Below are positions 1 to 64,000 of a DNA stretch of 64,000 nt, piece by piece. The DNA is from Powellomyces hirtus. Lineage: Eukaryota > Chytridiomycota > Chytridiomycetes > Spizellomycetales > Powellomycetaceae. How positions within the stretch are numbered: the first letter of the stretch is position 1; every line of letters starts with the position of its first letter. Made by a program: the position numbers and the translations under genes. The DNA lies in assembly GCA_025526995.1 (NCBI GenBank), contig JAHLKG010000003.1:124001-188000 (forward strand). Reading direction: 5' to 3'. Below the pieces are notes generated by a model. It was not told the DNA's origin, did not search any database, and saw nothing but the letters and a program-made list of their open reading frames with translations.

Positions 1-712
1 ACGACCCAGATCGGGTTGGTGATCGTGGCGGTCGCGGCACCGGCAACAGCACCCGTGAGCATGTTCTCGGCAATGGTAAGGACACGGTCGGCGCCCGCCG
101 CCTTTTCGAGCGCAGCCTTGACCAGCTCGTACCAGTAGTAGTACACATACTGAGTAACGGCAATACCAAACATGGCAGAATTGATGCCGCTGATGATTGC
201 AATCAAGAAGCTCTTTTTAACACGGGGTGTCTCCTTATCGCAGCAGCATGTCACAAACGTACGAGTAGAATCCCTTGGGTCCTTCTTCCCGCATAATCTT
301 CTTGAAGGCCTCAACCTGGCTGATCCGGCCCCCCGTCTTGCTGACTTGGGAGCGGGTGGACAGGGTTGTCAGGGGGTAGGTCAGCGCCATGCTATGTTAC
401 CAGAAACATTCCATTCCGCGTCGTTAGTGGATGCTGGGTAAACGTCATTCTTCGCGGGGGCGCCTGTGCATACCTGACCATGCCTCCTCCAGCACCTGTA
501 AGACGCAAAGGAAGACAAAGTGTGAGTGAGGGCGTGATGGGAGGGCGGGACAGCATGAGGTGGACAGCCTCTTTCTCTTTCTCTCTCTCTCTCTCTTTTT
601 TTCTCGTTGAGAGACTTGCGCGGCTGTGGTCCGCAAAGGGAAGATGATCTCCCAACCCCGTCTTAAATTGCTTCCACTTACCAGCCAATGCGTGCGCAAC
701 GTTGTCAGACAT
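1..712 (-). CDS. Peroxisomal-type mitochondrial-carrier-family protein (PMP47/SLC25A17-like), 3' end outside the window
   Basis: N-terminal part of a carrier of the SLC25 family, which exchanges nucleotides or cofactors across the peroxisomal membrane in the PMP47/ANT1/SLC25A17 branch. Exons read on the minus strand: 682-712, 474-495 (only 22 bases), 263-391 and 1-189, continuing past the left edge; all junctions are GT-AG and keep frame. The joined protein starts MSDNVAHALAGAGGGMVSMA and goes on into the first carrier motif YPLTTLSTRSQ, which has the PMP47-type form rather than the classical PxDxxK/R form. A second carrier repeat begins with GAVAGAATATITNPIWVV at the edge. Intron 1 contains a long CT-rich tract (570-605). 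The substrate is inferred from the branch only; the two missing repeats prevent a firmer call. Confidence 0.85.
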
Positions 713-1149
713 AATATGAAGATGGTATGGGTCGCGGGTCGGGTCTCACAAGGTAGGAACGGCGGGGATGCTTTGAACGCAAAGGACGAGATGGGCGGGG
801 GAGAAGGGGGGAAAGATAGATATGTACAGTAGATAAGCTTGGGGGACGGGCTACTGCGATGCCCCCGAGAGGGTGACACGGGCGCTGACCTCGTGGCTTT
901 GCGCAAAACCCGCGTCTCTCCGACCGACTGAGAGATGGAAAAATCTTTTGACCTGTAGAACTCCATGACCTCATTTACTATGACTGGTCGTTTGAATAAA
1001 TTGTCGCTCGCAGACCCCTGAAGCCCTGCTCCGGCTAGATTAGCTGGATGAGAACAGATCTATCACAGGAACATCATCTTTATCATGTACAAAGGGGATA
1101 GATAGGACAAGCGTTCCTTCTATAAATCTGGGTATACAAGACTTCCGTA
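713..1149. other. Intergenic spacer, no gene seen
   Basis: This holds the upstream region of the carrier gene and the 3' flank of the neighbouring membrane-protein gene, which points the same way. Open frames here are short and overlap the carrier exon or its introns. I see no tRNA, repeat or domain signal. Confidence 0.6.
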
Positions 1150-2271
1150 TCACGTCTCCGCCCACTCTTTCCAGCTGCCTCGCGCCCACATGACTCCATT
1201 TCCCCGGCCGGTACTAAACAAGCCATACCGCCCCAGATCCTTCAATCCCATGAGCGCGGTACCCAAGAACAACGCAGCGGCCGCAAAACCAAACGCCGTG
1301 CACATGTTCCAGGGCAAGCAGGAGATGGCGTCCGGGGCGGTGGAGAAGGTCAGCCGCGGGCACCTGCCGTACCAGACCAGGAGGGAAGGGGCAGCGAGCC
1401 AGCATCCGAGGTAGACCAGATCCACCACGACTTCAACGCGGGAGAAGCGCGGGTGGCGATGGGGGGCGACACCCACAAATGCCGGAAAGCAGTAGACGAG
1501 GATGCATCCAAACGAAACAAAGAGGGAGGAGATGGAGGTGAAGGTCATAAAGTTGATGCCCGACACGGCGAGGACAGCAGAAGTGTAGTTGACGTTGAAT
1601 GAGGCGGTGGCCAGGGAGGCAAACGCAGCGCCTGCCATAAAGATCTGCGTCATCCGCATCAGGAAGCGGTACTCGGTGATGGTTTCGAAGCGTTTGGGGA
1701 GGGGGACGGCGCGGGTGTAGAGGAGAAGGTGGGTGGCACTTTTGCGAGGTAGTCGGCTACCGCCAGAGAGAACAGAGGTGCGACGTGTGGAATGGGCAGG
1801 ACGGGATAATGCCACGGCCTCTTCCTCCATCCTTGTAGTTTCTTCCTGAGCGAGGTTGGTGTCGTGGCTGCTGTTGTGGTTCATGTTGCTGTCGTTGTGG
1901 TGAACGGAGCGACGCTTGGCATTCTGCTCGGGCATTGGCTCTGCGTCATGGTGGTGGTTGGGCTCGAGGGGAGTCAATTGTTGTGACGAATCCCAAGGTG
2001 GGTGAGTAGTTTCGGTTGATCCGAACCGCAGATTATCAACCTCGGTCGGTAAATCTTCGTCGTTGCTGTTCTGATACGGGTTCGATGGCGGCCGTGTGTA
2101 GATAGCGGCGGAGTGTTGTTGGCGGTTTGGGGAGGGAAGTCCCGGCATTTTTTTTTCTTTCGCAGCAACCTGTCTGTCTGCTTGCTCTTTGCTCTTTGAT
2201 TTGAAAGCGTCAAGGAAGCTTATTCTCTGCACCACATATGGATATCTCAAAGAAGCAAATGCCAAGACCAA
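1150..2271 (-). CDS. Four-helix membrane protein, MARVEL-like topology, unknown function
   Basis: A single-exon frame of 373 codons. The first half is low-complexity, hydrophilic and rich in His, Asn, Ser and Arg. The second half has four hydrophobic segments at roughly residues 206-226, 240-268, 279-301 and 321-343, with Cys residues in the loop before the last one. Four helices with a long cytosolic tail resemble MARVEL-type membrane proteins, but I cannot identify a family motif. The ATG at 2145 (residue 43) lies just after an A-rich run and is a plausible alternative start; the upstream frame stays open to 2271. The gene diverges from the acyltransferase at 2548 and shares a promoter region of under 300 bases with it. 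Confidence 0.65.
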   Translation of the reverse strand: MVLAFASLRYPYVVQRISFLDAFKSKSKEQADRQVAAKEKKMPGLPSPNRQQHSAAIYTRPPSNPYQNSNDEDLPTEVDNLRFGSTETTHPPWDSSQQLTPLEPNHHHDAEPMPEQNAKRRSVHHNDSNMNHNSSHDTNLAQEETTRMEEEAVALSRPAHSTRRTSVLSGGSRLPRKSATHLLLYTRAVPLPKRFETITEYRFLMRMTQIFMAGAAFASLATASFNVNYTSAVLAVSGINFMTFTSISSLFVSFGCILVYCFPAFVGVAPHRHPRFSRVEVVVDLVYLGCWLAAPSLLVWYGRCPRLTFSTAPDAISCLPWNMCTAFGFAAAALFLGTALMGLKDLGRYGLFSTGRGNGVMWARGSWKEWAET

Positions 2272-2547
2272 ATAGCAAAATTAAAGTTGAGACAGGAATA
2301 TCGTGGAGAAAGAAAGTACGCGCGTGCCGTTTGTCACACTCGGCATTTTCTCATTCTTTGGAGTCTCTTTGCTGCCGTCGGTCACGTCCGTTGCGTTGAA
2401 CAAAATAAGGCAAACGCAGACAGCCCCACTTATTTCTTTCCGGATTCGCCTCAGACGGGCGCTCTATTGTACGCCTCGAGCAGTGAGCGTCCTCCGTCCT
2501 CCCATCGCATTACCGTCCGTTTCGTTGCAGCATTTCATTCTTCCACA

Positions 2548-3719
2548 ATGACCAAGACCGGGTCGCCCGCGCGGCGGAGCGAGGTCGCCACCACGCATCT
2601 CATGACCCTCCTCACATCGCGGCAAACGTCCGCATTAGCATTCACAACCATCCTCTTCCTCATCCTCTTCCGGCGCTCCTCGCGGTTTCGGTACATTGCC
2701 AAAATGCTCGGGTTCACGCTCGCGGGGGTGATTGCGTCACTGGTCGGGATCACCGTGTCGCCCGTAATGTGGTTGCTGAAGAAACCCGGACTGACGAATT
2801 GGATTGTGGCGCGGACGATGCTGAGGATTGCTCCGTGGTTGTGTGGGATGAATGTCCGGATCGAGGGGCAGGAACATCTCAGTCAGAAGGAATTGCCGGC
2901 GGTTTTGGTGTGTAATCATCAGAGTTCGTTGGATATTCTGGGCATGTGAGTACGAGGACGAGACCCCGTTGGGGCATTCCGCCCGCTTTCAGTCCACTGA
3001 ACAATGTCGATTTTTTTGATCGACTCTTGCGCAGGGGTGCCATCTTACCCCCGAATGTCGTCGTGATGGGCAAAAAATCAATCAAATACGTGCCGATCCT
3101 CGGCTGGTTCATGACGCTTGCCAACAACGTCTTCATCGACCGCAAGAACCGCGGCCACGCAATGGAAACCATGGCCCGGGTCGCCGTGTATTTGAAAGAG
3201 CACAAGGTGTGTTTGTCAATCCCGTCCCCGCTTCCCCATCCACCCGTACCGAAACGCAACTTTGGAACTCACATCTGTCATCTTTTTGTCTAGTATGGAT
3301 TATGGCTCTTCCCTGAAGGCACGCGATCCCACCAAATCGACGACACCCTTCTCCCGTTCAAGAAGGGCGCGTTCCATCTTGCCGTGCAGGGGCAGATCCC
3401 CGTCATCCCCATCGTGTTTTCTACCTACTACCCGTGCTATCACCAGCAGAAGAAGGTTTTTGACCGGGGAACCATCACCATCAAAGGTAAGATTGAACGC
3501 CACGCATGTTTTTTTCCCCACGTCCCAAGCGCGTTCATGAGTGCCTAATCGTATATTCTCTCTGCAGTCCTGGAACCCATTGACACTACCGGCCTATCGA
3601 CGTCCGACGTGGACGCCCTGCTGGAACGGACTCGCAACGCGATGCTCGATGCGCTGAAGACAATAAGAACGATACCCCTTACTGATTCCAAGTCTACAGA
3701 ATCGAAAAAATTAAAGTAG
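2548..3719 (+). CDS. SLC1: 1-acyl-sn-glycerol-3-phosphate acyltransferase (PlsC/SLC1 family)
   Basis: Makes phosphatidic acid by acylating lysophosphatidic acid at the ER or lipid-droplet membrane. Exons 2548-2945, 3035-3206, 3294-3486 and 3568-3719 join in frame to 304 residues. Two hydrophobic segments lie at residues 29-41 and 53-78. The catalytic NHxxxxD block is NHQSSLD (residues 123-129), and the substrate-binding FPEGTR motif follows in exon 3 within LWLFPEGTRSH. The motif order, membrane anchor and length fit fungal AGPATs. I chose the ATG at 2548 because it directly precedes the family-like N terminus; the same frame is open upstream to 2287, but that part looks like leader. Introns are 81-89 bases. 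Specificity for LPA is inferred from the family. Confidence 0.92.
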
Positions 3720-4119
3720 ATGGCTCAAGTCGCCAAGTCTGGGCCCATGCATTCATTTCTTTGTTAGATGTCACATGGACATTTTGGGCTGCTCCTTATC
3801 CTGCATCATTTGTGTTTCTTATATGTTTTTTGTTTTGTTTTTATAATTACTATTTAACTGAATATCACAATCTTTGACGTGCCTCTGGAGGAAGATATTA
3901 CTCAGAATTCAATGGAGAAGAAAAAGAAGACAACAACAGTAATGACAGTTAGGCAGATTAGAACAATTTTTGCTGACAAAGCACCATTCCCTCTCTGTGC
4001 CCTTGTTAACAGGTGAGAATACACTGTGTCTGATAATGGTATTTCAAGAGGTCAAGTTCTTTTTGATAAATTTTCGCCACCGCAATGACGAGAACAGAGT
4101 CCGGCCCCTCACGCCAGTG
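3720..4119. other. Convergent 3' flanks, no gene seen
   Basis: AT-rich spacer between two genes that converge (acyltransferase on plus, peroxin on minus). It probably contains both 3' untranslated regions; several TTTTAT/AATAA-like strings are present but none is a decisive poly(A) signal. Confidence 0.6.
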
Positions 4120-5892
4120 TCAGGACGCCATCCTTCCCGACCCCACTCTCGGAACCTGCATCATGGACCGTATCCAGCGCCGTCGTCTCGTCAACGACAC
4201 AAGACCAGCTTGCGGAGACGGGGACATCCATTTGTGATCACTTGAAAAACAGAAGGCATTGGTTCATGATGCGAAAAGGTGAACATGGATGCAAGGAGCG
4301 TCACGGGGGGGCCCAAACTGCACACGTTTGCAGGTGGATTTGCGTGGGGGCAGACGCACACATACCTGTATACCCAGCCTTCTGCGTCGGTATCAAACCA
4401 TTCTCCATCGATTTTCCAGTCGTCGACCCATACCCAGTCTAACGGAACCTCGTAGTCTTGAGGCGCCGGGAAGCTTACCGTACCCTGGGCATCGCTCCAT
4501 GGGGTTCGTTCTGATGATAAGAGGTGGGGAATCCAGCCTGGTCCTAGTAGATTGACGTCGCAAAGCAAATGCCAGTTGAGCTGAGAACACCAAAGTAGTG
4601 CGTAGCCACCACGATATCGAACGGAGGGTTTCCTACCTGCCCACCATCGTTGATTTTCGTATAGCGCGATTGTAACTGGGACAGGTTTCGGTAGCGCCAT
4701 TTCGCGTTGCGCAACTCGTCCACCCACCGGCATATCTGGGGATGCCAGACCATCAAGTCCCCTTAATGCGTCTACTGCGGCGCTCAAGCGTCGTCCAAGA
4801 GCAGGGACCAGGGCTAACGGGAATTGAAGGATCTGCGGTGCTTTGATGTTGGTGGTCTTGTGTACGAAGAAGAGCACTCCACCGACGAGGAGAATGTAGT
4901 TGAACGGAACAGCAAAATATACGAGCCAGGTCGCGGGAATCGACGCGAATACGTATTGCAGGATCCGTGATGTGGTTGGCGGATGCGACCAATCTAGAGC
5001 TTTCAGTCGACTAACCGCGTAATCATGTGCATCACAGTACTGCGGCGAGGAATAGCAAACAATGAGAAAACGCAACGCGCTTCACTCATATCTCTGTTGT
5101 GCAGCGGATTGTTTTGCTACCTACCATTGACATCATATTTTGCATGAACTACCCTTGAGGCAAAAATGAGATCGGCGGAAGACCGTGGAGAAAAGACAGA
5201 ACTCTGTTTGCTTGATGTACCTGCATGTTCCTGAGATACTCCTCGGATCCCACCGCGATGCTGCTTGTCCAACCTGTGGCCACAGCTATACTGGCTTCCA
5301 TCTCCCTTTTGCGCATGAATTGGTCCTTCCGCTCATGATTGCGCAGTATGATGATGATGATTGAGAGATGAGGAGTGATGCATAACATGGTCGGGTAGTA
5401 ACCTACATAGGCAATAGACGGTATGAGAAAGTTGTCATGGCCAGAGTGCACATCCCAGCGGAGCGTTGGCTAAACCTTCACCGTGCAGTGCCGCTCAACC
5501 ATGTGTGCATGCACAGAATCCACCCGCCCCTATAATCCCTTGACCTGGCGTCCCGTCGCTACGCTCCGTGTCCCATATCAACGCTTCGTCCCCCCTTCAT
5601 ACTTACATAGGGAAACCCAAACGGCCATCAACAAGATCGTTTTGATGGGGTCCTTCCAGGTAATCAGATTCTGGGTCGTTTCGTATATGCGCACGACGGG
5701 TCCGAGTCGTGTAACAATGCGGGAGACGTTCCAAGGGGTTGTAGTGAGGAGATTCAATGGGGGCGCAGACGCGGGTATTTTCTCGTGTTCTCTAGCGGTA
5801 TTGATGAGGACTTTGTTAACGAGGTTGTGTATTACGGAGCGACCTCCTCCTCCGTCCCCGGGAGTATATCTGTGTGATGAAAAGAGGGTCAT
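4120..5892 (-). CDS. Pex24/Pex28-32-type integral peroxisomal membrane peroxin with dysferlin (DysF) domain
   Basis: Fungal peroxins of this family sit in ER/peroxisome membranes and control peroxisome size, number and membrane contacts. Exons on minus: 5607-5892, 5221-5402, 4366-5039 and 4120-4240, giving 420 residues with all phases kept. The N terminus carries the family block TTTPWNVSRIVTRLGPVVR. Hydrophobic segments follow in exons 1-2 and again early in exon 3. The C-terminal half is a DysF domain: YENQRWW, then TPWSD, then a Trp-rich strand (WVWVDDWKIDGEW), then EGWVYR spliced to the final exon ending in TRRRRWIRSMM. That Trp/Arg pattern on both sides of the last intron is typical of DysFN/DysFC. 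The start at 5892 is the first Met of the exon; an extra upstream exon cannot be excluded. Confidence 0.88.
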
Positions 5893-6872
5893 GTTGCAGG
5901 GATGAAGGGCATTGGTTGGGGATGCCCTCAGAACCTCTGCCGCGAATGGGTTTGGAGAGTTCGAGCTGTCACGAGCAAGCGCGTGTCATCATCATTCTAA
6001 CATGAGCATGATTCCATAAGAAAGCATGAATGGGGAGAATGCCAAACGACGGAAGAGGCTATGTTTACAGGATACAGCCATGAGGTTATCTATGCATGCG
6101 CTCTCCATCGTCGTTTTGGCCCACATCTACACATGCCATGTTTGTTTTCTTTTCCGAAAAAACGGGAGAGTTCCATATCGCGAGCGCCTTGGTACCTCCC
6201 CTTTCGTCCCTACATCCCTACATCTGCGACTCTTACTCCTTGTCATCTGGCAGTCTTAAGTACGGTACTACCATTTAATCGCATACCATATCTACATCGA
6301 CATCGACACTGGAGTAGTCGATGAGAGCAAGACGCTGTGTCATGAAGAGCAAACGGTCTCTCTCCTCGTCTCTCAGAGCGTACTAATTGTAGACGCGAGG
6401 ACCAGCCGCCAATCCCATGACGTTGTTGCCCAGAGCCATCATTGCGTCATGTGATATTATGATATGGCAGTCAAAGCAGGCGGAGTTGTAGCTATTGGTT
6501 GTGGCTTGTCTAGCCGGTCACACGTGGGTGGGTGGGGCAATCATGGGGAGTCAGTCAGTCGTTCGTCCCCCGGAACTTTCCGCAGCCACGCGTGTTGCCG
6601 CGTCAAAGCCCAAAGCCCTGCTGACATGCTGACGGCATCAAACTCAACCGTACGCTTTACCCGCCCTCCTCTTTATCGCGCATAGGAATGGGGGCGGGGG
6701 CTTGGGCGACTTCTTGTGTTTGTTTGTTTGTGTTTGTGACGCTTGGGTTTATTTATACTTCCGCTGCTTCTCTCCGCTGCCCCTCCTCATCAACCTCAAC
6801 AAAAGTCACTATTAATACCCCCCCGCCTCCCAGAAAACGTTTGTTAATTTTAGCAACTCATACCCTCAAAAG
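5893..6872. other. Long spacer without a convincing gene
   Basis: About 1 kb between the divergent peroxin and the small-protein gene at 7080. Open frames are short and overlapping, without recognisable domains or consistent splice sites. Toward the end it becomes CT-rich with several runs of C, consistent with promoter and leader sequence of the downstream gene. Confidence 0.55.
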
Positions 6873-7079
6873 GTAAGGAAACAAAAACGCCCCCGCACAT
6901 GTCAGAATCAACAGCAGCTGTGTGGTCAAGGGACGATCCCATTTGTATAAATTCTCACGACCTAACACTTTCCTTTCCGCTTTTTAGAACACTCGATTGA
7001 AACAAACACTCTACTCCCAACTCCTTCACCAACTCCTTCACCAACTCCTTCACCCAACAACCCCGCACTCACAGCAACC
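6873..7079 (+). promoter_or_regulatory. Probable spliced 5' leader of the small gene, with a 12-bp tandem repeat
   Basis: A consensus donor GTAAGG at 6873 and a pyrimidine-rich acceptor ending TTTTTAG at 6987 define a likely 115-base intron in the 5' untranslated region. Between it and the ATG lie three copies of the 12-mer ACTCCTTCACCA (about 7019-7055). The ATG context is AACCATG. The leader assignment is inference from splice signals only. Confidence 0.45.
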
Positions 7080-7292
7080 ATGCCCGCCAACGCCCCATCC
7101 TCGTCCCAATCCGTTCGTCCTCCAGTCGGCGCGCAAACCTCTGCGCTGATCCCCGCCAACACCAGCAACAACAAGCTGCCTACTCCCACACACATCAGCG
7201 GAACTTCCCCACCAAGCAAAGTCGGCAGCACCCGATCGAGCACTCTGGCCATGTACAAGAGTCACTCGGCCGAACACATTGACCACCTGTAA
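7080..7292 (+). CDS. Small hydrophilic protein, 70 residues, unknown
   Basis: A short frame with a good start context, preceded by a probable leader intron and followed by AT-rich 3' sequence. The product is rich in Ser, Thr, Pro and Asn with no hydrophobic segment. Its C terminus (TLAMYKSHSAEHIDHL) is more ordered in composition than the rest and could be a short conserved motif. I do not recognise the family. It resembles the small disordered proteins commonly found next to strong fungal promoters. Function unknown; being a real gene rests on the leader structure and codon choice. Confidence 0.5.
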   Translation: MPANAPSSSQSVRPPVGAQTSALIPANTSNNKLPTPTHISGTSPPSKVGSTRSSTLAMYKSHSAEHIDHL

Positions 7293-7843
7293 AGGAGCTG
7301 AACGAACGACTAAACTGGCCTATCCTTTTGTTTCTGCAGCTAGACCGCCCTTTTTGTTAGTTTGCGTATCAGCGAGGAGATAGAACTCTTTTACTGGTTT
7401 ACTTGTTTTTCACGGAGCATAGAGGTCGCCCTTATCGACTAGCTTCTGAATCCCTGTGACATGGACATTGTTTTCTTCTAATGTGAATATTATTGTTTTT
7501 TTTTTCTCTCTCTCTCTCTACACACTTGAGTGTATCAGATATCGTGAAGGACGGGCGTTCGCGGGTGAAGCGTCAGGCGGAGCATGAGTGCGTTTTGCGC
7601 GTAAGCGCGTTCTGCCCCAGCAAATTTCTGATGCGGGAGCAAAGCTCTCTGTTCTCCGCAACAGAGTCTCGTTTCCTATCCAACGCACACTTTCTCTCTT
7701 GCCACGCTTTTTATTATTTGCGCTACTCGCGTTTACTCAGCTGGCTGGGTATTCTATTTTATATGTTACAATTACGCTAGCTCTCTGCTCTCGGTCTATC
7801 ATCACAACCCATCGACGGCAACGTCGTCCAGGCTAGAAGATAT
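7293..7843. other. Spacer with pyrimidine tract, no gene seen
   Basis: Contains the 3' flanks of two converging genes and a T/CT tract at about 7496-7519. Two overlapping frames at 7493-7836 lack domain features and look like chance frames. Confidence 0.55.
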
Positions 7844-8650
7844 TCAGGCTTCCGGAATGGGAGCCGAGTTGTGGCACACCTTTGGGGTGTACACATTTTG
7901 CCCCGCTCTGGACATGCCGCGGACTACGGGGAGACGAACGCATCGAATGGCCTTGATAATGGATTCGGTGTTGAAGCGGGCGCCTTCAGGGGAGGTGTGG
8001 GTTCCGTCGATGGGGAAAAACGTGTCGAGAACCGAGATGCCCATTGTGTCGTATCCATCCGCAGCAATCTGGCGCATGTCGAGAAACGCCGTCTTCTCGG
8101 ACTTGGAGACTGCCAGGGACCATTCACTCCACTGGTCACCCCTCGCCACGCCGTTCGTCGCATTGTTCCATTTCTTGGTGAGGGTCTTGGAGACCAGGAC
8201 GGGGATGGCGCCTTTAGCTCTCGTGTCCGCAACCATGGTTCTCAAATAGTGTCCAAACGAAAACACGCGCTCGGGCTGGCCAGTCACTCCATTGACGGTA
8301 TCCTGGAACTCCTCTCCAATTCCCCTAATCACCCCGCGAGACCGCGTGGAATCCGTCAGAGGCGACTGGTCGTTGTGGCCAAACTGGATCATGACAACAT
8401 CGTTGGGCTTGGTTTTGCTCATGAGGGATGTCCAGTGACCTTCGGTGATGAAGGTTCGCGACGATCGGCCTGCTACGGCGGCGTTGTTAACAGTGATGGT
8501 TTGGCTGTAGAAGTAGTCTTGGAGAAATCCGCCCCAGCCCAAGGTGCCTCCCGAACCCCCTGTGGCGCCGGTAGAGTCCCCGGCGAGATGGAGAGTTGTT
8601 GCAGCCAGCGCGGACGGGATCACTGTGAGGAAGAGGGCGGTGAATTTCAT
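7844..8650 (-). CDS. Secreted rhamnogalacturonan acetylesterase (CE12, SGNH/GDSL hydrolase)
   Basis: Removes acetyl groups from the rhamnogalacturonan I backbone of pectin, outside the cell. Intronless, 268 residues, with a signal peptide MKFTALFLTVIPSALA. The SGNH blocks are all present: GDST with catalytic Ser26, NNAAVAGRSS with the oxyanion Gly61, FGHND with Asn93, and DGTHTS with the catalytic Asp215/His218 pair. Length and spacing match fungal RGAE enzymes. A TATA-like box lies about 65 bases upstream of the start. Lack of introns contrasts with most neighbours and is compatible with acquisition by transfer or with intron loss; sequence alone does not decide. The neighbouring GH5 and lipase genes suggest plant-material degradation. 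Confidence 0.93.
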   Translation of the reverse strand: MKFTALFLTVIPSALAATTLHLAGDSTGATGGSGGTLGWGGFLQDYFYSQTITVNNAAVAGRSSRTFITEGHWTSLMSKTKPNDVVMIQFGHNDQSPLTDSTRSRGVIRGIGEEFQDTVNGVTGQPERVFSFGHYLRTMVADTRAKGAIPVLVSKTLTKKWNNATNGVARGDQWSEWSLAVSKSEKTAFLDMRQIAADGYDTMGISVLDTFFPIDGTHTSPEGARFNTESIIKAIRCVRLPVVRGMSRAGQNVYTPKVCHNSAPIPEA

Positions 8651-8710
8651 CTTGGCTCGGAATCAGGGGAATGATAGGGGAAAACGTCGGGGCGGTGGAA
8701 AGAGTCTATC

Positions 8711-8719
8711 ATTTATATC
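8711..8719 (-). promoter_or_regulatory. TATA-like box of the CE12 esterase gene
   Basis: Reads GATATAAAT on the minus strand, about 60-70 bases upstream of the ATG at 8650. Position and sequence fit a fungal core promoter of a regulated secreted enzyme. Confidence 0.4.
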
Positions 8720-8837
8720 ATCGCTCACTTCAACCGAGTATTTTGCCCCAAAGACCCATCGTTGCCGTACGCATCATCGGCTGTTACTTCTTTGACAGGG
8801 GCCTCAAAACTCTCACACGAGTCGAGCCCTGGGGACA

Positions 8838-9041
8838 CTTCATTTACCCATCTTCCATGAAACACGAAAGGCTCACTGGACCGATGGGAAACACAAACGC
8901 CCTGGCGTCCTTCGTCATTTTCCATTGTCTTGCCAACAGCACGCTTCATTTACCCACCTACCGTGGAAGAAAAGGAAGGTTCACTGGAAGTAATGGGAAA
9001 CACAAAAGCCCTGGCGTTTTCGCCATTTTCCACTGTCTTGC
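8838..9041. repeat. Imperfect tandem duplication, two copies of about 97 bases
   Basis: Copy 1 (8838-8933) and copy 2 (8944-9041) both start CTTCATTTACCCA and share GGGAAACACAAA, then CCTGGCGT, then CATTTTCCA and TGTCTTGC in the same order, with scattered substitutions and a small indel. They lie upstream of the CE12 esterase promoter, in a stretch without a gene. Neither strand encodes a recognisable product. Confidence 0.75.
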
Positions 9042-9533
9042 GGATCAAGTACCTGGGAGATGCGTGTTGTGTTTCGGGACGCGCCGGGGGGAAGGGCTTG
9101 TACTGCGCCACGCTGCGTCACACGTGGATGGCGTCGAACATTGCACACACGACGCGATCTTGGGAAACATCTCCATCCCGCACACCCCACGCTGGCGCTG
9201 AATCCCCCTTTGCCTGCCGAGCAAGGTTTAGGGTTAACGTCCAGGGGTCAAAGATGACATTCCCACGTCCCGCCGTGCACAGTCTTCATATCCCCTGGCC
9301 CGTTTTTCTGGTCCGTTCTCATGAGCCGGCAGGTCGAAAGAGAGGTTCAAACTCGCGCATTTCGAATGGGGTTACAATAATGTCGGGCAACGAGACAGTA
9401 CTAAAGTGGGCCAAAATTTGTATTTGCAAATGAAAACAAAGGACTCTCTACAAGTTTCCCCTGCTCAAACCAGTGCAAGGGAAACGTGTGCGCGACCGGA
9501 TATATATACATGTGCAGGATCGTGAAAGACAAC
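9042..9533. other. Spacer, no gene seen
   Basis: Between the duplicated segment and the CsbD-like gene. It contains a GGTTCAAACTC string near 9342 that resembles a B box, but no tRNA fold or acceptor-stem pairing is visible around it. Confidence 0.5.
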
Positions 9534-9988
9534 TTAAAGCACGGGGTTCTTGACATGGCTGGCGGCCTTATTGGCAGTGTGAAGGTCGCCCTTGTGCAGG
9601 GCTCCGTCGGCCTTGAGTTTGTGGCCGGCCTGGGTTCCTGGCATGGCATGTCCAGCAACGCGCTAAATGCAGAATAAATGTTAGCAAAACTGATTTTGCG
9701 TCAAACGAAATAAACAGGTTAATGTAGGGGTCTCACCTCAGCCTGGCCCTGGATGTAGCTTCCAGTCGTCACATCCTGGTGGACACCGTGGTCCATGTGC
9801 GACTCGGCTTTGAGGGCCTTCTCGGTGTTGCCCTTCTTGGCGGCGCCGTCGGCCTTCATTTGGTGTCCGATGTCGGTGCCGGGGAGCATGTGGCCGATGG
9901 TGCGCTCAGCGGTGCCGAGGATCTTGTCGCCCATTGTTGGGACGTGGGTGCTGTTCTGGGAGATGGCGCCGTGGGTGTTGGAGGTCAT
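9534..9988 (-). CDS. CsbD-like hydrophilic stress protein with internal duplication
   Basis: Exons 9737-9988 and 9534-9662 (minus) join in frame to 126 residues. The protein consists of two copies of one module of about 50 residues. Copy 1 has GTAERTIGHMLPGT then GHQMKADGAAKKG; copy 2 has GQAERVAGHAMPGT then GHKLKADGALHKG, and each ends in a KAxSH segment. The Gly-Ala-Glu rich, charged composition without a hydrophobic core and the GxAExxxG pattern resemble CsbD-type general stress proteins. The single intron falls between AE and RV, inside copy 2 only. No signal peptide is visible, so it is probably cytosolic. A TATA-like CATAAAAGG sits about 105 bases upstream. The role in stress tolerance is inferred from the family resemblance. 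Confidence 0.8.
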
Positions 9989-10945
9989 TGTGTGTGTTGT
10001 TCGGTTGGTTGTGGTGTTGGTGAGTGTTTGTGTATGTGCGTATGTGTATGTGCGTTTGTGTAGGTTTGTGTGGAGGACGACGAGAGCTTCCTCCTTTTAT
10101 GTGATTCTGAGGCCTGTCGACACTCGACAGCTCACACAACACTTTTGCATGACATCACAGTCAGAAAAAAATATCAAGAACATTCCTTATACCATCCTCG
10201 CATCATCTAATGCAGCGACCCACCATTCGTCATTACTTGGCATATGCGCAGCAGCAATACTCATGACCTTGCGCCATCCACTCCGAGTGGGTCAAGTGCA
10301 TCATTGATGATGAGTGTAAATGATGAGAGTGTTCGTCACCATGTCAAAGGTAGTGGACGTAAACGAAGCTCTACTGGCCATACGTCATCAACACTATACC
10401 ACGTGTAGTTGAGCAAAATGAGCGCGTTGCCCTTAAACTCCGACACACGTCTGTGATGTATGAAAATGCACCCCCAGTTCTCCGGGCACCCCCTAACGCG
10501 TTGGTCAAATCTGACAAGCCACTTTTTTCCATCAAAAAGTGGCCTTTTGAATTTGACCACCCGTGTTCGGACACAATTTCATTGGGCAAAATCCCATCAA
10601 TTGTAAAACCGCCGGTTTTGAGTTCGACATTGGGTACAAAAATGAACGTTGATATTTTTTACCAAAACCATATTTACAAGAAGGACAAATTTGATGGCAT
10701 GCATGCCTCTGCACCAAAAAAAACCACTATGCATAACAAAAACTGTAACTAAACTATTTTTTTGGTTCGTTTCTTCCTTTTCTCGCCCCCTAATGTTTGC
10801 AGGGTGCCCTGCGCTCCCGCTGTGGCCTCTCCGAAACTGTCGGAGCCATTTTCGCGACTCGGGGCCTTTTTGAAGGCCCAGGGGCAGCGGCCTCCACCCC
10901 CGCGGGAACCATTCGGCAACCAATTCGGCCGCTTTCGCGGCTGCC
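9989..10945. other. AT-richer spacer containing a hairpin, no gene seen
   Basis: Starts with the GT-rich promoter of the CsbD-like gene and contains the small palindrome CTGTCGA-CAC-TCGACAG near 10112. The remainder holds the hairpin described at 10503-10558 and short overlapping frames on both strands without domain features. Confidence 0.5.
10503..10558. repeat. Imperfect inverted repeat (25-bp arms, 6-base loop)
   Basis: The left arm 10503-10527 begins GGTCAAAT and ends CCACTTTTT; the right arm 10534-10558 begins AAAAAGTGG and ends ATTTGACC. The arms pair except for a few central positions around the loop TCCATC. It could be a transcript hairpin, a terminator-like structure or the remnant of a small foldback element. 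No target-site duplication is evident. Confidence 0.7.
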
Positions 10946-11634
10946 TCAACCACCTCGGAAGGGATACGCACAGGGTTGGCCGCGACCAGTCGGTCGATTT
11001 CCCTCCGTGAACGTCGTCGACACATCGACACCGCCCGGCCACGTAACTGGAAAGTTGAAGGTTAGTCGGCCAGATCCAGCCCTCATCGTCCCGATGGAAG
11101 TGGAATCCAACCACTCACGGTTTGCAAACGCCTTGGTCGTTTGAGCCGCCAGGTCCTCGGCGTCTTCCACAAGCAGCTTAAAAATTCGGCAGGGTCTTTC
11201 AAGCGGCGCCGCCTCGGGGTACGCCTTTGTGGATGGAGGCGAGTCGGCCTTCCGCTTCGTGCCAGAGGGATCTGCTTCGCTGGTCACAGGTTTACCAACC
11301 AGGGGCGCGGTTGGGGCGGCGCCTGCGACGGCAAAGTCCATGCGGCGGAGGGACGAGTCGACTGCGTTTCCCCCCGGCGCGTCCTTCGTGCCCGCGACCT
11401 TGACCAGCTCGTCGTCGTCCGGCGCCCGCAGGCGCTCGACGCGGAGCGTGACGTCGACGCGGGACCGTTTGCCGAACGTCTGGCGGTCGTACGCGACAGA
11501 TCTGGTGACGGACGCGCCCTCGGCCAGGTCCACGCTCTCGCGGTAGCTGATCTGCACCCGTCCCATTTTGCAGTTCACCTTGTGCGTCTCTTCGAGCCGG
11601 TCGGCCGTGATCTCCAGGTGCAGCTCGCCCATCA

Positions 11635-11665
<31 letters not shown>

Positions 11666-12912
11666 GAACGACACGTGGACTGACGGGTCCTCTCTGACCA
11701 GGGCTTTGAGCGCCGGGCCCAGCGCGCGCTCGTCTGCCGTGGTCGCGGGTTCGCACGACCGGACAAACACCGGCGGGGGTATTGCGATGGTGTCGAGGGT
11801 CAGCTTGCGCTTGTCGCGGAACGATAGGAGGGTGTCTCCCGTCGCCGTTTCCTTTAGTCCGGACACCGCCGCGATGTTTCCCGCGGTCACGCCGGGGATC
11901 TCCTCGTAGTCGTCGGCGTACATCTGGAGCACCTTGCTGGCACGCTCTTTCACGCCCGAGCCAGAGTTCACGAGAGTCTCGCCGCGCTCGAGCGTGCCCG
12001 AGTAGACGCGGACAAAAACCAATGGTCCGCGCTTGGCGTCGTGAGTCACTTTAAATGCCAGCGCGCAAAGCTCTTTGTCTTCCAGGCGACACGGGACTTC
12101 TTCGCCGGTTGGGGATATGGCTTGCGGGGGAGGCCGTTCGGACGGGGACGGAAGGTAGTCGCACACCGCGTCGAGAACGGGCTGAACTCCGATATTCTTG
12201 AAACTGGCGCCGCAAAGCACCGGGATCCCCTTGCCGCTCACCGTCACCCTTCGGAGCGCAGCGCGAAGCTCGGCGGCAGGGATCTGGAGGTGATCTCCGT
12301 CGCAATCCAAGAAAATCTCGACGATGCGCTCGTCGATGTCAGAAAGCGCTTCAACGAGGGCCTCGCGCGCTGCGAGGCATTCGGCGTAAAGCCGTTCGTC
12401 TTGCGCGGGCGCGAACGTGGTGCGGGTCACGACGCTGCCGGTCTGCTCCCTGCGCCAGTCCAGCACCTCCATCGTCACGAGATCGATGACGCCCTCAAAA
12501 GCGGGGCCTCCCGATCCTGGGCCGCTGATCCCGCTGGTTCCGTCTCGGACAATGGGCCATTGGCAAACCAGCGGCCGACCCCATCCGGTCAATCGCGCCT
12601 CGATGGCTTTGACGGTCTTGCCGAGTCCCGCCCCGTTGCGGTCCATCTTGTTGACGAAAGCGATGCGAGGCACCTTGTATCTGCCGCGGATGGGGGGAGA
12701 AGCAAGGTGAGACGATGGGTGTGGCTTCTCCTTCTGTGCACACTCAACACGTACCGGTTGGCCTGCCTCCACACCGTCTCTGTCTGGGCTTCGACGCCGG
12801 CCACGGCATCCAGCACGCAAACGGCGCCGTCCAGCACGCGCATGCTCCGCTCGACCTCGATCGTAAAGTCGACGTGTCCCGGCGTGTCGACGAGGTTGAC
12901 TCTGTGCCACTT
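10946..12912 (-). pseudogene. Mitochondrial elongation factor G2 (mEF-G2/MEF2) relic, truncated at both ends
   Basis: EF-G2 is the GTPase that works with the recycling factor to split mitochondrial ribosomes. The relic reads 12755-12912, 11119-12680 and 11046 down to a stop at 10946. It contains the switch II block [16 protein letters not shown], then VWRQANRY spliced to [13 protein letters not shown], domain II, and the start of domain IV. The P-loop, switch I and mitochondrial presequence are missing: the first exon starts at an acceptor preceded by an in-frame stop, and the upstream sequence belongs to a TPR-SET fragment on the other strand. The C-terminal domain V is also absent. The remaining frame of over 500 codons is intact and GC-rich, so the decay is recent or the fragment is still expressed. 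Confidence 0.75.
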
Positions 12913-12962
12913 CTACGGTCGACTCGGATCGCGACCACTACGGGTCGGAGGCTCGTCGCCAT

Positions 12963-13705
12963 GTGCTGGTTGATCGCCAGATGAACTGCAACTGTGACGA
13001 AAACCTCCGACTCACTCTTTATAGAAATCGTGCGGAAGTCAGACTTCGGCTCCGTCGCTACGAGTCGTCTGCCGAGGACGCTCTCGCTTCGATCAGCTCT
13101 ACTGGTGATACGGACGCGAACAAGATTTCTAACACTAAAAGCCACTTCCGTGCTGGGAGGGCGCTTTACGAATTGCGCAATTTTGAAAAGGACATGGCTC
13201 AGTTTATCAAGGCACTTTAGCTGGATCCCACGCACGTCGAAGATATTAAAGAATCTCGGCGCAGCTTAAAGCGTGTTTTGGAGCAAAGGAAGGGTACATA
13301 CGATCTCGAAACATGGCGAAAGCTTCCCGCAACAAGGACGTCAGGTTCGATCTCGCTTCTTTCCGTCAAGAAGCCGAAGTGAAGTCTGTCGAGGGTCAAG
13401 GCCGTAGTCTTTTCGCGAAGGAATACATACAGCAAGGAGACGTGGTCTTGGTCGAGAAGGCTTTTTGTGTCGCTTTCAAAGAAGAAACACGGATGTCTGG
13501 ATGCTTTTCGTTTATAATCAACGTGAATACCAAGCGGGGCCAGGTCGGTGCCCAAGCAGCCCTTCTCGTCAACCTTGTCGTCAAGTTGCGTCACAATCCG
13601 GTGCAAGCTGGTCAATATCTGGACCTGTATGACGGAGGTCATTTTGACTCGAAAGAAGCAAAGCTCTTGGAGAATGGTATGGTTATTGACACTTTCCAGG
13701 TGTAA
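12963..13705 (+). pseudogene. Fragment of a TPR-SET domain protein (SMYD-like), with stop and frameshift
   Basis: The first part (12990-13217) reads as TPR helices (YRNRAEVRLRLRRYE, then FRAGRALYELRNFEKD). An in-frame TAG follows at 13218-13220 where homologues have an acidic residue before LDPTH. The frame then shifts by one near 13310 and continues into a SET N-terminal segment: GQGRSLFAKEYIQQGDVVL, then INVNTKRGQVGAQA, and ending VIDTFQV at a stop. The catalytic SET core, post-SET region and the N-terminal TPRs are absent. The layout matches the fungal family in which TPRs precede SET. It lies head-to-head with the EF-G2 relic; the junction is around 12.92-12.98 kb. Confidence 0.7.
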
Positions 13706-14010
13706 TCCATGTAAGTTGCCAATCCTACTGGTGCGCAGACGATCGAAGTTAACCGGATGGCGTTCTTAGGTAGTTTAGCATAAAGATTCCCTCGGTCATA
13801 TATTTTCATTGCAGTTATGATTCATGCACACTTTTAAATGGTCACCTGTGCGCGCGTCCGCCGCTCTGAGGAAGAGATCATGGGCTCGCGGCCAGCTACC
13901 AGGTCCCGTCTTCTATACAGAGTGCGCACACGGTTTTCGGTGTTTTGGTTGCTGCCAAACTTCCTGCAAGGCAACTCCCGAGTCCCCAACTGCATTGCTC
14001 GCGCACAGGC

Positions 14011-14997
14011 ATGTCTTTGATCAGACAAGCGAGGCCCCTCATCAGCCGGCTACGCCCCGTGCTGCTGCAGCTTTCCTCCCCAACAACACCATATGCTCAG
14101 ATGCTCGGCCGCACCACGGCCTGCAGTCAACCTGCGCCGCCGCTCTTGTTCATGACGCGAGCCATGTCTGGAAACAGCAGCCGCGGCAGCGACGGCACGT
14201 TCGTCACGGCCGACATTCAACCGAGCGGCTACGCTATGGTCGCCATCAAGCGCGAGCCGGTCAACAGCATGGACATGGAACTGTGGAAGCAGCTTCTGCA
14301 AACACTCGACGCGTGTGAAAGCGATGCCAAAGTGAGGGGCATAGTTTTCCACTCAACGCTCGCCAAGCCCATTTTCACGGCCGGCAACGATCTCAAAGAG
14401 CTATACGCGCGCACGACGAGCAAAGAACGCCACCGCGAGTTCTGGTCGGTTTCCAACACCTTCCTCGCGCGGCTTCTTAACTCGCCGCTGGTGACCGTCG
14501 CGGCAATCAAAGGCGCTTGCCCTGCGGGAGGCGCCTGCATGGCCATGGCTTGCGACTTTCGCATCGCGACCAAGAACTCCTACATCGGCCTGAACGAGGT
14601 CGCGTTAGGAATCCCAGTCCCGCCAAAGTGGATCAAGCTGATGGTCAGCGTTGTTGGGCAGGGCCGCGCCGACAAGCTCCTGCAGAGCGCCACTCTCGTC
14701 CCCGCACCAGAGGCTCTCACGTTTGGACTTGTCGACCGCGTCGTTGACTCGGAGGACGAGCTGATTCCTGCCGCGGTCGAAACCGTGACCACCGCGCTCA
14801 AACTTCCGGATATCGGAAGGGTGGCCACGAAAGGTTGCCTTCGAGGAAAACTCTCGAGAGAATGGAAGGATCCGGAATGGCTGGAGGAGGAACATCGCTC
14901 TGCTTGGGAAATGCTCGAGAGCCCAGAGATCGTGGCCTTCATGGAGAACACTCTGAAGAGACTGTCGAAGCCGAAGGGGAAGACATCCAACGCATGA
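14011..14997 (+). CDS. ECI1: 3,2-trans-enoyl-CoA isomerase (crotonase superfamily), probably mitochondrial
   Basis: Shifts the double bond of 3-enoyl-CoA to the 2-trans position during beta-oxidation of unsaturated fatty acids. Intronless, 328 residues. The first 50 or so residues are Arg/Ser/Pro-rich with no acidic residue and begin MSLIRQARPLISRLRP, a typical mitochondrial presequence. The crotonase core shows the CoA-binding oxyanion segments FTAGNDLKEL and IKGACPAGGACMAMACDFR, and the isomerase-type SYIGLNEVALGI, as in animal ECI1. No peroxisomal SKL-type C terminus is present (it ends SNA). The frame is open upstream to 13945, but Met at 14011 directly begins the presequence. It is the only intact gene in a stretch of relics. 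Confidence 0.9.
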   Translation: MSLIRQARPLISRLRPVLLQLSSPTTPYAQMLGRTTACSQPAPPLLFMTRAMSGNSSRGSDGTFVTADIQPSGYAMVAIKREPVNSMDMELWKQLLQTLDACESDAKVRGIVFHSTLAKPIFTAGNDLKELYARTTSKERHREFWSVSNTFLARLLNSPLVTVAAIKGACPAGGACMAMACDFRIATKNSYIGLNEVALGIPVPPKWIKLMVSVVGQGRADKLLQSATLVPAPEALTFGLVDRVVDSEDELIPAAVETVTTALKLPDIGRVATKGCLRGKLSREWKDPEWLEEEHRSAWEMLESPEIVAFMENTLKRLSKPKGKTSNA

Positions 14998-15117
14998 TCT
15001 GCTTGAAATAGATGGCAAAGGCCATAACATGCTCGGCTCTGGCTCAGCCTTGTGCAGAGCCAGTTTCCCCACGGACGAAAAAGTACACTTTGTTTGGACT
15101 TGGACTTGTAATTTGTT

Positions 15118-15490
15118 AGTCAAGTCCGACTCGAGCCTGCTTGCACTCTTTGCACCTTGTTTGTCAAATACGACTCAAGCCTGCTTGCACTGTGTTTGTC
15201 AAATCCGACTTAAGCCTGCTTGCACTCTCTTTGTCAAATACGACTTAAGCCTGCTTGCACCTTGTCTGTGAAACACGACTTAAGCCTCGCTGCACTATGT
15301 TTGTCAAATACGACTTAAGCCTGCTTGCACCTTGTTTGTCAAATACGACTTAAGCCTGCTTGCACCTTGTCTGTCAAACACGACTTAAGCCTCGCTGCAC
15401 TATGTTTGTCAAATACGACTTAAGCCTGCTTGCACCTTGTTTGTCAAATACGACTTGAGCCTCGCTGCACTAAGTTTGTCAAGAGAGACG
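15118..15490. repeat. 34-bp minisatellite, about 11 units
   Basis: Consensus unit: AAGCCTGCTTGCACCTTG then TTTGTCAAATACGACTT, 34 bases, repeated head-to-tail with point variants. A variant pair (a unit with GCCTCGCTGCACTATG next to the standard unit) recurs at about 15286 and 15388, so there is higher-order structure of about three units. It starts about 120 bases after the isomerase stop codon. Open frames across it are chance by-products of the unit. Confidence 0.9.
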
Positions 15491-15670
15491 AAGCCTCTTT
15501 CTGTGGCTCAAATGCCATTGAAGGTGGCTCAAAACGCTACGCCAGCTGTGATGATGCTCCTCATTCCAGGCTCCGTGCCGCTAACTGCACAAGCGTCTGC
15601 CCCGCAACAACATCTGCGCTGTCTACCGTACTGGTTGCTCCGCAATCACCATTCTGAATGCCGCACAAGA

Positions 15671-16989
15671 TCATTCGAAGCCAGGTGGTGGCGCGAATTT
15701 CGGGATCGGATGTGCCTCCGTGTTCAGCACGTAATCCTCGAGGTGCACTAGCCGGCGAGCTTCTGCTGGGTCGTCGCGGGCAAGAGGCTCGACAAACAGC
15801 AAGTAGAAGTACTTTAGCGTCTCTCCCAGGAAGAACGTTTCCATCTTGTCGCGCGTCGGCGGAGGAATAACTCTCACGTCATCCTGAAGAACAAGGGTGT
15901 TCGTTTGAACCACGATGGAGATGAATTGCTCCGTAGCCCCGCAGAACCCTTACCAAACTTGTATAGCCCCCGTCGACCTTGCACCACTGTTCGAACACTT
16001 TGAACATCAGCCATCCCCGCTCCCGCCATATCGGATCTCCGGTGATCCGGAACAGAACAAAGAACGACTCGATTGTCTCGGGGCGGAGGAGGTTGTGCCC
16101 GTCTTGCGGGTGGATGTTGAAGTCCACCCCGAGCGGACGACCGGAGGGAGTCCGACGTAACGAGGATCTTTCCCAGGGCAGGGCTGCCAGTGGAATGTCC
16201 TTGACAAGGGTAGAGTCAATGTATCTAGAAACTTTAGCCGGACGAGGAAGCGAAGTGCCCTGTTTATGACGAGCGAGCTCCTCCTCTGCAATGCTGAGTA
16301 CAGTGGTGGAATTACTGCCAGCGGGTTGTAGCGGCTTGGTCTGCCAGAAAACGATCTCTGGCGAGAGACCTGTCAAAGTTTGATGGTATTGCTGCCAACA
16401 TCCGGTCGCAAGTTCTTCGGCGAGTTCCAGATCGAGAAGATCAACGTGGTCTAACGCAAGCCTTTCAGCCATTGTGACGGTACGCTTCCCGCGCGTGGCG
16501 ACAAGGGCGAGCGTCCCAGGAAGGAAGCACACGAGATGATCCATTTTTGGAGACAGCTCGGAAACGGGATTGGGAAGTTCACCAATGAAAAAGTATTCGT
16601 TGGGAAAGCTAAGACCCAGGAGGTGTTTGCGAATGCCAGCGACGGCGACCCGGTATTCATCAAGATAGCCTGTGTCGTTGGTCAGGAGATACTGCTTGCC
16701 CAGATATTCTGAGCGATAAGATTAATACACAAAGAGCATTCTAACTTTCACCAATCGGCATACGATAGTAACTGTCGCCTCGACTTCCAAGCCGGATTTC
16801 TCGTGTAGCCCACTCGCCAGTGCTCGTGCTTACAAAGATTGGAGCAAGTCTATCAAGCTTCTCCAATTTGGATACAATCTTTCCAATTGTGGCCACCGCG
16901 TCCCAATACTTCTTGTCCCCAGTCAGAGAACTGAGATAAGAAGCACAAGAAAAGTTTCCGAAAGTCAACCTGGCGCCACCCCTGCTCTT
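15671..16989 (-). pseudogene. GH47 alpha-1,2-mannosidase, C-terminal part only
   Basis: Class I mannosidases trim Man9 N-glycans in the ER/Golgi or act outside the cell. Readable exons on minus are 16752-16989, 15954-16708 and 15671-15883, joined in frame. They contain YLSSLTGDKKYWDAV, LGSRGDSYYRMPI, MDHLVCFLPGTLAL, the active-site block HNLLRPETIESFF, GGYTSL spliced to DDVRV, and [17 protein letters not shown] ending in the calcium-site motif NTEAHP. The N-terminal 35-40% of the (alpha/alpha)7 barrel, including the first catalytic Glu segment, is not present upstream; other sequence begins at about 17.0 kb. I call it 5'-truncated. A distant upstream exon beyond the relics cannot be excluded, but none is visible. 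Confidence 0.7.
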
Positions 16990-17371
16990 CTGTACATAAA
17001 GAAAATCAAATCAAACAACAACCATCCAGATTAGAGGAAGAGTGGTACGAGCGCGCAAGGCTTTCAAGCTTGCTTCAGCAGCAGCAGTGCGATGTGCTCT
17101 TGCTCCTGAGACAAGGACGAACAGACGAGGGGGGGAAAGACAAGTCATTTTTGGGAATACAGGAGGGGATGGGGCATGGCGCCGGGTCAGGGCCCGTACA
17201 AGGGACCATGCGAGGAGGGAAGGGGGAGAGGGGAGGGAAGAGGGAGGGGGCCTGGCGTCCGTCGGTCTCTCGAACGCCTTGATGAGGGAATGTGGGGTGG
17301 GTAGAGTCGAACAAAAAAAAACAAGAAAAAGCAAACTAACAAAAAAACAACCCAACAAACAAAATGAAAGG

Positions 17372-18067
17372 TCATCCTCCAACGACGTACACGACGCCGC
17401 GGTCAAACGCGACCTTGTCGCCGACGCCCGCAAGAAAGCACTGCAGGGCGGCGATGGTGTTGCGGACCAGCTCCGTGGCTGTCGCGGTCTGACGCGCGCG
17501 GCGGGAGGGGACCGGCGTCGTCGGGGGCGGGGCTGTCGCGGTAGTAGCGGCCGCCAGGACCAACTGCTGGGGTTCGATTTTGGCGACCTGGAGCTCGTGG
17601 GCGGTTGGAACGCATTGCTTCGGGGTCGTGAAGACCGGCACGTCGTCGTAGTCCATCTCGCCGTCGTCGTCGGCCCATGACAACGAAGGTAGCGAAACGG
17701 GTGTGAGGACAGCGGGCGCTGGCACCGGCGCGAGCGCAGGCGAGATGCGCATTTCGTCGTTGTCCTCGTTGTCCGACTCATCGATCGGCGCAAAGAAGAA
17801 CTGGACGCTCGCGGCCAGCTTCCTGAGCTCCGCGACGCCAACGCGGGCGACAAAGACCTTCTCGAGCACCGCGAGGAACTCGTTGCTGAAGCCAAAGCGG
17901 CGGCGGAGCGACTCTACACCCAGCTCGGCAAACTCGGCGTAGTAAGGATCGCGCTCGAACAGAGCACCGAGAGCGTCCTCGCGAGCATGCAGGCAGCGCT
18001 GGACGCGGTCCGGGCGGCCGGCGCAAACCTCGTCACGGTGGCGGGGAACGCATGGCAGGGCGCGCAC
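17372..18067 (-). CDS. Hypothetical ORF, possibly a gene fragment running antisense to a GH5 relic
   Basis: An uninterrupted frame of 231 codons. From about residue 32 it reads like a folded protein (FERDPYYAEFAELGVESLRR, then a segment rich in Val, Leu and Ala). It then becomes acidic (ESDNEDNDEM), Pro/Ala/Thr-rich, and ends VVYVVGG. The first 30 codons lie antisense to the recognisable GH5 segment at 17972-18080, so the natural 5' end has probably been lost at that junction. No family is recognised. The high GC content makes long chance frames more likely here, hence low confidence. Confidence 0.3.
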   Translation of the reverse strand: MRALPCVPRHRDEVCAGRPDRVQRCLHAREDALGALFERDPYYAEFAELGVESLRRRFGFSNEFLAVLEKVFVARVGVAELRKLAASVQFFFAPIDESDNEDNDEMRISPALAPVPAPAVLTPVSLPSLSWADDDGEMDYDDVPVFTTPKQCVPTAHELQVAKIEPQQLVLAAATTATAPPPTTPVPSRRARQTATATELVRNTIAALQCFLAGVGDKVAFDRGVVYVVGG

Positions 18068-19588
18068 TCGTGGACGCAGAGGGGTAAAAGTGAGAGAAGG
18101 TGAATTCTTCCCGAGGACGATTTAGTTGCGATAAACTTCTCTCCTAGTAACATTTGTCGCTGTCCTACGTACTCCCTTTCCTGATACTCGGTCAGACGCA
18201 GCTAAACCTCTACTGATTTTCATTCAGTAAAAATCCAAGCGCCGCGGTCGACTGGGAAGGGCAAATGTACACTCTCCGGGCTCCGCGTGTTGCTCCACTT
18301 TTCTTCCGCCTTTCGCCCGCACACGCCCTCAAGATCGAAACAGTCATCATTTTCATGCCCGCACCTCTATCGCTGCCTTGCAGCCCGATCAAATGTGCCC
18401 GGATTCGATGTGAAGTGTGTAGCATTTCGTCTCTATTATAGACGACGGAGTAAATGGTGAGTTCACATTGCCATACAGTACACAAGGAGCTTTCACAGGT
18501 CCCACCTTTTGCATGTACCAGTTGCTATGCGTACCATATTGCGCATGTTTCGCATACAATCACAGGGGAAGAAGGATAGAAAAATCGCCAGGCAAGGTCT
18601 TCAACTTGGTCGGTGCATGGGTAGCTGAGCGCTCCTACGTCGCCCAACATCCTTTTCATCCGCAGGCACCCTTTCCCCCCGAAGGTGAGGATAGGAGAAA
18701 CCTGAGACGCCATGCACCCCCGCACGACTCCCACCTGCGTTTCGACTGACGGTGGTTTAGAGCACTTGACCGCGGCCAACTGCTTTTTCCCCACGAAAGG
18801 AATCAAGCGAAGACCCGGAACCAAGAAGAAGAGCCTTGTCCCTCAGTCGACAGTCGGTGCATGGGTAGCTGAGCGCTCCTACGTCGCCCAACATCCTTTT
18901 CATCAGCAGGCACCCTTTCCCTCCGAAGGTGAGGATAGGAGAAACCTGAGACGCCATGCACCCCCGCACGACTCCCACCTGCGCTTCGACTGACGGTGGT
19001 TTAGAGCACTTGGCCGCGCCCCTCTGTAAGAAACAGGAGGACCGAAACTGCTGACTGAGGGAGGAGAAGATCGGAAGATTGGATGTCCGACGAGATGAGA
19101 CGCGCGTCCTCCTGGTGGTACGGCACGCCCAACTCGGCTGTCATGGGCGCCATCCGCGACCCGGCAAACAACTTTGTCTTTGAAATGCACCAGTACCTGG
19201 ACGAGACTATTCTGGCCAGTCGCCGTCGTGCCGCTCCCGCACCGCCGGGTCCGAAGCCCTCGCGGCCGCGACCGCCTGGGCGCGCTCGCAAAACCGCCAG
19301 ATCTTCCTTGGCGAGGTCGGCGCCGGGGACAACGAGGTGTGCCGCGCGGCGTTGGAGGACATGTTTGCGTACATGCGGGCAAACAGCGACGTGTGGGTCG
19401 GGTTCTCGTGGTGGGCGGCCGGCCCGCTGTGGAAGGACTACATCTACGGCGTCGAGCCCAATGCGGACGGGTCCGGCAAGCCCATCTGGAACAGCTTCCT
19501 GAAGAACCAGTTCGCGGGCCTGGCGAAGAGGGACGACAACGACGACTTCGGACGCGCGCCTGCGCGGCCGTTGAGGCTGAGGCAGTGA
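17972..19588 (+). pseudogene. GH5 endoglucanase pseudogene, interrupted by about 1 kb and frameshifted
   Basis: Paralogue of the intact GH5 gene at 23596. Segment 1 (17972-18080) matches the middle of the enzyme: MQAALDAVRAAGANLVTVAG, then AHSWTQ. Segment 2 (19108-19588) resumes at WYGTPNSAVMG and DPANNFVFEMHQYLD. It then shifts frame near 19203 and continues in another frame through AWARSQNRQIFLGEVGAGDN (nucleophile Glu present) to GFSWWAAGPLWKDY and a stop at 19586. The N-terminal half with the acid/base NEP motif is missing. The intervening 18081-19107 has no GH5 similarity and carries a direct repeat. Truncation, insertion and frameshift together make it non-functional. Confidence 0.85.
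18609..19019. repeat. 167-bp direct repeat, two copies 244 bases apart
   Basis: Copy 1 (18609-18775) and copy 2 (18853-19019) align without gaps and with only a few substitutions. They begin GTCGGTGCATGGGTAGCTGA and end just after GGTGGTTTAGAGCACTTG. Both encode nearly the same plus-strand peptide (GAWVAERSYVAQHP, later EGEDRRNLRRH) followed by a stop at the same place, which is a consequence of the duplication. They lie wholly inside the sequence that interrupts the GH5 pseudogene. Confidence 0.9.
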
Positions 19589-21283
19589 GGGGGATCCTAC
19601 GATAATCGCGATGAACGGTTGTAACATAGAACGCATGGAAGGTAAAGCTTTGTGAACACATATTCAACAAAAAGAAAGGACACCGTGCCTTGCCGTCTTT
19701 GATATCCCTCCCGAGCGGACCAACCTCCAGCACAGGCACTCGCATCCACTTATACGTCCCGCGCAACAACGCACTTGCAAGTGTTCTTGGCATCAGTCGC
19801 ATCCCTGGCACCCAAGACTTTTGCAGGCGGGACAGAAGCACACGTACATGACGTGGTGGTGGGGAGGGGAGGTGTTGGGGGGGCGGTTGAGAGTGCTGAG
19901 GAAGAGAAAGAGATAATGATTGGGATGATGATGGGTTGCTGAGGAGCAAGCGCGCGCGGAGCTTGACCCACCGTTTACAAGAAAATACGCACGGCATCGA
20001 CCGCAATGAGGGTTCTTTTACATGGAAGCCTTCTATCTTGAACTTGACAGGTGAGGTGCCGGGTAGGCGTGGCTTTTCCTTCGGTTCTCTGGCAATGTGA
20101 TACCGAAAGAATAATCTCAGGAAGGATGATTAGTACCAGTATGCATTGCGCCCCAAAATCCCTCTGTTGCCGTGATAGTGATTGTCAATGGGATGGCGTC
20201 CCAGGACGTGATCAAAGACGGACGGAATACAACGAGGTGCCTACTAATTGGGACCCCGGGCTCCGCCTGGAGAATGGGCCATCAAACGGACATTGATTTA
20301 TGTCTCGATTGACGGGTCAGCGCCCCAAACTGAGCAAGTCACAGGGATGATATACTTGCGCGTACCATCCACGAGTGTGCTCATGAACGACGGGACGACG
20401 CCCGTGCGATCCGGTCGAGTTTATCCAATGGATTGTGCACTTTTCAGTGCCCCGAGGGTATCGCAGCACGCACACCACGATATACGACCATTTCAGCCAT
20501 GGTCTGGGTGTGACTAAATGGCGTCGAACGTTCTTTGACGGACGTATCTCACTCACAGACAAAAGGTCTTACCTTCGGGTATCCCGTTCCGAAGATGCGA
20601 TTGCGGTGTGTGGCAATGGCAAAGTGCGCGCCGCATCCTCCAGGTCTAGATAGCGAAAATAACCCGAGCCGGTGGTATGCTCTGGATACTTTTCAAAGAA
20701 ACTGGCTGGGGAGCAAAGGGACTTGAGCAGGCGCTCGTCCGTCATGGTATCGTGCGTAATAGTGTTTGTAGTATACTCGGAGTAGATGAGTAAATGAGTT
20801 GGTGTTTGCAGTCGACACTCGGACACTCGGACACTCGGACACTCGGACACGCGCAGGGGCGACCACGCGTCGGTCACTTAAAAGCTGTTCGTAAGCACAT
20901 TTATGGCCAACTATACCCATCGGTCAGGTATGTGAACAGCGTGCGTGAGCAAAGAACATCGCCACGGCGTCAAGAATGGCAAGACAGCCACGACAACGAT
21001 GCCACTAATGACAAGAGCTAAGCTAAGCTGACAAATAAACCGATCGGAATGCCCCTGGCTTGTTCGACTGCGGGGTCAATGACTTCTTAAAACTCTGATC
21101 TGGGCAGCGCTGTGACTAGCGGAGCCGTGTCATAGAGGGTCCTTAGAACTGCTCTACAACTCTAGTTCAAGACGTGGTTCCATGGTGGTCGCACGTTGGG
21201 TGGCCGCAAAGGCCAACCAAGCGGTCCGTAACGCAACTATCTGTAGATCAACGGTGAACTACTGACAGTGGACTCGCTCATGA
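19589..21283. other. Gene-poor region
   Basis: No frame here shows a domain, signal peptide or coherent splice structure. It holds a short GACACTCG tandem repeat (20814-20850). Composition becomes closer to 50% GC and looks like non-coding or decayed sequence. Confidence 0.5.
20814..20850. repeat. 8-bp tandem repeat (GACACTCG), about 4.6 copies
   Basis: Four perfect copies plus a partial fifth, in gene-poor sequence. Confidence 0.85.
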
Positions 21284-22028
21284 CTATATGACTTCTCCCC
21301 TTGAATTGTCCATCGTCGAGTAAATGATCGCCATCACGCTGTTCGGGACCGGATTCGTAACCCGCAGCATATCGTTCCATGTGTGCATCAACAGTATACC
21401 AGCTGAACACAGGTACGACAGGTATCGCCGCACTCTCGCTAGCAAACGTTTTTGCTGCACCAGGAGTTTGTCCTCCTCGGCTGACATGGTTGATTCGGAT
21501 AATTGGCCGATTAGGTACTTTGGTTGGCCAACGACCTAGGAGTATCGCGCACGTTTCTGGTACCTGTTGGCTAATGTTATGTTGTACAGCGTTGTATAGT
21601 TCGCTTTGGAGATGATCTCGCGACTGGACAGGTCCAGCTCATACGCGTGCAGTAGTGTCCAGGTTGCCCGCGTCAAGTGCAATGACTGTGTTGCATTCAC
21701 CAGCAAGATACGTGTAAATCTCGCCTCGATCTCGAGTCGTTGCATCAGAAGTTGCAAGACGAGCTCCAAGGCTTATTCGGTACTTCTGTTTTCGGCCGAA
21801 CCCCCCGCAAGGAGCTCGGTTTGTTTTCCCCCGTGCAAATACGATTTCTTGACTGGCAAGCTCAGAATCATCGTGGTTGGGCAAGAGCGCGCCAAGCAGG
21901 ACTAGAACGATCAGTAGCGAGGCCAAGGCTACCACCGGAATGCCTTTGAACCAGCAGCCGAGATGTTTGTCTTTATGGCTGAATTTTCGACGAGTTTTAC
22001 TGATGTTGTCATCTTTCCCGGGAGACAA
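21284..22028 (-). pseudogene. Possible decayed single-pass membrane protein gene
   Basis: A minus-strand frame from 22028 starts with a basic segment followed by a clear transmembrane helix (GIPVVALASLLIVLVLLGAL), then loses coding character. Further frames at 21536-21769 and 21284-21487 have protein-like composition (for example LQLLMQRLEIEARFTRILLV). They are separated by stops, and I could not join them with consistent GT-AG introns. They may be exons of one degraded or unrecognised gene. No family identified. Confidence 0.25.
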
Positions 22029-23595
22029 AAGTCTCGACGCTTTTCATCGCCACATGGGTCAGGGACTGGATTCCACGTCCGCGAAATTTGTTTTGGGTTA
22101 ATTCCGACCATGTCTCCCCAATCATTACAAGCAACAATGGGGATGGAACCCTCCTTCTAGAAATGACGTTGTTCCCGATGCTCAGCTGTCTCCCGCCTGG
22201 TGACCAGCATTCCGGGCGCTACTCCCCAGCAGCCTGGACTTATTTTGTATTTAGCTCCGCTATGATTTCGTTAATATTCCAAGGGTGACCGTTATTTCCA
22301 AACCGGGAGGCGCTTTTCAAACATAAATGTCGGTCTCATTCTCGGAGCTGGTTGGTTAGTACTAAGTTTATGTGTCTTTCCATTCATGCTGTCACTGGCT
22401 GCCGCCGATAACAGTCTCCATCCGGAGCCCCGAAGACCCCCAAGTCTCCCCAAATACCCCATGGGTCGCACCCCGAAGATTCACAAACCACACAAAGAGG
22501 GTGCCCCGTGAATACCATTTAAAACCCCCTCTGAGAATAATTATAGCCATCATGTTGTCAGAGTGCTCGCTGGTGGCACTTTGGCATTTTGATTTCGCTC
22601 ACGACCTGCAATCGTCCGGTGCTAGGAATTCTGGCGCCGGTGGGCATGACAAACTTGGTGAGACACTCTGAAGCTCACGAGACAGCAAAGGGGATTTTTT
22701 TGGAACAGTGCAATGTCGCTGACCTATTTCGCGAGCTCGGAACCACGAACGATGAGTTCCTGTGATAACAAGTGCCATAACGGAAATTTCGATCCCTTGC
22801 CAGAACCCTAGAGGTACATTCCAATCGCATCGGCTCTTCTTTCATGCACTGCGTGCTTGTTGGAGGTTTATAGATACATTTGTTTAATAACATACTGTAT
22901 GGGGAAAGGTTGTACAAGAACAGCACGCAGAAACGTGGTGTGCACGAGATGGCTTGCTCCCACACGCCCCCCGCTCAACCCCCCGCTCGTGTCGGGGATA
23001 CATTTCTCTCTCGTGACAACTATATTGAGGTCGTACATACGGTCTGAACGGGTCCTTTCTTTGTCGCTCTAAGATTCGTATTGGAATTGCATCAGCGGTT
23101 GGTGGGGTGAAGTATGACCATCACTCGGATGTGCCGGTGCTCAAAGGGAAGGGGCATGATTTGTGACTTCCGCTTGCAAGAGGGTGCGCAACTCCTTCAC
23201 GTCTCCATCGCCGTGTCGTGGGGGTGAGTCTTAAAGCTGTTGACAGTAGCAGCTGTCTATGCACACAGAGAGGAAATGGTCTTTGTGTGTGGCGGTAGAC
23301 ACATGCGTGCATGGCTCCAACGTTCACAAATTTGGCCAACGGGATCCCTTGATGTCGTCAGAAACGGTCATCCCGTATGTCATCGGAATTTGGAATTCTC
23401 CCAACATGAAACCAATCGCGGGCATTTTGAGCAGTCACAAACTGCGGTTGAACTTCTCAAAGCGTGGCCCCCCAATCTTCCCTATGAGAGAAATGAACCT
23501 TCACTGAGGGGATGAGGAGACGCTCCAAAACATAAGTAGCGGGGATGGCATCGCAAATCTCCCACTTCACACCTGTTCATCTTGCGTCTCAAGCC
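22029..23595. other. Gene-poor region upstream of the GH5 gene
   Basis: Short frames only, none with a recognisable product. The last 100 bases before 23596 are the likely promoter/leader of the GH5 cellulase. I see no transposon ends or tRNA. Confidence 0.5.
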
Positions 23596-24674
23596 ATGAA
23601 GTTCCTTGTCCTGTTCTCCACCGTTCTCGCGGCTCTCACCAGCCAAACCGTCACTGCCGCAAAGCATTTCCAGTACACGGGCGTATCGGAATCATGCGCC
23701 GAGTTCGGTCCCGGCAACTTGCCCGGGACATATAACCGGGATTACACCTACCCGACTGACGCCAGTCTTGATTTCTTTATCAAGGGCTGCTCGAACTTGA
23801 TCCGTCTTCCTTTTGCTTGGGAACGACTTCAAAGAACACTCGGAGGAGAACTTGATGCTGAGGAGTTTTCGCGAATTGATGGTGTGGTCAAGTATGTCAC
23901 CGGAAGAGGCCAGAACCTGCTTTTGGACCCGCATAACTACAACCGATACCGGGTATGTTATTCATATCTGAGGATGTTGGCACTTAGGGCACATAACTCA
24001 TTCTTTGTACTGCCATGCCGTTGCAGGGACAGCTCGTTACTCCCGACCAGCTCGCAAACTTCTGGACCAAGCTCGCTAACCGATACAAGGACAACCAAAA
24101 GGTCATGTTCGGTCTAATGAACGAGCCCCACGACCAGCCCACCGAAGACGTGTTCAAGACCATGCAAGCTGCCATCAACGCCATCCGAGCCACCACGGCC
24201 AAAAATCTCATCACCGTACCGGGCAACGCCTGGACGGGCGCTCACTCCTGGACCAAGAACTACTATGGAACCAGCAACGCCGAAGTCATGGCCAAGATCG
24301 TCGACCCCGCCAACAACTTTATGTTTGAAATGCACCAGTACCTCGACTCCGACTTCTCTGGAACCCACGACACGTGCCAATCCGCCTCGATCGGTGTCGA
24401 GTCCCTGGTCGCGGCCACCGAGTGGGCACGGAAACTGGGCAAGAAGATCCTACTTGGTGAGATTGGTGGTGGAGACAACGCTTTGTGCTATGCGGCGCTT
24501 GAGAACACTATGAAATACATGATGGAAAACTCGGACGTTTGGGCTGGGTACGCTTGGTGGGCTGCGGGTCCTTGGTGGGGCAACTACATGTTCAGCGTCG
24601 AGCCTAACGCAGACAGCTCGCCCAAGCCTCAGTGGACAAAGTTCCTTCAGAGGTACACGCAGTGCTCGGCCTAA
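23596..24674 (+). CDS. Secreted GH5 endo-beta-1,4-glucanase (GH5_5-like cellulase)
   Basis: Cleaves internal bonds in cellulose outside the cell. Exons 23596-23952 and 24027-24674 give 334 residues. Signal peptide MKFLVLFSTVLAALTSQTVTA. Substrate-site strand IRLPFAWERLQ, then the acid/base Glu152 in FGLMNEPHD, HQYLDSDFSGTH, and the nucleophile Glu264 in ILLGEIGGG. The architecture is a catalytic domain alone, without a visible CBM or linker. I chose the Met at 23596 because it starts a clean signal peptide; 17 codons upstream are open but are not signal-like. A broken paralogue lies 4-5.6 kb upstream on the same strand, so this is the surviving copy of a local duplication. Confidence 0.93.
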
Positions 24675-25433
24675 TCCTGATGTACCGCTTGTTTCGGTTT
24701 CAAACATCCCGGAGAACATGTTGCTTGTGCTAGATCACACCGTTAGTTTACAGTAACAGGATATGACACCCATGCAGTTCACGCAGTGCATGTTTCTGTT
24801 CAATTGAATCAAAGTTATGCAATCAACCATACTAGCGGCGGCGTTAACCCGTGGAGGCCCGTTGTGCATGTGCAGCACATGTGATTCCGGTATCAAAGCT
24901 GTTCTGATCTTGCTAGCATATGAAGTCCTCCTCGTTCGCCCCTCTCCCTAAATCCAGACGGACCATGCTCTCACTTCAGTCCAAAACTGTTCCGGAAGAC
25001 CTACTGACAATGCCCATCCCGATGCTGCGAAAGCCTTCCGTGCTCGGACGAGGGCTGTAGATAGAAAGAGGTTCCAAGTAAAGTACAGAAAAGCTACGTT
25101 AAATGGTTTGCGGAATGATTGAGCCAGTTTCAGAATAACTAGTACGCTTGTCGCTGTTCAAGGAACCCGATCTATAGACTTACAATGCGAATATCAAGTA
25201 CTAACGACGGCAGCCACCTGTCATACATTCTTCACGCCTTAATGACCATAACGCCCGAATCCCTAACCAGACGCATCTACTAGATGACTGTCAACCGCCA
25301 CGCCACAGTAAACGTGGCGTAGACCTGTACGCGGTACGTAAGCAAGTGCCGTACCACAGCAAAAAGTCCGATAGAAGACCGCGCGTGTCCCATTAGCGTC
25401 TCCGTGCGCAAACCCGCTGAGAAAAACAGCAGC
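24675..25433. other. Spacer upstream of the giant gene, no gene seen
   Basis: No domain-bearing frame on either strand. It presumably includes the promoter of the 24-exon gene; no obvious TATA box close to its ATG. Confidence 0.55.
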
Positions 25434-28400
25434 ATGTCCCGGCAGATTCTCGTGCTCGGAGCAGCTGTGCTCCTCTCCGCATTACGAGTATCGGCAGATG
25501 CACTGGAATGCACACTATCCACCGCCCAGTGTAATCCAGATGGGGGCGACTGTGTTGGGAACATCTGGTAATTTCCACAGTTCCCATTTCATGATGGTCC
25601 AAACGTTGTTTAACGCATCAAGCAAAGTCGTTGCATTGCCAACTTTGGTGGTCCAGACTGCAGCACAGTTAGAGGCCCAACTGGCTCGAATTATCACATC
25701 TTTGGGTCAGTCTTTCCATTTTACTCGTCCGCCCAGTAATGACTCTCATGGAGATATTAGGATGCAAGACATGCCTGTTGTGCCCCTCGACGACAATTCG
25801 GCAACAGGTTTCTCTACTTCCAGCCTGAGGGGCAGTTCCGAGCCGGCGTGTGGAGTTGACTACACTGTAGAGAATAGGATGAATCTGGTTGTGGATACCT
25901 CCGCTCTTGATGCAGTAAAGGCGGCTGTCGCACCGCTGTCCTCGGTGCAAGCAGTCTACACACAAGTATGTTGAATGCTCTCCTTTGGAGCCTGCTGTGA
26001 TCTGGATCAGCTCATCAATCCTTGTGTTTCATGCTAGTATGATCTCATCTGCTTTGCGCACAAACTGGACAAAAACGAGGGCAGATCCTTCCTATCAGGC
26101 GCATTCAGCGCAACAGGTCCAGTTTCCGTGACCTACGCCAAAGCATTGGATGCCGCAAGAAGTTCCTGGGTTGGTTACCATGGTCGAGTACCCTTGAGCA
26201 ATGGGAACAATACGGTTGGGTTTGCCGCCGCATACTCGGTCCCGAGTCCATTGACTCCGAACGCCCCGCAAGAGTTTCTCTTTACCGTGGACACACAAAA
26301 ACTGAACGCAGATGGGTCGGTTGCTGGGGCGTTGTCCATTGCAGACTTGTTGGCGGGTCTTGGCTATGGTGATATCATTGAGAGCATTCTTCCTCCCGGA
26401 GATGATTCTTGGCATCAACAAGTTTTGAATAATCTGCGTATCGAGGTTGGGGCGATCAGTTGATACATCATCAGCAGTTGGTTACTGATATGATTGCTTT
26501 TATGTAGTCTGTCAGTCTGACGGCATCTGCGGTTCTTACCGACCTACCCAGCTCATCGATTGACTACTTCCTGGCCCGAATTGCCGCGTATCCGGACTCG
26601 GGTTACGGTTGGCAGCTCACTCCTGAGCTGACACTCAAGGAGATCCAGGTAAAAAAAACGGCATTGAGAATGAAAGCGCATCGTGAAATATATTCGTTGG
26701 TTTGCATGCCGTTTGTTGCAGCCCTGAATTGCTAAAAGAATCCCGTTATAGGTTGACATTCTGTATCTTAAGCAAGCTGGATATGGATGGGGCGCTTCGA
26801 TCCAAGGAACATTCAAAATTGGCGACACATTCGTAGCATCGAGAGTTGAATACCTCAGTGCTGTAGATCCCAAAAAGCCAGATGCTGCATCCAGAATGAC
26901 CGCGACGCTGTTCGTTGACCGGATTAGCCCTGACGATATCTTTCAAACGCTGTGCGGTGGCACATTGCTGGAGGGTCTTCCGGTGCAAGATATTTTGCCA
27001 GATTTGCAGAATACCTACATTTATGTCGAATTCAAGAGCACCTCGACGACAGGAATGCAGATTAGTCGTGTACGGCTACAGACTATAGTGGATAGCAATA
27101 TCAAGTTTTCCGACACGTAGGTCGCATCGTAGCATTTCTGTGCACTGGAACTGTCCTAAATTTCTTAAACCAGTCTTGCGCTGAGCGGAATCGGAATTGA
27201 TTTTGGCCTAGTGAGAAACAGCGTCGGAAGTTTTGATTTGGCTGCTACCGGTGAGCTGCTGCTACTATCAATGCACATGGTGTCTTCCGTCTAACTGCTC
27301 TATTCGAAAAGCGTTTGCGACCCTCCAGGCCGGTAAAGCAGACAAAACCATCACGGTTGTCGCGCAGCTCACAAAAACAGCTAGCGCTTCCCGACTGGTC
27401 GTCGAGCTTCGTGATAGTGAGGCACTTTCTTTAGGAAATATTTTGGATGAGATCGTCGGAGCACAGACGCTGGACGCGGTGCTTCCTGAAGGTCTCCCCG
27501 CCGTTGACGCACTCTTGGCTGTCGCTCTCCGCTCGGTAGAGTTCAACTTTGCCACCGAAAAATCCGGCAAGAAGACCGCCGATTCCTTGACACGCTTCGG
27601 CATCTTCGCTGCGCTCCCAGCTGGCCAGTCTTATGTTCTGATTCCAAATTTCCTCGCCATACGGGACGGTTCTTTTACATTGGGAGTTAATTTCCCTTAC
27701 AAAGACAATGGCGTCGACTTCAGTTTTACCACAGCTATAGCTGTGGGGCCGACCGGCGATCCATCGCCTCTCCTCCTCACTGCGAGCGTCATTCGCCCGA
27801 ATCCCATCCTCAAGCAACCTACAATGTTGGAAGTGCGCTCGCCGGGACTGACCATCTCAGCCCTTCTCGAAAAGGCAGGGGTGCAACTGGGTGATGCGGA
27901 TGCCGTATTTGATGCAGTGGCGATAGACGCTTTCAGGGTGAAATGGAACTTTGGGTCAAAAAAGGTCAATAATGCGGCAATGATCTTCACCATGCCGCAA
28001 GGGACGGCATTGGACTTTTTAAAACTTGAAGAAATGACCGCTACCATTGAGCTATTTAACATGGGCACCCCGACCAAGAGCTATGCTTTTAAAATTGTCG
28101 CCAAGTGGAATTTTGGCACGATCGCAGTACGTACTTATTCTTTGTTGCTTGCTGTTTTTAATGTCAGATTCTTATCGTTCCACAGCTTGATGTCACACTT
28201 GGAAGGCAAGGCACATCTTGGTATTTGCAAGCAGCTATCCCTTCAACACTTTCTCTCGGTTCAGCCATGTCCGGAAGCGGCAAGGACCCTCTGACAGACA
28301 TCAGCGCACAAATTTTGGATATGATCCCGGGAATCAAGGACATTCAGCTGACGGACACTAAAATTTCATTGGTTTTCGACGATGGGGCGAAGCAGAATGA

Positions 28401-31400
28401 AGCGGCTATCAAATTCCAGTCCTCGGTCTCATTAAAAACCCTTAATGATATAACAAAGAACCCAAACGCAAAATTCCCTGTGGAGCTACTTTTGGGGGTA
28501 TACAAGGGAAGGGTAAGAACACCCATCTGCGTACTCATGGGGAGATTCTTAGCTCACGACATTACAGCCCCTCCTGGCAATAGGATTTGTCCTCAACTTT
28601 GGATTCTTGAACGACATCATCACACACTTCATTGGCTCCGGCGTCGAGTTCTTGGCTGTCTTTGGCGGGACCAACCTTGCACTCCTTGTATCGACCGAGT
28701 CCTTCGTAGCAAGCCCTGGATCCCCACTGAAATTTGACACACCCGGTTTCCCCCAACTCAGTTCCGTCCCATACCCACAGGGAGTTGCAATTGCAGCAGA
28801 CATCCAGTCGCCTGATTGTACTAAGACGTCTGGCGCGGGCGCCGAGATCTGCAACTATATCAGAGAAAATGTGTTTCCCATTGGAACAAGTCTGACGATC
28901 CTCGGCTCTTTCGGAACCACTCCGTTGGTACAGCTGTTGATTCAAAGCAACAGTGTCATCAAGATAGAGCTCTCTAAAACTGATAACATTCAGGGTGAGT
29001 TTCAGCATTTGTAACAAGCTTTCAGCGGCCTCTAACAAAATGCGCCTTACCCAGTTGGCCCTGTGACTGTGGGCTTCCGGATTGACAAGCAAGGCTCCCA
29101 ACCCGCTATTTACGTTGCCGGAGATTTCCGTCTTGTTGTCGGAGGCGAAAATATTGGGTTCAATTTGGAAATTAGCGCCAGTACTGGTACTGTGATGGGA
29201 ACGGCCTACCAGCTCCCTGGAAGTGCCATCACAACCAAATGGCTCCAGAATTTGGGCGTCAACATTCCCTCAATCTCCATCACCGATCTTACCATCGGAG
29301 TGGGAGTGACTGAGCTGGTCGTTGTTCCGTCCATTGTTGGCGGTGCTACAATCGTTCTGGGCGATTTGAAGAAAGACAATCACATCGAATTTTTTGCGTA
29401 CATTGGATTCAATCCCAACGATTATACGCAAGACTTCTTCTCTGGGAAGGTCTCTCAGATCACAATGGGGAAGATTGTGGGAGTCTTTGCAAATGTCCAG
29501 AAAGGAGCGGTCAGTGCCAAACAATCTCGATATGCACTACCCTCTCCACGCATGTCTCACAATGTTACTACTTTCAGTATCCTGCGTTCCTCGACGATTG
29601 GATGTTGACAGATGGGATCACTGCCTCTTTCTGTCTGGTCTTTGGCGGATGCGGTGGCTATCGTAATATCCCTACCATCAAAAATGGGTTGGCAGCCAAT
29701 GGAACGTTTGGACTGAACATTCCTGACTTCAATGGGGACCTTGGGTTTCTCAACGGTAAGATCCCACATACAAATATCTGGCTCTTCAACTTTCTGATGT
29801 CAACGGAAATTGCTTATCTCCTTTTGCAGGACTCAAGGATCAGCTGAACAAGCGATTCACCGGAAGTCTGGACATTCTAGTCAGCATCAACCCCCTCCGA
29901 TTCAGGATGGGGGCTCATCTCCCCGTCATCGACTTTTTGGGGTTCGTCAAAATCTACGAGAATGACCAAAGGGCTGCGGGTCCGAAAGCCTTAGTCGATT
30001 TGGCGATTGGCTTCACAGCACCACCACAATTCGAAGTAGGCCTTCAAGCGTACGCCGCCGTCGGCGTGGGCAAATTTAGTTTGAGTAGGTTTTAGGTATC
30101 TTGGAATAATACGACCTTGTCCATTAACTTTGCTGCTGAACTTTAGGCGCAAGCTGCGATGTTCGACTGTCCAACACGTTTATTTATCTCGAGTTCGGTG
30201 CCGGAGTCGGGTTCATTGGGACTGGAACTATCAAGTATAAAGATAAACTGTGTTCTCATTGTAAAATCCTCGCTCACTCACGTCCTGCAGAATCGTCGTG
30301 GACCTTACTTCTGGATCTGTCCTCGCGGGCTTTGCTTGGACGTGGTCCAAAGAGATGACTGCCGTGATTGAAATCGGAAGAAAAGTCATTGCAGCTGTTG
30401 AGGCTGTGGTGAAAGACATTGTCAGCACGACTGTTGCGGTTTTCAACAAAGTGGTTGCTGCTATCGAGCAGGTATGGTACCTGTGCATTTTGCAGGCGCC
30501 TACGGGGTACACTAACACAGAAAATCATTCTCCATCACAGGCAATCCATGCTATTGCCGACTTTATCAACGATGCTATTGACTCGATCAAGCAGGTTTGT
30601 ATGCGTCTTCCTAATACCAGTGAATAACTGAGAGTCATTTAACATTCTTCTCATATAGGCCGCAGTAGCGGTTGCCAACGCTTTCAAGGATGCATTCAAC
30701 AAGGCCAAGAAAGCTCTCGAAGACGCCGCAAGGTCCGTTGCAAATTTCTTCAAGAGCCTCTTCCGCCGCGACTTGAACTCTTTGGATCCCGAATACATGG
30801 AGACTGTCGACCGCTTGCTTGGAAGTGGCCTCCACACTCGGCAGATTATCAGCTGCGATACCACATGTGGATACACGGCCCAGGCCAACTATTATGTGAA
30901 TAATGGGTGGGTTGGGCTCAAATGAGTGACAACAAAGCATCTTTCACTCCGCTCACATTATGGAGGATTTGTTAGCTGTCAGGTCACCAAAGACTTTTGC
31001 TTCCCGAGTTGCTATGAAAAGTCTAAGGAAGGCGTATGCACGCAAAATTGCCAGTGCCTCAGCACTTGCGTTGAGTCGGTATGTTTTTGGCATGTAAACA
31101 CGAACTATGGACAGCAAACTAATGAAAAAAACTTAGGTATGCATGGACACTCTGAACAGTGATGGCAAGACATACTACCAGGCGTATCAAGAGTGGGAAG
31201 CCAGAAACCGGAAGCTGCGAGAAGTGGGAGAGCGAGTTAGCAAGGGCGAGGTGAGCTTTTCCCGCAAGTTTTCATGACAAGGAAGGTTTTTAACAAATGG
31301 TACGTTGCGATTCTGCGCAGGTGCCAAATGCGGTGGTCAAAACGGTCTCAGTGTCGAATCAATCCATATCGCCAAGCACGTGGGGAAAGCCTGCACCCGT

Positions 31401-34400
31401 CAATGTAGAGACCGGCCCCGATGGCACTACCACCGGTCCCCAAGCAGAGACGAAACAGGGGCGCTACCAACTGAACCCGCTGGACGAATTCGACACAACC
31501 CAAGCGCTGGCTGACGCAACCCTCGACGCGAGGTTCAACCTGGAGGGCCTGGGCAGCGCTGGTTTGAGGACGCTGTCAGAGTATGCTGCATACCCTCCGC
31601 CAGAGTTTGGCTTCTTTGTAGCGGATGGCCCCGCCCGAGAATGTCAGAGCAGCGGCAGAATCGTGGATGACTACTTCTACGTTGAAGCTCAGAAAAACCG
31701 GCCGGCTGTATTGAACGGAATCATTAATCACTGTCCGAACAAAAATCTCGGCTTGAACTACGTGATGCTGCGGACTGGGCCAGCTTGCGAGGAGAAGATC
31801 GTCGAGTCATGGACGGCAGTTGACCAGTGTCAGCACGACAGTTCTCGGTCTCGAACGGTACAATTTTCGCACATAATTAGATAGGTCAAGACGTCCTGAC
31901 TGATGAATTTGCGTTACTACTACGCAGATTATCTTGAAAGACGAAACTCCACCGATCTTCAACAGTCCGCCTCCAGCAGCGGTCACGGACCAATGCCATT
32001 CCATTCGTCCTATGGCCGTTCTGACAGCTACCGATATCTGCTACCCGGATGAGGTCGGCCCTGTTCAGTATGCCACCGTGGACCCAGTCACCGCCGGATG
32101 CAAACGCCGTGTCATCACATATACTTGGACGGTTGATGATGTTTGTGGAAACCGACAAACGTAAGATTAGTTGCTGGTAAAAACGTTTCGCGCAAGGCTA
32201 ATTTGTGCGCCATTTAGATACTCTCAACTGGTCACGGTTCAAGACAACGACCCTCCCACATGGGACGAGGCCCTTTTCCCCGCGGACGTTGATGTCGAGT
32301 TCATGACTCCTTACGGCGCCGACGTGACCGGATACCCGGTGGCGACCGACAGATGCGCATCCAACCCAATCAAAATCACCTACGCCGACGTGGTTACTGT
32401 CCCGCCCGCAGGTTCAAGGGCAACGCTGATCATCACACGAACATTTACAGCCACTGACGCGTGTGGTAACCCCACCAGCCGGGCCCAGATCATCTCCATT
32501 GTCCAAACGCAACGATCGCTGGGCACTACTGGCCACTACGCGTTAGTTGTCCGCTCCAGCAGTGGCCTTGACGCTGCAGTCGTCGAAGGTCAGATCATTG
32601 CTGGAAAGGATATTCGTGCGACCTACTCCGTTTTCGGGAATGGTACGTGTGGCTTCCATCCCGCCGCTCTGGTCGTAAACGGGTCGTTAGCGATTACGGA
32701 CTCGGCTATCTTGCAAGGCAGCGCTCTTGTTAGCGGCCCTGTGCAGAGCACAAACATGGTGCCATACGTGCTTACGAAGACGACTACTGACGAGGAGTAT
32801 ATGCGCAACACGGACATCAACCTCGCAACTGCATGGACGGTTGCCGACCACTTCCGTGACCGGGTGCTGTCATTGGGTAACTTGCACCTCGGGCCTCTGG
32901 AGGAATCCTGTCATATCCCGGTCCCAGGTGCCCCGGTCAACGCCAACTCCCCTGGTTGCGGAATCATTACGAGTATTTCGGATCCTGATCGCTTTGACGC
33001 CAAACTAGAAGAAACGGAGTTGAAGCTCACGGGCACAAACGCGGTCTACAACATCTTTGCCGTCAACGTCAAACAACTCAGCGCCGCATCCACCATTTCT
33101 GTCAACGTCCCGTCGACGGCATACGTGTTCATCAACATCATTCCTGACCCGGCTGGTCCTACCCCGTCCCTAACCTGGAACAAAAAGACATCGCTTCCAT
33201 CAGGCCTCAATGCCAAGAACGTCCTATGGGTCTTCCACACTCTGGCCACAGTGCGCGACTCAGGCTCATCCACCACGAGTCTGCGTCTTGTGTCGACCGA
33301 CTTCCTGGGATCCATTCTAGGACTGGATTTGGACGTGATGCTGGACTCCCCATCGTCCATCACTGGGTTCTTGTGGTCACAGACACTCCAAGGAGTGGGT
33401 TTCCGGCAGAAGTGCGGCATCTGGCAAGGATCTGCTTTGCTGACGGATCGCGCAACCGCGGGTGCAGGTGTCATCAATCTTGATGAGCTTTTGCCTCAGA
33501 AGCGTACCATCACGTCCTCTGCTGCAACGGTTACCCCGACTACACTTCCCGACACTAAGGCTGGCGTCCTCTGCACGAGTGCCAACCACGGTGCTTGGAT
33601 TTGTGCTCCCGAAAGGTTGGTTTCTTCTTGACGTAATTTCCGCATGATCTCCCCTAACGCTTTATGGATTGATTCAGATTCCGTTGCGTAAACTTAGTGT
33701 GGATTGCAGACCCTTGTGCCGGAGATCTTGTATGCGGCGCAGGGGGGGCCTGTGTACAAAACACCCCTCTCACTGAACCTGCCCAGCTTGCATGCGGTGT
33801 GACCAATAACTACGAATGGGCATGCAATCCCGATCGGTAAGTACAAATCGTCTGTAGATTATCTATGACATTTACTAATTGTGGTTTCCGCTTTATCAGC
33901 GCTCGTTGCGTCAATGGCGCGTGGGCAAACTCGCCCTGTCCCGCTGGCACGGTATGCTCGGCTGGAACATGTGTCTACCCTTCCGCGGTGGTTCCCACCC
34001 CTGCAGCAGCCCCGTCGAGTACAAACGCAGCTGGCTACGTGTGTGGTCCTGGCAACAACAATGCTTGGGAATGCACGCCCAATCGGTAAGTGCTCTCAGA
34101 CGCCGTCAGATTTAGAATACAAACTTTCTCACTGGCATGACGTTCCTCTTCCTGCTATTAGGGCCTGGTGCGTTGATGGAAAATGGAACGACTTCCCCTG
34201 CGACATCGGAACCTCATGTGTCGGCGGGCAATGCCAGCAAAACGCGGTCACGACCGAGATGCCTTCAGTCGGTGCTGCCACTTTGACCACGTCCTCCACC
34301 GTTCTTGCTCCGTCTGTAGCTCCCACAACCACTGCCGCAACAACGACCACAATTAAGGCCTGTGGTGCGGAGAACCAGTACGCCTGGGATTGTACGCCAG

Positions 34401-34489
34401 ATCGTGCCCGTTGCGTAAATGGGGCTTGGATCAAGTATCCCTGTGACGGTGGCACTGTGTGTCGTGAAGGAAGCTGTGTTTGGGCTTGA
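25434..34489 (+). CDS. Giant secreted modular protein (predicted 2,517 aa, 24 exons): unknown N-terminal region, HYR-like domains, choice-of-anchor-A-like domain, four CBM19-like modules
   Basis: Exon ends: 25434-25567, 25623-25965, 26038-26445, 26508-26648, 26752-27116, 27174-27250, 27312-28126, 28186-28512, 28568-28994, 29055-29509, 29578-29755, 29830-30084, 30147-30234, 30291-30471, 30541-30594, 30659-30906, 30976-31078, 31137-31250, 31321-31857, 31928-32160, 32218-33615, 33678-33836, 33900-34085, 34162-34489. All 23 introns are GT-AG and phase-consistent. A signal peptide (residues 1-21) is followed by about 1,300 residues of unrecognised beta-rich sequence with similar short segments such as DLLAGLGYGDIIESILP. 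Residues about 1340-1470 are amphipathic helices, followed by a Cys cluster. HYR-like strands (DACGNP, DDVCGN) follow, then a choice-of-anchor-A-like domain from about 1930, then four Cys/Trp modules from about 2280. No membrane anchor is seen. Probably an extracellular or wall-associated binding protein; the function is inference. Confidence 0.85.
33570..34489 (+). repeat. Four tandem Cys-rich CBM19-like modules at the C terminus of the giant protein
   Basis: Each module of about 45-50 residues has the pattern C-x(6-8)-W-x-C-x-P-[DNE]-R, then C-V-x(3)-W, then PC-x(2)-G-x(2)-C and a final C. Examples are ACNPDR with RCVNGAWANSPCPAGTVC in module 2 and DCTPDR with RCVNGAWIKYPCDGGTVC in module 4. 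Modules 1-3 are each split by an intron in the same Arg codon right after the PxR motif (phase 2); module 4 has no intron. The spacing resembles fungal CBM19 chitin-binding domains. Linkers before modules 3 and 4 are Pro/Thr/Ser-rich. Confidence 0.8.
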
Positions 34490-34835
34490 TTGGTGGAGCA
34501 AAGAACGACTTTGCTGGACTAAGTGCGTAAAGAGGACATTGGAGCAATTACCATGGCGTGAGCTGCTCATGTAGGGAATACACAAGATGGCAAATGAATT
34601 AAATATTCTTTCTGGCAAGAAAGGGACGAGAAAGGAAGGAGAGGTTTTAAGATTAACAAAAAGATTGCAGCCGTGGGGAAGAGGAATGTTCGAAAAATCC
34701 CATCGTCTACTTAGACGAACAAAAAGATTTACATTTCGCACCAAGAAAAAAGACGTGGGGAAGAGGATGTTCAAAAAACCCTTTCGCCTACTTGGGCGAT
34801 CGGTTACGCAGCGAAAGCATACACTGATATATTTT

Positions 34836-35269
34836 TTAATTTTCATCGAAAGTGGAGCCCCTCCGGGATTCCGTCGAAATGATGAACAGGGCAGCGTTCG
34901 GGATCGCGGAGATGGTAGAAGCGGCAGCCGCCGATTCCGCCCCTGCTGCACCGTCGTTCGTTAAATGGAAGTGGTGGTCGGCCTCACGTTGGTCATTCTT
35001 GGTCAATCGGCGGAGCGACATGATCTCCCGGCGAAGGACATCCTGAACGAGGTTGTCGAACGGTGACGTTGCGGGATGGTTGAGAGGCATGAGCCATGTG
35101 TCGGCTATTGCATCTTCGTCACCATCAAGGGAGAATTGGCCGCGGAAGATCCGCTGCACCCTTCCGGGTTGAGTGACGCGTGTGTATTGGGCTGGAACCA
35201 GGAGAACAGCTAGTACCTGATTGGAAACATGTTAAATTCAGGAGTTCCGCAGATATCTGAACCAAAAAA

Positions 35270-35301
<32 letters not shown>

Positions 35302-36778
35302 AAAACGCCCGAAACTCACCCCATGTCCGAGTACATTGCAGAGGTGCTCGAGGTGGTGGCAATCGCACATGGATCGGCGACCGCCTCGTCCAAGACAGGT
35401 CGCTAATCTGAGTAGGTCCTGCCACGCCGGCGTGGTTGTCAGCTCGTTCGCTTTTACGCGTATGTTCAGTGAGATTGTGCGGCGATCCACGCACGTTGAG
35501 AGACAATCTTGCAATAATTCTCCATTGCCAAGAAGATGAAATGCCTTTGCGTTTTTTAAGTCGCAGAACTTGCTGTTGGCGGGGACTTGCGCGTTGACTG
35601 CACTGTTGAGCACTGGCAGATATGAAATGTGGTCGAGGTCCTTCTGTTGATTTTGATGAGACTCAAGTTGCGGTCCAACCGCATGGGATGAAGTTTCGCT
35701 TCGAGCTACGGTTTCGACGGTTGAGTTGTGCTGGGTATGCTCGACTGTTCGATTGACCGTCAAGGGCACGTCTAGAAGCCGGAAGTTGCAGATCAGCATA
35801 CGAAAAAACATCATTTACAAGGACAGATATTGAACCATCGTCATGTCCAAGTCGCCAACCCTCACCGTTGAACCCGAAGTCTACATCGCCTTCCTCCATT
35901 TCCTCATCAGAAGAACAATCTGACATTTTAATATCATTGGATGGTTCCAGATCATACAAATCGTGATCCTCCAAATCCAACGGATCCCCTTCATCTATCT
36001 CATCTGCCACTATGTGGCAAGGATCAAGTTCGTGAATTTGGACGGGAAGACCGTGAGCTGCAGACGGGATGTCCTCTGCAAAAGCAATTGATCAAAGATT
36101 TGCAGTACCGCGTGTAACACTTCATCTTTGTAGACATACCACTCAGACAGGCCGAGTTGCTCAAATCCTCTTTCCCAGAATCTAGAGAGTAATGGGATCA
36201 AAAAACCAATTTGTTTTGGGAAAAGATCGAAAAACGGCATTGAAATTTATACCTGCACGCTCGTCAATCTTGGTGTGGTGAGCTGTGCCAGCATCATCAG
36301 GATTCATAACTATCCCCATATCTTCGTCCATTGTTGGAGACCCCGTACTTGAACGTGCAAACTCGTCGGCTGGCATCGAATGGTGGGAAGCGTCCGAGTC
36401 GTAGTGACCGGAGGCCAAATCTGGTAGCGCTTCTAAGTAAACTCCGTGGTTTTCGTCACCAGTGTTGCGCCAAATCAAATTATTAGGTTGGGGTTCCATT
36501 GATGGAATCTGGAAGAGCAATGTTCCATTCACGTCGTTGGAAACTCTTGCGAATGATCGCCCGCTGAACTGGGTAACAGTCGTTTCCACATGTTTCGAGT
36601 CTACCGTTCTCCTGCCGCTGCCGTTGATTGTTGATGCGGAGGACCGACGTTTGGTGAGGGTTTTCTTGTACGGACCTGGTGAGCGGTGAAAAGCATCAGA
36701 CTCGTCACCTTCGTCCTTGGACTCTGACGAAGAGGCTGGCTGCCCCCCCGCCCATGTGGTGCCGGTGAGGATGGGCAT
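34836..36778 (-). CDS. Unknown acidic protein, 5 exons, 536 aa
   Basis: Exons on minus: 36253-36778, 36140-36181, 35866-36075, 35320-35771 and 34836-35216, all GT-AG with phases kept. The N-terminal 260 residues are disordered, with Ser/Asp/Glu patches (SSSESKDEGDESDAF, later DEIDEGDPLDLEDHDLYDLE), as in nuclear regulatory proteins. The C-terminal half looks folded: TPAWQDLLRLATCLGRGG, then CDCHHLEHLC, a hydrophobic strand VLAVLLVPAQYTR, and a final charged segment. No family recognised. Intron 4 contains an A/T tract of 42 bases, and a second acceptor right after that tract would give a different, shorter C terminus. The ATG at 36778 follows a duplicated promoter segment. Confidence 0.65.
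35264..35305. repeat. Homopolymer tract A25-G-A16 in an intron
   Basis: On the coding (minus) strand it is a long T tract inside intron 4 of the unknown acidic protein gene, directly upstream of a possible alternative AG acceptor. Confidence 0.9.
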
Positions 36779-36820
36779 TTCCTGGAAATCGCGACAGCGC
36801 TAGGCAAAATGCGTTTTATA

Positions 36821-37198
36821 GGGGACTGACAGCGAGAGCGCTTCGATGAGGCTACTGAGCTTGTGGGATTGGGATTGAGCTGGCAACGAGTCTAACCGGC
36901 GTGGGAACAAAGTCCTATTGGTAATGAGACTCTCCGCGAACTTGCAGTTGGGGGAGTGTTTGTGGGAATGGACGAGAGAAGGAAGTGTACTTGGGGTATT
37001 TAAGTGATTGAGGGGACTGACAGCGAGAGTGGGTCGATGAGCCGACTGAGCATGTGGGAATGGGAATGAGCTGGCGACGAGACTAACCGGCGTGGAAACA
37101 ACGATTTCCTCTACTGGCACTTCGCAAACCTGCAGTTGGGTTGATGTTTGAGGAGGTATAGGAGAGAGGAGAAAGTGTTCTTGGGGGTATTTAACTGA
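36821..37198. repeat. Tandem duplication of about 190 bases upstream of two divergent genes
   Basis: Copy 1 starts at 36821 and copy 2 at 37012, both with GGGACTGACAGCGAGAG. They share GATGAG, GAGCTGGC, ACGAGnCTAACCGGCGTGG and the end TTGGGGTATTTAA in order, with many substitutions, indicating an old duplication. Both lie between the divergent starts of the genes at 36778 (minus) and 37548 (plus), so they may duplicate promoter elements. A minus-strand frame of 142 codons spans both copies but has repeat-derived, low-complexity sequence; I do not call it a gene. Confidence 0.75.
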
Positions 37199-37547
37199 AT
37201 GTGAACTGAAACCAATGGACAAGGGCAAGACCAGAACAGGCTACTCTTTGACAGGGTCGACAGTGAAAGAGAGTCAGTGTCAGTTACGATTACGTAAGGC
37301 GAGGCGCGTTGGAATCAAAAGCTCCGATTCGAAATTCGATGGTCAAAGGCGTCAGTCTCGTCGGGGACTTTTCCTGGGCTAATTATTTTGGAAACTTGTA
37401 TGAACGTTGACTCCGACATTCGAGACTCCATTTGAGCAGAATCACGGACCTGTGACTTTTCGTTTCTCGCAGCAGAGGACACACTACACAAGTTGGTACG
37501 ACGCGAGACATTTTCCCAAAGAACTTTCTGCTGGACACTAGATCAGA

Positions 37548-38569
37548 ATGGGGTCGCCCGGAAAGTATCGACAGGACGGTGGGGGAAACGGTACTTCTAT
37601 GCCAGAGCTCCGAACCCAGCAACAACAGCAGCAGCAACAACAACAACAGCAGCAGCAGCAACAACAGCTTCCTCCCCAGCCACCATATCCATACTCTCCG
37701 CAGCAACAACAGCAGTTCATGCAGCAGCTCCACTTTCAGCAACAACAACATCAATCCTTTTCCCACCCATCACAGCGGCCTCCGCACATGTATCAGATGC
37801 CGCCGTTTGAATACCAAGGATCGCTTGGACAGCCAATGCTCCATCATCAGCAGCAACCGGGACAGCAAGACGACAGTCACCATCGCTCACCTCAACATTC
37901 CTACTTACCACAACTCGTTCGTCCACCGCATCAGTACAATGCCACTCTGGGAAACAACACAGCGATTCATCCGGAATTCCATCACAATACGCAACGGTAT
38001 CCTCACTCTCAACAGCACAAGCAACACCCAATGCCAATGCGTCCACCCTCATTAGAGCAACAACAACAACATCACCAACCCTCTCCTCTCTGGTTTCAGC
38101 AATTACAGCAGCACCAACAGCTGCCACCACACATGGACGCACGACAGCGTCACCAATCACTACCCCCGCCGCAGCAATATCAACGTCCACCAGCCCTTGC
38201 CAAAGCCTACATCGCAATACCACGTCCTCCACCTCGTTCCCCACTCACCACACACCAAAGATACACGATTGACCGCGAAGCTGTTGCAAAGAATCCAGCC
38301 GCTACGGAGTATACACCTTATTCGCTCCGGGATTGGGAAGAGTTGAAGCGCAGAGATCAGAAGACGAGACTTCCGAGAGGAACAGGTCCAAGACGGGAGG
38401 ACGATGAGGAGTTTCGGAAAGCGGTAAGCTTGATCCCACCTGAGTACCCGACCAATGTCATTCGCGCTCTTACTTTTCCTCTTACTTTCACGCTTGGCAG
38501 CACGAGAAGTTGCTCAGGGCGCAGCAATACGCAGAACGTATTGCACAGATTAACCGCGAAAGGGCTTGA
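37548..38569 (+). CDS. Poly-glutamine protein with a short conserved C-terminal motif
   Basis: Exons 37548-38423 and 38501-38569, 314 residues. After MGSPGKYRQDGG comes a long Gln run (residues about 24-41, mostly CAG/CAA), then about 170 residues of Gln/His/Pro-rich sequence. The last 80 residues are different: NPAATEYTPYSLRDWEELKR, then LPRGTGPRREDDEEF, then a basic helix ending YAERIAQINRERA. This 'YTPYSL-x-DW ... RL/LP-x-G-x-GP ... helix' pattern reminds me of a motif in cilium-associated proteins such as JHY. That resemblance is from memory of the pattern, and it fits a flagellated fungus. The motif spans the intron in frame, which supports the splice model. Confidence 0.65.
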
Positions 38570-38974
38570 AGATGACCATAGATTTCTTATGATTGTATTT
38601 AGGCAGTTTTTATCAAGCACTGCCGTATGTAAATCCCACATGTGGTGAATCGCGCTAGTTTTGTTTGCGAGGATCTGGATCTGGGCTTTTCACAGAAGCA
38701 CATAAGTAGGAGGTCTCCTTTTTCCCTAGAAACCCTCCATAGACCTCAAGGCGGTTTGCTTCCTGAGTCCAAATGGTACTGCCACGTTCTTCCCATATCC
38801 TTTTTTAAATCCCTGTTCTCTCTGCACTCCGTCTACAATATCGTGCATTTATTATCACGGCCATCCTGTCACTTTTAGTCGCGATGTGTGGCTTAGGCGT
38901 GGCTTGACGACTCTCGCACATCGTTAGTACTTTTCCCACGTTCCCTCTTCCGCACCCAATACCTTCTCAGCGAC
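38570..38974. other. Spacer, no gene seen
   Basis: 3' flank of the poly-Q gene and promoter of the Cys-rich gene. No domain-bearing frame. Confidence 0.6.
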
Positions 38975-40607
38975 ATGACTTCAGCAGAGCAACAAAAGAC
39001 CACAGACTCTACAGGAACGACAAGGATGTCCCTGGGAATATTCGAGGATGCCCCCACTGTTAGAGCGCGAGCGCGCTTCTGCAACCACCGCACCCACTGG
39101 CACTGCTCCGACTCGGACAGCGGGGAGGAGCAAGACTCTGACGACCTTGTTGGCTTGACCGGAAAACCACATCTTTCATCGGAAGACGAGATTTCAACTG
39201 ATTCAGACGATGGAGCAAGAATCTTACGACGGGGCAAAACCGCAGCGCTGACAGCACCGCGTGAGAACATTGGTATCTCCTCTTCGCACCAGACATTGAA
39301 TCGAGGGAAATCAGCGCTTGGCATCCGTGAGTACCAATCTCATCTCTGCACCACAGATCATCCATGCGGGAGCTCAAAGGTCCCTGCAGAATTGTTTTGT
39401 TCCCTGTGCGTCATGCAGTTCAAGGCGATCATCCGAAAGTGCAGATGCGGTTGCGATTTGGATGACCCAAGAATCTTGCAAGGGCGTAAAATCACATCGC
39501 TTCGAACAGCGCTTCTAGCACCACGTGGGAACCTTGGTGGCTCCCCTTCGAACCGAGTGGATGGAGAAGGTTCAGCTCCTGGTATTCGTAAGTAACTTCC
39601 AAAGTCCTATTGGAGACATTCCATGCTCGTGCTTAAAGATTATCGATACTGCAGAGTCGTTTTGCTCCTGGTGTATTGCCCAGTTCAATGGTATCAGTCA
39701 ACAATGCAGAGTGTGTTGCAAATTGGACACCCAACTGCGTGACATCACCAATCACCCACTCATGGACGATCACCGTCCTGTTCCTTGTGTGACTCCTGCT
39801 ACGGTTACTAGGGGCAGAAGCACATACACACCCATCAGATCTGCCAAAGCAAGATCACTGCACCGCAGGTAGGACTCGGAAGACTCTGCGACCGTCTCAT
39901 TCACATGTTCACCGCGTCCCATAATGGCCTATTCAAGCAGTGACGCGGATGACGAGCGACATTCGCGATCGGAGAACCAGAAACTGCAAGCGCCTGGCAT
40001 TCCTCCGACCATTACCAAGCCCGACAGCACACCTGTCGGATCTGCCACGCGACAATCTATGCTTACGCACCGCAGGTCCGACTCGGATGGTTCAATGACT
40101 GTATCCTTAACATGTTCCCCACTTCCCATACTGGCCTTGTCGACTCGGAGCGGCGACTCGGAGGATGACGAGCCACCTTCGCGAAAGGGGTCCCAGAGAT
40201 CTCAACAGCCTGCTGCACGTGCAATCCCTGACGAGCCTGAGCTCGAACCCTCAAGCGAGACCGGATGCAACTATGGTCTGCGTTTTGATCAGAAGAAATT
40301 TGCATCTTTTTTGAGGAAGGCCGATGACGCCTATCCTCTGCGTTTGGATGTCGATGAGAAGGACTTTGCCGATTCCCCGGTGAATGCATCACGGGCTGTG
40401 CAAAAGAAATCATTGACGAGCAGACATATCGTTTTTGATAGTCTGCGTCTGGATGTCGATGAGAAAAAGTTTGATTCCCCGGTGCCCGCGTCACGGGTTG
40501 CGCAAAGGAAGGGGGACTTGCAGTCGCTGGGATCATCCCGCATTAATATGAACCTTCTGAAGGAGAAACTCGAGAAAGCAAGGCAAGAGATGGCTGCTCG
40601 GAAATGA
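38975..40607 (+). CDS. Unknown Cys-rich nuclear-type protein with duplicated exons, 477 aa
   Basis: Exons 38975-39326, 39390-39587, 39655-39868 and 39938-40607, phases consistent. Exons 2 and 3 each begin at the same codon phase with a related Cys motif: FCSLCVMQFKAIIRKCRCGC and FCSWCIAQFNGISQQCRVCC. They look like a duplicated small zinc-binding exon. The last exon contains a second duplication, PLRLDVDEKDFADSPVNASR and SLRLDVDEKKFDSPVPASR, and ends in a basic helix (LLKEKLEKARQEMAARK). The rest is acidic and Ser-rich. The third intron removes an in-frame TAG; without splicing there the gene would be cut in two. No known family; possibly a DNA- or protein-binding nuclear factor. Confidence 0.6.
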
Positions 40608-41086
40608 TTGATCTCAAATGTCTCGGCCTGATATTATGTATCGATACTTTGCGTCTCGAAGCGAACACCTTTCATGACAAGGAACGTAGCTAAATAAATA
40701 CAAGAACAGTTTCTGATGTATGTATTTGGCGCCTAGTCCGGCCATCGCGGAACTCATGACGGGACGCGTTGGCACAAAGCGCGTCTTTGTGAGATTTCGT
40801 CAGTAGGACGAAGCGAGAAGTGTGGCTCATTTCACACTCCGCCATTCCATTCTGCCCAAGCGACGCTACAGTATTGAACCAACAGTCCAGGCTCTCTGCG
40901 ATCGAATCCCTTAGCGATTGTCAGGTTTACAATATCTTTTGCCTGAGGTGAAACGCCCGCGGAACAACGCCACCCCGCTCATTTACGTCGGAGTGCGAAA
41001 ACCTCGCGGAGAATTTCGATAGAAGCAGCGGAGCAGAACAACGGAGGGATATTTCTCTTCCGCTTGTGATTGTCTGCCGTGCCCTC
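40608..41086. other. Spacer, no gene seen
   Basis: 3' flank of the Cys-rich gene and the likely promoter of the IML2-like gene. Nothing else supported. Confidence 0.55.
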
Positions 41087-43558
41087 ATGTCCATCAACCC
41101 GACAATGCCGTCGTCCGTCACCGCCGCCGTAAAGGAGGCTGGGTTGGTAGCCGACGGAACAACTCCAAAAGAACCCCGAGCGTCCGCACCGTTCGATGCC
41201 GGAAACGACAATGCTGATGACGCTTTGTCAGATTACGATGACGATGGCGACGAGGATGAATATGAAACAAATTTCCAGGACGCAGCTCAAGAGCTTGACT
41301 ATGCCCCTTCAGAATCTGCGGCCATACCCGCCAGCGGCAACGACGCCAATTTCGCCATTGTTGCCCGCTGCAAACTCGACAAGAAAGCGCTGAAAGCTGC
41401 GACGGCGGAAGCGGAACGCACCCTGAATCAGGATATTGCGGATGTGCAGACTGCGCTGGATATGTTCTTGAATTCCCGGTTTGTCGAAAGCGAGAATTTT
41501 TTGATTGAAAAGTATGGAGAGAGCTTGTTTCATACGCTGGGATTTGCGGTCGTGAGTTGGTTGAAGGCGGTTATGACGTTTGATCCGAAGGGTGAGTTAG
41601 GGCATGCGTGGGTTTGGGGAAAGTTCTGGGAAGGCCATGGCGGATCCGACTGTTACACTAGCTGAAAGTCTGGTACTTTTGGCACTACTAGATATCGAGA
41701 CAGCCAGCGAAGGTCTCCGCACAGCCCTCGAGATCGCAAACATATATCGCAAAGAGACGGGCCTGCTCGGGTCCTTTGCCGGAATGATAATGCGCAACAA
41801 AGAAGGCAGCGCTCTAAAAAGCATGACGCCGCTGCAACGGCACGCCGAACTCGCCTACGCGGAAGGGCATCTCTTGAAATCCATGCTGTCCCTCGTCACC
41901 GACACCAACATCATGGCCTTTGTGCGCGAGGGCATTAACATTCGATCATCGTACAACATCTACAAAACGTGTTATCGGTTCCTCCAACGAACATATGATG
42001 AGGAAGGCGGGGCGCATGGGTTAGTTAAAAACAATGTTGATGAACATTTTGTTTCGGGCGTGTTGCTGGGTGTCGGCAGCTTCAACGTGGTGCTGAGCAT
42101 GCTCCCTGCTAAAGTCCTGCGGCTGTTTGAATTGATTGGATTCTCGGGCGACCGGGACTTTGGGCTGTCGAGGTTGGAGATTGGAGGCATGTGGGATGTG
42201 CGGGACCGCTCGGCACTCGCGGCTGCATCAGTGAAAAGTAGCAAGAAGAAGAAACAGGAAAAGGCGGTGTCGCGTACAGATTCCCTTGCCGCCGACGCCG
42301 CGTTCAACATGACCGCTGTGCCATTCGCAATGCCAGTCTCCCACGACGGTTCCACCGGGCTTCGCAAATCTCTTTGCGACATAACCCTCCTGGGCTACCA
42401 CGTAGTTCTCTCCTCGGCCGTACAGCTCCCCGACTGCGACATTCCATTTGCGAAACACATTCTGGAAAGCTCTATTAAGAAGTACCCTAATGGACTCATG
42501 TATTTGGCGTTGAGAGCGCGGCTGCATCAGACAGAGGGCGACCCGGCGTCCGCGATTAGGGAATATGATCGCGTTATTGCGATTCAGAATGAGTGGCGAC
42601 AGCTGGTGCATGTGTGTATCTGGGACTCGGGAACGTGTCAGGCGGCGTTGGGGAATTGGACTGCGGCAAGAGATAACTATGATATCATGTTCAAGGTATG
42701 TAAAAGACATCTTTTCCGTGTCAACCTTGATCGCTTTACTGAAGCTCTGGTTGTTTCATGTTTCAATAGGAAAGCAAATGGTCCAAAGCTATCTACCGCT
42801 ACCTACAAGCCGTATACCACTACGCCGCCGACCCGGTAGCCCATCAGGACGAGGTCTCGGCCATGCTCAAGGAAGTCCCCAAACTGACGCGCAAAGTCGC
42901 CGGCAAATCAATCCCTCTCGAAAAATTCGTTGCCCGCAAATGCCGCAAATGGGAACTGCAGAAAAACCGGCTGCTCCTCCCGCACCTCGAAATGCTGTAT
43001 ATCCTCAACGGATTCGACGTCATACCCGCATCCGACATCCCGCATTTCATTGCCACAGTAGACGCAGAACTCAAACTCCTCGAAGCTCAAATACCTGATG
43101 GCGACAATCCACCACCGTATAAAACCTTCTACGACGATCTCTGCTTGACCCGCCTCCTCAAAGGCATTCTCACCAGGGACACTGCCATCCCGAACTCCTC
43201 CACCCTCGCCCCCGTCGTCGAGCTCGCCCAACAACCACCACCCACAGCTCAACAACAGCAAACCCTCCAATACGCGGCCCGCCAACTCGAGTACGTCCGC
43301 CATCAAGCGGATAAAATCGCCCTTGATCACTGGCTCCTCCCGTTCTCGCGCATGGAATTAGGGAAATTGTATGTCCGTGCTCAAGAGTATGAGAAAGCAA
43401 GAAAGGAGTTTGAGGCGGCGTTGAGGAATGGGTATGGAGAGGAGGATGTGGGGTCCCCGCCGCAGGGGAAAATTAGTTTAGAGAATACCTTGCATTTTAG
43501 AGTGCATAATGCGATGGTCAAGTTGGATGTGCTGGAACGGATTGTGGAGAGTCGGTGA
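41087..43558 (+). CDS. IML2: IML2/TTC39-family outer-membrane TPR protein
   Basis: Members of this family are TPR-like helical proteins; yeast Iml2 acts in inclusion-body clearance linked to lipid droplets, and TTC39B in lipid metabolism. Exons 41087-41591, 41662-42695 and 42770-43558 give 775 residues. An acidic, disordered N terminus (SDYDDDGDEDEYETN) precedes the helical repeats. Family segments include ALDMFLNSRFVESENFL, GSALKSMTPLQRHAELAYAE, VREGINIRSSYNIYK, HFVSGVLLGVGSFNVVLSML, SRLEIGGMWD and GLMYLALRARLHQTEGDPAS. The C terminus has the PFSRMELGKLYV and AQEYEKARKEFEAAL repeats. I chose the second in-frame Met region (41087); 41066 and 41105 are alternatives. A Lys-rich insertion (KSSKKKKQEKA) sits mid-protein. 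Confidence 0.88.
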
Positions 43559-44325
43559 CCTTAAACCGAATTCCTGCGGGCGGTATCCTCCGGCCAGCTG
43601 CACAGTGATAGCTAGTTTTGTTACTCACCCCTTGGATTCACCTATTCATCCCTTCATCTACCCCGCCGCGAATGTCTCCCCTTCATCTCTGCTACTTCTT
43701 CTTCATCCCGTCAGAGGCCGGTTTTTTCCCCTGTCATGTCAATGTTTTTCATAGGACTCTAATTCACGTTGTTCCATACATGCAAACAAGAGCACGGTAC
43801 GAATTATCCTAGTGCGTCCCTGCAAATCATAGTATGCGTGGTCCAGGACTGGTTTCCGTCCGTGCAGATCTGGCTTCTGTATGTCCCCGGCCGGTGAATT
43901 CCCCATTCATACACATCTGTATCGGGAGATATCTGTCGATGAGGCGCCATTAACTGCGAAATTGCAGATCCTATTCTTATTCATGCCTTCAGCCCGTACT
44001 ATTCAGCGCATGCAGATGCTGTTCATTGACATGATTATGCGCGAGGACAAGGTGATCTCTAACTTGAATGCTCGGCAACCCCAAGGATCGGAGTCGTTCT
44101 CCTCATTTTCATAATTCGGCTACGTTTGGTTTTAGAAATGGGGCATGGAGAGCCTCCTATTCCTTTTTTGCTGTGGAGTCTCACGCTTTTTATTTCCTTT
44201 CTGCTTTTTCTTTCTCTTCATTTCTGTGAGCCCGGGTCCGTCCGCCGAAATCCCCACCGCATGCTGGCGAATCAAGCACCCAGTCAACAAAACGAAAAAA
44301 ATAATAGAGAAAAAGAAGATCAACG
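43559..44325. other. Spacer, no clear gene
   Basis: 3' flank of the IML2-like gene. A frame of 77 codons at 43881-44114 has no supporting motif or splice context. Confidence 0.5.
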
Positions 44326-44648
44326 ATGGCACCGTCCCCCGTCAACGAAACCGAAGCCCTGTCCTCTCTCCTCAGCGACATCAAATTCATGACCTTCCTG
44401 ACCAACACCCTCCTCTGTCTCTACAGGCTCTTTTGCTTTTGGGCAACAAATTCCTGCTCTTCGCGACCACTTCCTCCTTTGCCGGGCAGGTGGGCACTGT
44501 GCTGGTCGCGCTCCACAACCACCTCCAATCCACAGCCCAATTGACGACTCTAGCGCGCTTTTGGGCCGTGTTGGTCCCGATTGAGGTCGCGTGGAGGGTG
44601 AGTGAGTATTTTGCGGCCGCGGCAACGTGGTACAAGTGGAGGGGATGA
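44326..44648 (+). CDS. Possible small membrane protein, broken or mis-modelled frame
   Basis: The frame starting at the ATG at 44326 (MAPSPVNETEALSSLLSDIK) is helical for about 34 residues, then turns into nonsense near 44428. From there another frame reads as a hydrophobic helix (ALLLLGNKFLLFATTSSFAG) and a second amphipathic stretch ending ATWYKWRG before a stop at 44646-44648. A CTCTACAG acceptor lies exactly at the switch. A donor at 44341 would join only MAPSP to the second part. It is either a short spliced gene whose donor I cannot place or a frameshifted one. Confidence 0.3.
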
Positions 44649-44974
44649 GGAGGAGTGAGCGCGTAGCGAGGGAGGAACACGAGGTTGTTTGCGCTGGTGT
44701 TGGGAATGTTTGTCGGGTTGAGGGGGTTCCTCATGAACACGCTCATCTTCATTATTGCCTGCACATGTGTCGCCTGACCCGACATTGGCGGATGTGGAAA
44801 CCTGCACGGCCACGCAGCCTACACGAAACAAACAGCAAACCCATGTTTGGAAAAGTTCACATTTTTGAGTGCGGGTATTAAGTTATGATAGAAAGAAAGA
44901 TGACGGGGAAAAAGGAAGTGGAGTGTGGGAGTGTGGCCATGCCAAACAATCTGGAAAGAATGATAAACCGTCGT

Positions 44975-46237
44975 TCACTTCTTGACTGCCGAAGCAGCCT
45001 TGTTCTTTGCCGCCACTGCGCGCCTCTCTTCTCTCGTCTTTGGTTTCCTAAACTTGGCCCACGGGTCATTGTCATCCACAACGTCCTCTTCCTGGGCCAC
45101 AACCCGATCCTCCAAGAACGGCAGCTGAAATCCACTGAGGCATAGGGTCGTTTCCCAATCAGTTTTACCAGTGGTCTGGATAATCACATCCGTCTCAAAG
45201 AGTCGGGGGTACATATCGAAATGGGGTTCGACGTCCGGGAAGTAACCAATGGCGGTGTCGGGCAAGGTGATGGTGATGGATCCTTTATCGTCGCCGACGG
45301 GGTTGACGCCTTCCCATTCGCGGAGACGCGGGAGAACGCATTGGGTGAGCTTGTCGAGGAACTCGTACATGCGGACGCCGGTCAGTTCGACTTTGGCGCC
45401 GAGGGGCATGCCTTCGCGGATCTTTTTGGAGGCGTCACCTTCGGTGGCGAACAGAGGCTCGGCGCGCACGCCGCTTATGGACTGAAGGGACATGATGGCC
45501 GACAGCAAGATAGTTCTAATGGGAGGAAAATAAAATGTTTGTAAGATTTAGTATGATCACCCAGAACGAAAGAAAAGACAATCACACAGATACAATGCAG
45601 CGGCACCATATACATACTTGTTGGAAACCGCGCTCTCAGCCCAAATCCTCAACATGACTCTAGACACCATCGGGAGTCTCGACGGCAGTGGAGAATAAGG
45701 TTCCGCGGGAGGTGCCTCCTTCCTTGCATTATACTTCTCCTTGACCACACTCGTGTAATCAATGGGGTTATAAAACCCCTTTCTAAATTTCCGCTTCAGG
45801 GTCACTTCCTTCACACGGGCATTCTCCAATGTCAACAAGTTCGTGGTGGTTTCCGCTGATCCGGGGAAAGTGGGGAGTCGGTCAACGGGACACGAGTAGA
45901 TGTCCTGCAGGAGGTGCTCGGGTCTGCGGCGGTTCCATTCGCGGGTGGAGGAGAGATGCTCAAGGGATGCGTGTGGAGATGAATGGTCGTAGTTGAGGAC
46001 CATTATATCTTCCTGGAGGGTGTTGTAGTAATGTTCCTCGAGACGGGGGCGGAAGACGGGTGGGAGTGGGGGGCCGGACGCGGAGGAGGATGCGGTCGCT
46101 GTTGCTGGAGTTGCTGCTTCGGTTGCGAGAGATCGGATTACCGTTGTGCAGTTGCTGTTGTTGGGGGTGGTGGCGACCCTGAGACACCTAAGTAACGGGG
46201 AGCGAGCCCGCAGTGGCGACAGCTGCACGTATGCCAT
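44975..46237 (-). CDS. MRPL7: Mitochondrial large-subunit ribosomal protein uL5m
   Basis: Structural protein of the mitoribosome central protuberance. Exons 45618-46237 and 44975-45515 (minus), 386 residues. An Arg/Ser/Ala-rich presequence (MAYVQLSPLRARSPLLRCLR) precedes the mature domain. Family segments: LEEHYYNTLQEDIMVLNY, RRPEHLLQDIY, AESAVSNK spliced to TILLSAIMSLQSISG, REGMPLGAKVELTGVRMYEF, LPRLREW, IGYFPDVEPHFDMYP, and the final LCLSGFQLPF. The splice junction falls within the conserved AVSNK-TILLSA stretch, confirming the intron. An acidic then Lys/Ala-rich C-terminal tail follows the domain. Confidence 0.92.
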
Positions 46238-47165
46238 TGTGCCTACTGGGTTTTATGACGGGATAGGGCTAATGGACCTGTGAATGGAATGGCACAGCCT
46301 GTTGTTTGGTTTCTCTCAAAGACTCTCATCAAGAAGGCGAAAACTTGCACGTGTGGCGCAGCAAGTCGTTACTGTCATTTTCACACCTCCTGCGTTGCCT
46401 GTCGTTTATCCTCCAGCCCTAGGCCACAATAACAACGCACCTTCCATCCCAAGACTTGGCTTCTTTGGCGGAGGTGATAAGCGAGCACTATAATTTGATG
46501 AACCTGGCTGCTAGGATGTGCGAAGAGAAGGGAATGATTTTTGATACTCATCCCAGGCCTAGCCCAACCCAACCGAAAAAGAAGCGGTCAAGATAGTCCA
46601 AGCGAGTGCCGCGGACACCCATCCGCATAGAAGAAGGAAAAGGTGAGGTCGTCTCAAGAAGGAGTAAGGAAGTATTTCCGACTCCATAGCGGCTGGTCAT
46701 TCCGTGGTTCCGAGCCCTCTCTCCCAACCAATGAGAGACATTTGATGCATGCGTAGAAGAGTCCATATCTTGGGACATTTTCTAATGTTATCCCAAAAGC
46801 TTCGAGAATGGATCCTCCTATTTACCACAAAGCAGTGAATTTCCTCAACTACGACGCTTGACGACCCCGATAGGAAAAGGGTTGAACGAGTCCCACCGAC
46901 AAAGAAGCGCGTGAGAGTCATAGATGCGACGTCCAGCCGAGAGCCAGCCGCGTAGAAGAAGGGTCGTTCTTTGTTCTAAGGTTGAGTGCTTATCTGATCC
47001 ACATTCTGATTATGAGGGCCATATCTATTGCCAAATAATGCAGGCCAACTTGTATAGAAACTCGTATATAGATGAGAACACTGTAAATTGAACTACAAAA
47101 CAAACTATATAAAGTGTCCAGACGCTGTCGCCCCATCGTCCTATCCCACCTTCCGCTCCCAGAAT
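46238..47165. other. Spacer, no gene seen
   Basis: About 0.9 kb with overlapping short frames on both strands. Two loosely similar segments containing AAAGAAGCG and CGCGTAGAAGAAGG/CGCATAGAAGAAGG (about 46575 and 46900) may be an old duplication. Nothing coding is supported. Confidence 0.45.
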
Positions 47166-48407
47166 CTATATCTCCTTCGATTTCTCATCCTCGACATCCG
47201 CCTCCGACACCTTTCTCAACGGATGTGTCTCGAGCCACTCCTTTAACGCCGTGGGTCTATCCGTACATATCCCATTCGCTCCAAACACTCGCGCCGCCTC
47301 CCACCCTTCTTGTGTATTCACGCCTCCCCCGGGCATCCCAAACACGATCACGGGCACGCCTCGCCTATTCAGCGCCCTCGCAAACCCGGGCCACATGATC
47401 CATTTCCAATTCGGCATAATGAGGGCATTTTCATGAAACTCCATCACACGCAACATTCCAACCGCATACATCAGCAGAGACGCAAATAGCCGTTTGATAG
47501 TGAAGAAGTGCGGAATGTCGGTAAAGAGGGTGCGACACCACTCGTTGTGCGGGTCGTGGAACGAACCCCACACGGTCTGCTTTTGACGACCGTACAGCCG
47601 GATGAGCGTGCCGACCCGTGTGATGAGCTCTTTAGACCCGCGTTTGACGTCGATTTGCATCGGATACTGAGGGAACTCATCAAAGAGTTCGGTGAGGAGG
47701 GAGATTTTGGTGGAGGCAGGGTCGTTGGCGACTTCCATATTGTCTTGCAAGTGGGCTGGGATCAGCAATTTGGGGAGGTCATCGTAGTCGCTATATTCCA
47801 CATCAATGCCGCATCAGCTCTCCAATGCTCAGAGTCCCCCGCCGCATCCCCCAACAACATTGTTACCACCACTCACAAGTCTTTAATTCTCTTTCCCGGA
47901 AGCCCACACAACCGGCCCATATCCATATCATGAAAAATAACCACTACACACAAACCTACCATCAGCATTCCTCGCCCATACACATACACAGCCCCAAACC
48001 CACCTTCCCCATCTTTCGTCTCATACACATCCAATTCCAACAAATCTACTCGTAGTACTTTCGCCGAGTATCTGAAACCTGCACCAAGTCAGTCATACTC
48101 TTTTCCTCCTTCTACTCGACATAAATCGACATGAACGTTTTTCTTTTGATGTCGCACCTGGAAGCGTATTCTCGACATGCTCCAAACTCCCGCCTCGATG
48201 CGACATCAACCGGTATTTAAACCGCAAGCCGCAAGATCTCTGAATGGATGTCGTCATTGTGTGGGCGCGCTGAAGGGCAGCGTGCTGAAGGTTGTGATGG
48301 TGGAGAAGAAGCGGGAGTGCAAATGCGCGTCGGATGGAGGGTGTGTTGCGAGGGGAGGAGGGTTTAAATGCTAGGAAGAGGCGTTGGTATCTCCAGCAGG
48401 TAGACAT
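47166..48407 (-). CDS. Glycerophosphodiester phosphodiesterase (GDPD family)
   Basis: Hydrolyses glycerophosphodiesters to glycerol-3-phosphate plus alcohol. Exons on minus: up to 48158, then 48004-48078, 47877-47943 and 47166-47790. The catalytic signature is intact across three introns: SHRGGSLEHVENTLP, then LELDVYETKDGE joined to VVIFHDMDMGRLCG, then KDFDYDDLPKLLIP. The second half has QYPMQIDVKRG and the C-terminal VPVIVFGMPGGGVN. Two Met residues are possible starts: 48407 (338 aa, with a basic N-terminal extension) and 48257 (288 aa). The latter starts close to the domain and may be the main start. A hydrophobic stretch around RLFASLLMYAVGML suggests membrane association, as in GDPD1/3-type enzymes. 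Confidence 0.88.
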
Positions 48408-48698
48408 ATAATGATAGTTGATGTTGGTAGATTCACAGATAGCTGTTGTTTATCTTGGGACCCGGGAGAAATGACAACGCGCGCATCGTCACAGTTTCCC
48501 CACTTTTCGACCAACACAAGCACTCTCATTCAGAGGCAGACATGTACTGTATACATTTGAACACCTCCGGCAACCAACAATAACAGAAGGATTTGCAAAA
48601 AAAAATCCACTTTTTGTCCAAGAAGTTACATGAGAGACAAAATGGACATCAAGTCCCAAGGCTCCAAATTCAGCCACTCATCCAGATGCGATGTGTCC

Positions 48699-50747
<2,049 letters not shown>

Positions 50748-51659
50748 GTGTGTGTTGTGGTATGATATGGAGGGGGACGTTGAATTCAAAGAATAATGTG
50801 GAGTTTTGGTTGTGAGTTGGCGTAGATGGGGGAGGTGTGCTTTCAGAAGAGTAAATAAAGAACTGTATGCATTCACACTCTCTATCAAGTGATCGATGAC
50901 AGCATTGCGCAGTAACCCAAATGACACATCAGACGCACGTGACTTATCTGATGCAGCGATTCGAATGAACACGTTGGAGCCAAAGTAACCATCATTCAAT
51001 CCCACAAGAACGTGCGCTTCTCAAGTGCTCTCGATGGGAGAAAGTGACGTGTCGTAAATAGCCTAGAAGAAGGACTACGGCTGGGCCGTTGTGGGGGTTG
51101 GATGGAACCACACGGGGGAGCGTCTCAACACTCTGCCAGGCTGTGACGGCTTTTGTCCCTACAGCTGCCATATGACTAGGCCTAATTTTTAATTTGAAGC
51201 AAACTTCGTTAACTTCATCATCTAATCCTGTAAGCATCTCACTCCTAACATTTGCCCCCCGACAATACGAGGTGATGAAGAGTGGGACCGAGGGGATGGA
51301 TGGATGGATGGATGGATGGATGGGACAGGCGACAAGACGGGACGGATGGATGATTGGATGGGTCGGAGAATGCTTGAAGGGGTTCGCTGATCGAAATTGA
51401 GCACTCAGCGACAAAGTGTCAAATGCGGACTACAGCTGCCATGAGGACCGACCGATGAAGTTGGTGCATGCCATCGTACCCAAACGACGCTGTTGAACAT
51501 ATTGGGTGACTGGCGGCATCTGGTGCGAATTGCGGACCAAAGCTGCGCGGGAAACGACGGACCTGTTCACCGGTGCATACCACCACCAACCCCACAATAA
51601 TGCCGTTGAACAGCTTGTGCTAAAGTTCCACTGCTTTTCTCCTTTTTTTTGTTAAAGCG
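50748..51659. other. Spacer between divergent PGM and RPS2 genes, with GGAT microsatellite
   Basis: Contains divergent promoters. A (GGAT)n microsatellite lies at about 51294-51323. A T-rich tract and GTTAAAGCG precede the RPS2 start. No gene seen. Confidence 0.6.
51294..51323. repeat. GGAT microsatellite, about 7 copies
   Basis: Perfect tetranucleotide run in the PGM-RPS2 spacer, followed by degenerate copies to about 51360. Confidence 0.9.
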
Positions 51660-52614
51660 ATGGCCGACTCTGCATTGGCCGAAGGAACTCGTGGTGGATT
51701 TGGCCGCGGTGACCGTGGTGGTCGTGGAGGCGACAGGCGTGGACGTCGTGGTGACCGCGGAAGGGGCAGGCGCGGAGGTGAGTTTGCTACCTGATGCCGA
51801 TTTCGACTGATCGACCAAACGGGAGGCTGATGGTCGGAACTCTCTCGTTATGTAGGCCGCAAAGACGACGGAGCCAAGGAATGGGTCCCCGTTACCAAGC
51901 TCGGACGTCTCGTAAAGGACGGCAAGATCAAGTCCATCGAAGAAATCTACCTGTTCTCCCTTCCCATCAAGGAATTCCAGATTGTCGATTTCTTCCTGCC
52001 CAAGCTTAAGGATGAGGTTATGAAGATCATGCCCGTCCAGAAGCAGACCCGCGCTGGTCAGCGTACTCGCTTCAAGGCCTTTGTTGTCATTGGTGACTTC
52101 AATGGTCACGTCGGTCTCGGTGTCAAGTGCTCCAAGGAAGTTGCCACCGCTATTCGTGGTGCCATCATCCTCGCCAAGTTGAGCGTCATCCCCGTCCGTC
52201 GTGGTTACTGGGGAACCATCCTTGGTGAGCCTCACACCGTTCCCGCCAAGGTCACCGGCAAGTGCGGTTCCGTTCTCGCCCGCCTTGTCCCCGCCCCCCG
52301 TGGTACCGGCATCGTCGCTGCCCCTGTCCCCAAGAAGCTTCTCCAGCTCGCAGGTATCCAGGACTGCTACACCACCTCCAGGGGTTCCACCAAAACCCTC
52401 GGAAACTTTGTCAAGGCTACCTTCCAGGCCATTGGAAACACTTACGGTTTCCTTACTCCCGACCTGTGGGCCGAAACCAGGTTCTCGAGCTCCCCCTACC
52501 AGCAGGTACGTTTACCTTTGTTGATACACGAGCTTACGATCGCGGTCTGACATCTCTCTTTTCTCCCCTTTGTAGTGGTCTGACTGGCTCGCCAAGACCG
52601 GAAAGCGCCAGTAG
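51660..52614 (+). CDS. RPS2: 40S ribosomal protein uS5 (RPS2)
   Basis: Small-subunit protein near the mRNA entry site. Exons 51660-51777, 51856-52505 and 52576-52614, 268 residues. The N terminus is an RGG-rich tail ([13 protein letters not shown] then [18 protein letters not shown]). The S5 domain follows: [54 protein letters not shown], and the C-terminal domain with [20 protein letters not shown]. The last exon encodes [12 protein letters not shown]. The codon bias is strong (mostly GCC, GTC, AAG), as expected for a highly expressed ribosomal gene and unlike the neighbours. Confidence 0.97.
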
Positions 52615-53280
52615 ATGTATATGGAACTTCTTTCCGCGATCGGTTGTATTTTTTTGACTAAGGCAACTACTGCGCTGAGCCTCTTTGATATAATGAAAAT
52701 ATATATGGAAGCCAGCAAGATTCTGATTTGCTGATTCTCAGAAAAAAACAAACTCACGTTCCTGTTATCAGTTCTCATATTTGTCGGACACTTTTGCCAT
52801 TGATGTCTTGTTGAGTTCAGCCGTAGCGTCTGCGAGCAGGCAGTAAGATTCTGTCAGTATTGTGACGATGTGCCGTTTGGTCGTGGACGTCCCTATTTTT
52901 GGCGCTTTGCCCAACTGCAAAGCCATTCAAACTAGCAATGGAGGGCTGAACTGGCCGCACTCTTTTGTGACGGTCTGTGACTCTTTGTGTCCAAAAGAGA
53001 GCGTGCGTTTTTGAGGCTGTGCGAACTTTCTAACACAGGCCGCTGCTTTTACTTTTGTCTCCCGTCTTCTTCCCTCCCGCCTTTTGACAGTTCCCGTCCG
53101 TCTCTCTGATAACAAACGCATTCTTCCAACACTCGAATTGACTGACCTGCCCAAAGCGGAAGGCCAGACCCTCCTTCTCCAGAGACCTAGACCTAGCACA
53201 CCCACCGTCCCGCCCTGTCCCATTTTCCCTCGACGGACACCTCCGTCAAATCGGCTCACCCATTCCTGGGTATTCACACA
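52615..53280. other. Spacer, no gene seen
   Basis: 3' flank of RPS2 and leader/promoter of the zinc-finger gene; the last 250 bases are CT-rich. Open frames on both strands are low complexity. Confidence 0.55.
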
Positions 53281-55690
53281 ATGCAAGGCGCAACCGCAAC
53301 ACTCCCACCGGTCGACCCAGCCACTTCCAACAACACCCCCTCCGCACCCCTTCCGGCCACACCTGCCCCCAACCACCATCCGCAACAATCAACTCCCTAC
53401 TCCACCTCCTACCCCGACACCACCGCCTCCGAAGGCTCCAGCGTGCGGTCCTCTCCCTACCCGGCCCCACCCACCCGCTCGCACGTCCTGCGGTGCCCCT
53501 GGCGACTGGAAGACGAAACGCTATGCAGCATACCGTATACGGACCCGGAAGCTTTGTACCTCCATTTGACGGATGCCCATGTGGGACGCAAGACGACGGG
53601 GAACTTGTGTTTGAGCTGTAGAGTGCTGAATTGTACGCAGGCGCTGGATGATCAGCCGTTTTTGAAGCGGGATCATATTACGAGTCAGTGAGTATTCGAG
53701 TGAGGGGATAAGATTGAGGAAGCGAAATGGAGGGGAGGCTGGAATGGGAGATGCTGGCATGTGGGGGATGTTGATGTTGACTTTCATTTGTCCTCTTTCT
53801 ATTCTTTCTTGCTTCAGCTTGCGGTCTCATGTTCCTCTTAAAGCAAACCCATGTCAGACTTGTTCGAAATCCTTCAAGTGGCCGGTATGTCCCACCCCTT
53901 GCATTCTCTCTTTGCTCTGATTTCACTAACGCTTTCCTCGCCTTCCCTATCAGCATGATCTGAAAAAGCACTATGCAAAGACCGGGCATGGCCCACCACT
54001 GAGCGTTAATGGGTCCGACTCTGGCAGCGCAAACCTCAGTACTCGTTCTCTTGGGCGACGCCGCTCCGTGCGCTCGGCAAGTTCGTCAAATGGTTTGCGA
54101 CGACACAACACTGTGCATTCTACATCTACCTCGCGTTCGTTATACGTCACTGCTGACGAGCAGCAACAACAGCAACAACAGCAACAAAAGCAGCAACAAC
54201 AACAACAACAGGAGCAGCAGCAACCGCAAACAGCCCGCGGCCAGGAAGACACCATTCTTTCCCCCGCCGGTAGTGGTAACCTGGAACCTCCGTACGGTTT
54301 GTTCCGCTCAACCTCCTACGAATCCGTGTATTCGCTGTCATCCGTCAGCGACAGTCACTCGGAATGGTCCGAGAACCATTTTGATGACATTGCATCCGTC
54401 CTCACCGCCGAAAGCAGCGGGCTCTCCATGTCTGGAGCGGGGGGCAATCCACCCGACTCTTCATCCTTGTCGCAACAATTCCACCAACAACACCACCACG
54501 TTGCGGACCCAAATCCAGTTGACGTCCATCTCCTATCTCGATTCCTCGACGAAATCTCGTTCCCGCAGACCGACGTCGATACACCCCTCACCCCGCACAG
54601 CCCCGCTCTTGTCACAGATGAGGAATTTGCGGATCTATACTTTACCGACCAACATCACGCCCTTCTTTCTAACGGGACCGGGATGGCCAACATGGCCAAC
54701 ACCTTCGGCTGGACCGAGTCGGATATCCCTACCATCTCTATATCCCCCGTAATAGAGGGCCAGGAGGAGCCCTACTTTCCACCCATGGGAGACAATAACA
54801 ACACTACAGCTTCGTCTTCCACATCTTCCTTCACCTCCCCTTTACAGTACACCACGACACCTGACGACACGGGCGGTGGGAGTAGTGGTCAAGACAATGT
54901 ACCACAGTACACCCATCAGCAGCAACTGTCCATGGCCGAAGATGTGCTCAATAATATCCTGGATAACGAGAACACTATTCGCAATAACATTCTCGATAAC
55001 GAAAACACCATTCGTCCGAAATCCCGGCAAAGTTCGTATCCGCCCATCAATAGCCCGGCCTCGTTTGGATTCAACGTGGACCCGGATCCTTCCTTACCTT
55101 CATTTGATCTGGACCCGGCCAGTCAGGAGTACCTTATGAATAACGGCCCTCAACCGCAACAGAACTTTTCGAATGAATATTTTGAGTTTCAGCAGCAGCA
55201 ACAGATGCCGTATTCGCGCAGTGTGCCCTCCACCCAATTCGCTGCGCAACATCACCCGCAACAACAAACCGACGCTGCAGCATCTGCCACATCTTTCGAC
55301 TGGCTTGCCCACCTCCCCGGCGGAGGTGGAACTTCATGCGACGATAATCAAGGAACCATTCGTGGCCCCCCGTCACGTCCCGCTTCCATCATTCCCTTTG
55401 CATATGGACATCCCTCGGAAACTGACCCGTGGATTATCCAACAACACCAACAACAGCAGCAACAGACACAACAGCATCTGCCGCACCAATCAAACCACAA
55501 CACATATTCAGCGACTGATTACACCCCGTCAGGGAGTCTGACCGACCTTGACAGTCTGATTCCGAACGGTACATATCCTTTCACATCTGAGAGCGATCCG
55601 TACGGCACCGCGGCGGCGGCGCAACATAACGGCGGCAATGATGACTATGCGGCGTTTTTGGATAGCGTGCTGACTGCGAACCCACCTTGA
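53281..55690 (+). CDS. PacC/Rim101-type C2H2 zinc-finger transcription factor
   Basis: PacC/Rim101 proteins control responses to ambient pH. Exons 53281-53687, 53818-53884 and 53954-55690, 736 residues. Three fingers at residues 72-170 show the PacC layout. Finger 1 is atypical (CPW ... LC ... HLTDAHVGRK). It is followed by CLSCRVLNC and KRDHITSHLRSHVPLK (compare the family core KRDHITSHxRVHVPLK), then finger 3 (CQTCSKSFKWPHDLKKH). Introns fall inside fingers 2 and 3, which is why short frames alone miss the domain. The C-terminal 560 residues are disordered and rich in Gln/Asn/Ser, with CAA/CAG runs and an internal repeat of ILDNENTIR. DNA-binding specificity is inferred from the fingers; the proteolytic-activation sequences of Aspergillus PacC are not recognisable. 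Confidence 0.88.
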
Positions 55691-57295
55691 GAGCTGGATT
55701 TAACCAAAAACCATAAAGCTCACCCGCGACACCATTTTGGGAGCCTCATACATTGGGAGTGGGATTGGGAAAGTTTTGCTTATTTTTATATCTTTTTTGA
55801 TTCTTTATGGGTGATAATAAAATGCGAGACATTTTATCACTGCAAGTTCTCCGCCGGCGGTTTAAATCTTTAGCAGTGAGCCCCCACAGGATTATCACAG
55901 CTCATAGAGAGCATCCAAAACCATTTCAGTCACGTGGCCTCCGTGTACCATGGCTTTGGGCGGCGTCTATCTCTGACCGGTACCGAGGATCCAAAACACT
56001 TGGAACCCGGAACGCCGCCTTTCCGGAGCCCATGTGTTCTGAAATGTTGGGACCCCCGAAATAGATGCAAGTAGATGAGATGTATATTTGTAATTCAAGT
56101 CATTAAGTCTTAAAGTTGGCTTCTGTAGAGAAAACAGCTATCGATATACTGTATACTTTGTATCTATCGATATCATTTTGTCGGTCATGCATTGCATTTC
56201 ACATGTCATCTCACATCTAGGCTGAGGTCTTGAAGACCTGCCGGTTATCAGCTTTTCGATCACAAGAGAAGAAGAGAAGCGTTCAAAAGTCACAAGCAAA
56301 ACGCCCATACACGGACACCGCCAGTGTAGAGCATCGAAACAAAGCAAACTCCACTTTGGTGGAGCCTGATCCGACATACAAGCGTCTAAGCAGGTGCACC
56401 GTTTCCATCGAGCACAAACAGCAAAGCAAATATCAGATCTGTGTGCGTGTGTGTGGCCTTGTGTACGGAAAAGCGAACCAAGCAATGACTCGGCTGCAGC
56501 TGAGCTGTCCGGAAATGGACCAATATGCGACGGTTGCACACCCACGTCCAACAACAACCGGCAACGTGCACAACAACCACATGGCAGTGCGTTGGTCGTG
56601 ATGACGAGGTTGTGGTGTTCTTCAATTTATTTCAAACTTCTCGAACCCTCATGGCCGCCACAGCGTTGTGGTATTGTTGTATAAAGGCGAAAACTTGAAG
56701 ATGACATTTTCTGGTGTGCAAGTAAACAATCAGCACACCACCACCCTCCACGAGGTCTTGACACTCGAGTCCCTCACGCGTCACACTGCGCAGCTGCACG
56801 CGATCTTAGCCGAGTGTGAACAAACTCACGCGTTCCGCACGCGTAACCCCCTTGTTGTCAACTTGTCACTCTTGCATTTTCCTTTTCCTTTTCCTTGTCA
56901 TTTTGCTCCTGCTATTCTTGCCAACGCGACGCCAACAACCATCGATGGAGTGCACACGCACATACACTCCTCACACCTTCACTGCACGTGTCCAGGACCA
57001 GTCATATTCACTCTTTGCTTTTCTTTTCACATGTGCTAGAAAAGAGTGTGGTTTTTGTTCTCGGATGTGCACAGCTGTGGAAGGGAATGGACAGATAAAG
57101 CTCTGATCATGAGCTACGACATCCAGTACTTTACTGCACCAACGCGGGCGGCTTCCGGAAGTACGAAGTGCGGCCAGCTGGACACCCCAATGCTTTTTCG
57201 ATGGGGGAAAAAGTTTAGGGGACAAAATGCAACGCTTGCGCTTGAGAGGGGAAAGACGGCACTTGAGGGGAGGGAGGAGGATGCTCTCTCTGCAG
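55691..57295. other. Long spacer, no gene supported
   Basis: About 1.6 kb. Starts with the zinc-finger gene's 3' flank. Frames at 56230-57039 lack domains and overlap on both strands. CT-rich promoter sequence of the lipase gene begins near 57290. Confidence 0.5.
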
Positions 57296-57303
57296 TATAA
57301 AAG
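57296..57303 (+). promoter_or_regulatory. TATA box of the lipase gene
   Basis: TATAAAAG, 134 bases upstream of the lipase ATG. It is followed by a pyrimidine-rich leader that includes a C20 run (57385-57404). Confidence 0.6.
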
Positions 57304-57384
57304 AAGCCACCCCAAACCTCATCCTCAGAGAGTTTCCCCCCACCTACCCACCTGCCCCTGCTCTTCCCCCTTCCGAGCGTCGAA

Positions 57385-57404
57385 CCCCCCCCCCCCCCCC
57401 CCCC
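57385..57404. repeat. C20 homopolymer in the lipase leader
   Basis: Exactly 20 C in a row between the TATA box and ATG of the lipase. A G20 run lies on the far side of the next gene (60727-60746). Confidence 0.9.
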
Positions 57405-57436
57405 TCATTCGATCCGCCCCCCGCCCCCACTCTTAA

Positions 57437-58694
57437 ATGCGTTTCTCAACCTTCATCACCTCCTGCCTGCTAGCCGCCGGGTCCGCCCGCGCCGCCCCGC
57501 AGCCCTCGCGCGTCGGTGCCCCCACCGAAGCCGAGATCACAGCGATGCGGATCCAATTCCTCGAGTCCGCATACAACCAGACCGTGACCCCCGCGATGGT
57601 CGAAAATGTTTCTTCAGGAGCCATTCGTCAGCTCTCCGCCACATTGGCCGAAAAGTCGCAGCCCAAAACAGCGAAACAAGTGGGACTGACTGCTGCTGCT
57701 GCAAAGGAGTTGGAGTTTGCGGGGCTCGCTAGGAATCATGCCGGACCGGTTGATCCGGCGACCAATACCGCGGTGTTGCGGAGTACGATGTATGCCGCGG
57801 CGGCGTATTGCTTCAAGTGGCATTTCAACTGGAATTGGAACTGTAATGAGCGCTGCACAAATGGATTGACGGATGGGACGAAGATGGTCGATTATTTTTT
57901 CAAGGATTCCACTACGGGATTCGTAAGTACTCTGATGGCGTTTCTCAACCTTCTTTTCGCATCATGAACTCACCACCTTTGCTTTGCTTTGACTCTTATC
58001 ACAGGTCGCCTACAACGACGCTCAAAAATCCGTCATCGTTTCCTTCCGGGGCACGCTCGGGCCCCTCAATTTCTTCCGCGACCTTCAACTCAACGTCGTT
58101 CCCCTCGACATTGGCAAAACGGGCGGGATCACCCCTCCCCCCTCTGACGCCCGCGTCCACAACGGGTTCCAAATCACGCTCGAAGTCGCTCGCGAACGGG
58201 TCCGCAAAGCCGTCGCGGGCGTGCTCGCCAACCCCGCGCGCGCCAACTACGCTGTTACGGTCGTCGGGCATTCCTTGGGTGGTGCGATCGCCACACTCGC
58301 ATCTATTGATTTGAAAGATTTTTTGGGAAACAAAAATACGGTTAATGCATACACATTTGGTGCACCCCGCGTCGGCAACGAGGCTTTCGCGAAATGGGTC
58401 GATTCCCTCCCCATCACCATCTCCCGCATCACTGCCCTCCATGACCCCATCCCCACCGTACCCCGGCGCGAATGGTACCCCCTCAACTACCAACACGCGA
58501 ACACTGAATTCTACACCGATGCGGGAAAAACCATCAACAAGTGCACGGAACCTGCTAATGGAGATGAACCCGCAGACTGCCTCAATGGCGAACCCGACCT
58601 GATCGGCCGTGATATTGCTTCCCTCCTCACCCCCGTATGGATTTTCTGGCATCTCAACAACTATGCCAAGACGGTGTTTGGACCCTGGTGCTGA
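57437..58694 (+). CDS. Secreted class 3 lipase (fungal triacylglycerol lipase)
   Basis: Hydrolyses ester bonds of triacylglycerols outside the cell. Exons 57437-57922 and 58005-58694, 391 residues. Signal peptide MRFSTFITSCLLAAGSARA, then a propeptide-like Ala/Glu/Lys region of about 85 residues, then the lipase domain with ST-MYAAAAYCFKWHFNWNWNC. VIVSFRGTLGPLNFFRDL forms the oxyanion strand, VVGHSLGGAIATL holds the nucleophile Ser252, and LHDPIPTVP carries the acid Asp308. The likely catalytic His378 is in WHLNNY. The order and spacing match Rhizomucor-type lipases. A TATA box and pyrimidine-rich leader precede it, consistent with a regulated secreted enzyme. Confidence 0.93.
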
Positions 58695-59281
58695 AAAGAA
58701 AAAGGAGAACGAGTGTAGAGAATGTCGGCTGGTCCGACTCTCTACTCAATTAATCACATTGACACAATATCCCTGATCTATTCACAAAAAAAAGGATCTC
58801 CTCCCTACCTTTGTAGTTATTGTTTACTGTACCTAGATATCTGTAGAACAAACACCATAGTTTTCTTCTCTTGTTTTTGCGTCACGTTCACACCTCTTTG
58901 TTGGAAACTCAAGTTTAATCCAATTCACAAAAAATAAATATATGAGAAAACAACATCAAAATAAAGGCCACTTTCCTCATGTTAACAATGCGATCAAGCA
59001 GGCACGCGTGTTGCGTCAAACTTTTTAGTCCGAGAAAAACCTAAAGAATGAAGATTTGCGAACAACAGAATGCTATGTACAACAAAAAGCTACAGTTACA
59101 GGATACGAGGGAAACGTGGGGCGGAAGAAACAGGGAAACACACGCGCACACAGACATACTCAAAACGGAAACATTAGAGCTATACTTGAGGGGGGAAAGC
59201 TGGCTGTGCAGACGCGGGCAGATACAGAAAAACTTCTCCTATAAAAAAGGGATCGGGAGGTCGTCGACACTCCAATCCCCT
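58695..59281. other. Convergent 3' flanks, no gene seen
   Basis: AT-rich spacer between the lipase and the mucin-like gene, which converge. Overlapping frames at 59048-59590 run antisense to the mucin-like gene. Confidence 0.6.
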
Positions 59282-60372
59282 CTAGTACCCATACGGCCGC
59301 TGCGGATCATACCGCCCATGGTTACTCCCGCCATAATCCGACCCGGGGGCAGGCGAGTATGCGCGATACTGCCCTTGAGGGTGGTACGGGTGGCGGTACT
59401 CTGCCTGCACATGGGCGGGGATCGCCGGGTTGACGACATAGGGCACCGGAGCCGCAACAGCAGGCGGCTCGGTTACGTACTCGGGCCCATACTCTTGTCC
59501 GGGGGTGTAAGGGTAGACAGCATATTCTTGTCTTGGCACCTCGTTGAGGCCGGTGAGGAATTGGCGGCGGGGGCCGGAACCCGCGGTTGATGCTGGGGGG
59601 GTGGATGTCGGGGTGGATCCGTAATCGTCGGTTGTGGCGGACGGTTTGAGACGCTCCGCGGACCCGTACTCGGAATGCATCATGCGTTTCCGGAAATCGC
59701 CCGAGGGTGAGAGCGTGACTTTACGGAACACGTAGATCCCTAATGCAGCGAGCGCGACCGCGCCGCCAATTATGCCTGCGACTGCGGCCGTAATCCCGAC
59801 CACTTTCTTGGTTTTCCCCGTCTGCTGCTGCGCGGTCGCCGCGGGTGATTCGGTTGCGGACGCAGCTGACGCTTCTTCCGTCGCGGAGGGTGTTCCGCGC
59901 GTGCTCGTCAGGGTCGCAATCAACACCGGGGTGGTGCGAGCTGCGGGTGGAGTGCTAAGGGGTGTGCTGAGGATGGGTGTGGAGGCGACAACGGGGCTGC
60001 TTGTGGGCGGAACGTTGACCGATGTCGTGCTTGCGGGGGCAGCGGGAGTGGTAACGGCCGCTGGGGGGGTGCTAGGAGCGGGTCCGGCGGGAGTGGTAGC
60101 GCCTGCCCGACCGGGCGTGGTTGCGGGAACGGGGGCGGGCGTGGTTGCGGCGGGAGCAGGGAAGCCTGGCACTGCAAAACAAACAGTAAAATCGTAAGAA
60201 ATCCACCACTTCAATTGCCACCTGATACCAGTCCCCCACCACGACCGCTCCGACCGCACAAGTACTTACGATTAGGCAACGGCAAGGGAATCCCCAGAAT
60301 CTGTGGTGCCGGTGCTGCATCCACCACCGTCATTGATGTCAACACGACAGCGAGCAACAGTACCGCCAGCAT
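59282..60372 (-). CDS. Mucin-like single-pass membrane protein (Mid2/Wsc-like architecture)
   Basis: Exons 60270-60372 and 59282-60171 on minus, 330 residues. Signal peptide MLAVLLLAVVLTSMTVVDA, then an extracellular region of about 130 residues made of Ala, Pro, Thr and Ser (expected to be heavily O-glycosylated). One transmembrane helix follows (VVGITAAVAGIIGGAVALAAL), then a basic stop-transfer FRK and a Tyr/Pro-rich cytosolic tail ending RYDPQRPYGY. The architecture resembles fungal cell-surface stress sensors, but no WSC or Cys-rich domain is present, so the sensor role is inference. The frame extends upstream to an ATG at 60417; the 60372 start gives the cleaner signal peptide. Confidence 0.75.
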
Positions 60373-61472
60373 TGTCCTGCATAACAGTGAGCTTGGCCCG
60401 TGCATGGTTGTGTACACTAGATGTGGTTGGGTTTCTTTATATGGAGTTTGTGTCTACCACCCGTCTTTGGATGCGGGCAGACAGGATGAGTGGTGAATCG
60501 TTTTCGAGGTTCCGTTTTCTGGCGTCCGTTGGTCGTTCGTCGTCGCCGTGCGTGCTCCACTTGTAGTTTCTCTCGCGCGTTCGTCTGGGTTGTGTGTTGT
60601 CGATGAATATCTGTATCTGTTCAAGTCGAGTGGGTTTCCGCGGAGTGAGTTTGGTCCAGTTCGAGTAGATAGATAGATGAAGATTATGTTCGTGTGGCGG
60701 GCCAAGTGTCGAGGCGAAGAAGCGGTGGGGGGGGGGGGGGGGGGGGAAAAGAAACGAAAGACAAATCGTGCAGGCGGAGGTGCCACACCACTCTAACACT
60801 AATATAATAATGCAACCTCTCGTGGAAATTAGCTTGCTGTTTCTCTGACAGCCATCTCACAGCCCTCTCTCTCATTCTCGTTTATTGTGTCATTCGCTAC
60901 ATCTCAAACAAGCTCCAGAAAGTCCTCCGCCGCGCAAGTGTGAGAAAAATTGGCACACTCCGTGTTTCATGCGTGAGAAAAGTGAGACGCGCCGCGACTT
61001 TTCATAAAACGCGAACGCTCCCCGAGTTGCTTATTCAAGCAAAATCTCGCTCAAAAAGCCACGCCGCACACTCAAGGGCCCCCATCCCGTTCCATAATAA
61101 TCAGATGTAACGAAAAACCAACGAAACTCGCCTAAGATGTGCGTAATCTCAGCGGGATTTAATGATTGAATTACAGAAAGAGCAATTCGTAACGAGCAGC
61201 GCCGACCGGTTCTTGATGTCATTGCAAATTGCGGTAAAGCGCAGGTTATAGTGAGCTTCCGATGTGAGAGAGAGCCAAATGGGATGGCTGCGACGGTATT
61301 GTAACTATACTACAATGCTATTGACATGCAATGCGTGGTTTACTATGCTATCTATAAAAATCGCGGGAACCTGGGACAATATATCATAACACCAGGCTTT
61401 CCAACTTCTCGCCTATACTTGATGTAGACACACAGAAACGGGTGAAACTATTTCCCCTCTCGCATCTTCCCA
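60373..61472. other. Spacer with G20 tract, no gene seen
   Basis: Promoter side of the mucin-like gene, then the 3' flank of NOB1. Contains a run of 20 G at 60727-60746. No supported coding frame. Confidence 0.55.
60727..60746. repeat. G20 homopolymer
   Basis: Exactly 20 G in a row in the upstream region of the mucin-like gene, the reverse complement of the C20 tract upstream of the lipase. Confidence 0.9.
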
Positions 61473-63375
61473 CTACCGCCGCTTCTGCCTAGTCTTTTTC
61501 GCATCATTCACATTCTTGCGTCCATGGCCAATCACGGGCATGGACCCGACTCCTCCCAGGGCGCGTCGGGCGTCAAGGGCGACGAAATCCGGATTGTCAA
61601 AGTTGGACGCTGACATGGCGTTCTGTTTGGCTCGCCGCGCAAAGTTGGCTGCTCGCATGTATTCGCGCTGGTCTTCGCGGAGCAGCAGGTCGGGGTTGTT
61701 GCGTCCGCCTTTGGGTTCCGGGATGGAGAACTGGGGGAAAAAGAAAGGGGAGAGGTTAGAGAAGGTGGGTGGGCTGGGGGAATGGTAATGGGATTGCGGT
61801 TTTTTCTTTACCTTTGTTCCACGGTTGTTGTACTGGAAGTTCTTCTTGAGGTAGTACTTGACATTTCCAAAAGAATCCACACCAACGGAAGTTCGGATGA
61901 GGGTGTTGTTTCCACACGAGGGGCAGAATTTCTTTTCCATGTCTTTCGTGACCCTAAAGAAGAACAAACAGAAACTAAATATCTTGCTTATCTTCCCGCT
62001 AAGTAATTCTGTGTTTGTGTCGCTCTACTTACTTGAAACAGGCATGACATCTCATAACAAAGCTCTTGACTTTGGTAATCGCCACTCCATCCACACTCAA
62101 CAACCTCAATCCCATCTGCAGCATCACATTCTGCATGGCAAAATCGGCCGTGATACATGCCACGGGGATGTGTTCTGGTACTTTCTTCTTAGCCGATACT
62201 TTGTTGGCGGGTTGGGATGTGGTGGTGAGGGATTGTTTCTTTTGTTTGATGTTGGTGGGTGTGATCCACCCTTCTTCGTCGCCCATGTCGGGAAGAGACG
62301 CGCGGCGAGCGCGGCGCCGGGGGGTTGGTGTGATCCATTCACCGTCCTCGTCGTCGTTGTCACCATTGTCGTCCTCAGCATTGATGGTGGTGGGGTCATG
62401 GGCGTGGGTGTGGGTGGGCTCAGCGGACGTGGGGGAAGTTGTGGTGGCGGTAGGGAAGGTGGTTGTCTCTGTCGCTGGGGCAGCGGGGGTGGTGGCGGTA
62501 GTGGAGGTGATTTGCTGCTGTTGCGTGGATTCAGTTGATGACGGCGGGGTAATAGGAGAAGATATCGGCTCGCGTTGCTGCTGCTGCTTTGGCTTCGTCT
62601 TTGGAGCGGCAGGGGCTGCTGCGGTGTTCGCACTTTCGCCAGCTTCTGCAGCGGCCCGTTTATGCGCATTCTTTTCTCCGCGACGACCACGCCTGCTTTT
62701 CTTGCCGGGCGGAGCAGTAGCAGCAGCATCTTGGTTAGCTGGTTCCTCTTCCTCCTGTTCTGCGGGTGTGGCTGGTTGCAGTTTTTCGCTGCCTGCCTCA
62801 ACAACAACTTCCTTGATGTTGCTGCTCTCCTGCTGTTCAACTACATCATCCGCCACAACCTCCACCTCTTCCTCCTCATCGTCCTCCTCCCCACCCTGTC
62901 CCTCCTGCTGTTTCCCACTCTCCTTCTCGACCTTCATCTTTTGCTCCCTAACTCCCTTCCTCACCGGCTCGGTCCTCAGATGCTCTACACCCCTCGCCTC
63001 CTTCTCCAACATATACGTCAGCGCCAGCACTTTCAGATCCACCGCCGACAGCGCCCCAAAATCGCCCGTCTTTTTCGAGAAAGCCACCACGGCCGCGAGT
63101 GCATCCGCACTGGGGATGCGGGTTTCAAGCTCAAACGCCAATGTCGTCAGACCGGCCCGCGAACGGGCATCCCGGATTTCCCGCAGAACTTCAGGGATGG
63201 TGACAAAGTGCGTGGCGAGATGCGCGAGTGGGCTGCCTTTGATGAGCGGAGCGGAATCGACGACCAGTGTGTGGACAGTGTCCCGCCCTTTGGAGATGGA
63301 AGAGGCCGAGGCCGAGAGTGGCGCGGCGGCAGCGGCGGATGTAGCCGCGGGTTGTGCGTCGGGAACAGGAGCCAT
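61473..63375 (-). CDS. NOB1: NOB1, endonuclease of 20S pre-rRNA maturation (PIN domain + zinc ribbon)
   Basis: Cleaves site D at the 3' end of 18S rRNA in late 40S precursors. Exons 62033-63375, 61812-61953 and 61473-61730 (minus), 580 residues. The PIN domain begins LVVDSAPLIKG (catalytic Asp) with VREIRD-like EVLREIRDARSR and later LSAVDLKVLALTYMLE. A long Gln/Thr/Glu-rich linker of over 200 residues includes the repeated motif GWITPT. The NOB1 zinc ribbon follows: VMRCHACFK, spliced to KKFCPSCGNNTLIRTSV. The C terminus has the family's GRKNVNDAKKTRQKRR. I chose Met at 63375 (MAPVPDAQ) because it directly precedes the domain; the same frame is open 33 codons further upstream. The linker is longer than in yeast Nob1. 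Confidence 0.94.
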
Positions 63376-63694
63376 GCTGGGTAGATTGGTTGCTTGCTTA
63401 GCGTTGGGCTTTGTTATGAGGGACAGTGTTGTCGTGCAATGTCGTTGGGAACGTCCAGCGAGTGACAAAAACAAGCAAAAGCAAAAACAATGGAGCCAAG
63501 CTCGCTCACGTAAGCATGATTGTCACGTGAGCAGTCAAAGTTCACAGCCACCCCATCAGAGTTTGCAACCTTCCAAAAAGATGTTTTATTGAGAGCAGCA
63601 GTGAATCTAAATCAGACTGGCCCATCTTGAAAAACTTGTCCCAGCGAGCACGTTTGTATTCCATGTATCTCCTTGCGTTTCTAGACACAATCCT
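63376..63694. other. Spacer, no gene seen
   Basis: Promoter of NOB1 and 3' flank of the gene at the right edge. Confidence 0.6.
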
Positions 63695-64000
63695 TTATAT
63701 CGGCGGGCGACTCACCACCTCCCCACTCCGCGGTACAACCTGGGTATGGTTGTGACTAAACTGTTGGTGGGGTGTCCATCCACCCGACGTTCGTCGAGCC
63801 GAACTCGTCGCCGCAGCCGCTCCCAGGGGGTCCGCGTGCGGTGCATCCCGGATCTCCTCCGACGACCCCATTTTGCTTGTCCCGCGTCCAAAGAAGAACG
63901 CGCTAGCGGTTTTAGCTGCAAGCGTGGCTGTCGCCAGGGGGTCAGTTATGGATCGTTGTTGAGATGTTGTGGGGTGGAGGGAGGTGGAGGCTGAGCGGGG
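63695..64000 (-). CDS. 3' end of a gene continuing beyond the window, unknown product
   Basis: A minus-strand frame open from the right edge to a stop at 63695-63697. The readable 101 residues are rich in Ser, Thr, Ala and Arg, including TSASAFFF-like KTASAFFFGRGTSKMGSSEE, then GWTPHQQFSHNHTQVVPRSG. It looks like the disordered C-terminal tail of a larger protein. No family recognised. The opposite strand also has an open frame with Arg-rich sequence, so the strand is not certain. Confidence 0.4.
   Translation of the reverse strand, partial: PRSASTSLHPTTSQQRSITDPLATATLAAKTASAFFFGRGTSKMGSSEEIRDAPHADPLGAAAATSSARRTSGGWTPHQQFSHNHTQVVPRSGEVVSRPPI

Follow-up and report, generated by a model that had tools for sequence, protein, structure and literature searches.

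What kind of protein is specified by the long, repeatedly interrupted coding region found in a contiguous stretch of 64,000 nucleotides of Powellomyces hirtus DNA (hereafter the window), and does this region represent one gene or several? The original prediction, made from the nucleotide letters, proposed a single 24-exon gene for a giant secreted protein with choice-of-anchor-A-like, HYR-like and CBM19 domains and recognized no described equivalent. Our preferred answer, to which we assign a probability of roughly 0.55, is that the locus holds one gene, whose product would be a secreted chytrid protein that binds walls in a multivalent manner; the functional part of this answer is argued from analogy. 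The predicted architecture is new in that it combines known adhesive modules with an orphan region, and no published description of it was found, as judged by titles and abstract openings among the matches listed. In this sense the claim of novelty holds, but a predicted counterpart of the protein exists in Thoreauomyces humboldtii, and one of its domains has been characterized in Acanthamoeba.

The gene model was rebuilt independently from the raw sequence; it is free of internal stops, and its introns are 55-103 bp in length (Table 1). A simple dynamic-programming gene finder initially returned 28 exons, and 23 exons under each of three stricter intron costs; the junctions of introns 7, 14, 15 and 21 were then placed manually to reach the final model. 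The rebuilt structure matches the 24 exons, 23 GT-AG introns and 2,517 codons originally claimed, an agreement that pertains to these counts, since no exon list accompanied them. The first protein search gave three matches among 7,992 scored candidates, one of which was HKX48_006292 (P0001), a hypothetical protein of 2,110 aa from T. humboldtii (Chytridiomycota, Spizellomycetales). It aligns collinearly with the P. hirtus gene product from aa 145 to aa 2263 of the latter; 927 of the 2142 positions are identical (43%), and both proteins show the succession of orphan region, HYR-like region and choice-of-anchor A (CAA) domain. A search of other proteomes for the same domain order had been proposed; HKX48_006292 displays this order over the aligned span, but its model has no signal peptide, no counterpart of exon 17 and no CBM19-like tail, and its annotation is perhaps incomplete. 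The locus is one continuous gene in the rebuilt model, and the single-gene claim is upheld by this collinear alignment, which includes 19 of the 23 splice junctions. A second copy was not found in the 29.3 Mb P. hirtus genome, where HKX48_006292 as the query matched this locus only (10 matches; six candidates scored).

Table 1. Features of the P. hirtus gene and its predicted product (positions are those of the window).
Feature	Position	Strand	Basis
Whole gene, 24 exons/23 GT-AG introns, 2,517 aa	25434..34489	+	Rebuilt model; continuity from HKX48_006292
Exon 1: signal peptide, probable on visual inspection (~aa 1-22), and a short initial stretch with Cys	25434..25567	+	Sequence, hydrophobicity
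Orphan N-terminal region, aa ~145-1360	25921..30357	+	No Pfam cut-off reached; 38-48% identity per 100 aa to HKX48_006292
Ala/Lys/Glu/Asp-rich segment, probably helical (by eye), aa ~1361-1450	30358..30760	+	
Dibasic RR in FRRD, aa 1452-1453, candidate kexin site	30764..30769	+	FRRD kept in HKX48_006292
Cys-rich stretch, 10 Cys, aa 1482-1535, exons 16-18	30854..31142	+	Rebuilt model; exon 17 without HKX48_006292 support
HYR-like region, aa 1678-1925: two HYR_4C-similar repeats, perhaps a third ahead without HYR_4C match	31639..32509	+	Under Pfam cut-off
Choice-of-anchor A (CAA) domain, PF20597/TIGR04215, aa 1929-2219	32519..33391	+	Profile scores
Four six-Cys repeats (CBM19-like), aa 2280-2514	33572..34477	+	Repeat alignment, CBM_19 scans

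The presence of a CAA domain in the gene product is firm. The whole protein scores 56.7 bits against PF20597 (cut-off 23.8), pieces of exon 21 score 61.2-61.5 bits, and four of six exon 21 cuts (cuts of the exon, not the whole protein) reach 48.6-50.1 bits against TIGR04215 of the NCBIfam collection (cut-off 29); the two longest cuts gave no NCBIfam match. These scores confirm the choice-of-anchor-A call of the original prediction. HKX48_006292 as a whole protein scores 45.6 bits against TIGR04215 and gave no PF20597 match in the profile scan, and its excised piece scores 59.6 bits against PF20597. The AlphaFold model of exon 21 has a mean pLDDT of 35.2, with block means of 55-77 at its residues 261-310 only. 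Sequence searches of solved structures returned none for the protein, and the best match of another such search, complement factor H at E 0.043, was unconvincing. A narrow test for prokaryotic relatives of the CAA domain with two peptide patterns yielded 23 matches, of which none was confirmed.

Pyromyces and Neocallimastix are anaerobic fungi. A legend among the portions of PMC6541295 drawn upon here refers to 'Pyromyces or Neocallimastix', termed oomycetes there, as having predicted proteins in which the CAA domain occurs three to five times, and a Mucor gene with a CAA domain is mentioned in the corresponding portion of PMC11943222. A tested point of comparison is provided by the Jonah lectins of Acanthamoeba. 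In the portions of PMC6541295 at hand, MBP-Jonah(1) bound to cellulose and more poorly to chitin, a GFP form showed no chitin binding, and Jonah was located in the ectocyst layer of the cyst wall; the available part of PMC11423589 reports that, in deproteinated walls, a Jonah fusion attaches to both layers, and that the CAA domain of Jonah is predicted by AlphaFold to be a three-sided β-helix resembling a Colwellia ice-binding protein. Jonah lectins and the predicted P. hirtus protein have in common a CAA domain and spacer regions, and the signal peptide of the Jonah lectins has a probable equivalent in the P. hirtus protein; the Jonah proteins, however, carry one or three CAA domains and Ser/Thr-rich spacers, and the same portions of these two reports (PMC6541295, PMC11423589) mention no orphan 1,300-aa region and no HYR-like or CBM19-like parts. 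A further CAA gene, composed of several exons, resides on the same contig as the gene studied here (region 942567-944099 of the contig, with 77.7 bits to PF20597 at 942987-943739). Its product seems to be small and secreted and to consist of the CAA domain only, with a signal peptide that is probable on visual inspection; tblastn with the present protein did not recover it (best E 1.4), and the likeness is one of profile only.

The modules on either side of the CAA domain are recognizable at scores below their curated cut-offs. Against HYR_4C (PF23237; cut-off 27 bits), 17.8 bits were obtained for the whole protein, 21.1 bits in the scan of the P. hirtus genome, and 22.9 and 21.5 bits for the excised pieces 2 and 3, while piece 1, located ahead of the two HYR-like repeats, gave no HYR_4C match in the profile scan. 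The HYR-like call made earlier thus survives as a recognizable similarity (17.8-22.9 bits) that misses the family cut-off; the HKX48_006292 counterparts score lower still (12.7 and 14.1 bits). A search with a piece of HKX48_006292 returned 83 proteins, HKX48_006292 included, and HYR_4C is precomputed for 79 of these 83. The HYR_4C surface proteins, mostly bacterial, share HYR-like modules with the chytrid protein at 23-41% identity across 16-52% of the searched HKX48_006292 piece; the two that were scanned hold 12 and 21 HYR_4C stretches, and many members of the group end in T9SS sorting tails (PF18962), but none matches the orphan region in a comparison with the N-terminal profile. Amid the mostly bacterial HYR matches there is also a 2,160-aa HYR-repeat protein (P0012) from a eukaryote transcriptome collection, which is without the orphan region.

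The four repeats that constitute the cysteine-rich C-terminal tail are invariant in 14 of 41 alignment columns. Introns 21, 22 and 23 (33616-34161) each split the same Arg codon in phase 2, in the first three repeats respectively, and the fourth repeat is intronless; the tail is therefore supported by its internal symmetry, and the repeats look like the result of tandem exon duplication. The Cys/Trp pattern of CBM19 chitin-binding modules is common to the tail, and CBM_19 (PF03427; cut-off 20.1) is the sole Pfam match of repeats 2 and 4, with 18.2 and 18.4 bits. Repeat 1, however, matches DUF7107 and EB and not CBM_19, repeat 3 has no Pfam match, and CBM_19 was reported for the tail neither in the whole-protein scan nor in the six-frame genome scan. 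For these reasons, the tail, originally assigned to CBM19, is best described as CBM19-like, a likeness carried by repeats 2 and 4, with membership in the family not established. None of ten shuffled sequences with fixed Cys positions matched CBM_19; one of the ten matched Defensin_beta_2 at a similar E-value (E 0.0055), and matches of short, Cys-rich sequences must therefore be regarded as weak. A weak tail match on contig C10 (E 0.02) was discarded, as visual inspection of the open stretches listed there showed no such repeat.

The protein is probably secreted, given a signal peptide called by eye and by hydropathy, the hydrophobic window at residues 5-23 scoring 1.85. The most hydrophobic window of the entire protein, residues 1095-1113, scores slightly higher (1.87), but it contains one acidic residue, its aligned HKX48_006292 counterpart contains two, and the C-terminus of the gene product is not hydrophobic. 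A membrane anchor therefore looks unlikely from hydropathy and alignment. Within the Cys-rich stretch that follows the candidate kexin site, exon 17 (30976-31078) is itself Cys-rich, with seven Cys residues, and an unrelated-looking sequence occupies its place in the Thoreauomyces model.

By analogy with the Acanthamoeba CAA lectins, the gene product is most likely a lectin secreted into the wall or matrix, where several C-terminal modules would hold on to polysaccharide. Following its presumed export from the cell, the CAA domain, probably folded as a three-sided β-helix, would lie against a β-1,4-linked polysaccharide (cellulose or chitin) in the manner of the Jonah lectins, and the Cys-rich tail would provide extra grips on chitin. 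The HYR-like modules could act as stiff spacers, the 1,300 orphan residues at the N-terminus might offer a second binding or structural surface, and the protein would bridge the wall or a substrate to another partner. The polysaccharide binding of the amoeba CAA proteins may, of course, not transfer to the chytrid protein. The secreted, modular, wall-type protein envisioned originally is plausible in this light, with a firm CAA domain, but with HYR and CBM19 components that stay below their cut-offs; zoospore or encystment adhesion, also named in the original prediction, is a putative role. What makes the gene attractive is that a giant conserved protein would combine an orphan half and a chitin-type tail with a CAA domain, a type proven to bind cellulose in the cysts of amoebae; it offers a concrete gene for studies of wall building or surface attachment in chytrids and, if the proposal is true, would show that wall lectins of the CAA type also occur in this lineage of fungi.

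A protein of this composition could alternatively be a substrate adhesin, by which the fungus, or the enzymes that it secretes, would be anchored to external material such as plant cellulose or debris containing chitin; it would then not serve to build the fungus's own wall. The preference of the amoeba CAA protein for cellulose, as reported in the portion of PMC6541295 used here, fits this idea, as does the neighborhood of the gene: an open frame on the same strand (23997-24674), which ends some 760 bp ahead of the start codon, has a GH5 cellulase match of 144.5 bits and probably represents the 3' exon of a gene for a cellulase. This neighbor is compatible with the preferred wall-binding reading as well. 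A single neighbor, however, is weak evidence, the Pfam scan found no catalytic domain in the protein, and the CBM19-like repeats suggest chitin as much as cellulose; we therefore consider attachment to an external substrate a minority option, worth keeping in mind but rather unlikely.

The N-terminal half is conserved but corresponds to no described family. The best Pfam match of the orphan region, DUF348 at E 0.0066, was obtained in one of the two sequences and lies under the cut-off, and sequence comparison with solved structures produced unconvincing matches only (best E 3.5). Internal repeats were not detected by blastp self-comparison or by hhalign of 160-aa windows (maximum probability 5.8%), and AlphaFold, provided with a two-sequence input, modeled exon 7 with a mean pLDDT of 39.5. 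A supposed likeness to the bacterial DUF6603 was rejected, as this family is missing from the Pfam list down to E 10. HKX48_006292 was the sole match when a profile of the N-terminal region was run on 84 fetched proteins, and the databases searched yielded no other relative of the ~1,300 residues at the N-terminus. When aa 157-1361 and the HKX48_006292 counterpart served as the query, no relative at E<=1 was found among 7,997 scored candidates; this search took lengths of 0.55-1.75 x 1,205 aa, a range that HKX48_006292 with its 2,110 aa falls just outside, and full-length orthologues could therefore not surface. Since the sensitivity of the search was limited, absence of the orphan region elsewhere is not established. 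It is a tentative idea, held at clearly less than even odds, that the first ~1,300 residues represent a new, lineage-restricted domain family of Spizellomycetales-type chytrids that has been joined with an HYR/CAA adhesin of bacterial style and with a chitin-type tail that arose by duplication; the product would then be a wall lectin of undescribed design, perhaps cut at a conserved RR.

The site in question follows the putatively helical segment, in whose vicinity identity to HKX48_006292 reaches its lowest value (33% at aa 1341-1440). A kexin-type cut after the RR of FRRD would release an orphan chain of ~1,430 residues and a wall lectin of ~1,060 residues, acting separately or together. The FRRD motif, located where the putatively helical segment ends, is present in both proteins, and the kept dibasic suggests that such cleavage into two chains may occur. 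However, a scan for KR/RR in the gene product found five starts, two of them overlapping in a CKRR motif within the HYR-like region, and since CKRR is likewise kept, retention of a dibasic pair is not special; the comparison, moreover, involves two sequences only. We regard processing at FRRD as an improbable alternative.

The alternative that two adjacent genes were erroneously fused in the model has to be weighed against the fine structure of the alignment. Thirteen of the 19 introns inside the span aligned to HKX48_006292 sit in ungapped windows of +/-12 aa, introns 3, 9 and 13 have 1-3 gap columns in these windows, and introns 11, 16 and 17 have 11-15; window identity is low (6-7 of 22-24) at introns 3, 9, 14 and 15. 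When each exon was searched alone, 16 of the 24 matched HKX48_006292 in order at E<0.01, with E calculated for a single subject. The match of exon 2 is confined to its last 15 aa (E 0.07), and exons 6 and 15, too short to give an in-order match alone, are matched inside the long alignment. In this exon-by-exon comparison there was no in-order match for exons 1, 17 and 22-24, in the case of exons 1 and 22-24 because the HKX48_006292 model begins late and stops before the tail. Models built without transcripts can merge genes, and these five exons are without outside support, but a single predicted protein from a different genome, even if itself a prediction, covers most of the length, and the tail introns share one position and phase. 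A fusion artefact is, in our view, very improbable.

Even less credible is an ice-binding or antifreeze function, which is prompted by the description of PF20597 as Ice-binding-like adhesive and by the resemblance of the Jonah fold to the Colwellia protein noted in the available part of PMC11423589, as it draws on nothing beyond likeness of fold and the tail is of a polysaccharide type.

Other frames in the window include a long open frame at 37542-38645 that contains a poly-glutamine run and has no Pfam match at E 0.001, a frame for a GDSL-type esterase on the minus strand (7847-8662), and a class 3 lipase frame on the plus strand (57993-58691).
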